Below are positions 1 through 64,000 of a DNA stretch of 64,000 bases, in pieces; the stretch's first letter is position 1; every line of letters begins with the position of its first letter. Source of the DNA: Hydrogenophaga sp. NFH-34. Its GTDB lineage: Bacteria > Pseudomonadota > Gammaproteobacteria > Burkholderiales > Burkholderiaceae_C. A program made the position numbers and the translations under genes. The notes below the pieces were generated by a model. That model saw only the letters and a list, made by a program, of their open reading frames with translations, did no database searches and had not been told where the DNA came from. Location of the stretch: assembly GCF_021401345.1 (NCBI RefSeq), contig NZ_JACBGE010000015.1, forward strand, positions 1 to 64,000, in the 5' to 3' direction.

Positions 1-1
1 C

Positions 2-73
2 ACCATCGACCCCGGCGACGGCACCCATTGGCGCGTCGGCTTCGCCCTGCTGCGCCACGTCGTGGACGTCTGA
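2..73 (+). CDS. C-terminal end of an unidentified protein (partial)
   Basis: An open frame enters from the left edge and stops at TGA 71-73. Only 23 residues are visible, ending HVVDV, which is too little to assign a family. The base composition is very GC-rich, like the core genes from 12575 onward and unlike the minus-strand cluster that follows, so it probably marks the left flank of that lower-GC region. Confidence 0.5.
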   Translation, partial: TIDPGDGTHWRVGFALLRHVVDV

Positions 74-168
74 ATACCTCCCGTCCTCCTCGTCAAGAGG
101 GTGCTGAGGCGACGCTTACGATGAAACTGCATCTGGGTCGCAACTTCTGAGACCCCGGTACGGATCGC

Positions 169-204
169 AAAAAATCCCCGGCAGCTTCGGCTGGCCGGGG
201 TTTT
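169..204 (-). terminator. Rho-independent terminator of the 216-7987 cluster
   Basis: A GC-rich hairpin (arms 176-185 and 190-200, TTCG-type loop, one bulged base) lies 12 bases past the stop of the last minus-strand gene. Read on the minus strand the stem is followed by a run of six T, and read on the plus strand by four T, so it could act in both directions. Confidence 0.85.
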
Positions 205-215
205 CATTTGTGTGC

Positions 216-737
216 TCAGACTTCGCTCTTGTCGACCAAGCCCAGGATGCCGGATGCTTGTTCAACGTGTTCCCTCAGAGCAAAGAACTCATCGAGAGTG
301 GCCACGGGGTCAGTAGTGCAGCGCACACCGTCCGCATACAAGATGGTGAGGGTCCAGTGGCCATCCTCACGCCCGAGTTCACCTTGACCTTCGATCCTGG
401 CGATGCGCTGGCCAGGCCGCAGCCATGCGCGATCGGACTCCTTGAGCACGCCGGGGAGGGGAAAGCTGTCGAGCGATTCCAGGGACGGGAATGCCTGACC
501 TTCTGTCTTGCGTCGGGCCGGTGCCGAGATGAAGTGCTCGTACATCTCGGCGATCATTGGCAGCTTGTCACCGGCTGCCGCGGCGATGGCTGTCTTGTGC
601 TCTTCGGTGGCCGCCTCGTGGATCGCGGCCTGGACACCAAGGGGGAGAGCTTCGAAGACGATGCTGTGCTGCACACCGGCAGAGCCGATATCAGGCAGGG
701 CCAGCAGTTCGCGGGTGGGGGAGTTGATGATGTTCAT
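216..737 (-). CDS. Conserved hypothetical protein, last gene of the cluster
   Basis: A 173-residue soluble protein of unknown function. ATG at 737 was chosen over upstream in-frame starts because an AGGAA ribosome-binding site lies just before it and the longer frame runs back across the neighbouring gene. No signal peptide, membrane segment or recognisable catalytic motif is visible. The centre is alanine- and glutamate-rich (probably helical) and the C-terminal half has a strand-rich look (GHWTLTILYADG). It is the last gene before the terminator at 169-204 and is separated from the previous gene by about 90 bases. Confidence 0.6.
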   Translation of the reverse strand: MNIINSPTRELLALPDIGSAGVQHSIVFEALPLGVQAAIHEAATEEHKTAIAAAAGDKLPMIAEMYEHFISAPARRKTEGQAFPSLESLDSFPLPGVLKESDRAWLRPGQRIARIEGQGELGREDGHWTLTILYADGVRCTTDPVATLDEFFALREHVEQASGILGLVDKSEV

Positions 738-829
738 GGCGGTTCCTGCAATGTTGTTGCGAGCTTCAACCTCGAAGCCAAAATAGAACCGCTCTCGATG
801 TCCCCATTCTAGAGGACAAGGCGAACCCG

Positions 830-1168
830 TCAACTCTCGGGCATGCGCTTCTCGATCGATTCCTTCCAGGCTTCGCCGGAAAGAAGATCCTGAAGGATTT
901 CCTCCCGCTGGGCGTGGGTGAAAGGGTATGTTGGAAGACAGCAGCTCACCGCGTCCTCGTAGGATTCGCATGAATCCAGGCAGATGGGACACTGCGCTGG
1001 TGCAGTTGCCTGCGATACGCAGCACTCGATAGCATCGTCCTCGCTATCGTGGTCATCGCCACACTCGGGGCACCGGTAGACCACGACTACATCATGCGGC
1101 TTGATGGTTTCCATCTTGCCGGCGTTGTCCCGAAGCATCTTCGAGAGGAAGTCGAAGTTCTTGCTCAT
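830..1168 (-). CDS. Small protein with duplicated CPxC...CC metal-binding repeat
   Basis: A 112-residue protein with two near-identical 18-residue motifs, residues 33-50 and 60-77, each reading CPxC, then a D/S/E/D-rich stretch, then a CC pair, with a 27-residue period. Eight or more cysteines in paired positions suggest two zinc-ribbon-like or treble-clef-like sites; metal binding is inferred, not shown. The C-terminal 35 residues look helical and charged. The start ATG 1168 overlaps the stop of the acyl carrier protein gene by four bases (ATGA), so translation is probably coupled. I do not recognise a named family. Confidence 0.7.
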   Translation of the reverse strand: MSKNFDFLSKMLRDNAGKMETIKPHDVVVVYRCPECGDDHDSEDDAIECCVSQATAPAQCPICLDSCESYEDAVSCCLPTYPFTHAQREEILQDLLSGEAWKESIEKRMPES

Positions 1169-1410
1169 CCGAGGACTGACCTTTTGCGCTCGATCATCTG
1201 AACGATGTCGCCCACGCTTTTGCATGCCTGTGCATCCTCGTCCGTGATCTCGATCTGGTACACCTCTTCCAGTTCCATGATGATCTCCACGAGATCGAGG
1301 GAGTCGGCGGGCAGGTCGGCAATCCTGTCTTGGAGCTTGACGTGCGAGTACGGAAGGCCAAGGTACTCGGCAAATGCGGTGATGACTCGGTTAGCTGTTT
1401 CTTGGGTCAT
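1165..1410 (-). CDS. Acyl carrier protein
   Basis: An 81-residue protein with the acyl carrier fold signature: an acidic four-helix pattern and the phosphopantetheine attachment serine in the motif ADSLDLVEII (around residue 36), followed by acidic helix II. Length and motif match bacterial ACPs that carry fatty or polyketide acyl groups on a 4'-phosphopantetheine arm. It has a clear AAGGA ribosome-binding site. No ketosynthase, acyltransferase or phosphopantetheinyl transferase lies nearby, so this is an orphan ACP within the cluster. It is unlikely to be the housekeeping acpP, which normally sits with fabD/fabG/fabF. It overlaps the genes on both sides. Confidence 0.88.
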   Translation of the reverse strand: MTQETANRVITAFAEYLGLPYSHVKLQDRIADLPADSLDLVEIIMELEEVYQIEITDEDAQACKSVGDIVQMIERKRSVLG

Positions 1411-1726
1411 GTTCGTCCTTCAGTTCGGCCAGCAACTCGGATATCAGCTTCTCGGCCAGAATTGCTCTGCGCTTCATCTCTTCTGTGCCAAGCTCCATTT
1501 CGCCACGGGAGATGATTCGTTGCGCCGTGAAAGCGGTATCCGGACGGCCTCCAATGGACTGCATACTTCCCGCGGGGATCTGCTCGGGCGCATCCAGGCA
1601 TCCGCCTCCGATGAAGAAGAGCTGAGCACTGTAGTTGCCTCCTGTGTTCGCGGCATCGAAATGCTCATCGGAAAGCGTATTCCAGGCCCGGGAACTTCGC
1701 GTGGCGTAGATACCGTTCGGACTCAT
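1391..1726 (-). CDS. Hypothetical protein
   Basis: A 111-residue protein of unknown function. Its 3' end overlaps the start of the acyl carrier protein gene by 20 bases, and ATG 1726 lies just downstream of the previous gene's stop, both signs of one operon. The C-terminal half (from about residue 70) is a charged, probably helical segment rich in E, K and L; the N-terminal half is glycine-rich with no clear motif. A shorter start at an internal methionine (MQSIGG) is possible. Confidence 0.5.
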   Translation of the reverse strand: MSPNGIYATRSSRAWNTLSDEHFDAANTGGNYSAQLFFIGGGCLDAPEQIPAGSMQSIGGRPDTAFTAQRIISRGEMELGTEEMKRRAILAEKLISELLAELKDEHDPRNS

Positions 1727-1735
1727 ACTGCCCGC

Positions 1736-2041
1736 TCAGTTCGAGGCACCCGCCAGCAGCCGTCGCGCTTGCGCACGGATCGCCGCACCGATGTCGATGT
1801 CATCGCCGACTGCCTTGTACATGCATCCGTCCCAGGACTTGGCGATCGCTTCCAGCAGATCCGTGGGTGAGACTGTTGCGGGCCACAAGTAGACGGCAAC
1901 ACACCCCTCGTCCGGCTCCTTGTAGACACCCATGCCCATCCCCGCCACGTAGGTCTTTGAGTGCATCTCGCGAAGTGCATCTTCGCGGATGAACCCTACG
2001 GGTCTGCTGCCGGCCTGGGCTTCTTCGAAAACGGTGGTCAT
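1736..2041 (-). CDS. Hypothetical protein
   Basis: A 101-residue soluble protein. The ATG at 2041 is preferred to a GTG at 2083, although no strong ribosome-binding site precedes either. It contains GMGMGVYKEPDEGC and a C-terminal helical stretch (AAIRAQARRLLAG). No known domain is recognised. It ends ten bases before the next gene starts, in line with co-transcription in the cluster. Confidence 0.5.
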   Translation of the reverse strand: MTTVFEEAQAGSRPVGFIREDALREMHSKTYVAGMGMGVYKEPDEGCVAVYLWPATVSPTDLLEAIAKSWDGCMYKAVGDDIDIGAAIRAQARRLLAGASN

Positions 2042-2120
2042 GTCGGTGTTTTTAATCTGAAAAGGGTTGCCCCCAGTTTGCACCCGACTACCTGTCCTTC
2101 AACTGTCGCAAGACCCGGCC

Positions 2121-2474
2121 CTACAGCCGCATGTCGATGAGCTTTCGAAACTCTTCCAGGTCACCTGTATCGCGCATTTCTCCTAGGGCATTCCGGATGG
2201 CTGAACCGGGAAGGGCGCGCATGAGCTTTTCCAGGCGCATGGTGTCTGTCTGGGGATCGCCAACAAGCGATCTTTCACAGAGGCATGCATCCAATCGGAC
2301 AGACCATGCCGGACCGAACACGGGCTGCATGTTCAGTCCTCTTCGGATCCAATCACGGATGTTGGCAACAGCCTCTGCTGGCTGCGTCCGGTGCATGTCC
2401 ATTGCGCCCACGATGGAGCCGCATTGGCACTGAGCTACATAGCCTGTAGGGTGTCTCGCCGATCTCACGCTCAT
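2121..2474 (-). CDS. Hypothetical protein with CxC motif, phage/plasmid type
   Basis: A 117-residue protein. Its N-terminal third, GYVAQCQCGSIVGAMD then an RTQPAEA helix and later CLCERS, resembles a family of small hypothetical proteins I know from phages and plasmids (two cysteine pairs, QCQCG and CLC, possibly a metal site). The function of that family is unknown. ATG 2474 lies one base after the stop of the NADAR gene, so the two are almost certainly translated from one message. Confidence 0.55.
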   Translation of the reverse strand: MSVRSARHPTGYVAQCQCGSIVGAMDMHRTQPAEAVANIRDWIRRGLNMQPVFGPAWSVRLDACLCERSLVGDPQTDTMRLEKLMRALPGSAIRNALGEMRDTGDLEEFRKLIDMRL

Positions 2475-2475
2475 C

Positions 2476-3834
2476 TCAGTCGATGAAGATCACCTGGTTC
2501 TTCAGGAAGTCGAACTTGGAAAGGGGGAACGCCGGCTTCTCGATGCGGCGCCAGGCTGTCGCAGAACACATCGGCTCATACCCTTTCGGGCCATCAAGTG
2601 CCTCGGATTCGCGGCCGATGCGATTTCCGTCACGTGCGTACAGCACCAGGTCCAGGCTGCCCTCCAATGAAATGCCATCGGGTTCGTAGACCTCCTTGAC
2701 CCTGGCAATTCGAGATCCGTCACACACCCAGTCGCCCGCCTTGTGCTTCATGCTCGAAGTCTTCTTGGAGGCACCATTGGTTGGCAATTGAACGGGCGAT
2801 ACATCGTTCGTGAACGTCAACCCCATTGCAACGGCCACCACCTCCATGGTGGATTCAGCCGTCACGCCGGCACTGTGCAGTTCTGCGCGGATCTCCATCC
2901 ACAGACGTCCCAGCATGTTCAGGCCAAGGCCGTCTTCGCCCCAGCCCCAGAAGCCATCGCGCCAGGAGTCCTCGACAAGGGTGCGACCACCTGTGGACAG
3001 CAGCTTGCGCCGCACATACGTGTGCTGGAGAACCTTCTGTCGAAGGATTTCGCGCATGATGCCGACCTTCAGCTCATCCCAGTTTGAGCGCTTGACGTGC
3101 CCATGCCCCTCGGCGATCTTGAATGCGTCATGGGCGCTGGGCGCGGCCAGGATTGACTCCTGTACATGCGGAAGATGGGGGAACTTCTCCCAGTGGTAGG
3201 CCGCCTCGCTGGTGTCGAATCGACGCCCCTTCCACATCAGCGTAAAGGCGCTGAAGTTGGACAGGACGTAATAGTCCTGCTCGTAGAAGTAGACCGAATG
3301 GTCGTTGTCGGGTTTGATGAACCCTGCTGCACGGCTTTGCACTTCCGTACCGGAGAAGGGCGCGACGTCAGCGGCGATGTCCCCACGGATGACTTCCATC
3401 ATGCGGTTGCTGTAGGCCTGTACTGCGTTGGCCAGACCGTAGGCATCGGGTTGACGCCGGCCATCAACCATCCCCCGGGTGCGCAGTGCCGCATTTTTGA
3501 TAGCCCGGCTACCAATGAACAGCTCGTTGAGTTTGCGCTCTGCATCTCGCAGGGCGCTGGCCGCATCCCGTGCCAGTCGCTCGATCCGAGATAGCGATCT
3601 TTCCTGTACCACGTGATAGCCGTTGGCTGCGATCCATGTGGGGTTCTGCTCGGACATCCATTTCTCACAGGCCGCGGCCGGATTGCTGTGTGAGTGGTGG
3701 TCGAACGACATGCAGTAGCCCGACTCGTCGGCGTTCATGACGTACCAGGTGGCTGTGCCCTGGCAGGCATGTTCAATGTCGCGAATCAGGATGCCAAGGG
3801 CGCTTGCGGTGGTCGGGGTGGACTCGTTGCTCAT
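2476..3834 (-). CDS. Three-part protein with central NADAR domain
   Basis: 452 residues. Residues about 182-320 form a NADAR (YbiA-like) domain: LSNF (191-194), a YHWEK segment (213-217), DGFWGWG (293-299) and GLNMLGRLWMEIR. Known members cleave N-glycosidic bonds in riboflavin precursors or remove ADP-ribose from guanine in DNA. Usual NADAR proteins are about 150-190 residues, so this one carries two extra parts: an N-terminal region (1-180, with a charged helical segment at 80-115) and a C-terminal region of about 90 residues (from 365, starting KAGDWV) with a strand-rich, SH3-like look. It sits in a tight minus-strand operon next to nucleotide-related genes. No DarT-type toxin is seen nearby. 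The substrate is unknown. Confidence 0.82.
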   Translation of the reverse strand: MSNESTPTTASALGILIRDIEHACQGTATWYVMNADESGYCMSFDHHSHSNPAAACEKWMSEQNPTWIAANGYHVVQERSLSRIERLARDAASALRDAERKLNELFIGSRAIKNAALRTRGMVDGRRQPDAYGLANAVQAYSNRMMEVIRGDIAADVAPFSGTEVQSRAAGFIKPDNDHSVYFYEQDYYVLSNFSAFTLMWKGRRFDTSEAAYHWEKFPHLPHVQESILAAPSAHDAFKIAEGHGHVKRSNWDELKVGIMREILRQKVLQHTYVRRKLLSTGGRTLVEDSWRDGFWGWGEDGLGLNMLGRLWMEIRAELHSAGVTAESTMEVVAVAMGLTFTNDVSPVQLPTNGASKKTSSMKHKAGDWVCDGSRIARVKEVYEPDGISLEGSLDLVLYARDGNRIGRESEALDGPKGYEPMCSATAWRRIEKPAFPLSKFDFLKNQVIFID

Positions 3835-3867
3835 GAGGATGCGATGTTGTCGTTGTCGGTAGGCTTG

Positions 3868-4440
3868 CTAGCTCTTGAGTGCTTCGGATAGGCGCTTGAA
3901 GAAGGGCAGCACTGCAGGCAGGGCGTTGCCTGGTTCAACCTGAAGCAGCGTGCCAGGGAACTGCAGGCAGTTGGCCTTGTGCGGGCGGTCATCCAGCAGG
4001 AAGTCGATTTCGCTGCCCAACAGGCCTTTGTCGTGCGTGATGATGATGCGCTGCGACAGTTCGGGAATGTGCTCGAACACCCAGGCGGCCTTGTCCGAAT
4101 AGGCGTGAGCAATGCCCGTAGGTGGTTTCGTTGCCATCCAGACTTCAAAGCCCAAGGCGATGAGTTCGCGGATCGCTTCAAGAGCGCCATCGATGGGCTC
4201 CATGACACGGTAGGCGCCCGGCATCTTCTTGACCTCGTCTGGGCCAAGACCATTTTTCGCCATGTATCCGTCGAAGTCCACGGTCACACCGTCCATGTCG
4301 ATGAAGACCCGTACGCTGTCCTGACGGTTTCGATTGAAGTATTGCTTTGCTGTTTGAAAGTACCCGAGATCTTCCAGGACATGAACAATGTTGCCCTGAT
4401 CAGTCAAGTCCAATGCAAGCTCATGTCGATTCGATTCCAT
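3868..4440 (-). CDS. HAD-family 5'(3')-deoxyribonucleotidase-like phosphatase
   Basis: 190 residues. HAD motif I is FIDMDGV (catalytic Asp48 and acid/base Asp50), motif II is around WMATKPP, and the later motifs are ITHDKGLLG and LLDDRPHK. This pattern is that of the NT5C-like 5' nucleotidases, often found in phages, which dephosphorylate nucleoside monophosphates. ATG 4440 is preferred to an upstream TTG. About 40 residues precede motif I, more than in most relatives. In the cluster it lies just upstream of the NADAR gene, suggesting a shared nucleotide theme. Substrate specificity cannot be read from the sequence. Confidence 0.8.
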   Translation of the reverse strand: MESNRHELALDLTDQGNIVHVLEDLGYFQTAKQYFNRNRQDSVRVFIDMDGVTVDFDGYMAKNGLGPDEVKKMPGAYRVMEPIDGALEAIRELIALGFEVWMATKPPTGIAHAYSDKAAWVFEHIPELSQRIIITHDKGLLGSEIDFLLDDRPHKANCLQFPGTLLQVEPGNALPAVLPFFKRLSEALKS

Positions 4441-4464
4441 CTCGGGCAATTTCAAAGTGTGGAT

Positions 4465-4650
4465 TCAGGAGAAGAGGAAGAACTTGATGGCGAAGAAATG
4501 AGCCATCACCACAGCGAGCACCAGCGCAATTTCGATGCGAGCGCGACGCTTGCCCCAGCTCACGCCCTGCCGCATTGCCTTCTCAATGGGGTCGGTTTGA
4601 GGGCTGCGCCCACCGCAATGTGGATACATCGGATGAACGATTCTGTTCAT
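4465..4650 (-). CDS. Small single-pass membrane protein
   Basis: A 61-residue protein starting at ATG 4650. The N-terminal 35 residues are polar with a Cys/His-containing start (MYPHCGG) and many basic residues. The last 22 residues form one hydrophobic helix ending in FFLFS, consistent with a tail-anchored inner-membrane protein with a cytoplasmic basic domain. It lies 11 bases after the stop of the gene upstream. No family is recognised. Confidence 0.5.
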   Translation of the reverse strand: MNRIVHPMYPHCGGRSPQTDPIEKAMRQGVSWGKRRARIEIALVLAVVMAHFFAIKFFLFS

Positions 4651-4661
4651 GCCGAACTTCG

Positions 4662-5450
4662 TCAGAACGGAATGTCTGAATCTGTAATGGCCGGACGATA
4701 TAGCTCGAACACATCCAGATCCATCAGTCGTGCTGCCTGTGCTTTCTCGGCGTCTTCGGTGAACACCAGGCCACTTTCTCCGGGCCATGCCCAGGCCCTG
4801 GGCTTTTGCTCCAGTACGGGGGAAGAGGGCACAGCAGCAGGAAGCCCGCAGCCCATGAAGCTCAGAAGATGCCTGGCGGCACCAACGATGGTGTTCTCAT
4901 CCATCTCGGATAGGTCACGAAGGCCGCACACCCAGTCTCGGCCAATGCTGACCAACTTTTCATTGTTCGCCAGTACCTCAACCTGCCAATGCTCGTGCAT
5001 CGGGGGGAAATCATCGTCATCGAGTTGGCGCATACGCCCGGCCTTGATATGGGCCGAGGTCTGAGCGATATCCTCGATGGCGACCTCACCAGGTTGAAGA
5101 GCTTTGCTGCACCATTTCGAGTTGGTTGCCAGCGCAAAGGCGAATACGGCCTTGCGAACGTCGTCCTCGTCCAAGTGTGACTCCAGCCAACTTCGCGTTT
5201 CCTCGTCACTCCGTAGCGCCGCCTCGAACGATTGCGTCAACGCTGCCTGATGATCGGCGCCCGCGGGCACCCGATTCACGAGAGCCTGATCCCGGATGAG
5301 GGCATTGACGTGCCACCTGAATTCCGCATCCGAATTCACTTCGAGCCAGCAGTCCATTTCGCCCTCCACGCCGTTGAAAAGGGCGTCGGCAAACGCATTG
5401 AGCGATTGCGTGGTGACGTTAATGATTTTGGTGGCATCCTTCGTGTTCAT
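4662..5450 (-). CDS. Hypothetical protein ending in an SSB-like acidic tip
   Basis: A 262-residue soluble, acidic protein of unknown function. No enzymatic motif is recognised. The last six residues are DSDIPF, almost identical to the DDDIPF tip with which bacterial single-stranded DNA-binding protein recruits RecO, exonuclease I, RecQ, PriA and others. The body does not resemble the OB-fold of SSB. A DLDEDD/DDDD-rich middle (around 95 and 143) adds acidity. The gene starts a new sub-block after a 216-base gap (5451-5666) in which I see only a weak inverted repeat (CCACCA/TGGTGG). Confidence 0.65.
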   Translation of the reverse strand: MNTKDATKIINVTTQSLNAFADALFNGVEGEMDCWLEVNSDAEFRWHVNALIRDQALVNRVPAGADHQAALTQSFEAALRSDEETRSWLESHLDEDDVRKAVFAFALATNSKWCSKALQPGEVAIEDIAQTSAHIKAGRMRQLDDDDFPPMHEHWQVEVLANNEKLVSIGRDWVCGLRDLSEMDENTIVGAARHLLSFMGCGLPAAVPSSPVLEQKPRAWAWPGESGLVFTEDAEKAQAARLMDLDVFELYRPAITDSDIPF

Positions 5451-5666
5451 GAGGTCAGGATAGTCCCCACCGAGGGCCAGTCAAATCAAAAACGCAGGGC
5501 AAAGCCGACAGCTATCTCTCAACCTGGTGTCGCATGCATGATGCCAGGGTGAGACCACCACTCTGGGGGCCATGGTGGACGGGCGTTGCAAGACGCCCAA
5601 AGGGAGAAGGACCGGGAGCTTGGCGAGGGAGCCCAGAGCCTGAAGTACGTTGGAATCGAGCTGTGG

Positions 5667-5942
5667 TCAGGCGCCAGCCAGAGGTGTCATTTGCCACTGG
5701 TGGTGGGCGGAGAAGAGGAACATCGCTGCGGCCAGAAGCGCGATGAACATGATACGCTCGTTCTTGCGAAGACGGGACAAGACAACAGCAGCAACGACCA
5801 CCATCAAACCCGCGGCCCAGGGATACAGAGCTGCGACCGAATCCTCAAATGGAGTGGTCATCAAGGCCAGGAAGAAAGCCGCGATGACAGCTCCCCACTG
5901 GGCCTTCGACGTATCAGCGTATACATAGCCTCGCCGTCGCAT
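5667..5942 (-). CDS. Small three-helix membrane protein coupled to the SLOG gene
   Basis: A 91-residue protein with three predicted membrane segments: AVIAAFFLALMTT, a middle one around AAGLMVVVAAVVL, and IMFIALLAAAMFLF. These are separated by short polar loops, with RRR at the N-terminus. Its ATG shares one base with the stop of the SLOG protein gene (TGATG), so translation is coupled. A GTG one codon earlier is also possible. The family is unknown. The pairing of a SLOG protein with a small membrane protein recalls nucleotide-sensor/membrane-effector pairs, but that role is only a guess. Confidence 0.62.
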   Translation of the reverse strand: MRRRGYVYADTSKAQWGAVIAAFFLALMTTPFEDSVAALYPWAAGLMVVVAAVVLSRLRKNERIMFIALLAAAMFLFSAHHQWQMTPLAGA

Positions 5943-6556
5943 CACGAAGTAGATGACTGCAACCTGGCTGACCGTGCCGTGTTCAAGAAGGCCGCAAGGC
6001 GCTTGACGGTATCTGCTTGCTGCAGATTGAACACGGGAACCTTGAACATTTCCGCTGCCGCAATCGCGGTGAATGTGGTGCCTGTCTCATGTGTTTTGTC
6101 CTTGCTGCTCTCACATCCATCGGGCGTCCAGCAGACAAGGAACTCTGCGTGCTTCTCCAGATTCGGCCCCGCCACCATCGCGACGAGCCTGCCCGCACCT
6201 TTGCTTGGGCCGAGCATGCCCGAATGGACTTGGGCAGCAATCTCGATGTGACACAACTCGGGGAGAAATGCATGTCCCTGATGCCCTGCAAAACCGGCCC
6301 AGGGGAGCCAGATCTCCACGGCGCCCCCTGCGCGGGTGCATCCAGCCAGAAATGTTTCTTTGTAGGCATGTGTGGCTCCGGATCGAAGCGTGTAGCCTGC
6401 GCGTGCCAGTCTGTAGCCCAGGTGGGCCATGAAACGCACGACGTCAGGCGGGGTCCCCGTGGAGACGATGCCGGCATAGATGGCGCCATGGGCAGTGATT
6501 GGGGCTTTTCCCAGAATCTGCGCCTGCAGCATTTCTTGATTGTCCAGTAGTGGCAC
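5942..6556 (-). CDS. SLOG (DprA/YspA-like) Rossmann-fold protein
   Basis: 204 residues. The motifs STGTPPDVVRFM, LARAGYTLRSGA, VEIWLPWAGF and the late CWTPDG...GTTFTAI...VPVFNL match the SLOG-superfamily proteins encoded by many large phages, often annotated as DprA-like. SLOG domains bind nucleotides or nucleotide-derived ligands; the function of the phage type is not established. The GTG at 6556 was chosen because GGATGAAG precedes it; an ATG at 6532 would remove eight residues. It is followed without a gap by a three-helix membrane protein. Confidence 0.75.
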   Translation of the reverse strand: MPLLDNQEMLQAQILGKAPITAHGAIYAGIVSTGTPPDVVRFMAHLGYRLARAGYTLRSGATHAYKETFLAGCTRAGGAVEIWLPWAGFAGHQGHAFLPELCHIEIAAQVHSGMLGPSKGAGRLVAMVAGPNLEKHAEFLVCWTPDGCESSKDKTHETGTTFTAIAAAEMFKVPVFNLQQADTVKRLAAFLNTARSARLQSSTS

Positions 6557-6595
6557 GACGCTTCATCCACAGGCGCCAGTTCAGATGCCAAAGAT

Positions 6596-6823
6596 CTAGA
6601 TGCTAGCCTTGTTCTTGGCCAAGTGAATCGAGAGTAGTTTTTCACCTGCTTCCTTGCGGGATGCGTAGGGGCCGGAGTATCCGCGTGGTGGCTCAGCACT
6701 CCAGACGCCATTTCCTCCCGTGACCACACCGATATAGCCCACGTCCCCAAGATGAACTCGGTAGACGCCAGACTGAAGGCGCTCATAGGACAGGTTTTCT
6801 GCGGCAGCAAGTTCAATGGACAT
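6596..6823 (-). CDS. Small hypothetical protein
   Basis: A 75-residue soluble protein. The middle has a strand-rich pattern (GVYRVHLGDVGYIGVV), followed by PYASRKEAGEKLL, a turn and helix that would close a small alpha/beta fold. ATG 6823 is preferred to a TTG at 6847. No family name can be given with confidence. It lies 39 bases before the SLOG gene in the same orientation. Confidence 0.5.
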   Translation of the reverse strand: MSIELAAAENLSYERLQSGVYRVHLGDVGYIGVVTGGNGVWSAEPPRGYSGPYASRKEAGEKLLSIHLAKNKASI

Positions 6824-6886
6824 GATGTTCAAGTCAGCACCGCCCAAATTCGGGCGATCAATACTGGTTGATTGCGGGGAGTGTGT

Positions 6887-7228
6887 TCAACTTGAGATGG
6901 CCGTTCTTTTGGTTTTCTCGCGGAACGCATCTCGCCAGGCCAGTACGTCTTTCGGACTTCCGAGTTCGCCAGTGACCTTCCTGCGCAGGTTCATGTAGGA
7001 CGCCTGGAGCAGGGTGATTTCGATCGCGCCGGCTTCAACCGCCTTGGCCCGCATGGACAGGCAGATGTCGTAGTGGGAGCCACTGGACTTGTCTGGTCCC
7101 TGCCACCAGCGCCTTGCCACGCCAATACGATCGGCCATGGCGTGCAGCTCTTCGTCGGTGTCTGCCAGCATGTGGCACATCACCATCCGCCCATATGGTG
7201 CCCGCATGTCATCCACGTAGCAGGCCAT
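6887..7228 (-). CDS. DUF4031 domain protein
   Basis: 113 residues. The segment YVDDMRAPYGRMVMCHM, then a GVARRWWQG stretch, HYDICLS and a final GELGSPKDVLAWRDAF are the hallmarks of the DUF4031 family, found in phages, plasmids and some bacterial chromosomes and of unknown function. GGAG sits six bases before ATG 7228, which settles the start. The stop of the preceding gene is only two bases upstream, so the two are co-translated. Confidence 0.82.
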   Translation of the reverse strand: MACYVDDMRAPYGRMVMCHMLADTDEELHAMADRIGVARRWWQGPDKSSGSHYDICLSMRAKAVEAGAIEITLLQASYMNLRRKVTGELGSPKDVLAWRDAFREKTKRTAISS

Positions 7229-7230
7229 CT

Positions 7231-7797
7231 TCAGCTCCGAACGCACATTTCGATGATCTCACGGGCGATTTCCGGGTACATGCCTCCGGTTCGCCAATCG
7301 GGGCGCTCCGCGTTGGCCTCCGAGAGAATCAGAGGCCAGTCCCGCACGAGACGGTTCCATTGAATGGACTGCGAACCCATCGTGTGGAAACGCGATTGAA
7401 TCTCGGGAACCGATTCGATCAGGAGCTGGCAGCGCCGCCAGTCGCCGAAGTCCAGCGGATGGCTCATGATTTCCCGGTCGATGGCCACCACATTGAGCAG
7501 TACGGTGAAAATGGTGTTGCTGCTGTTGTCGCGCTCACCGTTGGCAAGCCATTCCAGAGCTGCAGCCGACAGGCCAGCGCCGACATGTGAAACCCGCTCA
7601 GCGCCAGCCGAGAGTCTGGCACTCAACGTCTTGAGGGCCGATACGCTGCCCACGGCGAACACTGCACCGGCCACTCGGGCAAGGTCCGAGTCCATGACCG
7701 CATTGGGTCCGCATAGCTTGCTGGCTTTGCCCAGGGATTCGATCGGCTGCGGCCCGAACGCCAGGACGACAAAGGAATTACTCGACGGTCGAGTCAT
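7231..7797 (-). CDS. Hypothetical protein
   Basis: A 188-residue protein without recognised domains. The first third is small-residue-rich (AVFAVGSVSALKTLSARL), and the middle (SNTIFTVLLNVVAIDREI) is hydrophobic but interrupted by charges, so it is probably a soluble helical protein. The 5' end overlaps the previous gene by 20 bases and the 3' end abuts the DUF4031 gene. ATG 7797 is chosen because upstream codons in this frame fall within the neighbouring gene. Confidence 0.5.
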   Translation of the reverse strand: MTRPSSNSFVVLAFGPQPIESLGKASKLCGPNAVMDSDLARVAGAVFAVGSVSALKTLSARLSAGAERVSHVGAGLSAAALEWLANGERDNSSNTIFTVLLNVVAIDREIMSHPLDFGDWRRCQLLIESVPEIQSRFHTMGSQSIQWNRLVRDWPLILSEANAERPDWRTGGMYPEIAREIIEMCVRS

Positions 7798-7987
7798 GGC
7801 CTTGCTCCTTCCGATCGAGATCCCACTCTGCAATCTGCTTCGCGTCGTCAAGCTTGCTTGCTTGCCGGGCCGAATGCTTGAGGGCACGAGAGTACGGGGC
7901 ACGCTGCTTCATCGGCTGGCCGCGAAAATCAGCCAGTTCCTCCGCGCGCATCTGCGCTGTTTTCGTCGGGGGACAAAGGTGTTTCAT
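7778..7987 (-). CDS. Small hypothetical protein, first gene of the cluster
   Basis: A 69-residue, strongly charged protein, rich in K, R, E and D, likely helical in its second half (LDDAKQIAEWDLDRKEQ). No domain is recognised. Its end overlaps the next gene by 20 bases, and a 53-base gap separates it from the binding-protein gene upstream, so it may head the compact block. Confidence 0.42.
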   Translation of the reverse strand: MKHLCPPTKTAQMRAEELADFRGQPMKQRAPYSRALKHSARQASKLDDAKQIAEWDLDRKEQGHDSTVE

Positions 7988-8040
7988 GGGTTCAGGGTAG
8001 TCAGGAATCCACCAACATCAACATCGAAAGCGGAGACATT

Positions 8041-9174
8041 TCAGTAGCGCAGTCGTCCGTCATGCGAAACGACGCCGATGTCCACCCACTTGCTGCCCTC
8101 GTTGCCCTTGGAGAAGTTCACCCGGTAACCGCCCAGGTCGATCTCGCCGGCCTGGCGCAGCGCGGATGCGATGTCGGAAGAACTGATGGACTTGGCACGG
8201 CTGGCCGCTTCGATGAACACCCTGGCGGTGATGTAGCCTTCGATGTGGAAGGGCGAGTACGAGTCCATCTCCGGGAAGCTCTTTTTCATCGCCATTCGGA
8301 AGTTCCGCTGGATGGGCGTGGAGACCCCTTGAGGGCTGGGGAATGTCTGGACGATGCCAACGCCTCTGGCATGCTCCGCGGCTTGCTTGAACAGCACCGT
8401 CGCCGGCAGGTAGGACAGTGCGAAGATGGGTTGGCGCATGCCCGCTTTCCGCAGCGCCGTGACGCCTTCGGCCATGAACTTGGGATTGCCGATCACCAGC
8501 GCGGCTTGGGGGCTGACGGATGCCATCTTCTTGGCAGCAGCTTTCAGGGTGTCGGAATCGAGAGAGGACTGGATTTCGACCAGGTCCATCTTCCCGCCAC
8601 CGGCAAGTACCGCAGCCTTGGCTGACTCCAGACCAGAGGATCCGATGGGGATGTCCTGAAAGAGCACGCCCATGGAGGCCGTCGTCATGGCGTAGCCGTG
8701 GTCGATGACCTTCTTGACCTGCTGATCATCGCCGGCCCGGATGTGAAAGAGGCGGGGATGGCCGGGTGATCGCAGGACGCTGGCACCGGGCACCGCGTTG
8801 AGGATCATGATGTTGGAGCGATCGAGCAGCGCATTGTCCAGAACACCCTTGATCGTGGCCGAGCCCACTGGAGCCAGCAATGCCACCGGATTGCTGGCCA
8901 TCGCCTCCTGCATCCTCTCCTTGAATCCTTCGTAGGTGTAGCCATCGTCGAACTTGAGCAGGCGTACCTTGCGGTTGCCGATACCGCCTGCTGCATTGAT
9001 CTCATTGAAGGCCGCGTTCATCCCTTCATTCAGCCACAGCGCGTCAGGGGCGGGCAGACCGGTGAAGGGGCCGATCTGGGCAACGACGATGTCGCTCGGG
9101 TTTTGTGCCTGGGTCACGGTGGGCACAGCCAGGGCAAGTGCGGCAATGGCCATGAGTTGACGACGATTGAGCAT
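8041..9174 (-). CDS. LivK-type periplasmic substrate-binding protein of an ABC transporter
   Basis: 377 residues. The N-terminus has a signal peptide (RRQLMAIAALALAVP, cleavage after TQAQ), followed by the type I periplasmic binding fold of the branched-chain amino-acid/amide family: IVVAQIGPFTG, then GGIGNRKVRLLKFDDGY. AGGA precedes ATG 9174. No permease or ATPase gene is adjacent, so it is an orphan receptor whose ligand is unknown; many Comamonadaceae carry many such receptors, often for aromatic or carboxylic acids. The position downstream of chorismatase and DAHP synthase is suggestive but not proof of an aromatic ligand. The 196-base gap upstream (9175-9370) holds no gene. Confidence 0.85.
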   Translation of the reverse strand: MLNRRQLMAIAALALAVPTVTQAQNPSDIVVAQIGPFTGLPAPDALWLNEGMNAAFNEINAAGGIGNRKVRLLKFDDGYTYEGFKERMQEAMASNPVALLAPVGSATIKGVLDNALLDRSNIMILNAVPGASVLRSPGHPRLFHIRAGDDQQVKKVIDHGYAMTTASMGVLFQDIPIGSSGLESAKAAVLAGGGKMDLVEIQSSLDSDTLKAAAKKMASVSPQAALVIGNPKFMAEGVTALRKAGMRQPIFALSYLPATVLFKQAAEHARGVGIVQTFPSPQGVSTPIQRNFRMAMKKSFPEMDSYSPFHIEGYITARVFIEAASRAKSISSSDIASALRQAGEIDLGGYRVNFSKGNEGSKWVDIGVVSHDGRLRY

Positions 9175-9370
9175 GAGAAGTCCTTTGCGGGGCATTGCGA
9201 TGCACGCCGCTTCAGTGATGTGGATGGAATTCGGATGCCCTAAGCGCTCGGGCTCGTTTTCCGCTCGGATTGATCTGACAAATCCATCTTCAGATGGCGC
9301 AGGCACGAGTCAAATCTGAAAGCGGATCGAAACTGGGCAGATATCGACAGGACCTGGACGAGGAAGCTCG

Positions 9371-9706
9371 TCAGGCCTTTACGAGGGTCAAGTTGTTGCC
9401 ACTCACTTGAGTGACACGAAACATCCCAGGCTCAGACGATGACCCGTCGCGCAATCGGGCTCGCCACGGCCGTCCACAGTACCGAATCACTGCTGTGCGG
9501 TCGGATAACCAGCGCTCCACACGGATCATCTCGCCAACCTCTGGGACGCATTCTTCAGCTTCATGCTGAACACCTGCGTCGAAGAGCCTTGACGCCTTTT
9601 CCCACTGTCTTCGCTGCATGCCCAGTCCGGCCAACATCAGCATGCAGATGGAAAGTATCCAGAAGGAATTGAACGATTCAGAAATGAAGGATGAGTATGT
9701 GCACAT
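9371..9706 (-). CDS. NfeD-like small membrane protein
   Basis: 111 residues. One hydrophobic segment near the N-terminus (FWILSICMLMLAGLG) precedes a region with the OB-fold pattern of NfeD C-terminal domains: VGEMIRVE, then AVIRYCGRPWRARL, then GMFRVTQVSGNNLTLVKA. NfeD proteins usually sit beside a stomatin/SPFH gene, which is absent here, and they normally have three or four membrane helices, so this is a reduced form. AAAGG lies before ATG 9706. The role is unknown. Confidence 0.55.
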   Translation of the reverse strand: MCTYSSFISESFNSFWILSICMLMLAGLGMQRRQWEKASRLFDAGVQHEAEECVPEVGEMIRVERWLSDRTAVIRYCGRPWRARLRDGSSSEPGMFRVTQVSGNNLTLVKA

Positions 9707-9743
9707 GAAGAAACCTTTGTCGGCCTGTATGGGCCGTTTCAGT

Positions 9744-10016
9744 TCAGTCTGCTCTGCGCATTGATCGGTGCAAGTAGGAACACGAGCGGTAGCTGCGCTC
9801 AATGGCATATGTCCGGCATGGAATGCCGCTTCGATGTAGTTCTTCGCGGAAATCAAAGCCCATGGCACGAAGCACCTGATCTACCTTTTTAAAGCCCTCG
9901 CCAGTAACATCGGCCAGTTCCAAGACGAGGTAGCCGGAGCAGGAGACGATGTGGTTTCGCACCCAGATCGAATTGCTGATCCGAATGCATACATTCAAAA
10001 ACTGCTCAAGCGTCAT
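9744..10016 (-). CDS. Hypothetical protein
   Basis: A 90-residue protein starting MTLEQFLNV at ATG 10016. It combines a strand-like hydrophobic stretch (SCSGYLVLELADV) with a helix (FKKVDQVLRAMGFDF) and a basic, serine- and arginine-rich tail. No family is recognised. It lies between the chorismatase gene and the NfeD-like gene, with gaps of about 40 bases on both sides, and is probably on the same transcript. Confidence 0.45.
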   Translation of the reverse strand: MTLEQFLNVCIRISNSIWVRNHIVSCSGYLVLELADVTGEGFKKVDQVLRAMGFDFREELHRSGIPCRTYAIERSYRSCSYLHRSMRRAD

Positions 10017-10056
10017 GGCGCTGCCGTGAGGCGATCTGGAGTTCAGATCTGATTCC

Positions 10057-11052
10057 TTAGGTGCTGTGCGCCTCGACTTCGACCAGCAGGTCGGAGCGAC
10101 AGACATCGGCTCGGAGGTACACCGCATGGGAGGATCCGATTCGCTCCTGGATCACTTCTTTCACCACCGACACGTCCTCGGAGTTGCGCACGTACACGCG
10201 GTATGCCAGGTCGCCAAATCCGAAATTCGCGCCCTCGATGCGCTTGGCCTCCTGCAGCAGTGCCTCGATGTTGTTCAGGCATTCGTAGGTTTGTGCCCGA
10301 ACGTCGCCGATGTGTACGGTTTCGTGGCCCACGATGCTGGCGGTGCCCGAGATGAAGAGGTTGGAGCGCCCATCGAGTCTGGCAATTGCCGCCCGGGCGA
10401 AAAGGGGCTTGCGAGGGCCGTACTGCTCGGGATAGTGGAAGGCACTTACCTGCCTCGGGTTCTCGATGGGGATTACAGGCAGCGAACTGGCCAGGAATGC
10501 GATGGTCAGCGGCCCGCCATCGGTGCCTAGCACGCATGCCGCGGGCACATTACCCTCCACCACCTGCTTGTGGGCCACAAATGCTTCGGCACGGCCGATG
10601 TTGAACTGTCGGTACCGCTCCAGCCCGTGTGTTTCGACGTTGATGTCGGACATGTAGGTCCACAGCTTCCAGAGGTGTGGCGTGCCCTGATCGGCCAGGA
10701 AGCGGAAAATGCGGTCGTATGCGTCCCGGGTAGCATCCTGCAGCGGCGTTCGGCCGGTGTCCGCTGTTCCTTGGCTGTCGTCGATCTCCAGCACACCGTA
10801 GAGCACTGGGCCTGCCCTGTGCCAGTGGATATCCTCGGTGATGTCCTTGGTGATAGGGTCATCGGAGATGATGGCGAAGACATCCTGCTGGATTTGGGGA
10901 CCGTTTCCAAGTACGCGGGTGCTGATAGCCTGGATGGGCCAAACTGGCAGGAGGGCAGGCAAGTCTGTGCCCATGCACGCGCCGCCCAGGATGCGATCCT
11001 TGTTGCAGGTCAGGTCTTCGGCCACGGGAGAGGTACACCATTCGAGGGGCAT
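10057..11052 (-). CDS. Chorismatase (XanB2/Hyg5/FkbO family)
   Basis: 331 residues. The C-terminal half has the RidA-like fold signature of chorismatases: LFISGTASIVGHETVHIGD (233-251), then AQTYECLNNIEALL, and the active-site stretch ADVCRSDLLVEVE. In this stretch Cys318 lies seven residues before Glu325, the spacing I recall for the catalytic Cys/Glu pair of the 3-hydroxybenzoate-forming Hyg5. Family members split chorismate into pyruvate plus 3-hydroxybenzoate, 4-hydroxybenzoate or a dihydroxycyclohexadiene acid. AAGGA precedes ATG 11052. The gene follows a DAHP synthase by 76 bases, so precursor supply and chorismate use are probably co-expressed. The exact product cannot be fixed from sequence alone. 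Confidence 0.85.
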   Translation of the reverse strand: MPLEWCTSPVAEDLTCNKDRILGGACMGTDLPALLPVWPIQAISTRVLGNGPQIQQDVFAIISDDPITKDITEDIHWHRAGPVLYGVLEIDDSQGTADTGRTPLQDATRDAYDRIFRFLADQGTPHLWKLWTYMSDINVETHGLERYRQFNIGRAEAFVAHKQVVEGNVPAACVLGTDGGPLTIAFLASSLPVIPIENPRQVSAFHYPEQYGPRKPLFARAAIARLDGRSNLFISGTASIVGHETVHIGDVRAQTYECLNNIEALLQEAKRIEGANFGFGDLAYRVYVRNSEDVSVVKEVIQERIGSSHAVYLRADVCRSDLLVEVEAHST

Positions 11053-11128
11053 GCGGAAATCCTTGCAAGAGGTGGGCTCATCGATGCCCTGTTGAGACGA
11101 TGGTGTTGTGCGAGGGATCGGGGATGAT

Positions 11129-12220
11129 TCAGGCAGCGGCTGGTTCAGGAAGCCGGCTTGCAGCTACTGCATCCGCGAGGACTTGTAGGGCATGTACGGT
11201 GCTGTCCCAGTCAAGGCATGCGTCTGTGATGCTCTGCCCGTAGCGAAGCTGCTCGATTCGGTCCTGGCCTGGGGTGAACTTCTGGGCGCCTGCCACCAGA
11301 TTGCTTTCCAGCATCACGCCGAAGATGTGACGATTGCCTGTCTTGATCTGATTAGCGATGTCAGCAGCGACCACCAATTGGCGCTCGTGCTGCTTGCTGC
11401 TGTTGCCGTGGCTGCAATCCACCATGAGCCGGGCTGGCAAGCTGGACCTCTCCAGCTCCGCGGCTGCAGCGGCGTTGCTGGCCGCGTCGTAGTTTGGTGT
11501 CTTGCCACCGCGCAGGATGAGATGGCAATCAGGATTGCCGGCGGTACGAACGATGCAGGCATGACCGTTCTTGTGGACTGCAAGGCAGTTGTGGGACGTG
11601 GAGGCGGCCTGGATTGCGTCGATCGCCACCCTGAGGTTGCCATCGGTGCCGTTCTTGAAGCCGATAGGGACGGGCAAACCACTGGCAAGTTCGCGGTGCA
11701 CCTGGCTCTCGGTGGTCCGGGCACCGATGGCACCCCAAGAGATCAGGTCCCCGACGTACTGTGGAGTGATCACGTCCAGGAACTCGCTGGCGGCTGGCAG
11801 GCCCAGACGGTTGATGTCGATCAGCAGGTGACGGGCCATGCGCAGGCCTTCGTCGATGCAAAAGCTCCCGTCAAGGTGAGGGTCGTTGATCAGGCCCTTC
11901 CAGCCCACGGTGGTCCGGGGCTTTTCGAAGTAGACCCGCATCACGATCTCCAGGTGCTCGGAGAGTCTGTTTCTTTGCTCAACCAGCCGGCGGGCATAGT
12001 CAAGAGCAGCGACCGGATCGTGGATAGAGCAGGGGCCGACAATGACCAATAGGCGGTCTTCCCTTGCGTGGAGTATCTGCACCGCCCTCTGTCGGGTCTG
12101 TTCGATCAGATTCTCCACAGCCGAGCCGGCGATGGGAAAGAAGCGGATTAGATGGTTGGGCGGCGGAAGCTCAGTGGACCGAGTGATGCGATGGAAGCGA
12201 GGGAGCGCGGGTTCAGGCAT
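11129..12220 (-). CDS. aroG: 3-deoxy-7-phosphoheptulonate (DAHP) synthase, class I alpha
   Basis: 363 residues, the usual length of AroF/G/H enzymes, which condense phosphoenolpyruvate and erythrose 4-phosphate in the first step of the shikimate pathway. Visible motifs are VGPCSIHDP, RVYFEKPRTTVGWKG, NDPHLDGSF, GARTTESQVHRELASG and the metal-site VDCSHGN. This gene sits directly upstream of chorismatase rather than with core aro genes, which suggests a dedicated isoenzyme feeding chorismate to hydroxybenzoate. Feedback specificity cannot be told. It may be driven from the region carrying the 12-base tandem repeat (12348-12371). Confidence 0.93.
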   Translation of the reverse strand: MPEPALPRFHRITRSTELPPPNHLIRFFPIAGSAVENLIEQTRQRAVQILHAREDRLLVIVGPCSIHDPVAALDYARRLVEQRNRLSEHLEIVMRVYFEKPRTTVGWKGLINDPHLDGSFCIDEGLRMARHLLIDINRLGLPAASEFLDVITPQYVGDLISWGAIGARTTESQVHRELASGLPVPIGFKNGTDGNLRVAIDAIQAASTSHNCLAVHKNGHACIVRTAGNPDCHLILRGGKTPNYDAASNAAAAAELERSSLPARLMVDCSHGNSSKQHERQLVVAADIANQIKTGNRHIFGVMLESNLVAGAQKFTPGQDRIEQLRYGQSITDACLDWDSTVHALQVLADAVAASRLPEPAAA

Positions 12221-12574
12221 CCCTGAATCGTGCTGAAAGTCGCAGGAGCTGAGTGCTCAAAAGACTCTGCAGGACTCGTAGGTTTTGATCACGAGTGGCT
12301 TGGTGTCCTTCTTGGACGAAAAATGATGAATACCACGAGGCTGCTGTAGTGTGGTTTTTAGTGTAGTTTTTGCACTTCAAGCATGTTTCTTCATAGGAGA
12401 ACAGACCTATGCATCATGGGGGTGTGTTTGTCCAGCGGGGCGTTCAAGGTCGGTCAGGGTGGGTCGAAAATAACCGGATACTGTAGCAGTTCGGTCGTGT
12501 TTGACGGCCCGCTTCCCGGCGCCTGGGACCATCCGGTTCCGGGAACGCCACGTCTTCTGAATGGGGCCCCGCGC
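12221..12574. other. Intergenic region between DAHP synthase and histidine kinase genes
   Basis: About 350 bases, AT-richer on the left, that should hold divergent promoters. The frame of the kinase stays open upstream to 12383, but that part codes a poor-looking peptide and is treated as untranslated. On the minus strand a 25-codon stop-terminated frame (ending VIKTYESCRVF) has no ATG. Apart from the tandem repeat listed separately I see no gene. Confidence 0.5.
12348..12371. repeat. Two-copy 12-base tandem direct repeat
   Basis: AGTGTGGTTTTT (12348-12359) is followed at once by AGTGTAGTTTTT (12360-12371), differing at one base. The position, 130-150 bases upstream of the DAHP synthase start in the divergent promoter region, suits a binding site for a dimeric regulator, but no regulator is known. 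Confidence 0.6.
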
Positions 12575-15127
12575 ATGGCATCTTCGACCTCACCGGCTTC
12601 ACTGGCTTCGCCGTCCCTGTCCGGAGACGGTGTCGGCGAGGGGGCGCTGGACGCCGGGCTGTTCGAGACGCTGTTCATGGCGGCCCCGCTGGCCGCCAGC
12701 CTGAGCCGAAAGGCCGATGGCCGGATCCTGGCCGTCAACCGCGCCTGGGAGCAACTGACCGGCGTCTCGCGCGGGCAGGCCGTGGGCAAGACCACGGTCG
12801 AACTCGGACACTGGCCTTCCGAAGCCGAGCGTCAGCGGGTGTTGTGGGACGGCTCCGTTGAATTCGAGCATGTCTGTCTGGCGGTGACCGAGGGCAAGCC
12901 GTTCACCGTGCGGCTTCACATGCGCGTGATCGAGGGCGCCGATCCGCTGCTGCTGGTGTACCTGACCGAAATCGACCGCGAGCAGATGGCCACCCAGGCA
13001 CTGGCCCGCCAGCACCGCATTCTCGAAGCTGTGCAGCAGGCCCAGGCAGCCTTCATCGAGGCGGACGACAAGCGACAGGCCTTCACCCGCCTGCTGGAGG
13101 CGCTGCTGGACGTGACCGACAGCGCGTTCGGCTTTGTTGGCGAGGTGCAGTTCGATCTGCAGGACAAACCGTTCATCAAGGTGCACGCCATCACCGACAT
13201 CGCGTGGGACGAAACCTCGCGCCAGATGCACGACAACCAGCTGGATGCGGGCATGGAGTTCCGCAACCTGCAGACTCTTTTTGGCCATGCGCTGACGACG
13301 CGGGATGTGGTCATCGCCAATGATCCGGTTCACGATGCCCGCGCCGGCGGGTTGCCGACCGGGCACGCGCCGCTGCAAGCCTTCATGGGGATCCCTGTCG
13401 AAGCCCAGGGCCGGCTGGTGGCCATGATCGGTCTGGCCAACCGGGTGGGCGGCTACACGCAGGCCGACGTCGACTACCTGCAGCCGCTGATCGGAGCCCT
13501 GCGCCAACTGGTGCTCGCCTGGCGCGGCCATGCCGAACGCAGGCGGGCCCGTCTGCAGTTCCAGGCCACCAGCGCCCTGCTGTCGGAAAAAACCGCCGCC
13601 TTGCAGGTGACTTTCGACAGCATGAGCCAGGGACTCATGATGATCGATGCCGGGGGGCTTGTGCGCTTCTACAACCGGCGCGCGCTGGATCTCCTGGACC
13701 TGCCCGAGACCTTCCTGGCCGGCCAGCCAGCCCACGCCGACGTGGTCCGCTTCCAGACCGAGCGCGGGGATTTCGGTCCCGACCTGTCGCTGCTGGATCC
13801 GTTCCTGAGACCTTATGTGGGCCAGGCCGCTGGCGCCGAAATACCCGAGCACTACCTGCGCCAGACGCGCGACGGGCGCACGCTGGAGATCGTCACCCGG
13901 CAACTGCCCGAAGGGGGCCTGGTGCGCACCTACACCGATGTCTCGCCCTACGTGCAGACGCAGCAGGCCTTGCGGCAGGAGCAGCAGCGCCTGCAATGGG
14001 TGCTGGAAGCCACCCGCCCCGGCATCTGGGAGGTCAACATGGAGACGGGCGGGCTGGTCATCAACGAGCGCTGGGCGGAGATGCTGGGCTACCGGGTGGA
14101 GGAGCTGCAGCCCACCACGGTCGATACCTGGCGCAACCTGGTCCATCCGCAGGATCTGGAGCGTTCGGCCCGCATCCTGCAGTGGCACCTGAACGGGGAA
14201 CTGCCTTATTACGAATGCGACATCCGCATGCGCCACAAGGCCGGGCACTGGCTCTGGATCAACGACCGGGGGCGTGTGCACCGGCGCGACGACAGTGGCA
14301 AGGCGCTGTACATGTCGGGCACGCTGCTCGACATCCACGACCGCGTGGTGGCGCAGGAGCAGGTGCGGGCGCTCAACGCCAATCTGGAGCGGCGCGTCGC
14401 CGAGCGCACGGCCGAGCTGGAGCGCTCGATGAAGGACATGGAGGCGATCTCCTATTCCATTGCGCACGATCTGCGGGCGCCGCTGCGCTCGGTCAACGGC
14501 TTTGCGGCGCTGATCCAGGAGGAAGACGGTGCCCACCTCAGCCCGCTGGCGCGCGACATGTTCGGCCGCATCGAGCGCTCGGCGCGCTACATGGGGCAGA
14601 TGATCACCGACATGCTGGAGCTGCTGCGGGTGGTGCGTGTCGACCTGCAGCCCATGCCGGTGGACATGGGCACCCTGGCCCAGCTGGTGGTGGACGCCCT
14701 GGCGCCGGGCGTGCCGAATGCGCACATCCACATTGGGGCCTTGCCGCGTGTGATGGGCGACGCCACCCTGTTGCGCCAGGTGCTGCTCAACCTGACGGAC
14801 AACGCCCTCAAATACTCGCGCCACCGTGCGGAGCCGCGGCTGGAGATCGGGTTCGATCCGGAGCGGCAGGCGCTGTACCTGCGCGATAACGGCATGGGCT
14901 TCGACATGAAGCGCGCCAACCGGCTGTTCGGGCTGTTCCAGCGCCTGCACGCCGGTTCGGAAGTGCCCGGTACGGGCGTGGGGCTGGCGATCGTGGCCCG
15001 CATCATCGAGCGCCATGGGGGCCGCATCTGGGCCGAGTCGGTGCCGGAGCAGGGCGCCACCTTCTGGTGGACGCTGCCGCTGGCACCCTCGGCGGCCGCC
15101 CGGTTACCGGGTGCCGCCGAGGGTTGA
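12575..15127 (+). CDS. Multi-PAS/GAF sensor histidine kinase
   Basis: 850 residues, no membrane segment, so probably cytoplasmic. Order of domains: PAS (about 28-130), GAF (150-325), PAS (345-460), PAS_3 (475-590), a coiled-coil linker, a HisKA domain with phosphorylated His631 in SIAHDLRAPL, and an HATPase domain with N-box Asn743 (TDNALKYS) and G-boxes DNGMGFD and GTGVGLAI. The HDLRAPL H-box and GAF/PAS layout resemble phytochrome-like kinases, but no chromophore cysteine or PHY domain is seen. There is no receiver domain and no response regulator next to it. The start ATG 12575 is the best guess; an ATG at 12416 is in frame. Confidence 0.85.
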   Translation: MASSTSPASLASPSLSGDGVGEGALDAGLFETLFMAAPLAASLSRKADGRILAVNRAWEQLTGVSRGQAVGKTTVELGHWPSEAERQRVLWDGSVEFEHVCLAVTEGKPFTVRLHMRVIEGADPLLLVYLTEIDREQMATQALARQHRILEAVQQAQAAFIEADDKRQAFTRLLEALLDVTDSAFGFVGEVQFDLQDKPFIKVHAITDIAWDETSRQMHDNQLDAGMEFRNLQTLFGHALTTRDVVIANDPVHDARAGGLPTGHAPLQAFMGIPVEAQGRLVAMIGLANRVGGYTQADVDYLQPLIGALRQLVLAWRGHAERRRARLQFQATSALLSEKTAALQVTFDSMSQGLMMIDAGGLVRFYNRRALDLLDLPETFLAGQPAHADVVRFQTERGDFGPDLSLLDPFLRPYVGQAAGAEIPEHYLRQTRDGRTLEIVTRQLPEGGLVRTYTDVSPYVQTQQALRQEQQRLQWVLEATRPGIWEVNMETGGLVINERWAEMLGYRVEELQPTTVDTWRNLVHPQDLERSARILQWHLNGELPYYECDIRMRHKAGHWLWINDRGRVHRRDDSGKALYMSGTLLDIHDRVVAQEQVRALNANLERRVAERTAELERSMKDMEAISYSIAHDLRAPLRSVNGFAALIQEEDGAHLSPLARDMFGRIERSARYMGQMITDMLELLRVVRVDLQPMPVDMGTLAQLVVDALAPGVPNAHIHIGALPRVMGDATLLRQVLLNLTDNALKYSRHRAEPRLEIGFDPERQALYLRDNGMGFDMKRANRLFGLFQRLHAGSEVPGTGVGLAIVARIIERHGGRIWAESVPEQGATFWWTLPLAPSAAARLPGAAEG

Positions 15128-15133
15128 GGGGCG

Positions 15134-16072
15134 TCAGAAGGGGGCGTCAGGGCGTTCGCCCGCGTCGCCGTCCGTGTCTGCCGGGGTTGCCGGCTCGGCC
15201 GCCTCTGCCGGGGTGTCGGCGGATGGCGTGGCCTGGCGCACCGCCGCCTTGTCGCCGGCGCTGGCGAACTTGCTGTACTTGCCGATCATGTTCACCAACT
15301 GGCCGTAAATGCGCGGGTTGGCGGCCAGGCATTCCTTCTGTTCGAGGAAGTCGGACTCCCCGGTGAAGTTGCCCACCAGACCGCCGGCCTCGGTCACGAT
15401 CAGCGCGCCCGCGGCCACGTCCCAGGGCGACAGGCCCATTTCAAAGAAACCGTCGGAGAAGCCTGCGGCCACGTAGGCCAGGTCCAGCGCGGCCGAGCCG
15501 GGGCGGCGGATGCCGGCGCAACGCGGCATCACGTCGGCGAACATCTGCAGGTAGGTCTGGAAGGAGTCACCAGGGCGGAACGGGAACCCCGTGGACAGCA
15601 GGCATTCGCGCAACGAAGTGCGCTTGGCGACGCGGATGCGGCGCTCGTTCAGGTAGGCGCCCCGGCCCCGTGTGGCGCAGAACAGGTCGTTGCGGGTCGG
15701 GTCGTAGATCACGGCCTGCTCGATCCGGCCGTCCACCATGAGCGCGATGCTCACGCAGTAGACCGGGAAACCGTGGATGAAGTTGGTGGTGCCGTCCAGC
15801 GGATCGATGATCCAGACGTGGTTCTTTTCGCGGCCCTTGCCTTCGCGTCGTCCGGATTCCTCGGCCCAGATCCCGTGGTTGGGATAGGCGGTCAACAGGG
15901 TTTCGATGATGGCGGCTTCGGCCGCGTGGTCGACTTCGGTGACGAAATCGTTGGTCTGCTTGACCGAAACGCGCACCGTTTCGACATCGAGCGACGCGCG
16001 GTTGATGATGGTGCCGGCGGCGCGGGCGGCCTTGACGGCCACATTCAGCATGGGGTGGAGGCTGGACGACAT
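15134..16072 (-). CDS. suhB: Inositol monophosphatase family protein (SuhB)
   Basis: 312 residues. Metal-binding motifs of the IMPase family are clear: WAEESGRR (the Glu ligand), [15 protein letters not shown] and, near the C-terminus, [17 protein letters not shown]. SuhB dephosphorylates inositol 1-phosphate and in enterobacteria also joins the NusA/NusB antitermination complex on rRNA operons. The last 40 residues form an Ala/Pro/Asp/Glu-rich tail not present in the E. coli protein (267 residues). It is divergent from trmJ, an arrangement that is common in this order. Confidence 0.93.
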
Positions 16073-16216
16073 GAATTGTGTTCCTTGACAGGGCCGCAGC
16101 GGGCCGAGGGCAGGGGCAAGAGCGGAAAGCGGCTCCCGGCGATGCGGGGCAGCGACAATAGCCAGATTTTACCGGCTCCGGCCTGTCCGTGGGGCAGGTC
16201 GGTTCGAGGTGCCCTG

Positions 16217-16975
16217 ATGCTGACCCGTTTTGTCCTGATCGAAACCAGCCACGCCGGCAATGTGGGCGGTGCGGCGCGCGCCCTGAAAGTCATGGGTTTC
16301 GACGAGCTCGTGCTGGTGGCGCCCCGCTGGCCCAATGTGCTGCACCGCGAGGAAACCGTGCAGCGCGCCAGCGGTGCCAACGACGTGCTGGACAAGGCCC
16401 GCATCGTGGACACGCTGGACGAGGCGCTTGACGGCGTGAGCCACCTTTGCGCCACGGCCATGACCCCGCGCGACTTCGGCCCCCCCACGCGCGCGCCGCG
16501 CGCCCACTTCGCGCAACTGCTGCCGTCGCTGTCCGGAGCGGAGGCCGAGGTTGCGCCCCCTTCCGGGGTCGCCTTTCTGTTTGGTTCCGAGCGTTTCGGC
16601 ATGAAGAACGAAGACGTCTACCGCTGCCACGTGTGCCTGTCCATTCCCACGGCTCCGGACTTTGGCTCGCTCAATCTGGCGGCGGCGGTCCAGCTCATTG
16701 CCTACGAATGGCGCCAGGCCCTGGGGGGCTTTGCCGCGCCCACACCCGCGGCTCCTGTGCGCCCGGCGGCCGATGCCGCCGCCGTGGCCGGCATGCTGGC
16801 GCATCTGGAAGAGGCGCTGGTGGCGGTGGACTTCCTCGACCCCGCGGCGCCCAAGAAGCTGATGCCGCGCCTGAACCAGCTGTTCAACCGGGCCGTGCCG
16901 ACGCCCGAGGAAATCCACATTCTCCGCGGGGTGGCCAAGGCCATGCTCAAGACCGCCCAGCAGGCGAAGCGCTGA
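16217..16975 (+). CDS. trmJ: tRNA (cytidine/uridine-2'-O-)-methyltransferase TrmJ
   Basis: 252 residues, SPOUT class methyltransferase acting on position 32 of the tRNA anticodon loop. Key segments are LIETSHAGNVGGAARALKVM at the start (tRNA/SAM site), FLFGSERFGMKNED (knot) and LSIPTAPDFGSLNLAAAVQL. ATG 16217 matches the family N-terminus; upstream in-frame starts are ignored. It is divergently transcribed from suhB with a 144-base gap, which probably carries both promoters. Confidence 0.93.
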   Translation: MLTRFVLIETSHAGNVGGAARALKVMGFDELVLVAPRWPNVLHREETVQRASGANDVLDKARIVDTLDEALDGVSHLCATAMTPRDFGPPTRAPRAHFAQLLPSLSGAEAEVAPPSGVAFLFGSERFGMKNEDVYRCHVCLSIPTAPDFGSLNLAAAVQLIAYEWRQALGGFAAPTPAAPVRPAADAAAVAGMLAHLEEALVAVDFLDPAAPKKLMPRLNQLFNRAVPTPEEIHILRGVAKAMLKTAQQAKR

Positions 16976-17006
16976 TCCCCATGCTCCGCCGCTGGCGCGG
17001 GTCGCT

Positions 17007-17021
17007 GCCCCCCGAGGGGGC
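17007..17021. terminator. GCCCCC-CGA-GGGGGC hairpin after trmJ
   Basis: A perfect six-base-pair stem with a three-base loop, about 30 bases after the trmJ stop. Nearby bases (GCTGCCCCCCGAGGGGGCTTG) form a pattern repeated in many Comamonadaceae intergenic regions. There is only a weak T stretch, so it may be an intergenic repeat that doubles as a terminator. Confidence 0.55.
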
Positions 17022-17091
17022 TTGTTTCACCTAGGGGCGGCGCGGCGGTGAAACACGCTAGACTGGGCGCCCCCTTGAATCTGATGGCTCC

Positions 17092-17868
17092 ATGTTTGCC
17101 CGCCTCCGTTCCGACATCCAGTGCATCCTTGAGCGCGACCCCGCCGCGCGCAGCACCTGGGAGGTCATCACCTGTTACCCGGGACTGCACGCCGTCTGGC
17201 TGCACCGCCCGGCGCACTGGTGCTGGAACCATGGCCTCAAGTGGCTGGGGCGTTTCATCTCGCACCTGGGTCGCTGGCTGACCGGCATCGAAATTCACCC
17301 GGGTGCCAAAGTGGGCAACCGCGTGTTCTTCGACCATGCCATGGGCGTGGTGGTGGGCGAGACGGCCGAAATCGGCGACGGCTGCACCATCTACCAGGGA
17401 GTGACCCTGGGCGGCACCTCGCTCTACAAGGGCACCAAACGCCATCCCACGCTGGGCAAGGACGTGGTGGTCAGCGCCGGTGCCAAGGTGCTGGGCGGGT
17501 TCACCGTGGGTGACGGCGCCAAGATCGGCAGCAACGCGGTGGTCATCAAGCCGGTGCCGGCCGGCGCCACGGCGGTGGGCATCCCGGCGCGCATCATCCC
17601 GAGCAAGCAGGGTGAAAGCGCCGACGTCACCACCGAAGAAAAGCCCAAGTTCAGCGCCTACGGCGTGACGCAGGAAGACGACCCGTTGCAGCAGGCCATG
17701 CGCAGCCTGATCACCAGCGCGGCCGGCCAGGAGCACCAGATCGCACTGCTGTGGCAGGCCGTGGAGCGCCTGTCGGAATGCGTGAAGACCGGCGACTGCG
17801 TGCCCGACGAGGCGGCGCGCAAGGAGTGTTTCGAGGCCGAAAAGCTCAACCAGCTCGTCGGCAAGTAG
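17092..17868 (+). CDS. cysE: Serine O-acetyltransferase
   Basis: 258 residues. It transfers acetyl from acetyl-CoA to serine, the first step of cysteine synthesis. The left-handed beta-helix hexapeptide region covers about residues 65-170 ([21 protein letters not shown], with the catalytic His/Asp, then GVTLGGTS and KRHPTLG). It matches the shorter EpsC/CysE form of beta-proteobacteria, with a C-terminal tail of about 80 residues containing several cysteines. A possible terminator follows at 17884. trmJ and cysE are commonly neighbours in this family. Confidence 0.94.
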
Positions 17869-17883
17869 CGGGTCCGGGCTGGT

Positions 17884-17907
17884 GCACCTTCGGTGCGCGG
17901 TGTTTTT
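17884..17907 (+). terminator. Probable terminator of cysE
   Basis: GCACC (17884-17888), loop TTC, GGTGC (17892-17896), then GCGGTGTTTTT. The stem is short but sits 15 bases after the cysE stop and just before the Fur-box promoter region of the sigma factor gene. Confidence 0.5.
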
Positions 17908-17924
17908 GTCATAATGAATGGGAA

Positions 17925-17939
17925 CGATCCTCATTCTCA
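17925..17939. promoter_or_regulatory. Candidate Fur box upstream of the FecI-like gene
   Basis: The 15 bases, read on the minus strand as TGAGAATGAGGATCG, match 10 of the 14 defined positions of the 7-1-7 Fur consensus. The flanking NAT repeats (TCATTCTCAT and AATGAATGGG) extend the similarity. It lies 30-44 bases upstream of the sigma-factor ATG, where iron-bound Fur would block transcription. Confidence 0.6.
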
Positions 17940-17968
17940 TACTGACATTCAACGCCCAGGGCGCCGCC

Positions 17969-18505
17969 ATGACCGCCCCTTCCGTCTCATCCGCCATCGC
18001 GCCTTCCAGCCCGACCCTGCAAACGCTCTACCGCGATCACCACCGGTGGTTGCAGGGGTGGCTGCAGCGTCGGCTGGGCAATGTGTTCGATGCGGCCGAC
18101 CTCACGCAGGACACTTATGTGCGCCTGATCCAGCGCGAGCCCCAGGCCCTTGGTGACATCCGTGCGCCGCGCGCGCTGTTGGCCACCATTGCCCAGGGGC
18201 TGGCCGCCAACCTTTACCGGCGTCGCTGTTTGGAGCAGGCTTGGCTTGACACGCTGGCCGTGATGCCGGCGTCCGTGGCCGAGTCGCCCGAGCATCGCGC
18301 CATCCTGTTCGAGACGCTGGTCGAGATCGATCGCTTGCTGGCCGGGCTGCCGTTGCCCGTGCGGCAGGCTTTTCTGCTGTCGCAGGTCGACGGCATGAAG
18401 CAGGCCGAGATCGCCGCCGAGCTGGGGCTGTCTGTGCCCACCGTCAAGCGCCATATCGCCCGCGCCGTGGTGCGTGTGTGCTTCGCAGCGGGAGATGGCG
18501 CGTGA
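17969..18505 (+). CDS. FecI-like ECF sigma factor
   Basis: 178 residues. Sigma70 region 2 (LYRDHHRWLQGWL...DAADLTQDTYVRL) and region 4 (LPLPVRQAFLLSQVDGMKQAEIAAELGLSVPTVKRHI) are both complete. This is the iron-starvation ECF group (ECF05-08 type), which directs transcription of an adjacent TonB-receptor gene after a signal relayed through FecR. ATG 17969 was chosen, as an upstream ATG at 17918 would include residues read through the Fur-box region. It is followed by the FecR gene. Confidence 0.9.
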   Translation: MTAPSVSSAIAPSSPTLQTLYRDHHRWLQGWLQRRLGNVFDAADLTQDTYVRLIQREPQALGDIRAPRALLATIAQGLAANLYRRRCLEQAWLDTLAVMPASVAESPEHRAILFETLVEIDRLLAGLPLPVRQAFLLSQVDGMKQAEIAAELGLSVPTVKRHIARAVVRVCFAAGDGA

Positions 18506-18566
18506 GCGCTGCCCGGCGGCTTCTGCGGCCATCTCGGTCACCTTGCTGCGCATGGCAGGGCGTGTC

Positions 18567-19607
18567 ATGAACGGGGTGTGCGACATTCCGCAGGGGGTTC
18601 GCATGCGGGCCGCCGAATGGCTGGTGGAACTGCAGGCCGACGACCTCGGCGAAGCCGAGCGTGGCCAATTGCTCGCGCGTCTGGCCGCCTGGCGCTCGGA
18701 CCGCCCCGAGCACGAGTGGGCCTGGCAGCGTGTGCAGGCCATGGGCGAGCGGCTGCAACCGCTGGCAGGCACGCCCGCCAGCGTGGCACTGGCGCAGGCC
18801 GCGCGGGCCGATGGCGCCGGGCGGCGTCGCGCCGTGCGGCAGTTGGCGCTGTTGCTGTTGGTGGGCGGCGCGGCGGGTACAGCCGCCTGGCAACTCGGTG
18901 GCGAGGCCGGCCGTACCCGGTGGGCGGTTCTGGGTGCCAACGTCCGCACGGGCACCGCCGAGCGCCGCCGCCTGAGTCTGGCCGATGGCACCGAGTTGTG
19001 GCTCAACGCTGGCAGTGCTGTCGATGTGGTGTACAGCGAGAGCGCACGTCTCGTGCGCTTGCACGAGGGCGAGATCCATGTCGAGACGGCCCACGTCGCC
19101 GGATCCCTTTGGGCGGCGCGCCCCTTCATTGTTGAAACCAGGCATGGCCGCGTGCGTGCCCTGGGCACGCGCTTCACCGTGCGCCAGCGTGCCGACGCGC
19201 CGTCCCGTGTGGCCGTGTTCGAAGGCGCCACCGAGGTCACCCCCCGCGCCGGGCAGGCCCAGGCCCTCACATTGCAGGCCGGACAGCAATCGAGCTTCGA
19301 CGCGCTCACCGTCCACCCGTCCACCGCCGCCGATCCGACCCAGGAGGCCTGGGTGCGCGGCGTGCTGGTCGCGCACGATATGCGGCTGGCCGACTTCGTG
19401 AGCGAACTGGACCGTTACCGCCCGGGCTGGCTGGTCTGCGACCCGGCGGTGGCCGACCTGCGCGTGAGCGGCACCTACCCGCTCAACGATGTCGCCGACA
19501 CCGACCGCGCGCTCGACATGCTGCTGGCCACCCGGCCGGTGCAACTGCGCTACCGCACGCGCTACTGGGTCCGGGTGGAGGCGGCCGGGACCCACGTGGC
19601 GCCATAG
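18567..19607 (+). CDS. FecR-family anti-sigma regulator
   Basis: 346 residues. An N-terminal cytoplasmic part (RAAEWLVELQADD...EHEWAWQRVQAM, the sigma-binding DUF4880 pattern) is followed by one membrane helix (QLALLLLVGGAAGTAAW) and a periplasmic FecR domain (TAERRRLSLADGTELWLNAGS...GEIHVETAH...VRALGTRFTV). It senses the loaded TonB receptor and controls the ECF factor. AGGG before ATG 18567 favours this start; an ATG at 18495 overlapping the sigma gene is an alternative. The family assignment is secure, the exact start less so. Confidence 0.88.
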   Translation: MNGVCDIPQGVRMRAAEWLVELQADDLGEAERGQLLARLAAWRSDRPEHEWAWQRVQAMGERLQPLAGTPASVALAQAARADGAGRRRAVRQLALLLLVGGAAGTAAWQLGGEAGRTRWAVLGANVRTGTAERRRLSLADGTELWLNAGSAVDVVYSESARLVRLHEGEIHVETAHVAGSLWAARPFIVETRHGRVRALGTRFTVRQRADAPSRVAVFEGATEVTPRAGQAQALTLQAGQQSSFDALTVHPSTAADPTQEAWVRGVLVAHDMRLADFVSELDRYRPGWLVCDPAVADLRVSGTYPLNDVADTDRALDMLLATRPVQLRYRTRYWVRVEAAGTHVAP

Positions 19608-19665
19608 GCGGTCGCGACGGACCCCGTCCGCGGTGGAGGCGGGAAGGTGGGCACAGCTGCCGCCT

Positions 19666-19690
19666 GCCAAAAAAGTTGATCCCTTTTGGC
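19666..19690. repeat. Perfect inverted repeat upstream of the TonB-receptor gene
   Basis: GCCAAAA (19666-19672) and TTTTGGC (19684-19690) flank an 11-base spacer in the 176-base gap between fecR and the receptor gene. It could be a regulator site or an mRNA hairpin; no family is identified. Confidence 0.4.
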
Positions 19691-19783
19691 TTCTCGCGGG
19701 GCTTAGGAAGTGAGGCGCCACCCCAGTGGGGCGTTTTCGTCCTTTCGCCGACCCGTTTCCACCACCGACATGAGGGATCACCC

Positions 19784-22276
19784 ATGCAACGACACCACCG
19801 ACCGCGCCAGCACGCCGCCCGGCTGGCGCTGGCCGCGCCGCTTACCCTGATCGCCGCCGCAGCGGCCATCGCCGTCACCCTGCCCGGTTGGGCGCACGCC
19901 CAGGCACAGGGCGGTCAGCCGGCATCCATTCCGGCCAACCGCCACCATTACGACATCCCTGCGGGGCCGCTGGCCACGGTGCTGGTCCGGCTGGGCGCCG
20001 AAGGCGGCCTCTTGCTGGCGTTCTCCACGGAGGAACTCGGTGGTCGCCAAAGCCCGGGGGTGCGCGGTGATTTCACCGCCTCCCAGGCCCTGGCCGCTGC
20101 GTTGACGGGCACGGGCCTGCAGGCGGTCCCAGAGGGTGCCGGCTGGCGGTTGGTGGCGGCCCAGCAAGGCGCTGACGAGGCCGGTGCCCAGACGCTGGCC
20201 GAGGTGGTCGTCACGGGCCAGCTTTTCGACGATCCCGTCACCGAGGGCACCGGCAGCTATGCCGGCCCCACCACCACGGCTTCGGCCACCGGACTGCGCC
20301 TGTCCATTCGCGAAACGCCGCAGACGGTGACCGTCATCACGCAGCAGCAGATGAAAGACCAGGGCACGGCCAGCATCTCGGATGTGTTCCAGAACGCCAG
20401 CGGCATCAGCGTGCAAAGGGCCGACAGCGAACGCTGGGGCTTCAGTGCCCGGGGCTTTTCGATCACCAATTTCACGCACGATGGCGTGCCCCGCCTGTCC
20501 GACGGCATTTACGACTGGGGCACGACGAACCTGGACATGCTGTTCTACGACCGGGTGGAAGTCATCAAAGGCGCCACCGGGTTGCTCAGCGGCGCGGGTG
20601 AACCTTCGGCGGCGGTCAATTTCGTGCGCAAGCGGCCGACCAAAGCCTTCGGGGGCTCGGTGACGGCCCAAATCGGCAGCCACGATCACCGCCGCCTGGA
20701 AGCGGACCTCTCCACACCGCTCAATGCCGACCAGACGGTGCGCGCTCGCGTGGCCGCCGCGCAGCAGGACCGGGGATCCCAGCAGGACCGCTACCGGCAG
20801 AAGCTGTCGGCTTTCTACGGCATCGTTGAAGCCGATGTCACACCCGGCACGCGCCTGACGCTGGGTGCGGACTACCAGCACCTGGATCCGCGCGGGACGT
20901 CCTGGACGGGCGTTCCGGTGTTCAACAGCGACGGCACGCGCACCGATTTCAGCCGCTCGTTCAATCCGGCCGCCAACTGGAGCCGGCGTGTCTTTACCAA
21001 CCAGAGCGTGTTTGCCATGCTGGAACAGCAGCTGGCGTCGGACTGGCGCTTGAAGGTGGAGGCCAACACCCACCACAGCCAGCACCGTTCGACACTGGCC
21101 AGCGCGAGCGGCGGCAATCCCGACCCGGTGACGGGGGAAGGCATGTACCTGTTTTCAGGCGATTTCGAAGGGGATCGCAGGCAAAACACGCTGTACGCGA
21201 GCCTGGAGGGCAAGTACACGCTGTTCGGGCGGCGCCACGACGCGGCGTTCGGCGCCCGATGGACCGACGCCAAGACCGATGGCCTGCTCTACGCGGGGCA
21301 ATACCCCCTGCTGACCGGCAGCATCTTCAACTGGGACGGCAGCTACCCAGAGCCCGTGTTCACCGTGGATGGCGACTACGCCCAGACCGAGCGCCAGACC
21401 GGGATCTATGCGTCCACGCGGTTGCGGCCGACCGATCGGCTTTCGGTGATCCTGGGCGCGCGCGCCAGCAGGGTGCTGCAGAAAGCCCGCAGTTCCTACG
21501 AGGACCTGGGCGAACCCACCGGCCAGCGCGAAAGCGCCACGACGCCGTACCTGGGGGTGGTCTATGAACTCGATCCCTGGCACGCGCTGTACGCCAGCTA
21601 CACCAGCATCTTCCAGCCGCAGGCGCTGCTCACCCTGGCCGGCGACTACCTGGAGCCGCTCAAAGGCCAGGCCCTGGAGGCCGGTGTCAAGGCCGATTAT
21701 CTGGAGGACCGGGTGCAGGCCAGCGCAGCCGTGTTTGTGATCCAGCAGGACAACCTGCCGCAGTACGCGGGATTCGTGGGCAACAACGAAGAGCGCTATC
21801 GCGGCATCAAGGGGGTGCGCAGCCAGGGGGTCGAGTTCCAGGTCGCTGGCCGTCTGACGCCGGCCTGGAACATCAACGCCAGCTATACCTACAACCATGC
21901 CCGAACGGCCGAAGGCACACCGGTCTATGGTTCGCAGGCGATGACCACACAACCCGAACACATTGCCCGGTTGTTCACCACCTACCGGCTCTCGGGCGCA
22001 GGAAGCGGCTGGACGGTGGGTGGAGGCATCAGTTGGCAAAGCCGCTACGAAAGCAAGGTCTGGTCACCCACGGCGTCCGACTACGCCAGCATCTGGCAGA
22101 AGGGCTATGCCCTGCTGGACATGAATGTGCGCTACGACTTCACGCCGAAGCTCTCCGTTTCGGCCGTTGTCCGCAATCTGGCGGACAAGAAGTACTACAG
22201 CGGCATGGGGCTGTTCGACACACTTTATTACGGTGAAGGGCGCAGCGCGCTGGTGACCATGAACTACAAGTTCTGA
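19784..22276 (+). CDS. TonB-dependent siderophore receptor with STN signalling domain
   Basis: 830 residues. A long signal peptide (to about AHAQA) is followed by an STN domain (about 45-125: YDIPAGPLATVLVRLGAEGG...GLQAVPEGAGWRLV), a TonB box (LAEVVVTGQ), a plug domain (RETPQTVTVITQQQM...GATGLLSGAGEPSAAVNFVRKRP) and a 22-strand barrel ending in the aromatic MNYKF. The plug matches the FpvA/FoxA/FhuE siderophore class. The STN domain together with FecI/FecR upstream makes a complete cell-surface signalling system. The ligand is not predictable. GAGGGATC lies before ATG 19784. The gene is convergent with pabC. Confidence 0.94.
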   Translation: MQRHHRPRQHAARLALAAPLTLIAAAAAIAVTLPGWAHAQAQGGQPASIPANRHHYDIPAGPLATVLVRLGAEGGLLLAFSTEELGGRQSPGVRGDFTASQALAAALTGTGLQAVPEGAGWRLVAAQQGADEAGAQTLAEVVVTGQLFDDPVTEGTGSYAGPTTTASATGLRLSIRETPQTVTVITQQQMKDQGTASISDVFQNASGISVQRADSERWGFSARGFSITNFTHDGVPRLSDGIYDWGTTNLDMLFYDRVEVIKGATGLLSGAGEPSAAVNFVRKRPTKAFGGSVTAQIGSHDHRRLEADLSTPLNADQTVRARVAAAQQDRGSQQDRYRQKLSAFYGIVEADVTPGTRLTLGADYQHLDPRGTSWTGVPVFNSDGTRTDFSRSFNPAANWSRRVFTNQSVFAMLEQQLASDWRLKVEANTHHSQHRSTLASASGGNPDPVTGEGMYLFSGDFEGDRRQNTLYASLEGKYTLFGRRHDAAFGARWTDAKTDGLLYAGQYPLLTGSIFNWDGSYPEPVFTVDGDYAQTERQTGIYASTRLRPTDRLSVILGARASRVLQKARSSYEDLGEPTGQRESATTPYLGVVYELDPWHALYASYTSIFQPQALLTLAGDYLEPLKGQALEAGVKADYLEDRVQASAAVFVIQQDNLPQYAGFVGNNEERYRGIKGVRSQGVEFQVAGRLTPAWNINASYTYNHARTAEGTPVYGSQAMTTQPEHIARLFTTYRLSGAGSGWTVGGGISWQSRYESKVWSPTASDYASIWQKGYALLDMNVRYDFTPKLSVSAVVRNLADKKYYSGMGLFDTLYYGEGRSALVTMNYKF

Positions 22277-22313
22277 ACGCCACCACGGCGCTGCTTCCTG
22301 CAGGGTTGGTCGC

Positions 22314-22964
22314 TCACAGGTGTGCGGCCAGCCAGCCGCGCAAGCCGTTGAAGAACGCCAGGCCGTCGGCCCGCTGCAGGTCGTCCGCGGTCAGCACGGC
22401 TTCGCGCAGCCGGCCTTCGGCCAGCAGTTCTGCGCGGTAGGTGCCGGGCAGCAGGCCGCTGGACAGGGCGGGGGTCAGCCATTCACCGCCGCGGCGCAGC
22501 GCCAGATTGCCGCGCGTGAATTCGGTGAGTTCACCGCGTTCGTTGACCAGCAGGTGATCGAACACGGCCGGGTCCGTGGGCGCCAGGGCCTCGTAGTGGT
22601 CGCGCCGCGTGGTCTTGTGGCGGATGAACTCCTGCAGCGCCCCGGTCGTTTCCAGCGGCGCGGGCGCCAGGGCCACGCGCACCGGCTGCGGGGTGTCCTG
22701 CAGGGCAAAAGCCTCGGTGGACGGTTCGCCCGAGGCCGACACCGTCAGGCGCACGCGCCACAGGCCGGTGGCGTGGCGCGTGGCCAGGGTGTTCAGACGG
22801 GCTTGCACGCGGGCCCCGTTCAGGGGGACACCGAAGTGCCGGGCGCTCTGGCCCAGCCGTTCCAGGTGGCGGGCCAGGCGCGCGTAGCGGCCGTGCTCCA
22901 GCCGCAGGGTTTCCAGCAGGGAAAACGGTGCGCTCGCGCGGTGGACGATGAGGCTTTTGGCCAT
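22314..22964 (-). CDS. pabC: Aminotransferase class IV, probable aminodeoxychorismate lyase
   Basis: 216 residues, fold type IV PLP enzyme. The segments SLLETLRLEHGRY, HLERLGQSA, a FIRHKTTRRDHYE stretch holding the PLP-binding lysine, and a VNERGELTEFTRGNLAL motif match PabC-type lyases, which release pyruvate from 4-amino-4-deoxychorismate to give 4-aminobenzoate for folate. It is shorter than E. coli PabC (269), mostly in the N-terminal domain. It lies 30 bases after pabB in the same operon, which supports the assignment over a branched-chain aminotransferase. GGAGGAG precedes the ATG. Confidence 0.82.
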   Translation of the reverse strand: MAKSLIVHRASAPFSLLETLRLEHGRYARLARHLERLGQSARHFGVPLNGARVQARLNTLATRHATGLWRVRLTVSASGEPSTEAFALQDTPQPVRVALAPAPLETTGALQEFIRHKTTRRDHYEALAPTDPAVFDHLLVNERGELTEFTRGNLALRRGGEWLTPALSSGLLPGTYRAELLAEGRLREAVLTADDLQRADGLAFFNGLRGWLAAHL

Positions 22965-22994
22965 GAGCTCCTCCCATTCGGCGGGGCCTTGGGC

Positions 22995-24179
22995 TTAGAC
23001 GGTGAGGCCGCTGCCCACGCCGTAGCGGGCCAGCCAGGGGCCGGTGGTGGCGGTCGGGCGGGCGGCGGCTTCGGGCGGGGGTGGTTGCAGCACCAGGGTG
23101 CGGATCGGCACGTTGAACGTGGCGTGGCCACCGGGGCGCACCACCCCCAGGGCGCCGCAGTAAAAGCCACGCGGGCGGTCTTCCAGCATGCGGATCCAGT
23201 GCATCGCCCGCGCCTTGGGGGTGCCGGTGATGGAGCCACAGGGAAACAGCGCCTGGAACACCTCCACCAGGCCGGTACCGGCGCGCGCCTGGGCGGTGAC
23301 GGTGGAGGTCATTTGCCATACCGTGGGCCAGGCCTCGGCCTCGAACAGGCGCTGCACGCGCACCGCGCCGGGCGGTGCGAGTCGGCCCAGGTCGTTGCGC
23401 AGCAGGTCCACGATCATCACGTTCTCGGCGCGCTCTTTGTCGCTGGCCAGCAGCGCGTCGCGCGCAGCCCGGTCGCGCGCCGGGTCGGCGTCGCGCGCGG
23501 CCGTTCCTTTCATCGGTTTGCACGTCAGGGTGCCACCGCCGTTGGCTCCGTCTGCGGCGCCGGGGCGCCAGTCGAAGAACAGCTCGGGCGAGGCGCTCAA
23601 CACCTGCAGCGGGCCGCCATCGAGCCACAGCAGGTAGCCGTCGGGCTGGCCGGCGCGCAGCGCGTGCATCCAGTCGAGCGGAGCGCCGTGCAGCGCCCCC
23701 TGCAGACCCGTGGTGAGGTTGATCTGGTAGGCCTCGCCGCTGGCCATGGCCAACTGGGCACGGGCGGCATCGCGCAGGTAGGCGTCGCGGGTGGTTTCGA
23801 AGCCCCAGCGGGCCTGGCGAGGGATATGGGCGGCTTCCGCCGGCAAGGCGGTGCCGGCCGGGGCATCGAACACGCCAAACCACGCCAGCGGTGTACCGGG
23901 AGCGGGCGCGTGGGTGGTCAGGGCCGGGTCGAAGGCGGCTGCCGCCTCGTAGGCCAGGCCGCCCACGCACCAGCGGCCGGCCCGGGCGTGGCGCTCAACC
24001 GCCGCCAGCACGGCGGGCACCTCGCTGGGCTCACAGGCGGTGAGGATTTCTGTGGGGTTGTCGAACCACGCCCGCAGTCGCTGCGGCGCGGAAACTGGCG
24101 CACCGCCGGAGGGCACCACTTCCGGAAAATCAACGTAGGCGCGCAGGCTGTGGTGGTGGCCGTCGGCGGCGGCGCTCAA
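22995..24179 (-). CDS. pabB: Aminodeoxychorismate synthase component I
   Basis: 394 residues. The chorismate-binding domain has the family motifs GEAYQINLT, KPMKGTAARD, SDKERAENVMIVDLLRNDLG, PTVWQMTSTV and PCGSITGTPKARAM. PabB aminates chorismate using ammonia from a PabA partner, which is not in the window. The likely start is TTG 24179, whose TTGA overlaps the slyD stop; no ATG is available before the conserved RAYVDFP stretch. It runs in an operon with slyD upstream and pabC downstream. Confidence 0.9.
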   Translation of the reverse strand: MSAAADGHHHSLRAYVDFPEVVPSGGAPVSAPQRLRAWFDNPTEILTACEPSEVPAVLAAVERHARAGRWCVGGLAYEAAAAFDPALTTHAPAPGTPLAWFGVFDAPAGTALPAEAAHIPRQARWGFETTRDAYLRDAARAQLAMASGEAYQINLTTGLQGALHGAPLDWMHALRAGQPDGYLLWLDGGPLQVLSASPELFFDWRPGAADGANGGGTLTCKPMKGTAARDADPARDRAARDALLASDKERAENVMIVDLLRNDLGRLAPPGAVRVQRLFEAEAWPTVWQMTSTVTAQARAGTGLVEVFQALFPCGSITGTPKARAMHWIRMLEDRPRGFYCGALGVVRPGGHATFNVPIRTLVLQPPPPEAAARPTATTGPWLARYGVGSGLTV

Positions 24180-24652
24180 TGATGGTGGCCGTGCGCGCCG
24201 TGGGCGTGGCCGTGGGCAACCTCTTCGGGCGAGGCCGCCCGCACGTCGAGCACCTGCAGGTCGAACTGCAGCGTCTGGCCGGCCAGCGGGTGGTTGCCAT
24301 CCAGGTGCACGACCGGGCCCTTGATCTTGACCACGTTGAACACCGTTTCCCGGCTCTGGTCGTCGGTGCCGCGCAGCTGGCCACCGACCTTCACGCCGGG
24401 CGGAAACTGGGTCTTGGGAATGGTCGTGACCAGCGATTCGTCGCGCTCGCCAAAGGCATCGGCCGGCGCCAGCGTCACGCTGGCCTGGTAGCCGGCGGCC
24501 TGGCCTTCCAGCGCCTTTTCGATGCCTTCAAGCGTGTTGCCATAGCCGCCATGCAGGTAGCTGCGGGGCGTCTTGCCATCTTCCAGCAGCTTGCCGCTGG
24601 TGTCCTTGGCGCGGAAGGTGAGGGTGACGACGGTGTCTTTGGTGATGTTCAT
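24176..24652 (-). CDS. slyD: SlyD-type FKBP peptidyl-prolyl isomerase
   Basis: 158 residues. An FKBP domain interrupted by the IF chaperone insert is visible: VTLTFRAKDTSGKLL, YLHGGYGNTLEGIEKALEG, LAPADAFGERDESLV, then VVHLDGNHPLAGQTLQFDL. The tail HGHAHGAHGHHH is a metal-binding His-rich end like that of E. coli SlyD, which helps nickel insertion into hydrogenase. ATG 24652 gives the normal N-terminus (MNITKDTVVTL). Its stop overlaps the pabB start. Confidence 0.93.
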   Translation of the reverse strand: MNITKDTVVTLTFRAKDTSGKLLEDGKTPRSYLHGGYGNTLEGIEKALEGQAAGYQASVTLAPADAFGERDESLVTTIPKTQFPPGVKVGGQLRGTDDQSRETVFNVVKIKGPVVHLDGNHPLAGQTLQFDLQVLDVRAASPEEVAHGHAHGAHGHHH

Positions 24653-24660
24653 GAGAAGGC

Positions 24661-25251
24661 TCACTTCTTTTTGGGCCGGAAGGCCTTGCACACCTCGTCG
24701 CGTGTTTCGAGGTAGGGGCCGCCGATGAGGTCGATGCAGTAGGGCACGGCGGCGAAGATGCCGTTGACCAGGGGGCTGCCGTCGGGGTTTTTCAGGCCTT
24801 CCAGCGTTTCCGCGATGGCTTTGGGCTGACCGGGCAGGTTGATGATGAGACTGCGTTCGCGGATCACCGCCACCTGGCGCGACAGGATGGCGGTGGGCAC
24901 GAAGGCCAGGCTGATCTGGCGCATCTGTTCACCGAAGCCAGGCATTTCCTTGTGCGCAACGGCCAGCGTGGCTTCGGGGGTGACGTCGCGCAGGGCCGGG
25001 CCGGTGCCGCCGGTGGTGAGCACCAGCGCGCAACCGGCGTCCACCAGCTCGATCAGGGTCTGGCTGATGAGGGCCTGCTCGTCGGGGATCAGGCGCGGCT
25101 CGAAGGTGACGGGGTTGTGCAGTGCGCGCGTGAGCCAGTCCTGCAGCGCCGGCAGGCCCTTGTCTTCGTAGACCCCGGTGCTGGCGCGGTCGCTGATGGA
25201 GACGATGCCGATGCGTACCGGTTCGCAGGACGGGGGTGTGGAATCGCTCAT
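24661..25251 (-). CDS. mog: Molybdopterin adenylyltransferase
   Basis: 196 residues. The MoCF/MogA fold shows as RIGIVSISDRASTGVYEDKG, LVLTTGGTGPALRDVTPEA and IINLPGQPKAIAETLEG. The enzyme adenylylates molybdopterin before molybdate insertion, so it serves enzymes such as the nitrate reductase encoded at 36138-39923. It overlaps yjgA by four bases (ATGA) and ends nine bases before slyD, so it is in the same operon. Confidence 0.93.
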   Translation of the reverse strand: MSDSTPPSCEPVRIGIVSISDRASTGVYEDKGLPALQDWLTRALHNPVTFEPRLIPDEQALISQTLIELVDAGCALVLTTGGTGPALRDVTPEATLAVAHKEMPGFGEQMRQISLAFVPTAILSRQVAVIRERSLIINLPGQPKAIAETLEGLKNPDGSPLVNGIFAAVPYCIDLIGGPYLETRDEVCKAFRPKKK

Positions 25252-25913
25252 GCGGGTTCCACCGGTTCGTCGGGCTGGTGATCGTTGCCGTCTTCACCTG
25301 CGAACGTGGCGCGCACGAGTTGGAAGATCTCGCGGTAGGCCTTGCCGTGCCGGGCCGCTTCGCCCGGCCGTTCCTTGATCGCCTGGGCGTCCTTGCGCGC
25401 CTGGCGGATCAGTGCCCGCAGGTGCTGCACGTCGGCTTCAGGGTGGGCCTGCAGCCAGTCGGTCAGCGCGCCGTCGTCGGCCAGCAGGCGGTCGCGCCAC
25501 TGCTCGGCCTGGTGCAGACGCAGGGTTTCCTGGGCCGAGGGCTTGCGCTGCTCTTCCAGCGCGGCCTCGATGGCGGTGATGGTCTCGTCGCCGAGTTTGC
25601 GCATCAGCTTGCCGATGAACTGCATCTGCCGGCGCCGGCCTTCGAAGTTGGTGATGCGTTTCGCATCCTCCAGCGCGTCGATGAGTTTGTCGTTGACGTC
25701 TTCGTGCGCTTCGCGCAGGCGCGCCATCAGGTCGCTGCGCAGCGTGAGCAGGCTCTCGCCCAGCGCTTGCAGGTGGTCGCTGTGTTTCTTGAGGTCGGTC
25801 TTGCTCATGTCGACCGAACCCTTGAGCTCGCGCTTGAGTTCCTGGTCGAGCTCGCTGCCGGCCGCGACGAACTGGCCGCGAACAAAATAGCCTTTGGTGG
25901 ATTTACGGGGCAT
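25248..25913 (-). CDS. yjgA: Ribosome-associated protein YjgA (DarP)
   Basis: 221 residues. The family signature is present: KSTKGYFVRGQFV near the start, SELDQELKRELKGS, FEGRRRQMQFIGKLMRK and a long basic helical region. YjgA/DarP binds late 50S assembly intermediates. ATG 25913 is chosen, since the extra residues of the upstream frame fall outside the family. It is divergent from pmbA with 41 bases between the starts, a conserved arrangement in proteobacteria. Confidence 0.92.
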   Translation of the reverse strand: MPRKSTKGYFVRGQFVAAGSELDQELKRELKGSVDMSKTDLKKHSDHLQALGESLLTLRSDLMARLREAHEDVNDKLIDALEDAKRITNFEGRRRQMQFIGKLMRKLGDETITAIEAALEEQRKPSAQETLRLHQAEQWRDRLLADDGALTDWLQAHPEADVQHLRALIRQARKDAQAIKERPGEAARHGKAYREIFQLVRATFAGEDGNDHQPDEPVEPA

Positions 25914-25954
25914 GGCAAAGGGGAAAAGGGGCGGCAAGTATCATAGCCGCCGAC

Positions 25955-27379
25955 ATGAAAAGCACCCGTACGCCCCAGGGCCATGTGCCCGCCGATCCCG
26001 CCCGCCCGCTGTCGGGCTTCCAGTATTCGCGCGCCCAGTTCGAGGAGGTGGTGGATCTGGCCCTGGCCCATGCCCACCGGTTGGGCGCCTCCGACGCGGC
26101 TGCCGAGGCCTCCGAGGGCGCCGGCCTCCATGTGAGCGTGCGCAAGGGCGATCTGGAGAACGTCGAGCGCAACCGCGACAAGTCGCTGGGTGTGACCGTC
26201 TATCTCGGCCGCCGCCGGGGCAATGCCTCCAGCTCGGATTTTTCGCCCGACGCGGTGCGCCGCACGGTGCAGGCCGCCTACGACATCGCCCGCTTCACCG
26301 CCGAAGATCCGGTGGCTGGCCTGCCCGATGCGCAGGATGTGGCCGACAGCTACCCCGATCTGGACCTGTTCCACCCCTGGGCGATCACGTCCGACGAAGC
26401 GGTGCACCTGGCGCTCGAATGCGAAGCGGCAGCCTTCGCCACCAGCCGCAAGATCACCAACAGCGAAGGTGCCAGCGTGTCGGCGCAGCAGTCGCACTTT
26501 TTCACCGCCCACATGCGCGGCGGCGAGCGCGGTCAACCCGGCATCTTCAGCGGCGGTTACGCCAGCTCGCGCCACAGCCTGTCGGTGGCGCCGATCGCCG
26601 GCAAGGGCGAACACATGCAGCGCGATTACTGGTACAGCTCCATGCGGGCGCCCGAGGAACTGGCCAGCCCGGCGGCGGTGGGCCGCTACGCCGCCGAGCG
26701 CGCGCTGTCGCGCCTGAACGGCCGCAAGATCGCCACCACCGAATGCCCGGTGCTGTTCGAATCCCCGCTGGCGGCCGGCCTGCTGGGCGCCTATGTGCAG
26801 GCCACCAGCGGCGGCGCGCTCTACCGCAAGACCACTTTCCTGGGCGACAGCCTGGGCAAGCGGGTGATGGCCAAGCACCTCGACATTCTGGAAGAGCCGC
26901 ACCTGCGCAACGGCAAGGGCAGCGCCCCGTTCGACGACGAGGGCGTGCGCACCGTGCGGCGCAAGGTGCTCAGCGCCGGCAAGGTGCAGGGCTACTTCCT
27001 GTCCACCTATTCGGCACGCAAGCTGGGCATGCGCACCACCGGCAACGCGGGCGGTTCGCACAACCTCACGCTCACCAGCCGCCTGACCCAGCCGGGTGAC
27101 GACCTGCCCGCGATGCTGAAAAAACTGGGCCGCGGCCTGTTCGTCACCGAACTGATGGGCCAGGGCGTCAACTACGTGACGGGGGACTACTCGCGCGGCG
27201 CCTCGGGCTACTGGGTGGAGAACGGCGAAATCGCCTTCCCGGTGCAGGAGATCACCATCGCCGGCAACCTCAAGGACATGCTGCTCGGCATCGAAGCGGT
27301 CGGTGCCGATGCCTACAACTACGGCGCCAAGACGGTGGGCTCGATCCTGGTCAACCGGATGAAGGTGGCGGGGAGCTGA
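25955..27379 (+). CDS. pmbA: Metalloprotease subunit PmbA (TldE)
   Basis: 474 residues, a little longer than E. coli PmbA (450). The TldD/PmbA family pattern is seen: ASDAAAEASEGAGLHVSVRKGDLENVERNRDKSLGVTVYLG split over residues 45-85, SSRHSLSVAPIAG, and the C-terminal LFVTELMGQGVNYVTGDYSRGASGYWVENGEI in two blocks. With TldD it forms a protease that matures modified peptides such as microcins and degrades CcdA; TldD is not in the window. A hairpin (27389-27411) separates it from the convergent yqeY. Confidence 0.94.
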   Translation: MKSTRTPQGHVPADPARPLSGFQYSRAQFEEVVDLALAHAHRLGASDAAAEASEGAGLHVSVRKGDLENVERNRDKSLGVTVYLGRRRGNASSSDFSPDAVRRTVQAAYDIARFTAEDPVAGLPDAQDVADSYPDLDLFHPWAITSDEAVHLALECEAAAFATSRKITNSEGASVSAQQSHFFTAHMRGGERGQPGIFSGGYASSRHSLSVAPIAGKGEHMQRDYWYSSMRAPEELASPAAVGRYAAERALSRLNGRKIATTECPVLFESPLAAGLLGAYVQATSGGALYRKTTFLGDSLGKRVMAKHLDILEEPHLRNGKGSAPFDDEGVRTVRRKVLSAGKVQGYFLSTYSARKLGMRTTGNAGGSHNLTLTSRLTQPGDDLPAMLKKLGRGLFVTELMGQGVNYVTGDYSRGASGYWVENGEIAFPVQEITIAGNLKDMLLGIEAVGADAYNYGAKTVGSILVNRMKVAGS

Positions 27380-27388
27380 AGACGGGCT

Positions 27389-27411
27389 CCCACGCGCTCC
27401 TGCTGCGTGGG
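27389..27411. terminator. Hairpin between convergent pmbA and yqeY
   Basis: CCCACGC (27389-27395) pairs with GCGTGGG (27405-27411) around a nine-base loop, ten bases after the pmbA stop. There is no T run, so its role as terminator is uncertain. Confidence 0.4.
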
Positions 27412-27431
27412 TGGCGGGCGTGCAACTCCCT

Positions 27432-27878
27432 TCAGCCCGCCAGCGCGGCCTTGACGGCGGCCGACACCTGGCCCATGTCGGCCTTGCCGGCCAGCCGGGC
27501 CTTGACGGCGCCCATGACCTTGCCCATGTCGCCCGGGCCCTTGGCACCCACCTCGGCTACGATGGCCTTGACCTCGGCGGCGATGGCGTCGGCCGACAGG
27601 CGCGCCGGCAGGTAGGCTTCCAGCACCGTCAGTTCGGCCGCTTCCTTGGCGGCCAGATCGGCGCGACCGCCCTGTTCGAAGGCGGTGATCGAGTCCTTGC
27701 GCTGTTTGACCATCTTGTCGATGACGGCAATCACGGCGGTGTCGTCGAGTTCGATGCGCTCGTCCACTTCCTTCTGCTTCATGGCAGCGGTCAGCAGGCG
27801 GATCGTGCCCAGGCGCTCGCTGTCCTTGGCGCGCATGGCGGCCTTCATGTCTTCGGTGATTTTGTCCTTGAGGCTCAT
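27432..27878 (-). CDS. yqeY: GatB/YqeY domain protein
   Basis: 148 residues, the standard YqeY length. It begins MSLKDKITEDMKAAMRAKDSERL and has the KVMGAVKARLAGKADMGQVSAAVK helical end, both typical. YqeY resembles the tRNA-binding tail domain of GatB, and its role is unclear; in many bacteria it lies between rpsU and dnaG, but here rpsU is about 4 kb away. It is convergent with pmbA and lies 68 bases from the DUF4139 gene upstream. Confidence 0.92.
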   Translation of the reverse strand: MSLKDKITEDMKAAMRAKDSERLGTIRLLTAAMKQKEVDERIELDDTAVIAVIDKMVKQRKDSITAFEQGGRADLAAKEAAELTVLEAYLPARLSADAIAAEVKAIVAEVGAKGPGDMGKVMGAVKARLAGKADMGQVSAAVKAALAG

Positions 27879-27946
27879 GGCGTGAGGGCTTGGGGTCAAG
27901 CCGTGTCTGAAAAGTCGGGCCTGGATTGTCGCGCAAGCCGGCGGGC

Positions 27947-29557
27947 TCAGCGGCGCTCCAGCAGCGGCATGTCCTTCGGGTAGCTCAGGCGGTAGCTCGC
28001 GCTGAAGCGGGCCGTCTGCCCCGGTGTCAGACGCTGGCGCCAGGCGACGATGCCAGGCTGTTCGTTCCACTGGGTGGTCTGGGGCTGGGGGTCGAACTCG
28101 CGCACGACCGTGATCTGCTCGTCGGTCGGCACCGGGCTGCTGTCGAGCACCTCGATCTCGACCGGGGTGCGGTGCCGATTCTCGACCTCGAACAGCCGGC
28201 CGGTGCGGCGTTCACTGCGCTGACCGATGAAGCCGCTGGACGCGCTCGCGGTCGTGACCGGCAGGTTGCGCACGCGGACCTGATCGTCGCGCCCGAAGGG
28301 CAGGGTCAGCTTGGCCTGGTTGGCGCCGTCCTGGCTGCGCCAGACGCTGTTGCCGACCACCTGGCGGTCGCGCAGCAGTTGCAGCCGGCCGTCGGGCCAG
28401 ACGCCGGCCGGCAGTGCGATCTCGGCCACCAGCCACGCGCTGGCGTCGCGCTCGGGCAGGGTCTGCACCCAGGTCGTCGCGGGCCAGCGCTGCGCATCGA
28501 GCGCGAAGGCGACGCTCTGGCCGCCGCTGCGCACGTCGACACGGCCGGGTACTTCGAATTCGGTCGCAAAGCCGGTTTCGGCGACCTGGACAGCGAAGTC
28601 GGGTTCGGGCGCCGCGTCGCTCAGGGCCGCCGCTTCGGCCATCGCTGGCGCGGGGGCCGGCATGGCTGCGCTGCGCCGGAAGAGCATCTCGTCCTCCCGT
28701 GGGCGCGGCGAGACCTGCCAGGTGCGGGGCTGCGGGCCCTGCACCGACGCGCGCGGCGAACCGGTGGACAGGCGCAGGCTGACGCCGCTCCAGTCTTCGC
28801 CGCTGGTTTGCCGCACCTGGGCCAGGCGCTCCATGTCGACGTGCCCGGCGCTGCTGTCCAGCGTCGCGCGGTAGGACGGCGCCCAGGTCGGCCCCTGCAC
28901 CAGGTAGCGCAGGCGCAGATCGCCGTCGGCCCTGGCGCTGACCTGGATCACCAGTTCGCGCACCTGGCCGCGGTTCTGCTGCCAGGCGCGCTCGGCTTGG
29001 AGCGGTGTCAGTTCGCGTTCGAGCTGTTCGGCTTGCCGCCGCAGCGGCTGCAACTGCTGAAGCTGTTCCTGCGCCGTGCGTTGCACCAGGTTGAGCGTGG
29101 CCGCGAGGCCGCCCGCCGAGGCCGGGCCGCTGCCGTAGACCCCCGGTCCCGTGCCGTTGCCTTTGAGCTGCGCCAGCAGCAGTTCGCGCGCGCCGATGTC
29201 GGCGTGGACCTGGGCGATGCGGTCCTCCAGCGCCTCGATGCGCGGGTCCAGCGGGTGCGTGTTGCAGGCCGGCGCTTCCTGCCGTGGCACCGTGGTGGCA
29301 GTAACCGGGCCGATGCGCACGCCCGCGTCGGCCTCCAGTTGCAGCGACGCCAGGTCGGCGTCGGTGCTCAGGCAGCCCAGCACGACCTCGCGCGCGCCGG
29401 CGGCCACGCGGGTCACCCGTTCGACCTGGGCCGTGCCCGGATAGACCGTGACCTTGTCGATGCGCGAGGCCGCCGGGGCGGCCGACGCCACCGTCGGCAG
29501 CAGGGCTGCGAGCAGGGCGGCCGCCGTTGTCGGGAGGGAAGGTATCGTGTGCTTCAT
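27947..29557 (-). CDS. DUF4139 (MuiA-like) exported protein
   Basis: 536 residues. A signal peptide (LPTTAAALLAALLPTVASA) is followed by the N-terminal DUF4140 strand region (DKVTVYPGTAQVERVTRV), a long heptad-like coiled coil around 100-200 (rich in E, L, Q and R), and a C-terminal DUF4139 domain (LRLRYLVQGPTWAPSYRA to the end at KDMPLLERR). The family includes MuiA, linked to mucoidy in Pseudomonas, with no defined activity. The ATG at 29557 matches the signal peptide. No operon partner is adjacent. Confidence 0.85.
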   Translation of the reverse strand: MKHTIPSLPTTAAALLAALLPTVASAAPAASRIDKVTVYPGTAQVERVTRVAAGAREVVLGCLSTDADLASLQLEADAGVRIGPVTATTVPRQEAPACNTHPLDPRIEALEDRIAQVHADIGARELLLAQLKGNGTGPGVYGSGPASAGGLAATLNLVQRTAQEQLQQLQPLRRQAEQLERELTPLQAERAWQQNRGQVRELVIQVSARADGDLRLRYLVQGPTWAPSYRATLDSSAGHVDMERLAQVRQTSGEDWSGVSLRLSTGSPRASVQGPQPRTWQVSPRPREDEMLFRRSAAMPAPAPAMAEAAALSDAAPEPDFAVQVAETGFATEFEVPGRVDVRSGGQSVAFALDAQRWPATTWVQTLPERDASAWLVAEIALPAGVWPDGRLQLLRDRQVVGNSVWRSQDGANQAKLTLPFGRDDQVRVRNLPVTTASASSGFIGQRSERRTGRLFEVENRHRTPVEIEVLDSSPVPTDEQITVVREFDPQPQTTQWNEQPGIVAWRQRLTPGQTARFSASYRLSYPKDMPLLERR

Positions 29558-29924
29558 GACCCCATTCTGCCCGGGGTGCATTCACCCTTTCACCTCGCGC
29601 CGGGCTGGTGGCGGCATGCGCGTTCTCCGCGCCACGCTCGCGGGCGGATGCCCATGTGCGCCAAGGTCACCTCGTCAACACCGGACCTGCGCTTCGCAGC
29701 GAGGGCAACCGCGAATGGTCCCTGCGCCCGCGCACACCACCACCATCCCGGAGAGGCGGAAGGGCGCGCGGGGTGAACTGTTTACCTGGGCGATCTCCGA
29801 AGCGCGTGCTCCTGCCCCAAGGCGCCGTGGATCGGGCTCCATCCGGCCACAAGGGCCATCCCCCCGGCCGCAGGCCAGAAGGGGGGAAGCCGCGTCAGCG
29901 GCGCGGGGGGCTTACATCTTGGGC
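29558..29924. other. Intergenic region between lysA and the DUF4139 gene
   Basis: 367 bases without a supported gene. Next to the lysA stop there is a G/C-rich inverted repeat (CCCCCC near 29860 and GGGGGG near 29880, with inner GGCC arms) and a second short one (GCCGC/GCGGC). Together they may act as the lysA terminator and resemble common intergenic repeats of this family. Confidence 0.45.
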
Positions 29925-31163
29925 TTACATGGCTTCCAGTGCCAGCAACTCTTCCACCGTCTGGCGGCGGCGGATCAGGCGGTGGCTGTCGCCGTCCACC
30001 AGCACCTCGGCGGCCAGCGGGCGGCTGTTGTAGTTGCTCGACATGGACGCACCGTAGGCGCCCGCGTCGTGCAGCACCAGCAGGTCGCCCACCTGCGCCT
30101 GCGGCAGGGCGCGCGTGAGCACGACACCCCCTTCGGCCTGGGTGAACACGTCGCCCGACTCGCACAGCGGGCCGGCGACCACGGTCTCGGCGGTGGCGCG
30201 CGGCGTGCCGTCGGCAGGGATCAGGCTCATGCCGTGGAAGGCGCCATACATCGACGGGCGCATCAGGTCGGAGAAGCCCGCGTCCACCAGCGTGAAGTGG
30301 TTGGCTCCCATGGGCTTGGTCGCACGCACCTCGGTCACCAGCACACCGGCCTCGGCCACCAGGAAACGGCCGGGCTCCAGCTCCAGATGCACCGGGTGGC
30401 CCAGGTGGGCGGCGATGCTGCGGCGCGCGGCGTCCCACAGGCTGAAGTAGTGCGCGGTGTCGATGCGCGGCTCGCCGTCGCGGTAGGGGATCGACAGGCC
30501 GCCGCCGGCCGAGATGGCCTGCAGGTCGGTGCCGGCGCGCTGGACCAGATCGACCATGGCCTGGCAGACGGCCTGCAGGTGGCCGTAGTCCACGCCGGAG
30601 CCGATGTGCATGTGCAGGCCGATCAGCTTCAGGCCATGCTGGTTTACGGCCTCCAGGGCGTCGTCCAGCTCGGCGTGCCAGATGCCGTGCTTGCTGTGCT
30701 CGCCGCCGGTGTTGGTCTTGTTGCTGTGGCCGTGGCCGAAGCCAGGGTTGATGCGCAGCCAGACCGGGTGGCCGGGCGACACGGCGCCGAGCTGGTGCAG
30801 CATGTCGATGGAGCCGGCGTTCACCGGCACGCGGTGCTCCACCACCGTGGCCAGCGTGGCGTGGTCGAACAGGTCGGCGGTGAAGACGATGCCCGAAGCG
30901 CCTTGCGCGTTCAGGTCGGCCGTGTAGCCGGCGGCCAGCGCCCGCAGGATCTCGCCGCGCGAAACCGCGTCCACCACCACGCCCTGCTCGCGCATCAGGC
31001 GCAGCAGGTGGATGTTGGAGTTGGCCTTCTGCGCAAAGCGGATGGTGTCGAAGGCACGCAGTTCGGCAATGCGGGCGCGGATGGTGGCGGCGTCGTAGAC
31101 CCACAGCGGGGTGCCGTGCTGGCGGGCCAGCGACTGGAGAAGGGCGGGGGCAAAGGGATTCAT
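29925..31163 (-). CDS. lysA: Diaminopimelate decarboxylase
   Basis: 412 residues, close to E. coli LysA (420). The PLP lysine lies in FAQKANSN, followed by GLHMHIGSG, AISAGGGLSIPY, LEPGRFLVAEAG and the dimer-site Cys in AGPLCESGD. It makes L-lysine from meso-diaminopimelate. ATG 31163 is chosen; ATG 31190 and a start at 31217 are possible. It is divergent from lysR with an 80-base gap containing two palindromes, as in the E. coli lysA/lysR pair, so activation by LysR when diaminopimelate is high and lysine is low is likely. Confidence 0.94.
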   Translation of the reverse strand: MNPFAPALLQSLARQHGTPLWVYDAATIRARIAELRAFDTIRFAQKANSNIHLLRLMREQGVVVDAVSRGEILRALAAGYTADLNAQGASGIVFTADLFDHATLATVVEHRVPVNAGSIDMLHQLGAVSPGHPVWLRINPGFGHGHSNKTNTGGEHSKHGIWHAELDDALEAVNQHGLKLIGLHMHIGSGVDYGHLQAVCQAMVDLVQRAGTDLQAISAGGGLSIPYRDGEPRIDTAHYFSLWDAARRSIAAHLGHPVHLELEPGRFLVAEAGVLVTEVRATKPMGANHFTLVDAGFSDLMRPSMYGAFHGMSLIPADGTPRATAETVVAGPLCESGDVFTQAEGGVVLTRALPQAQVGDLLVLHDAGAYGASMSSNYNSRPLAAEVLVDGDSHRLIRRRQTVEELLALEAM

Positions 31164-31202
31164 GGGCGCGATGATCCCGGTTTCATTCATATTCAGCAAT
31201 GC

Positions 31203-31236
31203 CAGATAATCTGACATTCATTCATATCTGATATGA
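31203..31236. promoter_or_regulatory. LysR operator palindromes in the lysA-lysR gap
   Basis: Two perfect palindromes: CAGAT-A-ATCTG (31203-31213) and TCATATC-T-GATATGA (31222-31236), centres 21 bases apart (about two helical turns). The second ends eight bases before the lysR ATG. They suit the recognition and activation sites of a LysR-type regulator that represses its own gene and activates lysA. Confidence 0.72.
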
Positions 31237-31243
31237 GAATGCG

Positions 31244-32167
31244 ATGAAGCTGAGCCATCGCCAGATCGACTTCTTCCGCGCCGTCATGGGCACGGGCCAC
31301 GTCACGCGCGCGGCCGAACTGCTGCACACCTCGCAGCCCACCGTCAGCCGCGAACTGGCGCGGCTGGAACAGGTGCTGGGTTTCGCGCTGTTCGAACGGG
31401 TCAAGGGCCGGCTCAAGCCCACCGTGCGTGCGCTGGCGCTGATGGACGAGGTGGAGCAGTCCTATGTGGGGCTGGAGCGCATTGCGGCGACGGCGGTGGC
31501 GCTCCAGGGCTACGCCCACGGGCGGCTGCAACTGGCCTGCCTGCCCGCGCTTTCGCACGCCCTGCTGCCCGACGCGGTGCGCCGCTTCGCCGCGCAGCAG
31601 CCCGAGGCGGCGGTCAGCCTGACGCCCATTGAATCGCCCCAGCTCGAAGCCGCGCTGTCCGAGCAGCGCTTCGACCTGGGGCTGAGCGAGCGCGCCGAGG
31701 CGCCGGCCGCCTGCACGCTGGACACCCTGCTGGTGGCCGACGAGGTGGCGGTGCTGCCGGCCGGCCATGCCCTGGCGCGCCGGGCCGTGCTGGCACCAGG
31801 CGACTTCGCGGACCAACCTTTCATCAGCTTCGCCCCGGCCGACCCGTACCGCCAGCAGGTGGACGCACTGTTCGCTGCGGCGGGGGTGGCGCGCACGCTG
31901 CGGCTGGAAACACCGAGCGCGGTGTCGGTCTGTGCCCTGGTGCGACAGGGCCTGGGCCTGGGCATCGTCAACCCGCTGACGGCGCTGGAACTGGCCGGCG
32001 ACGGTGGCGCCGGGCTGGTGGTGCGGCCGCTGGCGTTCAGCGTGCCGTTTCGCGTCTCGCTGGTGCGCCCGAGCTGGCGCGCCGAACACCCCTTGCGGCC
32101 AGCGTTCGAAGCCGCGCTGGGGCAGGCCGCGGCCGCGCTGAGCGCGCGCCTGTCGGCCGGGCGCTGA
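31244..32167 (+). CDS. lysR: LysR-type transcriptional activator of lysA
   Basis: 307 residues. The N-terminal winged helix-turn-helix is clear (LSHRQIDFFRAVMGTGHVTRAAELLHTSQPTVSREL split around residues 2-40), followed by the effector-binding domain (from about 90, YAHGRLQLACLPALSHALLP). The QPTVSREL recognition helix resembles E. coli LysR, and the divergent lysA neighbour supports this identity over the many other LysR proteins. A bidirectional terminator follows at 32195. Confidence 0.9.
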   Translation: MKLSHRQIDFFRAVMGTGHVTRAAELLHTSQPTVSRELARLEQVLGFALFERVKGRLKPTVRALALMDEVEQSYVGLERIAATAVALQGYAHGRLQLACLPALSHALLPDAVRRFAAQQPEAAVSLTPIESPQLEAALSEQRFDLGLSERAEAPAACTLDTLLVADEVAVLPAGHALARRAVLAPGDFADQPFISFAPADPYRQQVDALFAAAGVARTLRLETPSAVSVCALVRQGLGLGIVNPLTALELAGDGGAGLVVRPLAFSVPFRVSLVRPSWRAEHPLRPAFEAALGQAAAALSARLSAGR

Positions 32168-32194
32168 ACCGGGCAGGAGCGGCGCTCAGGCAAC

Positions 32195-32228
32195 AAAAAA
32201 CCCGCTGCGGCGTCCCGAGCGGGTTTTC
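32195..32228. terminator. Bidirectional terminator between lysR and rpsU
   Basis: AAAAAACCCGCT (arm 32201-32206) and AGCGGGTTTT (arm 32218-32223) form a stem with an 11-base loop. A-rich and T-rich flanks on both sides serve the convergent lysR and rpsU. Confidence 0.88.
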
Positions 32229-32248
32229 TGGCGAAGCGACTGAAGGGA

Positions 32249-32461
32249 TCAGTACAGCTTCTTTGGCAACTGCATGCTGCGCACGCGCTTGTAGTGGCGC
32301 TTGACGGCGGCTGCCTTCTTGCGCTTGCGCTCGGCCGTCGGCTTCTCGTAGAACTCGCGGGCACGCAGGTCGGTCAGCAGGCCCAGTTTTTCGATGGTGC
32401 GCTTGAAGCGGCGCAGGGCCACGTCGAACGGCTCGTTGTCTTTAACGCGGATGGTGGTCAT
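32249..32461 (-). CDS. rpsU: 30S ribosomal protein S21
   Basis: 70 residues, standard S21: [38 protein letters not shown] and a very basic tail ([15 protein letters not shown]). It helps start-codon selection on the small subunit. The 183-base region upstream (32462-32644) carries its promoter and an inverted repeat (32535-32571). It stands alone here, without the dnaG/rpoD partners seen in enterobacteria. Confidence 0.97.
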
Positions 32462-32534
32462 TAGCTAATGGTTCCAAAGGTGCGGGCAGAGGAGGGTCGG
32501 GAAGATCGGGCCCGGCCTTCGTACCAGCGGTTTT

Positions 32535-32571
32535 CCCCGTCTGAAAACTAGTATTGGCCGACGGGGTTTTT
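32535..32571. repeat. Inverted repeat in the rpsU upstream region
   Basis: CCCCGTC (32535-32541) and GACGGGG (32560-32566) surround an 18-base spacer, followed on the plus strand by five T. No plus-strand gene ends here, and on the minus strand it would lie in the rpsU leader or promoter. It could be an autoregulatory leader hairpin or a relic terminator. Confidence 0.45.
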
Positions 32572-32644
32572 GCCAGCAAAGCCTTGGATTATAGCGTCCT
32601 GCCGGGAAATTGCCACTCGATGGGTAAGGGCGCCTGAATGGTGT

Positions 32645-33850
32645 TCAAAGTGCCATCGCGCACGCATGCGCGCTCGCCCAGGCCCACTGGAAGTTGTAGC
32701 CGCCGAGCCAGCCGGTCACGTCGACCAATTCGCCGATGAAGTACAGGCCGGGCTGCTTCGTCGCTTCCAGGGTCTGCTGGGACAGGTCGCGGGTGTCGAC
32801 GCCGCCGAGCGTGACTTCGGCCTTTTTGTAGCCTTCGGTGCCGGTGGGCACCCGTTCCCAGCGCGCCAGGCGCTCGGCCAGGCGGGCCAGGGCCTTGTCG
32901 CTGCATTCCATGACCGGACGCTGCCAGTCGGGGTCCTGCGCGACCCAGGCGTCGGCCAGGCGGGCTGGCACCCATTGCGCCAGTTCGTTGGCCAGCAGCT
33001 TGCGCGAACGCTGTTTGGCTTCGGTGAGTGCGGCCGGCAGGTCGACTTCGGGGGCGAGGTTGATGCGGATCGGCGTGCCGGCCTGCCAGTAGCTGGAGAT
33101 CTGCAGCACCGCCGGGCCGGACAGGCCGCGGTGGGTGAAGAGCAGGTCTTCGGCGAACACGGTCCGGTTCTTCTTGTCGCCGGTTTCGATCAGCACCGGC
33201 AGTGCCAGGCCCGCGAGGTCGGCGTAGGGCGCCCAGGCCACGCCGTCGAAGGTCAGCGGCACCAGGCCGGGTCGGGGCTCGACGGTGCGCAGGCCGAACT
33301 GCCGGGCGATGCGAAAGCCGAAGTCGGTCGCGCCGATGGCGGGGATGGACAGGCCGCCGGTGGCGATGACCAGTTTGGCGCTCTGCACCGGGCCCTGGTC
33401 GGTGTCGAGTTCGTAGCTGCCGTCGGCGCTCAGGCGCACGGCTTGCACGCCGCAGGGTTGCCGGCGGTCCACGCCACCGGCGTCGCACTCGGCCAGCAGC
33501 ATGTCGATCAGGTCGCCGGCCGAGCGGTCGCAGAACAGCTGGCCTTTGTGCTTTTCGTGGAAAGGGATGCCGTGTTGCTGCACCAGGGCGATGAAGTCGT
33601 CCGGGGTGTAGCGCGAGAGCGCCGAGCGGCAGAAGTGGGGGTTGGCACCGACGAAGTGTTTGTGCGGCTGGCGCACGTCGATGTCGCGGTTGGTGAAGTT
33701 GGCACGGCCGCCGCCGGAGATGCGCACCTTTTCAGCCACTTTGGCGCTGTGGTCCAGCACCAGCACCTTCAGGCCGCGCTGGCCCGCAACGCCCGCACAA
33801 AACAGGCCGGCCGCACCCGCGCCGACCACCACCACGTCAAATGTCTGCAT
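32645..33850 (-). CDS. YhiN/HI0933-type FAD-dependent oxidoreductase
   Basis: 401 residues. The Rossmann FAD site at the N-terminus reads VVVVGAGAAGLFCAGVAGQRG. Family motifs follow: ISGGGRANFTN, a GGLSIPAIGATDFGF segment and the C-terminal GELVDVTGWLGGYNFQWAWASA. This is the HI0933/BaiN-like flavoprotein group, mostly of unknown substrate; a relative reduces bile-acid intermediates in gut bacteria. ATG 33850 is chosen over an upstream in-frame start because the FAD motif then begins at residue 5. There is no operon partner. Confidence 0.88.
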   Translation of the reverse strand: MQTFDVVVVGAGAAGLFCAGVAGQRGLKVLVLDHSAKVAEKVRISGGGRANFTNRDIDVRQPHKHFVGANPHFCRSALSRYTPDDFIALVQQHGIPFHEKHKGQLFCDRSAGDLIDMLLAECDAGGVDRRQPCGVQAVRLSADGSYELDTDQGPVQSAKLVIATGGLSIPAIGATDFGFRIARQFGLRTVEPRPGLVPLTFDGVAWAPYADLAGLALPVLIETGDKKNRTVFAEDLLFTHRGLSGPAVLQISSYWQAGTPIRINLAPEVDLPAALTEAKQRSRKLLANELAQWVPARLADAWVAQDPDWQRPVMECSDKALARLAERLARWERVPTGTEGYKKAEVTLGGVDTRDLSQQTLEATKQPGLYFIGELVDVTGWLGGYNFQWAWASAHACAMAL

Positions 33851-34037
33851 GGGCTGCAGTGTAGGCGGGCCGGTGGGCACCAGGGCGGCTCAGCTTTGCC
33901 CTGCGGCTGCCGATACAGGATCAGGGGCGCGCGTGGCTGCGGGCACGGCGCCCGCGACCGATCACCCAACAACCATCAGGCCTGTCGCACCCGACCGCCG
34001 GAGACAACAGCGGGCGCATTTCTGGAAATGGACATTC

Positions 34038-34298
34038 ATGCGCACGCCCTATCGGGTTCTGGTATTCGGCTTGCCTCAGGAGGCCACCCACCACGACGTC
34101 TGTTCGTTGGCAGAGGGCCTGTGCACGGGGGAAACCCGCTTCGCGGTCGATCCGTCGGGTGATCACCGCCACGCGCTTGCGGTGGTCGATATGGATCTGG
34201 ATGCCCAGCGCGTGCGTCGGCTGGTGGCGAACATCGGCCGCCACGCGGTTCACGGGCGGCGGCTGGAGGCCTGGCTCTGCGTGATGCCCTGGGGCTGA
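34038..34298 (+). CDS. Small RRM-like protein
   Basis: 86 residues. The strand-helix-strand-strand-helix order resembles an RNA recognition motif: YRVLVFGLP (RNP2-like), helix THHDVCSLAEGL, strand TRFAVDP, strand HALAVVDMD (RNP1-like, but lacking the usual aromatic pair), helix AQRVRRLVANIG, and a last strand LEAWLCVM. RNA binding is therefore uncertain. It lies alone between two minus-strand genes and ends 12 bases from the convergent cobA. Confidence 0.55.
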   Translation: MRTPYRVLVFGLPQEATHHDVCSLAEGLCTGETRFAVDPSGDHRHALAVVDMDLDAQRVRRLVANIGRHAVHGRRLEAWLCVMPWG

Positions 34299-34310
34299 GC
34301 GCGCGGGTGG

Positions 34311-35120
34311 TCAGGCGGCCCGGAGCCCGGTGCTGGCCGGGTCGGCCAGTGCGGCCACACCTTGCACCACATCGCCCACCACGATCACCGAAGGGCTGCC
34401 CAGGCCTTCGCGCGCCAGGGTGGCCGTGAGCTCGCCCAGCGTGCTCACGGCGTGGCGTTGCTGCGGCAGGCTGGCGTGTTGCACGATGGCCAGCGGCGTG
34501 TCCGCAGGCAGGCCGGTCAGCAGCTCGGTCTGGATCTGCGTGGCGCTGGAGACGCCCATGTAGATCACCAGGGTGAGCCGCGCGTCGCGCGCGGTGGCCG
34601 CCAGTTGCTGCCAGTCGGTGCCGGCGTCGCCGGGTTTGGCGTGGCCGGTGATGAACACCACGCCGTGGGCGCGGTCGCGGTGCGTGAGCGGCGCACCCAG
34701 CGAGCTGAGGCCGGCCAGGCCGGCGGTGATGCCGTTGACCACCTGCACCGCGATGCCGGCTTCGCGCAGATGCTCGACCTCTTCGCCGCCGCGGCCAAAG
34801 ATGAACGGGTCGCCGCCTTTGAGCCGCACCACCACTTCGCCTTCGCGCGCGGCCATGATCATCAGCTTTTCGATGAAGGCCTGCGGCGTGCTCTTGCAGC
34901 CGCCGCGTTTGCCCACGTGCACGATGCGCGCGGTGGGCGAGGCGTGTGCCAGCACCCCGTCACTCACCAGGTCGTCCACCAGCAGCACGGTGGCGGCAGC
35001 GATGGCGCGTGCGGCCTTGAGCGTCAGCAGTTCCGGGTCGCCCGGACCGGCGCCCACGAGGGTGACGGTGCCGGGGTTGAACGTGCTGGCGGATGCGATG
35101 ACGGTGGCGGGCGTGTTCAT
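34311..35120 (-). CDS. cobA: Uroporphyrinogen-III C-methyltransferase
   Basis: 269 residues, a stand-alone SUMT. Motifs are TVTLVGAGPGDPELLTLKA, VGKRGG, VVRLKGGDPFIFGRGGEE, VVNGITAGLAG and LTHRDRAHGVVFITGH. It makes precorrin-2, the siroheme precursor needed by nitrite reductase NirB. It is the last gene of the nitrate operon and overlaps ybiB by four bases (ATGA), which ties siroheme supply to nitrate assimilation. Confidence 0.95.
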   Translation of the reverse strand: MNTPATVIASASTFNPGTVTLVGAGPGDPELLTLKAARAIAAATVLLVDDLVSDGVLAHASPTARIVHVGKRGGCKSTPQAFIEKLMIMAAREGEVVVRLKGGDPFIFGRGGEEVEHLREAGIAVQVVNGITAGLAGLSSLGAPLTHRDRAHGVVFITGHAKPGDAGTDWQQLAATARDARLTLVIYMGVSSATQIQTELLTGLPADTPLAIVQHASLPQQRHAVSTLGELTATLAREGLGSPSVIVVGDVVQGVAALADPASTGLRAA

Positions 35121-36064
35121 GGGGGGCTGACCGCCGCAGGGAGGTGGGTCTGCACGGTGGCGGGGCCCTGCACTTCTTGCAGGATGTGTGCCACCTGTCG
35201 GGCTAGGGGGGCGGGCACGGGCCGGTGGCCGGCCAGCACGTCGCGGATGTAGGCCGCAGTGGCTGCGGCCGAGATGTCGGCGGGCAGGTCGGGCAGGCTG
35301 GTCAGGGGGCCTTCCTGGGCCGGCTGCAACAGGTGGCGCTGGCCGTCGCGGAAGGCGTCCATCTGCGGCATGCGGCGGGCATCGGCAACGGGTTCGCCTT
35401 CGGTGCCGCGCAGCAGCAGGGCGTGCGCGCCGACCAGGGCAAAGGTGTCGGCCATCGACACCGCGTATTCGGGGTGGGTGTAGCTGCCCACGATCAGCGC
35501 ACGGCCGGCACACGGGTTCATCAGCTTGACCAGGCTGTGCGCCGGGTTGCGCAGGCCGACCACGCGCCGCACGTCGAGCAGGCGCTTGAGGCCGGGCAGC
35601 AGCACGTCGGTGGGCACCAGGGCGCAGGTGCCGGCGGGGAGTGCGGTCACGGCCGTGGCGGCCGGTGTGCCGAGCGCGGCGAACACGGCTTCGCTGGTGA
35701 CCCGCCGGTCCTCGGTGGCCGTGCCGTGCACCAGCACGGCCGCGCCTTCGCGCGCCAGCAGCAGCGCCAGCAGAGGGGTGAGCACCGGCAGCTTGCGGGC
35801 ACCGTTGTAGCTGGGCAGCACCACGGTGGTGTGCCCCAGGTCGGGCAGGCGCTGCAGGCGCGCGTGGGTGGCGTCAAGAAAGCCGGCCATCTCGGCCGGG
35901 GTTTCGCCCTTGATGCGCATGGCCAGGCAGAAGCCGCCGATCTCCAGGTCGGTCACGGCGCCGTCCAGCACCTGGCCGAACAGGTCGGCGGCCTGCGCGC
36001 GCGTGAGCGCCCGCGCACCGTCCTTGCCGCGGCCGATCTCCTTGATGTAGTGGCTGATGCTCAT
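35117..36064 (-). CDS. ybiB: YbiB (TrpD2-like) DNA-binding protein
   Basis: 315 residues, with the glycosyltransferase family 3 fold related to TrpD: an N-terminal helical domain (MSISHYIKEIGRGKDGAR... LEIGGFCLAMRIKGET) and a larger alpha/beta part (TTVVLPSYNGARKLPVLTPLLALLLA). E. coli YbiB binds nucleic acids non-specifically and lacks transferase activity. Such genes often follow nitrate/nitrite reductase genes in Burkholderiales, with no known reason. The gap to the nitrate reductase gene is 73 bases and the end overlaps cobA. Confidence 0.87.
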   Translation of the reverse strand: MSISHYIKEIGRGKDGARALTRAQAADLFGQVLDGAVTDLEIGGFCLAMRIKGETPAEMAGFLDATHARLQRLPDLGHTTVVLPSYNGARKLPVLTPLLALLLAREGAAVLVHGTATEDRRVTSEAVFAALGTPAATAVTALPAGTCALVPTDVLLPGLKRLLDVRRVVGLRNPAHSLVKLMNPCAGRALIVGSYTHPEYAVSMADTFALVGAHALLLRGTEGEPVADARRMPQMDAFRDGQRHLLQPAQEGPLTSLPDLPADISAAATAAYIRDVLAGHRPVPAPLARQVAHILQEVQGPATVQTHLPAAVSPP

Positions 36065-36137
36065 GGGGCGCGATTGTCCGGGAGTCTTGATGAAATCGGG
36101 TAATAAGCAAACGCTGTTCCCGCCCGGTGGCGCCGCG

Positions 36138-39100
36138 TCAATACACGTCGCGCTGGTAGCGCTGGTCGCGCGCCAGTTGCGCCAGATAGGCCGTGGCCGC
36201 GTCGGGGCCCAGGCCGCCGTGGGTCTGCGCCACCTGGCGCAGCGCGGCGTCGACGTCCTTGGCCATGCGGCTGGCATCGCCGCAGATCCGCAGGTGTGCC
36301 CCGTCCTGCAGCCAGGCCCACAGCGTGGCACCGTGTTCGGCGATGCGGTGTTGCACGTAGAGCTTGTCGGCCTGGTCGCGCGAGAAAGCCGTGTCCAGGC
36401 GGTGCAGCACGCCCTGGCGCTGCAGGGCGGTCAGTTCGTCGCGGTAGTAGAAGTCGGTGGCGGCGTGCTGTTCGCCGAAGAACAGCCAGTTGCGGCCGCT
36501 GGCGCCGGTGGCCTGGCGCTCCTGCAGAAAGCCGCGGAAGGGCGCGATGCCGGTGCCCGGGCCGATCATGATCAGCGGGGCCGTCGGGTCGGCCGGCGGG
36601 CGGAAGTGCGGAGCGGGCTGCACGAAGAGCGGCACGTCCGTGTCGCCCGCGCGGTCGGCCAGGAAGGTGGAGCACAGGCCGCCGCGCGGCTGGCCGTCGA
36701 AGTGGTAGCGCACCACCGACACCGTCAGGTGCACGGTGTCGGGTTCGGCGCGGGGGCTGGACGCAATGGAATACAGGCGCGGCTGCAGGCGCTTGAGCAC
36801 CCCCAGCCAGTCGGCTGCCCCGGCGCGCACCGGGTGCGCGCGCAGCAGGTCGATGAGCTGGCGGCCCTGCAGCCAGCCGGCCAGGGCGTCGGCCGGCCCC
36901 TGCAGGCGCGCGGCCAGGCCGGTGTCGCCGCTGCGCTCGGCCACAAACCGCAACTGTTCGGGCGTGAGGCGCGTGATGTCGAGGTGCTGCGCCAGCGCCT
37001 CGGCCCAGGGCCGTTCGCCCACGCCGGGCAGCGCCACGCTGCCTTCGCGCGGCAGGCCGGTGGCCGCCAGCACGGCGTTGACCAGGGCCGGGTCGTTGCG
37101 GGGCCAGACGCCCAGCGCGTCGCCGGCTTCGTAGCACAGCGCGCTGCCGCGCAGGTCGAAGCCGAACTGGCGCACGTCCTTGCTGGCACCCGGGCCGCTG
37201 AGCCGGCGGTGGATCACCAGCCGGTGGGGCAGCGGGTTCTGGCGGCCCACGCCGGGCGGGGCCGGTGTGCGGGGCCGGGGGCGCTCGGTGGCGGGTGCTT
37301 CGCCCGCAGGGAGCGGCCGGCCGGCCAGCCGGTGCACCAGCCGTTCCAGCCACTGGCTGGCGTCGGCTTCGTGGTCGGGTTCGCAGTCGGTGCGCGGCAG
37401 CAGGCGCTGGCCACCCAGGGTTTCCAGCCGCGCGTCCAACTGGCGGCCGAAGCCGCAGAACCGGTCGTAGGCCGGGTCGCCGAAAGCGAGCACGGCGAAA
37501 GGGGTGCCCGCCAGCGGCGGTGCGGCCTCGGCCTGCAATTGCGACCAGAAGCCCTGCGCGTGCTCCGGCGGTTCACCGTCGCCGAAGGTGCTGGCCAGCA
37601 GCAGGATTTGTTGCGCTCCGGCGAGGCCGGCGGCGGGGAAGCGGTCCATGCCGCCCAGCGTGACCGCATGGCCTTCGGCGCGCAGGCGTTCGGCGCAGCG
37701 GGTGGCGAACGCCTCGGCCTTACCGGTCTGCGAAGCCCAGAGCACGGCCACGCCGGACAGCGCGGGGGCGGCCTCGGGCTGTTGGCCGGCCGCCGGCATG
37801 GCGCGACCGGCGACCGATGGTGCGGGGCCGATGCGGACGGCGCTGCTCTTGAGCGCGGGCTGCAGGGACACCGGGTCGACGGCGTTGCCGGTCACGGCGT
37901 TGATGGCCAGGTTGTCGCCGAAGCAGTCGTTCCAGTGAAAGGGCACGAAGCACTGGCCGCGCGGCACCCGGTCGGTCAGCCGGGCTGGCAGCACGGCCTG
38001 CCCGCGCCGCGAGCGCACCAGCATGGGCGCCTGCTCGGCCAGGCCGTGCGCGGCCGCGTCGTCGGGGTGGATCTCGATGAAGGGCCCCGGGTTGAGGCGG
38101 TTGAGGGTGGTGATGCGGCCGGTCTTGGTGCGTGTGTGCCACTGGTGCTGCACGCGGCCGGTGTTGAGCACCAGGGGGTAGGCGTCGTCGGTGGGCTCGG
38201 CCGGCGGCTGGTGCGGGCAGGCGACGAAGCGGGCCTTGCCACTGGGCGTGGCGAAGCGCAGGCCGCCGTCGACGCGGTAGCGGAACGGGTGGCGGCTGTG
38301 CGGATCACCAACTGGGCAGGGCCATTGCAGGGGGGCTTCGCGCAGGCGCTCGTGGCTCGCGCCGCCGATGTCGTAGCCGGTGGCCGGGTTGGCGAAGGCG
38401 CGGATTTCGTCGAACACCTCGGCCGCGCTGGTGTGGTTGAAGCCCTGCGTGTAGCCCATGGCGCGGGCCACGCGCGCGATGAGGGCCCAGTCGGGCAGGG
38501 CGTCGCCCGGCGCGGCCACTGCCTGCGGCGCCAGCGTGAGGTTGCGCTCGGAATTGACCATCACGCCTTCGCCTTCGGCCCAGAGCGCGCCGGGCAGCAG
38601 GATGTCGGCGTGGCGGGTGGTTTCGGTGTCGAGGAAGGCGTCCTGCACGATCACGAGTTCGGCCGCCTGCAGGCCCGCGATCACGCGCTGCCGGTCCGGC
38701 ACGGTGGCGACCGGGTTGGTGCAGATGATCCAGCAGGCCTTGACGTCGCCGGCGGCCAGGGCGTCAAACAGGGCCACGGTGCCCGGGCCGGCATCGGCGC
38801 GCAGGGTGCCCGGCGGCAGTTGCCAGTGGTCTTCGACGAAGCGGCGGTCGGCGGCGGACAGGGCCGAGCGCTGGCCCGGCAGCCCGGGGCCCATGTAGCC
38901 CATGTCGCGCCCGCCCATGGCGTTGGGCTGGCCGGTGAGCGAAAACGGGCCGCTGCCGGTTCGGCAGAGGGCGCCGGTGGCCAGGTGCAGGTTGCACACC
39001 GCATGCGTGTGCGCCGTGCCCTGGGTGCTCTGGTTCAGGCCCATGGTCCAGCAGCTCATCCAGTTCGGGGTCTGGCCGATCCAGTCGGCCACCTGGCGGA

Positions 39101-39923
39101 TCTGGGCTTCGGGCAGCTCGGTCAGGGCGGCCACGGTGGCTAGCGGGTAGTCGGCCAGCAGCGCGGGCATGGCGTCCCAGCCTTCGGTGTGGGCGGCGAT
39201 GAAGGCCGGGTCGGTGTGGCCATTGAGCGCCAGCAGGTGCAGCAGGCCGTTGAGCAGGACCAGGTCGGTGCCGGGGCGGATCGGCAGGTGCAGGTGTGCC
39301 TTGTCGGCGGTGGGCGTGCGGCGTGGGTCGACCACGACCAGCTTCGCGCCCGCCTTGACGCGGTCCATCATGCGCAGGTACAGGATGGGGTGGCAGTCGG
39401 CCATGTTGGCGCCGATGACGAAGAACAGGTCGGCGTGGTCGAAATCGTCGTAGCTGCCAGGGGGCGCGTCGGCGCCGAACGTGCCCTTGTAGCCGCTGCC
39501 CGCGCTGGCCATGCACAGCCGCGAGTTGGACTCGATGTGCGGCGTGCAGATGTAGCCCTTGGCCAGCTTGTTGGCCAGGTACTGCGCCTCCAGCGACATC
39601 TGGCCCGACACGTAGAGCGCCACGCTGTCGGGGCCGTGGGTGTCGATGGTGTGGCGCAGGCGCCGGGCGGTGTCGGCAATGGCCGCGTCCAGCGCCAGCG
39701 GCACCGGGTCCTGTGCACGGGCTTCGCGCACGAAGGCCTGCGTCAGCCGCCCGGGCGCGCTGAGCGCCTGCGCGCAGGTCTGGCCCTTGGTGCACAGGCG
39801 GCCACGGTTGGCGGGGTGGTCCGGGTCGCCGCGCACCTGGGCGACATGGCCATCGTCGCCCACGGTCATGACGATGCCGCAACCGACGCCGCAGTACGGG
39901 CAGACGCTGCGAACGGTTTTCAT
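36138..39923 (-). CDS. nasA: Assimilatory nitrate reductase fused to flavodoxin and NADPH-flavin reductase modules
   Basis: 1261 residues. The N-terminus has the [4Fe-4S] motif (Cys8, 11, 15 and 44, CPYCGVGCG) and the bis-MGD catalytic part to about residue 700 (GSGYKGTFG, CHPILYLRM, VDPRRTPTA, NWMSCWTMGLNQSTQG). A flavodoxin domain starts near 725 (VLWASQTGKAEAF, STFGDGEPPEHA), then a CysJ-like FAD/NADPH reductase from about 900 (RLYSIASSPRAE near 1050, MIGPGTGIAPFRGFLQ near 1119). The enzyme could therefore take electrons from NADPH within one chain. Separate NasA and reductase proteins are usual elsewhere; this fusion is known in beta-proteobacteria. nirD lies seven bases upstream. Confidence 0.93.
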   Translation of the reverse strand: MKTVRSVCPYCGVGCGIVMTVGDDGHVAQVRGDPDHPANRGRLCTKGQTCAQALSAPGRLTQAFVREARAQDPVPLALDAAIADTARRLRHTIDTHGPDSVALYVSGQMSLEAQYLANKLAKGYICTPHIESNSRLCMASAGSGYKGTFGADAPPGSYDDFDHADLFFVIGANMADCHPILYLRMMDRVKAGAKLVVVDPRRTPTADKAHLHLPIRPGTDLVLLNGLLHLLALNGHTDPAFIAAHTEGWDAMPALLADYPLATVAALTELPEAQIRQVADWIGQTPNWMSCWTMGLNQSTQGTAHTHAVCNLHLATGALCRTGSGPFSLTGQPNAMGGRDMGYMGPGLPGQRSALSAADRRFVEDHWQLPPGTLRADAGPGTVALFDALAAGDVKACWIICTNPVATVPDRQRVIAGLQAAELVIVQDAFLDTETTRHADILLPGALWAEGEGVMVNSERNLTLAPQAVAAPGDALPDWALIARVARAMGYTQGFNHTSAAEVFDEIRAFANPATGYDIGGASHERLREAPLQWPCPVGDPHSRHPFRYRVDGGLRFATPSGKARFVACPHQPPAEPTDDAYPLVLNTGRVQHQWHTRTKTGRITTLNRLNPGPFIEIHPDDAAAHGLAEQAPMLVRSRRGQAVLPARLTDRVPRGQCFVPFHWNDCFGDNLAINAVTGNAVDPVSLQPALKSSAVRIGPAPSVAGRAMPAAGQQPEAAPALSGVAVLWASQTGKAEAFATRCAERLRAEGHAVTLGGMDRFPAAGLAGAQQILLLASTFGDGEPPEHAQGFWSQLQAEAAPPLAGTPFAVLAFGDPAYDRFCGFGRQLDARLETLGGQRLLPRTDCEPDHEADASQWLERLVHRLAGRPLPAGEAPATERPRPRTPAPPGVGRQNPLPHRLVIHRRLSGPGASKDVRQFGFDLRGSALCYEAGDALGVWPRNDPALVNAVLAATGLPREGSVALPGVGERPWAEALAQHLDITRLTPEQLRFVAERSGDTGLAARLQGPADALAGWLQGRQLIDLLRAHPVRAGAADWLGVLKRLQPRLYSIASSPRAEPDTVHLTVSVVRYHFDGQPRGGLCSTFLADRAGDTDVPLFVQPAPHFRPPADPTAPLIMIGPGTGIAPFRGFLQERQATGASGRNWLFFGEQHAATDFYYRDELTALQRQGVLHRLDTAFSRDQADKLYVQHRIAEHGATLWAWLQDGAHLRICGDASRMAKDVDAALRQVAQTHGGLGPDAATAYLAQLARDQRYQRDVY

Positions 39924-39930
39924 GCGCGCT

Positions 39931-40266
39931 TCAGGCCAGCAACCAGACCGCACCTTCGCGCGCCTGCACGGCGTAGGTCTGCAGCGTGGTGGTGGCGTCT
40001 TCCAGGCAGGCGCCGGTGCGCAGCGCGTAGTGCTGCTTGTAGATCGGCGAGGCGACCACGGGCTCGCCGCGCAGATCGCCCACGATGCCGCGCGAGAGCA
40101 CGTTGGCGCCGCTGTGCGGGTCGTGGTTGTCCAGCGCGTACAGGCTGTCGTCGCCGAGCCGGAAGACGGCGATCTGCCGCTCGCCGACCAGCGCGCAGAC
40201 GCCGGTGTCGGGCAGGATGTCGGTGAGCGCGCAGATGCGCTGCCAGGCGGGGTGGGAGGTGTCCAT
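39931..40266 (-). CDS. nirD: Nitrite reductase small subunit
   Basis: 111 residues, NirD family with a Rieske-like fold but without the CxH/CxxH iron-sulfur ligands (LDNHDPHSGANVLSRGIVG), as in E. coli NirD. It partners NirB in NADH-dependent reduction of nitrite to ammonia. It lies 16 bases after nirB and seven bases before the nitrate reductase gene, inside the operon. Confidence 0.95.
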   Translation of the reverse strand: MDTSHPAWQRICALTDILPDTGVCALVGERQIAVFRLGDDSLYALDNHDPHSGANVLSRGIVGDLRGEPVVASPIYKQHYALRTGACLEDATTTLQTYAVQAREGAVWLLA

Positions 40267-40282
40267 GGGGGCTGCTCCCGGG

Positions 40283-42856
40283 TCAGGCCGAGACCGGTTC
40301 GGTGGCGCGGCCGGCGGGCAGTGCCTGTTTTTCGGCGGCGGTGGCCGGGCGCGGCTGCCCGCGCTCCTGCACGAACACCACGTGGGGGTCGCCCGCGTCG
40401 CTGTTGACGAAGGTGCGCAGGCGCTGCAGCGTGGCCGGGGTTTCCAGGGCCACTTTCCATTCGTCGGCGTAGCTCGCCACGTGGTGCGCCATCTGGGCCT
40501 CCAGTTCGGCGCCCAGCCCCAGGCTGTCGGCCATCACCACGGCCTTGAGGTAGTCCAGCCCGCCTTCGAGCTGGTCGCGCCAGGTGCTGGTGCGCTGCAG
40601 CCGGTCGGCGGTGCGGATGTAGAACATCAGGAAGCGGTCGATGCTGCGGATCAGCGTGGCCTCGTCGAGGTCGCTGGCCAGCAGTTCGGCGTGGCGCGGC
40701 TTGATGCCGCCGTTGCCGCACACATAGAGGTTCCAGCCGCGTTCGGTGGCGATGACGCCCACGTCCTTGCCCTGCGCTTCGGCGCATTCGCGCGTGCAGC
40801 CGGAGACGCCGAACTTGATCTTGTGCGGCGCGCGCAGGCCCTTGTAGCGGTGCTCCAGGCGCAGGGCCATGGCCACCGAGTCCTGCACGCCGTAGCGGCA
40901 CCAAGTGCTGCCCACGCAGCTCTTGACCGTGCGCAGGCTCTTGCCGTAGGCGTGGCCGCTTTCGAAGCCGGCGTCGACCAGTTCGCGCCAGATCCGTGGC
41001 AACTGGTGCGCCTGCGCGCCGAACAGGTCGATGCGCTGGCCGCCGGTGATCTTGGTGTAGAGCCGGTAGCGCTTGGCGATGTCGCCGATGGTGATGAGCT
41101 GATCGGGCGTGATCTCGCCGGCCGGCACGCGCGGCACCACGGAGTAGGTGCCATCTTTCTGGATGTTGCCCAGGAAGTGGTCGTTGCTGTCCTGCAGCGG
41201 CGCGTTCTGCGGCGAGAGCACGAAGCCGTTCCAGCAACTGGCCAGGATGCTGGCCACCGTGGGCTTGCAGATGTCGCAGCCGTGGCCCTGGCCGTGGCGG
41301 GCGATGAGCTCGGAAAAGGTCTTGATCTCGCCCACCCGCACCAAGTGGTAGAGCGCCTGGCGCGAATGGGGGAAGTGTTCGCACAGGTGGTTGCTGACGG
41401 CCACGCCCTGGCGCGTGAGTTCGGCCTTGAGCACCTGCGTGACCATGGGCACGCAGCCGCCGCACGAGGTGCCGGCGCGGGTGCAGGCTTTCAGCGCACC
41501 GACGGTGTGGGCGCCGCCTTCGATGGCCGCGCAGAGCTGGGCCTTGCTGACGTTGTTGCACGAGCACAGCACAGCGCTGTCGGGCAGGGCGTCCACACCC
41601 AGGCCGGGCTTGCCGCCTTCGGCCGCCGGCAGGATGAGCTGTTCGGGCGCGGCGGGCAGGGCGATGCCGTTGAGCATCATGGGCAGCAGCGTCGCGTATT
41701 CGGCCGCGTCGCCCACCAGCACCGCGCCCAGCAGGCGCTGGCCGTCCTCGCTGACCACCAGGCGCTTGTAGACCTGCTTGAGGTCGTCGGTGAAGCTCAC
41801 GCTGCGGCAGCCGGGCGTGCGGCCGTGGGCGTCGCCGATGCTGGCCACGTCCACGCCCATCAGCTTGAGCTTGGTGGACAGGTCCGCACCGTGGAACGCG
41901 GCGTCGGCTTCGCCGGCCACGTGCGCGGCCGCCACGCGTGCCATGTCGTAACCCGGTGCGACCAGGCCGAACACCTGCTCGTTCCAGGCGGCGCATTCGC
42001 CGATGGCATAGATGGCCGGGTCGCTGCTGCGGCACTGGTCGTCGATGGCCACGCCGCCGCGCGGGCCGATGGCCAGCGCGCACTGGCGCGCCAGCTCGTC
42101 GCGTGGCCGGATGCCGGCGGAGAACACGATCATGTCGGTCTCCAGGTGTGTGCCGTCGGCAAACACCATGCGGTGGCGCGCGGTGGCGCCGTCGGTGATG
42201 TCCACCGTGTTGCGGCCGGTGTGCACCTGCACGCCCAGCGCCTCGATCTGGCTGCGCAGCACCCGGCCGCCGGCCTCGTCGACCTGCACGCTCATCAGGC
42301 GCGGCGCGAACTCCACCACGTGCGTGACCAGCCCGAGGTCGCGCAGCGCCTTGGCGCATTCCAGGCCGAGCAGGCCACCGCCGACGACCACGCCGCTTTG
42401 GGACACCGCCCCCGACGCCTGCATGCCTTCGAGGTCTTCGATGGTGCGGTAGACGTGGCAGTGCGCGCGGTCCCGCCCGGGCACGCCGGGCACGAACGGC
42501 GTGGAGCCGGTGGCCAGCACCAGGCGGTCGTAGGCGATGACCTCACCGTCGGCCAGCTGCAGCGTGCGCGCGCGGCGTTCGATCGCCACGACGCGGGCGT
42601 TCAGGCGCAGGCGCAGGCCGGGGCGGTCGTAGAAGCCGTCGGGCACCAGCGACAGCGCTTCGGCGCTGCGGCCACTGAAGAAGTCCGACAGGTGCACGCG
42701 GTCGTAGGCCGGGCGCGGCTCTTCGCCCAGCACGGTCACGCGCAACCCGGCGGCCGGCAGGTCGGGGCAGTGTTGCAGCAGCGCTTCGACGAAGCGGTGG
42801 CCGACCATGCCGTGGCCGGCCACGACGATGTGGGTGGGAGCGGAGGTTGTCGTCAT
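40283..42856 (-). CDS. nirB: Nitrite reductase [NAD(P)H] large subunit
   Basis: 857 residues. An FAD/NAD domain (VVAGHGMVGHRFVEALL, LVLATGSTPFVPGVPG, VVVGGGLLGLECA) is followed by a BFD-type [2Fe-2S] Cys cluster (CSCNNVSK and CTRAGTSCGGC), then the ferredoxin-like and siroheme/[4Fe-4S] domain (GCTRECAEAQGKDVGVI, CGNGG). It reduces nitrite to ammonia in the cytoplasm. Length and domain order match E. coli NirB (847). It is followed at once by nirD; siroheme would come from the cobA product at the end of the operon. Confidence 0.96.
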   Translation of the reverse strand: MTTTSAPTHIVVAGHGMVGHRFVEALLQHCPDLPAAGLRVTVLGEEPRPAYDRVHLSDFFSGRSAEALSLVPDGFYDRPGLRLRLNARVVAIERRARTLQLADGEVIAYDRLVLATGSTPFVPGVPGRDRAHCHVYRTIEDLEGMQASGAVSQSGVVVGGGLLGLECAKALRDLGLVTHVVEFAPRLMSVQVDEAGGRVLRSQIEALGVQVHTGRNTVDITDGATARHRMVFADGTHLETDMIVFSAGIRPRDELARQCALAIGPRGGVAIDDQCRSSDPAIYAIGECAAWNEQVFGLVAPGYDMARVAAAHVAGEADAAFHGADLSTKLKLMGVDVASIGDAHGRTPGCRSVSFTDDLKQVYKRLVVSEDGQRLLGAVLVGDAAEYATLLPMMLNGIALPAAPEQLILPAAEGGKPGLGVDALPDSAVLCSCNNVSKAQLCAAIEGGAHTVGALKACTRAGTSCGGCVPMVTQVLKAELTRQGVAVSNHLCEHFPHSRQALYHLVRVGEIKTFSELIARHGQGHGCDICKPTVASILASCWNGFVLSPQNAPLQDSNDHFLGNIQKDGTYSVVPRVPAGEITPDQLITIGDIAKRYRLYTKITGGQRIDLFGAQAHQLPRIWRELVDAGFESGHAYGKSLRTVKSCVGSTWCRYGVQDSVAMALRLEHRYKGLRAPHKIKFGVSGCTRECAEAQGKDVGVIATERGWNLYVCGNGGIKPRHAELLASDLDEATLIRSIDRFLMFYIRTADRLQRTSTWRDQLEGGLDYLKAVVMADSLGLGAELEAQMAHHVASYADEWKVALETPATLQRLRTFVNSDAGDPHVVFVQERGQPRPATAAEKQALPAGRATEPVSA

Positions 42857-42957
42857 GGGGTTGTCTCGGGCAAAAGGTTCACCGGGCGGCAGCCACCCTC
42901 ACCCCCGGCAAACCGGGGGTGGCGGGCGGGGGTGGGGCCGGAGGTCCCGGCGGGCGA

Positions 42958-43806
42958 TCAGGCCTGCAGGGCCACCGGGGTGTCGGGCGTTGCGCGCGAC
43001 GAAGACGCGATCGGCTCGACCTTGCGCTGCTTCTCGTACAGGAAGCTCAGGATCTCCTGCCGGCAGCGGTTGTAGACCGCGTCTTCGGCCAGCGCGATGC
43101 GGTTGCGCGGGCGCGCCAGCGGCACGTCCATGATCTGGCCGATGGTGGCCGCCGGCCCGTTGGTCATCATCACCACGCGGTCGGACAGCAGCACCGCCTC
43201 GTCCACGTCGTGCGTGATCATCAGCACGGTGTTGCCCAGCTCGCTCTGGATGCGGATCACCTCGTCCTGCAGGTGCGCGCGGGTCAGTGCGTCGAGAGCG
43301 CCGAAGGGCTCGTCCAGCAGCAGCACCTTGGGTTCCATCGCCAGGGCACGGGCAATGCCCACGCGCTGCTTCATGCCGCCGGAGATTTCCGAGGGCAGGC
43401 GGTGCAGCGCATGCCCCATGTTCACCATCTCCAGGTTGTGCCGGATCCAGGCCTTGCGCTCGGACGGGGTCTTGGTGTCGCGGAAGATTTTGTCCACCGC
43501 CAGCTCGACGTTCTGCCACACGGTGAGCCAGGGCAGCAGCGAGTGGTTCTGGAACACCACGGCGCGGTCCGGGCCGGGGGCGTTGATCTCGCGGCCGTCG
43601 AGGATCACGCCCCCGGCGGTGGCGCGCAGCAGGCCGGCCACGATGTTGAGCACGGTGGACTTGCCGCAACCGGAGTGGCCGATCAGCGAGATGAATTCGC
43701 CGCGCTGGACGTCGAGGTTGATGCCCTTGAGGACGGGGTTGACCGCGCCGTTGCGACCGGCAAAGCTCATGTCGACGTGGGAGAGGCTGAGGTAGGCGCT
43801 GCTCAT
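42958..43806 (-). CDS. nrtD: Nitrate ABC transporter ATP-binding protein
   Basis: 282 residues. Walker A is GHSGCGKST, the signature SGGMKQRVGIARAL, Walker B LLLDEPFGALDALTR, and the H-loop ITHDVDEA. The sequence belongs to the nitrate/sulfonate/taurine ATPase group, and its place between nrtB and nirB fixes the nitrate role. Only one ATPase is present; the regulatory NrtC fusion of cyanobacteria is missing. ATG 43806 is chosen, which starts the conserved YLSLSHVDMSF. Confidence 0.93.
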   Translation of the reverse strand: MSSAYLSLSHVDMSFAGRNGAVNPVLKGINLDVQRGEFISLIGHSGCGKSTVLNIVAGLLRATAGGVILDGREINAPGPDRAVVFQNHSLLPWLTVWQNVELAVDKIFRDTKTPSERKAWIRHNLEMVNMGHALHRLPSEISGGMKQRVGIARALAMEPKVLLLDEPFGALDALTRAHLQDEVIRIQSELGNTVLMITHDVDEAVLLSDRVVMMTNGPAATIGQIMDVPLARPRNRIALAEDAVYNRCRQEILSFLYEKQRKVEPIASSSRATPDTPVALQA

Positions 43807-43835
43807 GGTGAGGCTCCGTGAAGGTGTCCGGGGGG

Positions 43836-44702
43836 TCAGTGGGCCGCGGTGCCGCGGGTGACGAGGTGGCCGATCCAGGCCACGAGGCGGTCGAGCACGA
43901 AGCCGATCAGGCCGACGTAGAGCAGCGCCAGGATGATGTCGCTGATGCGCGAGGAGTTCCAGGCGTCCCAGATGAAGAAGCCGATGCCCACACCGCCGAT
44001 CAGCATCTCGGCCGCCACGATGGCCAGCCACGACAGGCCGACCCCGATGCGCAGCCCCGAGAAGATGAAGGGGGCGGCGGCCGGCAGCATGATCTGGCCG
44101 AAGTACTCCAGGCCGTTGAGGCGGATCACCTTGGCCACGTTGCGGTAGTCCTCGGGGATGTTGCGGATGCCGATGGAGGTGTTGATGATGATCGGCCAGA
44201 TCGCGGTGATGAAGATCACGAAGATGGCCGACGGGTTGCCGTCGCGAAAGCCCGCCAGCGAAATCGGCAGCCAGGCCAGCGGCGGCACGGTGCGCAGCAC
44301 CTGGAAGATCGGGTCCAGCCCGCGCAGCGCCCAGGTCGACTGGCCCACCAGCACGCCCAGGCCCACGCCGACCACCACCGCCAATGCGTAACCGTAGGCC
44401 ACGCGCTTGAGGCTGGCCAGCAGTTGCCAGGCCATGCCCACGTCGTTACCGCCGTTGTCGTAGAACGGGTCGATGATCAGCTCCCAGGTGTCGGCCACCA
44501 CCTTGCTCGGTGGCGGCAGGGCGGCGCCGGGCCGACTGCCCAGCGCTTCCCAGATCAGCAGCAGCACGGCCAGGATGATCACCGGCGGCAGCACGTGGGT
44601 CACCAGCTTGCGCACGGTGTTGCCCAGCCAGGCCGGCGCGGCGGGAGCGGCCGCAGCCGTGGGGGTGAGCCGGATCGGCTCGATGGTGTCGGTCGTGGAC
44701 AT
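43836..44702 (-). CDS. nrtB: Nitrate ABC transporter permease
   Basis: 288 residues with about six membrane helices (for example VLPPVIILAVLLLIWEAL and ALAVVVGVGLGVLVG) and the permease EAA-like loop IPEDYRNVAKVIRLNGL. It is similar to the NrtB/SsuC/TauC permeases. The soluble N-terminal 25 residues are Pro/Ala-rich. The gene is 31 bases after nrtA and 29 bases before nrtD. Confidence 0.93.
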   Translation of the reverse strand: MSTTDTIEPIRLTPTAAAAPAAPAWLGNTVRKLVTHVLPPVIILAVLLLIWEALGSRPGAALPPPSKVVADTWELIIDPFYDNGGNDVGMAWQLLASLKRVAYGYALAVVVGVGLGVLVGQSTWALRGLDPIFQVLRTVPPLAWLPISLAGFRDGNPSAIFVIFITAIWPIIINTSIGIRNIPEDYRNVAKVIRLNGLEYFGQIMLPAAAPFIFSGLRIGVGLSWLAIVAAEMLIGGVGIGFFIWDAWNSSRISDIILALLYVGLIGFVLDRLVAWIGHLVTRGTAAH

Positions 44703-44733
44703 GGTGTTCCTCGTCGTGGAGCAGGGGGTGGGG

Positions 44734-46041
44734 TCAGGCCGACCTGGTGGCCTTGATGGACAGGCTTTCCAGGTACTTCTTCGGGTTGGCCGGATCGAAG
44801 ACCTTGCCGTCGAAGAATTTCTCCACGCCGCGCGAGGTGGACGTGGGGATGTCCTTGGCGGCCACGCCCAGCTCCCTGGCGGCTTCGCGCCAGAGGTCTT
44901 CGCGGTTGACCTTGGCGATCAGGGCCTGGGTGTCCAGGTTGGTCGGCAGGTAGCCCCAGCGCTGGTTTTCCGTGAGGAACCACAGGTCGTGGCTCTGGAA
45001 CGGGTAGCTGGCGTGGTCTTTCCAGAAGCGCATCTGGAACTTGCTGTTCATCTCCACGCGGCCGGTGCCGTAGTCGAAGTCGCCCTTGACGCGGTCGATC
45101 ACGTCGGCCACCGGGGCGTTGATCCAGCGTCGGCGCGAACAGATCTCGGCCACCTCGGCGCGGTTGGCCGGGTCTTCGCACCACATCTGCGCTTCCATCA
45201 CCGCCTTGAGCAGCGCTTTGGTGGCGTTGGGGTTGGCCTGCACGTAGTCGGCGCGCATGGCAAACGCCTTCTCCGGGTGGTTCATCCAGAGTTCGCTGGT
45301 GGTGATGGCGGTGTAGCCGATCTTCTGGTTGATGAGCTGCCGGTTCCAGGGCTCGCAGACGCAGAAGGTGTCCATGCTGCCAACCTTCATGTTGGCCACC
45401 ATCTGCGCGGGCGGCACGACGATGGTGGAGATGTCCTTGTTCGGGTCCACGCCACCGGCGGCCATCCAGTAACGGATCCACATGTCGTGCGTGCCGCCGG
45501 GGAAGGTCATGGCGGCGTTGACCGGCTTGCCGGTCTTCACGCGCTTGGCGAGCAGGGCCTTGGCGAAGACCTTGGTGTCCAGGCCGACTTTGAGGTCCTT
45601 GTACTCGTCTCCTACCGAGATGCACTGGCCACCCAGGTTCAGGCGCGCCAGAATGGTCATCGGTACCGGCACGTTGTTGGCCGTGACCGCACCGGTGCTG
45701 ATGAGGTAGGGCATGGGCGTGAGGATGTGGGCGCCATCGATGCCACCTTTGCCCGAGCCCAGCACCAGGTTGTCGCGCGTGGTGCCCCAAGAGGACTGCT
45801 TGAGCACCTCCACCTCGGTCATGCCGTGCTTCTTGAAGAAGCCTTTTTCGTCGGCGACGAACAGCGGGGCCGCGTCGGTCAGGGCGATGAAGCCCAGCTT
45901 GGCGGTCTTGGTTTCCAGCGCGGTGGACGCACGGGCGGGCGCTATGAAGGCGTTGCCCAGCAGGGCGGCGCCTCCCAATGCCGAGGCTTTCTGGATGACG
46001 GCCCGGCGCGAGAAAGACGGGGTGTTCAAAGGCTGCTTCAT
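44734..46041 (-). CDS. nrtA: Nitrate-binding periplasmic protein
   Basis: 435 residues. The N-terminus has a Tat-like signal (FSRRAVIQKASALGGAALL, then APARAS). The body is the NrtA fold (KLGFIALTDAAPLFVADEKGFFKKHGM, PAQMVANMKVGSMDTFCVCEPWN). It captures nitrate and possibly nitrite for NrtBD. AGGAG lies eight bases before the ATG. It is the first gene after the NasR-type attenuator leader (46084-46181), so it heads the regulated operon. Confidence 0.94.
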   Translation of the reverse strand: MKQPLNTPSFSRRAVIQKASALGGAALLGNAFIAPARASTALETKTAKLGFIALTDAAPLFVADEKGFFKKHGMTEVEVLKQSSWGTTRDNLVLGSGKGGIDGAHILTPMPYLISTGAVTANNVPVPMTILARLNLGGQCISVGDEYKDLKVGLDTKVFAKALLAKRVKTGKPVNAAMTFPGGTHDMWIRYWMAAGGVDPNKDISTIVVPPAQMVANMKVGSMDTFCVCEPWNRQLINQKIGYTAITTSELWMNHPEKAFAMRADYVQANPNATKALLKAVMEAQMWCEDPANRAEVAEICSRRRWINAPVADVIDRVKGDFDYGTGRVEMNSKFQMRFWKDHASYPFQSHDLWFLTENQRWGYLPTNLDTQALIAKVNREDLWREAARELGVAAKDIPTSTSRGVEKFFDGKVFDPANPKKYLESLSIKATRSA

Positions 46042-46083
46042 GGTCGACTCCTGCGAGATGAACAAAATCGGAAGCCCAAAACG

Positions 46084-46140
46084 ACAACGGCGCCCATCGC
46101 ATCCCGGGCTGGAAGCCCGGAGAGCAATGGACGCCGTTGT
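46084..46140 (-). terminator. Attenuator terminator hairpin in the nrtA leader
   Basis: Read on the minus strand: ACAACGGCG, a CCAT/ATGG inner pair, then CCGGGCT-loop-AGCCCGG, closing with CGCCGTTGT and followed by CGTTTT. The outer stem is nine base pairs and the inner one seven. It ends 42 bases before the nrtA ATG. Its 5' arm is shared with hairpin P2 of the ANTAR motif, so the two structures exclude each other. Confidence 0.85.
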
Positions 46141-46181
46141 CCGTGTCTGGGAAGACTGATGAGTACCTGGCCGTCGTTGGC
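46129..46181 (-). promoter_or_regulatory. Two-hairpin ANTAR (NasR) target in the nrtA leader RNA
   Basis: P1 is GCC-AACGAC-GGC (46181 to 46170, with outer CC/GG pairs after a 2x2 mismatch). P2 is GGAC-AACGGC-GTCC (46142 to 46129). Both loops are six bases with A at position 1 and G at position 4, the hallmark of RNA bound by ANTAR proteins. P2 uses the 5' arm of the terminator at 46084-46140, so NasR binding would prevent termination. The nasR gene lies directly upstream, which makes the call strong. Confidence 0.8.
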
Positions 46182-46198
46182 TGGGTTGTGGCTCATCT

Positions 46199-46214
46199 AG
46201 CAGCTTGTGTGCCA
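46199..46214 (-). promoter_or_regulatory. Candidate sigma-54 promoter of the nrtA operon
   Basis: On the minus strand the bases TGGCACACAAGCTGCT fit TGGCACRNNNNTTGCW with a single mismatch, and GG and GC are ten bases apart. Transcription would begin near 46187, just before hairpin P1. Sigma-54/NtrC control is known for the Klebsiella nas operon. Confidence 0.6.
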
Positions 46215-46346
46215 GCCGATGGCTGTGCAGCGCTTCAGGCGATCAAATTTTGGAAAGATATTTGTTTTTGCAGGAGAAAATCCCGGAGGAGGCGTGTTTC
46301 TGCGGTCTGCCTGCCTGCGTCCTGCTGCGCCGTCGGGCGCTCAAAC

Positions 46347-46353
46347 TGGTGCA
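46347..46353. promoter_or_regulatory. Possible NtrC half-site
   Basis: TGGTGCA matches one arm of the NtrC dyad (TGCACC...GGTGCA) and lies about 140 bases upstream of the sigma-54-like promoter, a normal enhancer distance. The other arm is poorly conserved (GCGCTC side). A further TGCAC half-site occurs near 46371. Confidence 0.3.
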
Positions 46354-46401
46354 GGCGCACGCAGTTTTTGTGCATGGCAGCACCCGTGTGAGGGCCGGGC
46401 T

Positions 46402-47691
46402 TCAGCGGGGACGGTCGGAGAGCACGTCGGCCATGGCGAGCACCGCGTCGGCCACGTCCACCAGGCGGCGGTTCTGGTTCATCGCCATCTGGCGCAGGGT
46501 CTTGTGCGCGTCTTCTTCGCTCAGGTGGCGGTGGGCCATGAGCAGGCCCTTGGCGCGTTCGATGAGCTTGCGCTCGTTCAGGCTGGCGCGCACGGTGTCG
46601 AGCTCGTCGCTCATGTGCTGGAGGCGGCGCGACTGGTCCTGCACCAGTTCGAGGATGGAGCGGTCCACCTGGGGGCCGTAGGCCTGCACCGCGCCCCCCG
46701 CTGCCGCCACGCTGGGGGGCAACGCGAGCAGGGGGTCTTCGCGGCTGTCGAAGAAGTCTGCCCGGTCCGGCAGGGCGTCGCGTTGCTCTGCCGCAACCTG
46801 TTCGAGCGTCGCCAGCTCGCGGCGCGTGGTGTCCAGCCGCTGCGTGCACAGCGTCAGCAGCTCGGCGGCCAGCGCGTCTTCAACCGCTTTCATCGCGTCG
46901 ATGCGGGCGGTGCAGGCGTCGAACCAGGTCTGGCTCAGGTTTACGTCGAGGGCGCTGCCTGCCGGCATCGTGCCCAGGATGCGGCGCAGGCGCTCCAGCC
47001 CGGCCAGCACCTCGGGGCGCTGTGAGCGCTGCCATTCGGCCCGCAGGGTTTCGCTGGCGAAGTCGGTGAAGACCTGGAGGCAGCGTTCCTGCGATTCGAC
47101 CAGGTCCAGCAGGTGGTGCTGCTCGTCCGGATCGGCCAGGCCGGAGGCGAACAGGCCCGAGCCCGTGGCCCGTTCCTGGCCGGCGAATTCCTTGCCCTGC
47201 ATGAAGTTGAACAGCGCCACCAGGCGGCGGGAGATGTCCGGGTCGGGTGCGCTGTCGGCGGCTTCGAACACCACGGCCAGCAGGCCGTTGATCAGGCGCA
47301 CGAAGGCGGCGGTGGTCTGCTGTGCGCTCAGCGCGCCGGCCGCGACACGCCCGCGCAGGCGGGGCAGGGCGTCCAGCCCCTGGAGCACGTAGGCGATGCG
47401 GCTGAACAGGCGGGCGCCGTTGGCGGTCTGCAGCGACTGGGTGTCAAGCTGGTCGAAGCAGGCCTGCACCTCGGCCTGCAACTGCTCGCACTGGGTGATC
47501 TGCCCAGTGCGCTCGGTCTGCCAGCGTCTGCCCTGGGAGCCGACATACAGATTGGACAGGCCCCGTTCGCGCTGCAGCGCGTGCACCAGCCGCCCGGTCG
47601 CGTTGACCAGGGCGCTCGTCAGCGCCAGTTGCTGCAGGCCGGCGATTTCGCATCGCCGCGCCTCGATGAGGAAAGACAGGCCCGATTTCAT
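46402..47691 (-). CDS. nasR: Nitrate-sensing antiterminator NasR (NIT-ANTAR)
   Basis: 429 residues. A NIT domain fills about 25-300 (LVHALQRERGLSNLYVGSQGRR, with many helices) and an ANTAR RNA-binding domain ends the protein (about 365-425: LNERKLIERAKGLLMAHRHLSEEDAHKTLRQMAMNQNRR split in two). In Klebsiella, nitrate or nitrite binding to NasR lets the ANTAR domain bind a leader hairpin and stop premature termination of the nas operon. The 360-base gap downstream carries exactly such a leader. It is transcribed in the same direction as nrtA. Confidence 0.92.
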   Translation of the reverse strand: MKSGLSFLIEARRCEIAGLQQLALTSALVNATGRLVHALQRERGLSNLYVGSQGRRWQTERTGQITQCEQLQAEVQACFDQLDTQSLQTANGARLFSRIAYVLQGLDALPRLRGRVAAGALSAQQTTAAFVRLINGLLAVVFEAADSAPDPDISRRLVALFNFMQGKEFAGQERATGSGLFASGLADPDEQHHLLDLVESQERCLQVFTDFASETLRAEWQRSQRPEVLAGLERLRRILGTMPAGSALDVNLSQTWFDACTARIDAMKAVEDALAAELLTLCTQRLDTTRRELATLEQVAAEQRDALPDRADFFDSREDPLLALPPSVAAAGGAVQAYGPQVDRSILELVQDQSRRLQHMSDELDTVRASLNERKLIERAKGLLMAHRHLSEEDAHKTLRQMAMNQNRRLVDVADAVLAMADVLSDRPR

Positions 47692-47777
47692 GGTGCAGGT
47701 GGCATCGCAGGGAGGTGGAATGACGCCAGCAACATGCGTGCCGCCTGAATCGGGCGGCTTGGTTCGGACGGCCCGGG

Positions 47778-48470
47778 TCAGGCGGGCGACATGCCGTTGC
47801 GCTGCTTGATGGCCGCGGTGTCGGGCGAGACCAGGAACTGCAGGAACGCCTGCACGGCCTGGGCCTGGGGCGAGGCCGTGGCCTGGGCGGCCGAGAACGT
47901 GGTGACGATCTGCACCGCTTCGGGCAGACCGCCCAGCAGGTCGATGCCCGGCAGGCTCATGAGCTCGCTCAGTTGCTGGAAGCCCAGCGCCACGTCGCCG
48001 CTGGCCACCAGCGAGCCCACCGGCACGCCGGGCGGCGGCGTCACGATGCGGCTCTGGACCACGTCGGCGATGCCCCAGCGCTCGAACAGCCGGGCCAGTT
48101 GCACACCGCTGGGACCGGTGGAATAACCGAGCGTGGGGGCGGCCAGTACCGCCTGTTTGAGGGCTTCTTCGGTGGCGATGTCGGGACGTGGCGCGCCGGC
48201 TTTGATGGCCACGGCCACCGGCGAGCGCACCATGTCGATGCGGCTGGCGCCCACCACGTGGCCGCCAGCGGCGAGCTTTTCGATCGCGTCGGCCGCGAGC
48301 GCCACGACGTCGAACACCTCGCCGGCCTGCACGCGCTTGGCGGCGTCGACGCCGCCGACCGATTCCACCACCACCTCGTGGTCCGGGTGCAGCTCGGTAT
48401 AGCGGGCGGTCAGTTCGGCCAGCAGCTTCTTGGTGGCCATGGAAGAAATGAGGGTGATGCGGACGCTCAT
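47778..48470 (-). CDS. ModA-like substrate-binding protein without signal peptide
   Basis: 230 residues with the type II periplasmic binding fold of the ModA/sulfate-binding group: [66 protein letters not shown] and a C-terminal [22 protein letters not shown]. The likely start (ATG 48470, [15 protein letters not shown]) leaves no signal peptide, so the protein may be cytoplasmic. It lies 86 bases upstream of nasR in the same direction. A role in molybdate handling or ligand sensing for nitrate reductase is possible but inferred only from location. It is divergent from tsaD. Confidence 0.75.
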
Positions 48471-48555
48471 GGGCAAGGCAATCGATGCGGTACAGGGTGG
48501 CGGGGAAGGCCGCATTATGCGGATGGTCGGGGCCGCGCACGTACACTCGCGGCCC

Positions 48556-49662
48556 ATGCGGATCCTGGGAATCGAATCCTCCTGCGACGAAACCGGTGTG
48601 GCCCTGGTCGATGCCAGCGGCAGCGGCGTGCCGCGCCTGCTCGGCCACGCCTTGCACAGCCAGATCGAGATGCACCAGGCCTACGGCGGCGTGGTGCCCG
48701 AGCTCGCCAGCCGCGACCACATCCGGCGCGTGCTGCCGCTGACCGACGCCGTGCTCGAACAGGCCGGCCTGCCGCTGTCGGCGGTGGACGCGGTGGCCCA
48801 CACCCGGGGGCCCGGGCTGGCGGGCGCGCTGCTGGTCGGTTCGGGCGTGGCCTGCGCGCTCGGCATGGCGCTGGGCAAACCGGTGATCGGCGTGCACCAC
48901 CTGGAAGGCCATCTGCTGTCGCCATTCCTCAGCGCCGATCCGCCCGCATTTCCCTTCGTGGCGCTGCTGGTCTCGGGGGGGCACACGCAACTGATGCGCG
49001 TCGACGGCGTCGGGCGCTATGAACTGCTCGGCGAGACCATCGACGACGCCGCCGGCGAAGCCTTCGACAAATCGGCCAAGCTGCTGGGCCTGGGTTACCC
49101 GGGCGGGCCGGCGCTGTCGCGGCTGGCGCAGTCCGGCGACGGCAAGGCCTACGCTTTTCCACGGCCGCTGCTGCACAGCGGCGATCTGGACTTTTCTTTT
49201 GCCGGCCTCAAGACGGCCGTGCTCACCCAGGTCAAGCGCCTGGCGCACGCGGCACCCGAAGGCCCTGCCACCGCCTACCTGGCCGACCCACTGAGTGCGC
49301 AGCAGAAGGCCGACGTGGCGGCCAGCGTGCAGGCTGCCATCGTCGACGTGCTGGTGAAAAAGTCGCTGGCGGCGTTGCGGGCCACCGGTCTGCGGCGGCT
49401 CGTGGTGGCCGGCGGGGTGGGGGCCAATGCGCTGCTGCGCCAGGAACTGAACGCGGCCTGCCAGCGGCGCGGCGTGCGGGTCCACTACCCCGAACTGCAC
49501 CTGTGCACCGACAACGGCGCCATGATCGCGCTGGCGGCCGGCTTGCGCGCGCAGGCCGGCTTGCTGCCGCCGGTGGTGGACGCGGCGTCCAGCTACCGTT
49601 TCGACGTGCGCCCGCGCTGGCCTTTGGCCGAACTGGCGGCGGTGTCGGCCGTCGGGGCCTGA
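48556..49662 (+). CDS. tsaD: tRNA N6-adenosine threonylcarbamoyltransferase
   Basis: 368 residues. The ASKHA-fold motifs are all present: [30 protein letters not shown] (metal-binding histidines), [27 protein letters not shown] and [13 protein letters not shown]. TsaD transfers the threonylcarbamoyl group to A37 of ANN-decoding tRNAs together with TsaB and TsaE (not here). ATG 48556 matches the family start. It is somewhat longer than E. coli TsaD (337), with extra residues in mid-protein. Confidence 0.96.
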
Positions 49663-49805
49663 CAGCGCCTGGGCACAAGTCGGCCCTGTAATTATGAATT
49701 ACACTGCGCCTCCCTGAAGCCAGGGCCTGGCGTCCGCCAGGCCTGCAAACAAGGTGCCGGGGCGCGTGTTCGCACAGGCCCCGATCCGTTGGAGAGACCG
49801 TTTTC

Positions 49806-51095
49806 ATGCAACGTCTTGCTTTTTTCCGCCGCCGTTTCCTGGCGGCCCTGTTCGCCGGCGCCCTGACCGGGGTGGCTGCCCAGGCCCAGCCCGCTGCGTC
49901 TGCGGACGCGGCACCGATCCGCATTGCCATGATCGAAGGCCTGTCCGGCCCCATGGCCAATACCGGGGAGGCGGTGTACCGCAATCTGGTCTGGGCGACC
50001 GAGCGCGTCAACGCCCGGGGCGGCGTGAAGCTGCCGGGTGGCAGCCGGCCGCTGGAGATCGTGCGCTTTGACAGCAAAGGGCAGACCGAAGAAGCGCTGT
50101 CCGGCCTGCGTGCGGCCATCGACCGGGGCATCGGCGTGGTGGTGCAGGGCAATTCGTCCGCCGCCGCCGCCGGTCTGATCGACGCCATCGCCAAGCACAA
50201 CGAGCGCGATCCGTCGCGGCGCGTGGTGTTCCTCAACTACTCGGCGGTCGATCCGCTGCTGACCAACGAGCGCTGCAGCTACTGGCACTTCCGCTTCGAC
50301 GCGCATGCCGACATGCGCCTGTCGGCGCTGATGAGCGTGCTGCGCGAAGACAAGGCGCTCAAGAGCATCTACCTGATCGGGCAGGACTATTCGTTTGGCC
50401 AGGCGGTGCTGCGCGAAGGGCGCCGGCAACTGGCCGCGCAGCGCCCCGACGTGAAGATCGTCGGTGACGAGCTGCACCCCATGGCCCGCGTGAAGGACTT
50501 TGCGCCTTATGCGGCCAAGATCAAGGCCAGCGGCGCCCAGGCGGTGCTCACGGGCAACTGGGGCAACGACCTGACGCTGCTGGTCAAGGCGGCGCGCGAG
50601 GCCGGCTTCGATGGCACCTTCTACACCTTCTACGGCAACGCGCTGGGCGCCCCGGCGGCCATGGGCGACGCCGGCATCGGCAAGGTGGTGGCGGTGGCCG
50701 ACTGGTTCCCGAACGTGCCGACCAAAGCATCCGAGACCTTCTACCAGGCGTTTCGCCAGCGCTTCCCGAATCCGGCCGACGACTACGTGCACATGCGCAT
50801 GCAACTCATGATCGAAGCCCTGGCCCAGGCCATCGAGCGCGCGGGTTCGGTCGAAGCGGGCGCGATCGCCGCCCAACTGGAAAAGGCCGAGGTCACGCTG
50901 GCGGGCCAGACGGCACGCATGCGGGCCGCCGACCACCAGGTGCAGCAGACGCTGGCGGTCGCCGTGATGGACCGCCAGGGCGCGCCGGGCGTCCGGTTCG
51001 ATGTCGAAGGGTCCGGTTACGGCTTCCGCATCATCCGGCAACTGACCCCGGAACAGGCCGAAATGCCGCACCAGTGCGCGATGCAGCGGCCCTGA
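49806..51095 (+). CDS. LivK-type periplasmic substrate-binding protein
   Basis: 429 residues with a signal peptide (FFRRRFLAALFAGALTGVAAQAQ) and the branched-chain amino-acid receptor fold: IRIAMIEGLSGPMANTGEAVYRN, IYLIGQDYSFGQAVLREGRRQ, AVLTGNWGNDLTLLVKAAREAG. GGAGAGACC lies before ATG 49806. It is an orphan with no transporter partners around it; the ligand is unknown. It is not closely similar to the receptor at 8041-9174. An aminotransferase gene follows 142 bases downstream, but no operon is certain. Confidence 0.88.
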   Translation: MQRLAFFRRRFLAALFAGALTGVAAQAQPAASADAAPIRIAMIEGLSGPMANTGEAVYRNLVWATERVNARGGVKLPGGSRPLEIVRFDSKGQTEEALSGLRAAIDRGIGVVVQGNSSAAAAGLIDAIAKHNERDPSRRVVFLNYSAVDPLLTNERCSYWHFRFDAHADMRLSALMSVLREDKALKSIYLIGQDYSFGQAVLREGRRQLAAQRPDVKIVGDELHPMARVKDFAPYAAKIKASGAQAVLTGNWGNDLTLLVKAAREAGFDGTFYTFYGNALGAPAAMGDAGIGKVVAVADWFPNVPTKASETFYQAFRQRFPNPADDYVHMRMQLMIEALAQAIERAGSVEAGAIAAQLEKAEVTLAGQTARMRAADHQVQQTLAVAVMDRQGAPGVRFDVEGSGYGFRIIRQLTPEQAEMPHQCAMQRP

Positions 51096-51237
51096 GTCCG
51101 GGTGCTCCGGGGGGGGCGCAGGCTGCATGCCCGGTGTCTTGGCCAGGCCTGCAGACGCGCACCGCCCGGGAAGGGGCGGCCCGCTTGAACACGGCGTGCC
51201 AGCACTGGCATGATCGCGGCTTTGTGCGGGAGTTTTC

Positions 51238-52437
51238 ATGCGTGAGGTCGTGCAAAGCCTGGAAGAGTCGCGGATCCGCGAAGTGGCCAACGAAGGCCTG
51301 GGCCGCGAGGGCGTGCTCAAGTTCTGGTTCGGCGAAAGTGACGAGGTCACGCCCGAGATCATCCGGGAGGCGGCCATCGCGTCCCTGCAGGCCGGCGAAA
51401 CCTTCTACGCCCACAACCTGGGTCTGCCGGAGCTTCGCCACGCCATCGCCGGCTACACACACCACCTCCACCCGGGGCAGCACACCGATGCGTGGTTCGA
51501 CCGCATCGCGGTCACGTCCGGGGGCGTCAACGGCCTGATGTTGGCGGTGCAGGCGGTGGTGGACGCGGGCGACGAGGTCGTCATCGTCACACCGGTCTGG
51601 CCCAACCTGGTGGCGCAGCCGCGCATTCTCGGTGCCCGGGTGCGCACGGTGCCGCTGGTGGTGGACGACCGCGGCGCATGGTGCCTGGACATGCCGGCCC
51701 TGCTGGCCGCCATCACCCCGGCGACGCGGCTGCTGATCGTCAACGCACCCAACAACCCCACGGGCTGGACGCTCTCGGCCGACGAGCAGGCCACCATCCT
51801 GGCGCACTGCCGCGGCACCGGCACCTGGGTGCTGGCCGATGAGGTGTACGAGCGCCTGTACTACGCCGGCGACACCGCCAATGGCGCCGCGCCCAGCTTC
51901 CTGGATGTGGCCCGGCCGGACGACCGCCTGATCGTGGCGCACAGCTTTTCCAAGAGTTTTCTCATGACCGGCTGGCGCCTGGGCTGGCTGGTGCTGCCGC
52001 CGACGATGACGCCGGTCATGGGCAAATTGATCGAGTTCAACACCTCCTGCGCGCCGGTGTTTGTGCAACGGGGTGCCACGGTGGCGCTGCAACACACCGA
52101 GGACATCACCCCGGCGCTGGTGCGCCACCTGCAGCGCTGCCGCGACACCTTGATTCCCTTGCTGGCGGCGTTGCCTGGGGTGACGCTGGCCGATCCGCCA
52201 GGCGGTATGTACGCCTTTTTCCGCGTGGAGGGCCAGGGCGACTGCCTGGAACTGGCCAAGCGCCTGGTGCGCGAAGCCGGACTCGGCTTGGCGCCCGGCA
52301 GTGCGTTCGGCGCCGAGGCGACGGGGTGGCTGCGCTGGTGTTTTGCCAGCCGTGATCTGGGGCGGCTGACCGAAGGGGTGGAACGCCTGCGCCGCTGGCT
52401 GGCCGTCCAGCCCGGTACCCACGGCACTGGGCTATAA
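51238..52437 (+). CDS. PLP-dependent aminotransferase, class I/II
   Basis: 399 residues, fold type I. The catalytic lysine is in [15 protein letters not shown]; other motifs are NAPNNPTGW (phosphate/PLP ring contacts), [12 protein letters not shown] and the C-terminal substrate arginine region (WLRWCFASR). It is like the aspartate/aromatic aminotransferase Iγ group, but donor and acceptor cannot be read. GGGAG precedes ATG 51238. It precedes rpsO with a 112-base gap. Confidence 0.9.
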
Positions 52438-52549
52438 TTACCGGTTGCCGCCGATTCGGATGGCAAGTTCACGCCCATTGCGGCCGTGTGCGGGGTTGTC
52501 CGGCACGTGCGCGCTGCGATGGGTCGCCTGTCCCTGTAAAGGAATCACC

Positions 52550-52816
52550 ATGATCGACAAACAAGTCAAGGCCGACGTCATTGCGGCCAACGCCCGTGCA
52601 GCCGCCGATACCGGCAGCCCGGAAGTGCAAGTGGCCATCCTGACCGCTCGCATCAACGAACTCACCCCCCACTTCAAGCAGCACGCCAAGGATCACCATG
52701 GTCGCCGCGGCCTGCTGCGCATGGTCAGCCGCCGTCGCAAGCTGCTGGACTACCTCAAGACCAAGGACGCTGACCGCTACGTGGCCCTGATCAAGAAGCT
52801 GGGCCTGCGCAAGTAA
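52550..52816 (+). CDS. rpsO: 30S ribosomal protein S15
   Basis: 88 residues, typical S15 ([26 protein letters not shown] split, [40 protein letters not shown]). It binds 16S rRNA helices 20-22 and often represses its own translation. ATG 52550 follows AAAGGAATC. The rpsO-pnp pairing is conserved in most proteobacteria, and a terminator separates the two genes here. Confidence 0.97.
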
Positions 52817-52837
52817 TCGCACGGGTCCGGATGCTCG

Positions 52838-52874
52838 AAACGCCTGGGTTGGTTCGCTGGCTCAGGCGTTTTGC
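52838..52874 (+). terminator. Terminator after rpsO
   Basis: AAACGCCTG (52838-52846) pairs with CAGGCGTTT (52863-52871) across a 16-base loop and is followed by T-rich bases. A second hairpin, GAAGCCGGCTTC (52933-52944), lies in the pnp leader and could be an RNase III site as in E. coli. Confidence 0.8.
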
Positions 52875-53045
52875 GCTTCATTCCTTCGGAGATTCCGCAC
52901 GACGAGCGAAGCTGTGTCATTCCAAGGGGGCTGAAGCCGGCTTCGGCCGCTGTTTTTCAGTCCCTCTGGAATGGCATCGTGTTCCGAACGTGGTGTTTCC
53001 GGGCTCCGGGTGCTGCCTCAGGCACCCAATCAACAGGAGATATCC

Positions 53046-55223
53046 ATGACGATGTTCAACAAAGTCACCAAGACCTTCCAGTGGGGCCAGCACACGGTCC
53101 GCATGGAAACCGGCGAAATCGCCCGTCAGTCCAGCGGCGCCGTGCTGCTCGACATGGATGGCACCGTGGTGCTGGCCACCGTGGTGGCGCGCAAGGAAGC
53201 CAAGGCCGGCCAGGACTTCTTCCCGCTGACCGTTGACTACCTCGAAAAGTCGTACGCTGCCGGCAAGATCCCGGGCAGCTTCTTCAAGCGCGAAGGCCGC
53301 CCCAGCGAGTTCGAGACGCTGACCAGCCGCCTGATCGACCGCCCGATCCGCCCGCTGTTCCCGGAAGGCTTCTTCAACGAAGTCCAGGTCGTCATCCACA
53401 CGGTGTCGTTGAATCCCGAAGTGGACGCTGACATCGCGGCCATGATCGCCACCTCGGCGGCCCTGTCGGTGTCCGGCATCCCCTTCAACGGCCCGATCGG
53501 CGCCGCCCGCGTGGGCTACGTCAACGGCCAGTACGTGCTCAATCCGGGTCAGACCGAGCGCCAGAACAGCCAGATGGATCTGGTGGTGGCGGGCACGCAG
53601 GCTGCGGTGCTGATGGTCGAATCTGAAGCCCAGCAACTGTCGGAAGAGATCATGCTGGGCGCTGTGGTGTTCGGCCACGAGCAGGGCAACATCGCCATCG
53701 CCGCCATCAATGAACTGGTGCGCGATGCGGGCAAGCCCGAATGGAGCTGGCAGCCGCCGGCCAAGGACGAGCCGCTGATCGCCAAGGTGGAAGCCCTGGG
53801 CAAGGCCAAGCTCGAAGCCGCCTATCAGATCCGCAACAAGCAGGCCCGCACGCAAGCCTGCCGCGAAGCCTATGCCGCGGTCATGGATGGCCTGAAGGCC
53901 GAAGGCGTCGAATTCGACGGCGTGGCCGTCGAAGGCCTTCTGTTCAACATCGAAGCCGCGATCGTCCGTGGCCAGATCCTGGCCGGTGAGCCGCGCATCG
54001 ACGGTCGCGATACCCGCACCGTGCGTCCCATCGAAATTCGCAACAGTGTGCTGCCGCGCACCCACGGCTCGGCCCTGTTCACCCGCGGTGAAACCCAGGC
54101 CCTGGTGGTTGCCACGCTCGGTACCGACCGCGACGCCCAGCGCATCGACGCGCTGGCCGGCGAGTTCGAAGACCGCTTCATGCTGCACTACAACATGCCG
54201 CCGTTCGCCACTGGCGAAACCGGTCGCGTGGGCAGCCCCAAGCGCCGCGAAATCGGCCACGGCCGTCTGGCCAAGCGCGCCCTGGTGGCCGCGCTGCCGA
54301 GCAAGGAAGACTTCCCCTACACCATCCGTGTGGTCTCGGAAATCACCGAATCCAATGGCTCCTCGTCGATGGCTTCTGTTTGCGGTGGCTGCCTGGCCCT
54401 GATGGATGCCGGCGTGCCCATGAAGGCACACGTGGCTGGTATCGCCATGGGTCTGATCAAGGAAGGCAACCGCTTTGCGGTGCTGACCGACATCCTGGGC
54501 GATGAGGACCACCTGGGCGACATGGACTTCAAGGTGGCTGGTACCACCAATGGCGTGACCGCTCTGCAGATGGACATCAAGATCCAGGGTATCACCAAGG
54601 AAATCATGCAGGTCGCCCTGGCCCAGGCCAAGGAGGCGCGCATGCACATCCTGGGCAAGATGCAGGAAGCCATGGGCGAAGCCAAGACCGAGGTGAGCAA
54701 CTTCGCTCCCAAGCTCTACACCATGAAGATCAATCCGGAGAAGATCCGTGACGTGATCGGCAAGGGTGGCGCCGTGATCCGCGCGCTGACCGAAGAGACC
54801 GGCACCCAGATCAACATCGACGAAGACGGCACCATCACCATCGCCTCCACCGATGGTGCCAAGGCCGACGAAGCCAAGCGCCGCATCGAGCAGATCACGG
54901 CCGAAGTCGAAATCGGCAAGGTCTACGAAGGCCCGATCACCAAGATCCTGGACTTCGGCGCCCTGGTGAACCTGTTGCCCGGCAAGGACGGTCTGCTGCA
55001 CATCAGCCAGATCGCCCACGAGCGCGTCGAGAAGGTCACGGACTACCTCAAGGAAGGTCAGATCGTGAAGGTCAAGGTGCTCGAGACCGACGAAAAGGGA
55101 CGCGTCAAGCTGTCCATGAAGGCCTTGCTGGATCGTCCGGAGCGTGCCGAACGCCCGGAGCGTGCTGAACGCGCACCGGCGGACATGGAGGCTGCCCAGC
55201 AGCAACAGCAACAGCAGCAATAA
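53046..55223 (+). CDS. pnp: Polyribonucleotide nucleotidyltransferase
   Basis: 725 residues. Two RNase PH cores (residues about 10-230 and 310-540, including [30 protein letters not shown] in two blocks), then KH ([20 protein letters not shown]) and S1 ([24 protein letters not shown]) domains. PNPase degrades RNA from the 3' end with phosphate and joins the degradosome. The end is an E/R/P-rich linker followed by eight glutamines coded by mixed CAG/CAA, which is unusual. ATG 53046 is the family start, preceded by AGGAG. Confidence 0.97.
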
Positions 55224-55242
55224 GCGGCAGGCCGTGACCACG

Positions 55243-56232
55243 ATGCAAGCGGTCGAAATCAGCGCTTTCGGCGCGCCCGAGGTCTTGCGCCTGGTGCAGC
55301 GCCCACTTCCGGAGGCCGGTAGCGGAGAGGTGCTGATCCGCGTGCACGCCTCCGGGGTGAACCGGCCCGATGTCCTGCAGCGCAAGGGGGCTTATCCGCC
55401 ACCGCCCGGCGCTCCGGATCTGCCGGGACTGGAGGTGGCTGGCGTCATCGTATCGGGGGATGCGGCTGCGCTGTCGGCTGCGGGCCTGAGTGTCGGAGAT
55501 CGCGTCTGCGCGCTCGTCGCTGGCGGTGGGTATGCCGAATACTGCGTCGCGCCCGTGGCGCAGTGTCTGCCTGTCCCGGCGGGTCTGGATGATGTGCAGG
55601 CGGCCTCCTTGCCCGAGACCTTCTTCACGGTCTGGAGCAACGTGTTCGATCGCGGCCGTCTGCAGCCCGGTGAAACCCTGCTGGTGCAGGGGGGTACCAG
55701 TGGCATTGGCGTGACGGCGATCCAGCTGGCCAAGGCTGCCGGGGCGCACGTGATCGCCACCGCCGGGAGTGCCCAGAAATGCGCGGCCTGCCTGGCCCTG
55801 GGTGCTGACCATGCCATCAACTACCGCGAGCAGGACTTTGTGGCGGTGGCGCGGGAACTGACCGGTGGCCGTGGCGTCGACGTGGTGCTCGACATGGTGG
55901 CAGGCGACTATGTGGCGCGCGAGGTGGAGTGCCTGGCCGAAGACGGCCGGCTGGTCATCATTGCGGTGCAGGGCGGGGTGCAGTCCGGCTTCAATGCGGG
56001 TCTGGTGCTTCGTCGCCGGCTGGTGATCACCGGTTCGACCCTGCGCCCGCGGCCAGTGGCCTTCAAGGCGGCGATTGCCACCTCGTTGCGCGAGCAAGTC
56101 TGGCCCTGGCTCGAACAAGGGCTGGTGCGGCCTGTGGTTCACGCCACTTTTGAAGCGGCGCACGCTGCCGAAGCGCACGCCCTCATGGAGACCAACCAGC
56201 ACATCGGCAAGATCGTGCTGACTTGGTCCTGA
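55243..56232 (+). CDS. NAD(P)H quinone oxidoreductase (zinc-free MDR family)
   Basis: 329 residues of the PIG3/QorA medium-chain group: MQAVEISAFGAPEVL start, VHASGVNRPDVLQRKGAYP, LLVQGGTSGIGVTAIQLAKAAGAHVIAT (nucleotide-binding) and a VDVVLDMVAGDY segment. No zinc cysteines or histidines are seen, so it is a quinone reductase type rather than an alcohol dehydrogenase. It lies 19 bases after pnp and 18 bases before tpiA, so probably shares their transcript. A GTG at 55234 is an alternative start. Confidence 0.88.
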   Translation: MQAVEISAFGAPEVLRLVQRPLPEAGSGEVLIRVHASGVNRPDVLQRKGAYPPPPGAPDLPGLEVAGVIVSGDAAALSAAGLSVGDRVCALVAGGGYAEYCVAPVAQCLPVPAGLDDVQAASLPETFFTVWSNVFDRGRLQPGETLLVQGGTSGIGVTAIQLAKAAGAHVIATAGSAQKCAACLALGADHAINYREQDFVAVARELTGGRGVDVVLDMVAGDYVAREVECLAEDGRLVIIAVQGGVQSGFNAGLVLRRRLVITGSTLRPRPVAFKAAIATSLREQVWPWLEQGLVRPVVHATFEAAHAAEAHALMETNQHIGKIVLTWS

Positions 56233-56250
56233 ATCCCGCGGAGATTTCGG

Positions 56251-56994
56251 ATGAGCAGAAAACTGATCGCAGGCAACTGGAAGATGAATGGTGGCCTCGC
56301 CGCCAACGAAAGCCTGGTCAAGGCCATGCTGGCCGGTTTGGCCGCGCCCGCCTGTGACGTGGCCTTGTGCGCGCCGGCGCCGTATCTGGCGCAGTTGCAG
56401 GGGCTGCTGCAAGGCAGTCCGATCGCCTGGGGAGCGCAAGACGTGTCTGCCCACGAGCAGGGTGCTTTCACCGGTGAGGTGAGCGCGGCCATGCTCAAGG
56501 ACTTTGCCTGCCGCTATGCCCTGGTCGGTCATTCCGAGCGGCGGCAGTACCACGGTGAAACCGATGAGACGGTGGCGACCAAGGCGCAGCGCGCGCTGGC
56601 CGCCGGCATCACCCCGATCGTGTGTGTCGGCGAGACGCTGGCGCAACGCGAAGCCGGTGAGACCGAGCTGGTGGTCAAGCGCCAACTGGCGGCGGTGATT
56701 CACGCAGTGGGCCACTGCATCACCGAAATCGTGGTGGCCTATGAGCCGGTCTGGGCCATCGGGACGGGCAAGACCGCCACGCCCGAGCAGGCACAGCAGG
56801 TGCACGCCGTGCTGCGGGCGCAACTGGCGGCGGCGACGACCAACCCGAAGCGGGTGCCGATTGTCTATGGGGGCAGCATGAACGCCGCCAATGCGGCCAG
56901 TCTGCTGGCTCAGCCCGACATCGACGGAGGCTTGATCGGCGGTGCGTCGCTCAAGGCTGCCGATTTTCTGACCATTGTGGCGGCGGCTGGCTGA
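56251..56994 (+). CDS. tpiA: Triosephosphate isomerase
   Basis: 247 residues, standard TIM barrel. The N-terminal [11 protein letters not shown] holds the active-site Asn/Lys, ALVGHSERR the His (electrophile), [21 protein letters not shown] the catalytic Glu and loop 6, and [13 protein letters not shown] the phosphate site. It interconverts dihydroxyacetone phosphate and glyceraldehyde 3-phosphate. It is followed by secG 31 bases later. Confidence 0.97.
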
Positions 56995-57025
56995 GCCGGC
57001 TGCGCCTGTCTATCCTGGAGCAAGC

Positions 57026-57418
57026 ATGAACATTCTGTTGACCATCCTGCAGGCGGTGCAGATCCTGACCGCCATCGGCATGATTGGCCTGATCCTGATG
57101 CAGCACGGCAAGGGGGCCGATGCTGGTGCGGCCTTTGGTGGTGGTGGCTCGGGCTCGGCGAGCCTGTTCGGCGCCAGTGGCGGGGCGAACTTCCTTTCGC
57201 GTACCACGGCCGTGCTGGCGACGGTGTTTCTGGCCAGTACGCTCGCACTGGCCTACTTCGGCAACTTGCGCACGACGGCGGCACCGTCAGGCAGCGTGCT
57301 GGAAGGCGTGATGGCCCCTGCGCCAGCCACGTCGCAACCGGCGGCCCAGCCGGGAACCACGGAGGTGCCCGCAGGTGACGCGGCGCCGGCCGGTGCCGCG
57401 CAGATTCCTGGGCAATAA
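57026..57418 (+). CDS. secG: Preprotein translocase subunit SecG
   Basis: 130 residues with two membrane helices (ILLTILQAVQILTAIGMIGLIL and TTAVLATVFLASTLALAYF) joined by the conserved LMQHGKGADAGAAFGGGGSGS loop. The C-terminal 45 residues are Ala/Pro-rich and periplasmic, longer than in E. coli. It stimulates SecYEG translocation. GGAG precedes ATG 57026. The tpiA-secG-tRNA-Leu order is conserved in many proteobacteria. Confidence 0.96.
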   Translation: MNILLTILQAVQILTAIGMIGLILMQHGKGADAGAAFGGGGSGSASLFGASGGANFLSRTTAVLATVFLASTLALAYFGNLRTTAAPSGSVLEGVMAPAPATSQPAAQPGTTEVPAGDAAPAGAAQIPGQ

Positions 57419-57555
57419 CAGGGCGAGATGCACCGCGGGCGGGCATGTCCTGTCTGCGGTTTTTTGCATCGCACCATCCCAACGCATTTGTTCGGAAATT
57501 CAGAAGCACGCCTCGAAAACCGAGGGTGTTTCAGGGTAAACTCTAAGGATTGCCA

Positions 57556-57587
57556 GCCGGGTACCCCACGACCTTTTTGGACCCGGC
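57556..57587. repeat. Inverted repeat just upstream of tRNA-Leu
   Basis: GCCGGGT (57556-57562) pairs with ACCCGGC (57581-57587) around an 18-base spacer ending in five T and two G. It lies 11 bases before the tRNA and could be a precursor hairpin. A smaller CCTCG/CGAGG repeat at 57511-57525 may end the secG message. Confidence 0.4.
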
Positions 57588-57597
57588 AAGCAGACCA

Positions 57598-57682
57598 GCC
57601 GACGTGGTGAAATTGGTAGACACGCTATCTTGAGGGGGTAGTGGCGAAAGCTGTGCGAGTTCGAGTCTCGCCGTCGGCACCA
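57598..57682 (+). tRNA. tRNA-Leu (anticodon GAG)
   Basis: 85 bases. The acceptor arm GCCGACG (57598-57604) pairs with CGTCGGC (57672-57678), followed by discriminator A and encoded CCA. The D-loop has AATTGGTAGA, the anticodon arm CTATC-TTGAGGG-GGTAG places GAG at 57632-57634, there is a long variable arm as in class II tRNAs, and the T-loop is TTCGAGT. It reads CUC and CUU codons. Confidence 0.97.
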
Positions 57683-57731
57683 GATCTTTGGCATCCATGG
57701 CAGCCCATGCCATGCACGCGGAAAAACCAAG

Positions 57732-58091
57732 ATGAGCCTCCAGCAATACCTTCCTGTGCTTTTGTTCATTCTGGTTGGTATCGCTGTCGGTATTCTTCCC
57801 CAGGTTCTCGGCTACATCCTCGGTCCCAACCGGCCTGACGCCGCCAAAAACTCTCCGTATGAATGCGGCTTCGAGGCTTTCGAAGACGCGCGCATGAAGT
57901 TTGATGTCCGCTACTACCTCGTGGCCATCCTCTTCATTCTCTTCGACCTCGAAATCGCCTTCCTCATTCCCTGGGCCGTGGCTTTCACCGACATCGGTGT
58001 CACCGGGTTCTGGGCGGGTGTGGTGTTCCTGGCGATCCTGGTGGTCGGCTTCGCATACGAATGGAAAAAGGGCGCGCTCGACTGGGAGTGA
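57732..58091 (+). CDS. nuoA: NADH-quinone oxidoreductase subunit A
   Basis: 119 residues, three membrane helices: [24 protein letters not shown], the middle [25 protein letters not shown] (with the conserved acidic residue) and a final [15 protein letters not shown]. The loop [19 protein letters not shown] is highly conserved. It is the first gene of the complex I operon, 50 bases after tRNA-Leu. Confidence 0.97.
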
Positions 58092-58151
58092 TCCCTTGTC
58101 GGGCCCTGTCAATGCGTGCGGACATGCTGTTCGCGTGCGATGGAGCTGTGC

Positions 58152-58631
58152 ATGATTGAAGGTGTGTTCAAGGAAGGGTTCGTCACCACCAGCTACGACG
58201 CTGTGGTGAACTGGGCCAAGACCGGATCGCTCTGGCCCATGACCTTTGGTCTGGCTTGCTGTGCGGTCGAAATGATGCACGCGGCCGCGGCGCGTTACGA
58301 CATCGGCCGTTTCGGTGCCGAGGTGTTTCGCGCCAGTCCGCGCCAGTCAGATCTGATGATCGTGGCAGGGACGCTGTGCAACAAGATGGCACCGGCTTTG
58401 CGCAAGGTGTATGACCAAATGGCCGAGCCGCGCTGGGTGTTATCCATGGGCTCCTGCGCCAATGGCGGGGGCTATTACCACTACAGCTATTCGGTGGTGC
58501 GCGGGTGTGATCGCATCGTGCCCGTGGATGTGTATGTGCCGGGTTGTCCGCCCACTGCCGAGGCGCTGCTGTACGGGATCATCCAGCTGCAGCAAAAGAT
58601 TCGCCGCACCAACACGATTGCACGGGCCTGA
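58152..58631 (+). CDS. nuoB: NADH-quinone oxidoreductase subunit B
   Basis: 159 residues. It carries the N2 [4Fe-4S] cluster, with cysteines in the adjacent pair [10 protein letters not shown], in [11 protein letters not shown] and in [25 protein letters not shown] is the family signature. ATG 58152 ([10 protein letters not shown]) matches beta-proteobacterial NuoB; an upstream ATG at 58140 is in frame. Confidence 0.97.
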
Positions 58632-58655
58632 CCCGGCGTTGCGAAAGACGCTCCC

Positions 58656-59276
58656 ATGAGTGATACAGATTCCTCCGTTGCCATCCATCCCGAGGCTTTG
58701 CGCGCCAGCTTGGCGACTTTGCTCGGTGGGCGTGTGCTGACTGTCGATCTCGTGCGCGATGAGGTGACGGTCACCGTCTCGGCGGCGAACTACCTGGAGG
58801 TCATGCAGGTTTTGCGCGATGCGCCTCAGGCCAGTTTCGAGCAGCTGATCGACCTGTGTGGTGTCGACTACGCGAGCTACGGCGACGGTCGCTGGGAAGG
58901 CTCCCGTTTTGCCGTGGTTTCGCACCTGCTTTCGGTGAGTCTCAATCAGCGCGTGCGGGTGCGTGTCTTCTGTGCCGACGACGACTTTCCCGTGGTGGCC
59001 TCGGTGGCGGGGCTGTGGAACTCGGCCAACTGGTACGAGCGCGAGGCCTTCGATCTGTATGGCATCGTGTTCGAAGGGCACGACGATCTGCGCCGGATCC
59101 TCACCGACTACGGTTTCATCGGCCATCCGTTCCGCAAGGATTTCCCGCTGTCGGGGCATGTGGAAATGCGCTACGACGCCGAGCGTCAACGCGTGGTGTA
59201 CGAACCGGTGAGCATCGAGCCGCGCGAAATCACCCCGCGCGTGATCCGCGAGGACAACTACGGGGGCCTGCACTGA
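58656..59276 (+). CDS. nuoC: NADH-quinone oxidoreductase subunit C
   Basis: 206 residues of the 30-kDa subunit. The conserved region is [44 protein letters not shown] (across residues 130-170), ending in [19 protein letters not shown]. It is a separate gene here, not fused to nuoD as in E. coli. It helps form the Q-module with NuoB, D and I. Confidence 0.96.
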
Positions 59277-59304
59277 GGGCGGCAGCCCGTCTGGCGGAAA
59301 TCAC

Positions 59305-60558
59305 ATGGCAGAGATCAAGAACTACACCCTGAACTTCGGCCCTCAGCACCCGGCCGCACACGGCGTGCTGCGCCTGGTGCTGGAGCTGGACGGCGAAGTC
59401 GTCCAGCGCGCGGACCCCCATATCGGCCTGCTGCACCGCGCCACCGAAAAACTGGCCGAACACAAGACCTTCATCCAGTCGCTGCCTTACATGGACCGGC
59501 TGGATTACGTGTCCATGATGTGCAACGAGCACGCCTACTGCCTGGCCATCGAAAAACTGCTGGGCATCGAGGTGCCGATCCGCGCCCAATACATCCGCGT
59601 GATGTTCAGCGAGATCACCCGTCTGCTCAACCACCTGATGTGGCTGGGCTCGCACGGCAACGACTGCGGCAGCTCGACCATCCTGATCTACGCTTTCCGC
59701 GAGCGTGAAGATCTGTTCGACATGTACGAGGCGGTGTCGGGTGCGCGCATGCACGCGGCCTACTTCCGCCCGGGTGGTGTCTACCGTGATCTGCCGGACA
59801 GCATGCCGCAGTACAAGGTCAGCAAGGTGCGCAATGCCAAGGGCATCGAGGCGCTCAACCAGAATCGTCAGGGTTCGCTGCTGGACTTCATCGACGATTT
59901 CACCCAGCGTTTCCCTACCTACCTGGGCGAATACCACACGCTGCTGACCGACAACCGCATCTGGAAGCAGCGTACGGTGGGTATCGGTGTGGTGCCGCCC
60001 GAACGGGCACTCAACCTGGGCATGACCGGTCCCATGCTGCGCGGTTCTGGCATTGCCTGGGACCTTCGCAAGAAGCAGCCGTACGATGTGTACGACCGCA
60101 TGGAATTCGACATTCCGGTCGGCAAGACGGGCGACACCTACGACCGCTACCTCGTCCGCATGGAAGAGATGAAGCAGTCCAACCGCATCATCAAACAATG
60201 TGTGGACTGGCTGCGCGTGAACCCGGGCCCGGTGATCACCGACAACCACAAGGTGGCGCCGCCTTCGCGCGAATCCATGAAGTCCAACATGGAAGAGCTG
60301 ATTCACCATTTCAAGCTCTTTACTGAAGGTTTCCATGTGCCCGAAGGTGAAGCCTACGCCGCCGTCGAGCATCCCAAGGGGGAGTTCGGCATCTATTTGG
60401 TGAGCGACGGCGCCAACAAGCCTTACCGTCTGAAGATCCGTGCTCCCGGCTTCGCCCATCTGGCGACGCTCAACGAAATGGCCCGCGGCCACATGCTGGC
60501 GGATGCGGTGGCCATCATCGGCACCATGGACATCGTTTTCGGAGAGATCGACCGATGA
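59305..60558 (+). CDS. nuoD: NADH-quinone oxidoreductase subunit D
   Basis: 417 residues, 49-kDa subunit. [53 protein letters not shown] and the quinone-site C-terminus ([10 protein letters not shown]) are all present. It lines the quinone chamber with NuoB. The stop overlaps the nuoE start by four bases. Confidence 0.97.
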
Positions 60559-61088
60559 GCGCCCCATCGACTTCCGCCGCCCCGGTGGCGGCCCAGCAGT
60601 TGTCCGAATCCACCCGCACGCGATTCGCGCGCGAGGTGGCCAAGTACCCGGCCGGCCAGGCCCAGTCGGCCGTGATGGCCTGCCTGTCGATCGTTCAGCA
60701 GGAGCAGGGCTGGGTCAGCCGCGAAGCCGAGCTGGCGATTGCCGAGTACCTGGGCATTCCGGTCATGGCCGTGCATGAGGTCACGACCTTCTACAACATG
60801 TACAACCAGCAGCCGGTGGGCAAGTACAAGCTCAACGTCTGTACCAACCTGCCCTGCCAATTGCGTGGCGGCAACGAAGCGCTTGCGCATCTGGCGCACA
60901 AGCTGGGCATTCAGATGGGTGGCACGACAGCCGATGGCCTGTTCACGCTGCAGCAATGCGAATGCCTCGGGGCCTGCGCCGACGCCCCGGTGATGCTCGT
61001 GAACGACCGCAACATGTGCAGCTTCATGAGCCACGACAAGCTCGACCAACTCGTTGACGGCCTCAAGGCGGTGGAGGGCAAGGCATGA
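60555..61088 (+). CDS. nuoE: NADH-quinone oxidoreductase subunit E
   Basis: 177 residues, 24-kDa subunit. The N1a [2Fe-2S] ligands are CTNLPC and CECLGAC (Cys-x4-Cys and Cys-x3-Cys). [17 protein letters not shown] and [16 protein letters not shown] are family segments. Both ends overlap neighbours by four bases (ATGA), a sign of tight translational coupling. Confidence 0.97.
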
Positions 61089-62434
61089 ACGCCGAGCAGG
61101 TGATCCAGCAATTCAGCGCCACCGGTGTGCAGACCTGCTTTCATGGCCGGCATATCAACCCGCAGATCTACGCCGATTTGAACGGCAGCAACTGGTCGAT
61201 CAAGGACTACGAGGCCCGTGGCGGCTACCAGGCGCTGCGCAAGATCCTGGGGCAGGACGGCGGTGAAGGCCTGACGCAGGACCAGGTGATCGCGACGATG
61301 AAGGACTCGGGCCTGCGTGGCCGGGGTGGCGCGGGTTTCCCGACCGGCCTGAAGTGGAGCTTCATGCCCCGCCAGTTCCCTGGCCAGAAGCACCTGGTGT
61401 GCAATTCCGACGAGGGCGAGCCCGGCACTTGCAAAGACCGCGACATCCTCATGTACAACCCGCACATCGTCATCGAAGGGATGGCGATTGCGGCGTACGC
61501 GATGGGCATCTCCATCGGCTACAACTACATCCACGGCGAGATCTTCGAGGTGTACGAGCGCTTCGAGGCGGCCCTGGAAGAAGCCCGTGCCGCCGGCTTC
61601 CTGGGTGACCGGATCCTGGGTTCGAACTTCAGCTTCCAGCTGCATGCGCACCATGGCTTCGGCGCCTACATCTGTGGTGAAGAAACTGCGTTGCTGGAAT
61701 CGCTGGAAGGCAAGAAGGGCCAACCCCGCTTCAAGCCGCCGTTCCCGGCCAGCTTCGGCCTGTACGGGAAGCCGACCACCATCAACAACACCGAGACCTT
61801 TGCGGCGGTCCCCTGGATCATCCGCAATGGCGGTCAGGCCTATCTGGAATGCGGCAAGCCCAACAACGGCGGGACCAAGATCTTCTCGGTCTCGGGCGAC
61901 GTGAACCTGCCCGGCAACTATGAGGTGCCACTGGGCACGCCGTTCACCAAGCTGCTCGAACTGGCCGGCGGTGTGCGCACGGGCCGCCAGCTCAAGGCGG
62001 TGATTCCGGGCGGCTCCTCTGCCCCGGTGCTGCCTGCGCACATCATCAACGAGTGCACCATGGACTACGACTCGATCTCCAAAGCGGGGTCGATGCTCGG
62101 TTCGGGTGCCGTGATCGTGATGGACGACAGCCGCTGCATGGTCGAGTCGCTCAAGCGCCTGTCCTATTTCTACATGCACGAATCCTGCGGCCAGTGCACC
62201 CCCTGCCGCGAGGGGACGGGTTGGCTCTGGCGTCTGGTCGACAAGATCCAGCGCGGGGAAGCCAAACCGGCCGACATGGATTTGCTGGACAACGTGGCCG
62301 AGAACATCATGGGCCGCACCATCTGCGCGCTGGGCGACGCCGCTGCCATGCCGGTGCGCGCCATGCTCAAGCATTTCCGCCCCGAGTTCGCGGCCCTGAT
62401 CAAGGCCGATGCAGCCGCCTCGCAGGCCGCCTGA
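61085..62434 (+). CDS. nuoF: NADH-quinone oxidoreductase subunit F
   Basis: 449 residues, 51-kDa NADH- and FMN-binding subunit. [16 protein letters not shown] binds [23 protein letters not shown] follows, and [15 protein letters not shown] with a later Cys in [12 protein letters not shown] holds the N3 [4Fe-4S] cluster. It passes electrons from NADH to the iron-sulfur chain. nuoG starts 24 bases downstream. Confidence 0.97.
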
Positions 62435-62457
62435 ACACGACGAGACGAGTAAAACAC

Positions 62458-64000
62458 ATGGTTGAAATCGAACTCGACGGCCAGAAGGTCGAAGTCCCGC
62501 CAGGCAGCATGGTGATGCATGCCGCCGAGAAGGCCGGCACCTACATCCCGCATTTCTGCTACCACAAGAAGCTGTCCATCGCCGCCAACTGCCGCATGTG
62601 CCTGGTGGATGTGGAGAAAGCGCCCAAGCCCATGCCCGCCTGCGCCACGCCGGTGACGATGGGCATGATCGTGCGCACCAAGTCCGACAAGGCCATCAAG
62701 GCCCAGAAGTCGGTGATGGAGTTCCTGCTCATCAACCACCCGCTGGACTGCCCGATCTGCGACCAGGGTGGCGAGTGCCAACTGCAGGATCTGGCCGTGG
62801 GCTACGGTGGTGGTGCTTCGCGCTACGCCGAGGAAAAGCGCGTGGTGTTCCACAAGAACGTGGGCCCGCTGATCTCCATGGAGGAGATGAGCCGCTGCAT
62901 CCATTGCACCCGCTGCGTGCGCTTCGGTCAGGAAATTGCCGGCGCCATGGAATTGGGCATGTCTCACCGGGGTGAACATTCCGAGATCGAAACCTTCGTC
63001 GGCCAGACGGTGGACTCCGAGCTCTCGGGCAACATGATCGACATCTGCCCGGTCGGGGCGCTGACCAGCAAGCCTTTCCGTTACCACGCCCGCACCTGGG
63101 AGCTCTCGCGCCGCAAGAGTGTGAGCCCGCACGATTCGACCGGCGCCAACCTGATCGTTCAGGTGAAGAACCACCAGGTCATGCGCGTGGTGCCGCTGGA
63201 GAACGAGGCCGTCAACGAGTGCTGGATTGCTGATCGCGACCGCTTCTCGTACGAGGCGCTCAATGGGGAAGACCGTCTGACCCAGCCCATGATCAAGCAG
63301 GGCGGCGAATGGCAGTCCGTTGACTGGCAGACCGCGCTGGAATACGTGGCCAATGGCCTCAAGCAGGTCAAGTCGGAACATGGGGCCGGGGCCATTGGCG
63401 TGCTGGCCAGCCCGCACAGCACGGTGGAAGAGCTGGCCCTGGCGGGCGCATTGGTGCGTGGCCTGGGCAGCGAAAACATCGACAGCCGCCTGCGCCATGC
63501 CGATTTCGGCAATGCAGCGATCACCGGCGCCGCCCGCTGGCTGGGCACCGATATCGCAAGCCTGTCGACGCTGCAGCGCGTCCTGGTGGTGGGCGCCAAC
63601 CTGCGCAAGGACCATCCGCTGTTTGCTCAGCGCATTCGGCAGGCCGCCCGCAAGGGTGCCGAGGTGTCGGCTCTGGTGGCTGCACAGCCGGAGTGGGCGT
63701 TGCCGCTTGCGCACACCGTGCTCGCCGACAGCAGTGTGTGGGTGTCGGCACTGGCCGGGATCGCGGCGGCTGTGGCGGTCGAAGCGGGCGTGCAACCGCC
63801 GGTGGCCGGATCGGTGACCGATGAGGCCCGCGCCGTGGCCCGTTCGCTGCTCAGTGGTGAACACAAAGCCATTCTTCTGGGCAATGCCGCAGCGCATCAC
63901 GAAAAAGCCTCCAGCCTGCTGTCGCTGGCCAACTGGATCGGTGCGCAGACCGGTGCCACGGTGGGTTACCTCACCGAAGCCGCCAACACCGTGGGGGCGC
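62458..64000 (+). CDS. nuoG: NADH-quinone oxidoreductase subunit G (partial, cut by window end)
   Basis: The first 514 codons are visible and the frame is open to the edge. The [2Fe-2S] ligands are Cys34, 45, 48 and 62. The His/Cys3 cluster is in HPLDCPICDQGGECQLQD, a further [4Fe-4S] set in CIHCTRC with a later Cys in DICPVGALTSK, and a molybdopterin-like domain follows. The extra N7 cluster motif of some complexes is not evident. The rest of the operon must lie to the right. Confidence 0.96.
   Translation, partial: MVEIELDGQKVEVPPGSMVMHAAEKAGTYIPHFCYHKKLSIAANCRMCLVDVEKAPKPMPACATPVTMGMIVRTKSDKAIKAQKSVMEFLLINHPLDCPICDQGGECQLQDLAVGYGGGASRYAEEKRVVFHKNVGPLISMEEMSRCIHCTRCVRFGQEIAGAMELGMSHRGEHSEIETFVGQTVDSELSGNMIDICPVGALTSKPFRYHARTWELSRRKSVSPHDSTGANLIVQVKNHQVMRVVPLENEAVNECWIADRDRFSYEALNGEDRLTQPMIKQGGEWQSVDWQTALEYVANGLKQVKSEHGAGAIGVLASPHSTVEELALAGALVRGLGSENIDSRLRHADFGNAAITGAARWLGTDIASLSTLQRVLVVGANLRKDHPLFAQRIRQAARKGAEVSALVAAQPEWALPLAHTVLADSSVWVSALAGIAAAVAVEAGVQPPVAGSVTDEARAVARSLLSGEHKAILLGNAAAHHEKASSLLSLANWIGAQTGATVGYLTEAANTVGA

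Follow-up and report, generated by a model that had tools for sequence, protein, structure and literature searches.

The gap between nasR and nrtA in a 64,000-nucleotide stretch of Hydrogenophaga sp. NFH-34 DNA (the window) holds, with little room for doubt, a NasR-type attenuation switch acting before nrtA. Its parts and their conservation are observed directly; its transcription would depend on sigma-54, and NasR binding, nitrate dependence and read-through are expected from the Klebsiella system. An earlier note on this DNA had read the region as a complete attenuation switch, and our analyses support that reading at the level of sequence: the parts it named are present and recur in relatives, a Klebsiella pneumoniae nasR–nasF-type locus has the same gene order and leader, and the first hairpin covaries. 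Judged by its sequence, the leader is an ordinary case of NasR/nasF attenuation, a known mechanism. The comparison reaches further. The Rfam family narK RNA (RF03032) is very likely not a class of its own but a sigma-54 promoter fused to the P1–P2 ANTAR leader of nitrate operons, with P11 (RF00625) the terminated leader of the same class and a three-hexaloop sub-type that would test the hand-off of an ANTAR dimer.

All features of the leader lie on the minus strand, between the nasR stop at 46402 and the nrtA ATG at 46041. The first hairpin, P1 (46165–46186), reads ACC-CA-GCC[AACGAC]GGC-CA-GGT, with GCC[AACGAC]GGC as its core (46181–46170), and has only 3 + 3 bp flanking a 2 × 2 mismatch (two mismatched positions). 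The antiterminator hairpin P2 (46129–46142) is GGAC[AACGGC]GTCC. Both hexaloops, AACGAC and AACGGC, have A at position 1 and G at position 4, as had been claimed, and both hairpins have stems of at least 3 bp. The intrinsic terminator (46078–46141) has a 5′ arm that starts at 46141 and holds the P2 bases, a 3′ arm reaching 46083 and a GTTTT tail to 46078; the sharing of bases between the second hairpin (46142–46129) and the 5′ arm of the long terminator, as stated earlier, is thus borne out. The minimum free energy of the leader is −66.7 kcal/mol, compared with −39.0 (SD 3.7) in 200 shuffles (z −7.5). With P2 enforced, the energy is −53.1 as against −66.7 with the terminator, so that the terminator is the default fold and P2 would need help to form.

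A strict scan of the window, with rules that were fixed only once the leader was already known (at least 3 bp in P1, at least 4 bp in P2 and, before a TTTT, pairing that takes in 10 nt of P2), returned one place on the minus strand and none on the plus strand. A simple terminator scan called no terminator in 45900–46500; it requires 5 T in 8, and the tail, which reads GTTTTGGG, was missed for that reason, its T tract being weak and short (TTTT followed by GGG). The only match above the Rfam gathering score in the window is a tRNA gene at 57598–57679. The matches to mir-8791 and mir-5881 were rejected as sub-threshold matches to a long hairpin. An outer pairing, GATGAG with CTCATC around P1, was also set aside: the predicted transcription start falls inside it, and it is probably absent from the RNA. 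Between P1 and P2 lies a mini-hairpin, GTCT-TCCC-AGAC (46145–46156). This linker hairpin, in the form GTCT-NCCC-AGAC, recurs in many Hydrogenophaga-type leaders, where some compensating changes can be seen by eye, and linkers taken from 73 distinct relatives give better folds than their letter-shuffled versions.

Upstream of P1 we identified a sigma-54-type −24/−12 site, TGGCACACAAGCTGCT (46199–46214). Its −24 GG and −12 GC are 10 nt apart, and it agrees with 8 of the 8 scored flanking positions (TGGCAC/TTGC-like context) of the sigma-54 consensus. A simple consensus scan found no sigma-70-type promoter in 45900–46500, and a sigma-54 gene is present in the genome (match to the sigma-54 DNA-binding domain). 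From the site we infer that transcription of the leader is sigma-54-dependent. The predicted start, counted by hand from the −12 C at 46200, is at about 46188, directly 5′ of P1, so that P1 would be in the RNA and its outermost pairs near the 5′ terminus. The earlier note had named a start downstream of P1 as counting against its own reading, and this is not what the sequence predicts. A similar site was found in each of the 80 relatives described below. In 61 of them, a site agreeing at 7 or 8 of the 8 positions lies wholly within 50 nt 5′ of the P1 loop, and in the remaining 19 the −12 GC is 46–49 nt before that loop. Across a wider set of leaders, this distance is mostly 20–30 nt where a sigma-54-type site was found. 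We claim no NtrC enhancer site in the window, where the best candidate agrees at 7 of 12 positions and falls below both the mean of the relatives and that of the shuffles; in the relatives themselves (57 loci), NtrC-like sites exceed shuffles, with means of 9.1 and 7.4 of 12.

The NIT-ANTAR gene nasR (46402–47691, minus strand; probable start at 47691) is immediately upstream, as the earlier note had it: its product combines a NIT domain (Pfam, 192 bits) and an ANTAR domain (70.1 bits) in one protein and matches the NasR structure PDB 4akk (E 4e-47). The substrate-binding protein of a nitrate ABC transporter is encoded by nrtA (44734–46041, minus strand; Pfam NMT1_2, 346.6 bits), the first gene of the operon, whose Shine–Dalgarno sequence AGGAG at 46052–46048 lies outside the leader hairpins. 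Next come the permease and ATPase genes of a nitrate ABC transporter, and then nirB (NCBIfam matches to ntrB, ntrCD and nirB). The whole genome has one ANTAR match, the NIT-ANTAR gene adjoining the leader. A genome scan with R2, a leader model that includes the window in its training and has no promoter columns, placed the window leader first at 65.3 bits and the next place at 20.4 bits. As the genome has one ANTAR match and one strong leader, the nasR product and the leader very probably form a regulator–target pair. The 20.4-bit place (C4:84820–84852), scored with a model tuned to NasR-type leaders, reads by eye as coding sequence, and we rejected it as a second target.

Combined, these parts suggest the following course of events. 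Sigma-54 RNA polymerase would start at about 46188. Without nitrate, the leader would fold into the long terminator (46141–46083) and transcription would halt ahead of nrtA. Once nitrate is present, the NIT domain of NasR would release the ANTAR domain; NasR could then bind P1 and P2, the P2 hairpin would keep the bases of the 5′ arm of the terminator, and the polymerase would pass on into nrtA and the genes for the permease, the ATPase and NirB.

Of 458 NasR relatives, the best 80 were used to assess conservation; they come from Hydrogenophaga, Variovorax, Polaromonas and others and are close relatives. The layout of sigma-54-type site, P1, P2 and terminator is common to all 80: P1 and P2 stand ahead of a T tract in each, the P2 stem has at least 4 bp in each, and the P1 stem reaches 3 bp or more in 78 and 4 bp or more in 71. 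In 80/80, P2 bases form part of a terminator arm of at least 7 bp with a T tail, compared with 4.6% of 800 shuffled 3′ sides. The leader detector fired on none of 400 shuffled regions; it demands A..G loops, and the loop letters are thus partly selected. For a less selected sample we searched 200 genomes of the family, 52 of which had a NasR hit, and examined 50 loci. The full pattern was seen in 34, P1 being doubtful in one of them (G474), and was missing from 16; 9 of these 16 still have at least one A1/G4 hexaloop and 7 have none, one of the 7 being at a contig end. Three leaders (L040, L042 and L050), judged by eye, carry between the promoter and P1 an additional hairpin whose tetraloop is GNRA-like, and three others (L193, L215 and L218) have a hexaloop AATGAA or AACGAA in its place, as if one had turned into the other.

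The Rfam output contained no ANTAR-target family, and the ANTAR covariance scan proposed in the earlier note was therefore done with models built here. Selecting leaders with a P1–P2 loop distance of 36–44 nt and less than 85% identity from the 80 kept relatives gave 38, from which L181, L200 and L201 were dropped; for model R3 we also dropped L199, leaving 34 leaders downstream of nasR elsewhere, with the window left out. With this held-out model the window leader scores 61.6 bits (E 5.3e-20, E-values being rough), and the next-best place in the 64 kb 11.4 bits. In the R3 alignment the structure pairs in 92.8% of cells, and the covariation score is 0.373, compared with 0.133 (SD 0.017) in shuffles and at most 0.134 with slid partners. 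Pairs with two-sided changes number 5 and are not in excess over shuffles (4.5). All two-sided changes are in P1; P2 hardly varies, so covariation is uninformative on it. In the wider set, consisting of 89 distinct leaders (114 candidates less 23 without the pattern and 2 duplicates), the P1 position −3/+3 pairs in 85, against 45.5 (SD 4.0) in shuffles.

The closest parallel is the nasR locus of K. pneumoniae, compared here in its plasmid copy and related to the K. oxytoca system that has been studied by experiment. It carries TGGCATCCCGTTTGCAT, P1 gaacc[AATGGC]ggttc, P2 ggat[AAAGGC]gtcc and a terminator, followed by an NrtA-type gene. The window thus resembles Klebsiella nasR–nasF in having nasR ahead of an NrtA-type gene, a sigma-54-type site, the two A1/G4 hexaloop hairpins and a terminator over P2; it differs in the loops themselves (AACGAC/AACGGC rather than AATGGC/AAAGGC), in its weaker P1, longer terminator stem and shorter T tail, and in the NasR residue predicted to stack on G4, which is His instead of the Trp in the 4akk sequence. 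The nasR–nasF-type leaders of Erwinia and Pantoea agree with Klebsiella in layout, and R2 finds the Klebsiella, Erwinia and Pantoea leaders at 21.9, 22.0 and 23.9 bits (E 2.7e-5, 2.6e-5 and 5.2e-6 in 768 kb). In an Azospirillum record, compared for gene order only, the nitrate regulatory gene has no NrtA-type gene behind it. The layout is also that of the ANTAR dual-hairpin motif of EutV, AmiR and NasR (Ramesh 2012, PMC3369931; papers are cited by PMC number from excerpts), in which two short A1/G4 hexaloop hairpins occur and the second overlaps a terminator. There is no difference in kind, the window leader adding only the linker mini-hairpin found in many leaders of its lineage. According to the excerpted survey, the motif is found in Burkholderia and ahead of nitrate transporters, and Table S2 of that paper may include close relatives (PMC3369931).

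The match of RF03032 to the window scores 25.4 bits and extends over the promoter, P1 and P2; as this is below the gathering score of 43.2, the window is not filed under the family. The consensus consists of GGCACA...UUGCU, a hairpin with loop AACGGC, and CGAC-AAAGAC-GUCG, and these parts line up with the promoter, P1 and P2 of the window, the structure line of the model marking the first hairpin only. Among 399 genomes of the order, 67 have an RF03032 match at E ≤ 0.01 (only 3 above the gathering score) and 186 have ANTAR genes. An ANTAR gene is present in 65 of the 67 genomes with a match versus 121 of the 332 without (Fisher P 1.9e-22, computed on related genomes that are not independent), and many genomes with ANTAR genes have no match. 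The matches give 72 places, of which we analysed the 64 with a retrieved locus. In 42 of the 64, an ANTAR domain has its end no more than 1.5 kb upstream, on the same strand; in 50, one lies anywhere in the locus (up to about 6 kb on each side, less at contig ends).

Model R2, run over 768 kb at E ≤ 0.1, overlaps 55 of the 64 places to within 80 nt, and 54 of these matches score at least 15 bits; one of the 55, L079, is on the same contig as L199 of the R2 training set. Of the 9 places that R2 missed, 5 show both hexaloops by eye (L066, L069, L025, L089 and L123), 1 is ambiguous and 3 show none. Downstream reading frames, taken from 59 places (L109, L113, L121 and L122 were left out and L074 had no frame), belong to the Pfam families NMT1-like (36), major facilitator (9), pyridine nucleotide-disulphide oxidoreductase, NirB-like (4) and molybdopterin oxidoreductase (1), the rest being other or unmatched. 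At L109, a bare sigma-54-type site precedes a flagellar basal-body rod gene and no leader is present, a case that reveals what the promoter section of the model responds to. The matches at L113 and L122 look like chance and were rejected as ANTAR leaders, as was the ambiguous match at L121. Weinberg 2017 reportedly describes the narK motif; our literature search found no statement joining RF03032 to ANTAR proteins, though Weinberg 2017 or Marogi 2024 may already make one. That leaders of this kind are linked to ANTAR proteins has itself already been published: in the excerpts, NasT-type hairpins are predicted in a Bradyrhizobium narK leader (PMC6759348) and NasT binds a nasA leader (PMC3795266).

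A second catalogued family, the Pseudomonas small RNA P11 (RF00625), leads to the same type of leader. RF00625 scores 17.3 bits on the window (gathering score 70) and 36.3, 32.2 and 25.7 bits on the Pantoea, Erwinia and Klebsiella leaders, all below gathering; RF03032 is absent from the Rfam matches of these three at E ≤ 0.5. RF00625 matches 14 of 369 genomes of the class at E ≤ 0.01, 1 of them above the cut-off. The P11 locus L228 (126.2 bits) has the layout of the window, with a sigma-54-type site, P1 [AACGTG], P2 [AAAGGC] and a terminator, and a NirB reading frame begins about 60 nt beyond the leader. R2 also matches it, at 18.6 bits, and RF03032 weakly, at 21.4 bits. P11 is the small RNA discussed in connection with learned avoidance in C. 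elegans, and the abstract of Marogi 2024 is said to describe it as acting with nitrate and sensor proteins. According to excerpts, P11 has been tied to a nitrogen assimilation operon (PMC12080996), and inherited avoidance in C. elegans is disputed (PMC11942167).

The strongest competing reading, that the leader acts at translation or, once terminated, as a free small RNA in trans, besides or instead of attenuation, draws on P11, which covers the same leader class, was named as a small RNA and is described, in the excerpt, as a regulator of a nitrogen assimilation operon (PMC12080996). Yet none of the hairpins includes the ribosome site of nrtA at 46052–46048, and all of the best 80 named relatives retain the terminator and its overlap with P2; we consider this reading unlikely. 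That the leader is a plain terminator of nasR, the hexaloops being a by-product of a strong stem, would fit a long hairpin that is very stable alone and stands behind nasR, but not the conservation and covariation of P1, which is outside the terminator. The sigma-54-type site conserved ahead of the hairpins, after nasR, moreover implies a new transcript; where such a site was found, its −12 GC is mostly 20–30 nt from the P1 loop. A plain terminator seems highly improbable. The regulator could conceivably be a NasS–NasT pair and not NasR, given that 35 of the 42 ANTAR genes just upstream of narK RNA matches are in open frames shorter than 300 amino acids, a NasT-like size (hand count). In this genome, however, the single ANTAR match is the NIT-ANTAR gene adjoining the leader, and we give a NasS–NasT pair almost no credence.

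NasR E175–R176, the predicted nitrate pocket (PMC7496416, excerpt), fall in a GQER stretch common to the window NasR and 4akk, the numbering offset being counted by hand. An excerpt on the EutV–RNA structure argues that the dimer engages the hexaloops singly, G4 being stacked on Tyr164, and that P1 may pass it on to P2 (PMC8934654). We aligned the corresponding stretch in 71 rows, namely the window and the 70 of the 80 kept relatives in which it was found. Of the residues listed as contacting RNA in EutV (PMC8934654), the equivalents of R142, K149, E160 and M172 are kept in 71/71 rows, including the window NasR, whose equivalent of R175 is Asn. At the G4-stacking position, equivalent to Tyr164, the window NasR and 59 of the 71 rows in total have His and 12 have Tyr, while Klebsiella NasR (4akk sequence) has Trp.

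The number of hexaloops also varies. Counting hairpins with A1, A2 and G4 and a stem of at least 4 bp, we found 0, 1, 2 and 3 in 6, 5, 36 and 17 of the 64 RF03032 places, and 1, 2 and 3 in 8, 68 and 4 of the best 80 named NasR leaders (the first hexaloop of L182 looks doubtful); none of 1,280 letter shuffles reached two. The 17 places with three are L068, L070, L074, L076, L083, L091, L092, L097, L100, L101, L103, L106, L111, L114, L116, L119 and L123, and in nine of them (L068, L070, L076, L083, L097, L101, L103, L114 and L116) a sigma-54-type site scoring at least 6 precedes the first hexaloop. All 17 are candidates for leaders that may carry three hexaloops in one RNA, and in the nine the putative promoter is ahead of the first.

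The window leader represents a clean betaproteobacterial case of NasR attenuation, and, with a single ANTAR regulator encoded in the genome, it lends itself to testing. If our reading of the two families is true, one known mechanism would lie behind both catalogued RNAs, RF03032 and RF00625, and matches to either could be read as ANTAR targets under sigma-54 control. Leaders with three hexaloops, together with the Tyr/Trp/His differences at the residue that stacks on G4, serve as natural tests of the hand-off model proposed for EutV (PMC8934654, excerpt).
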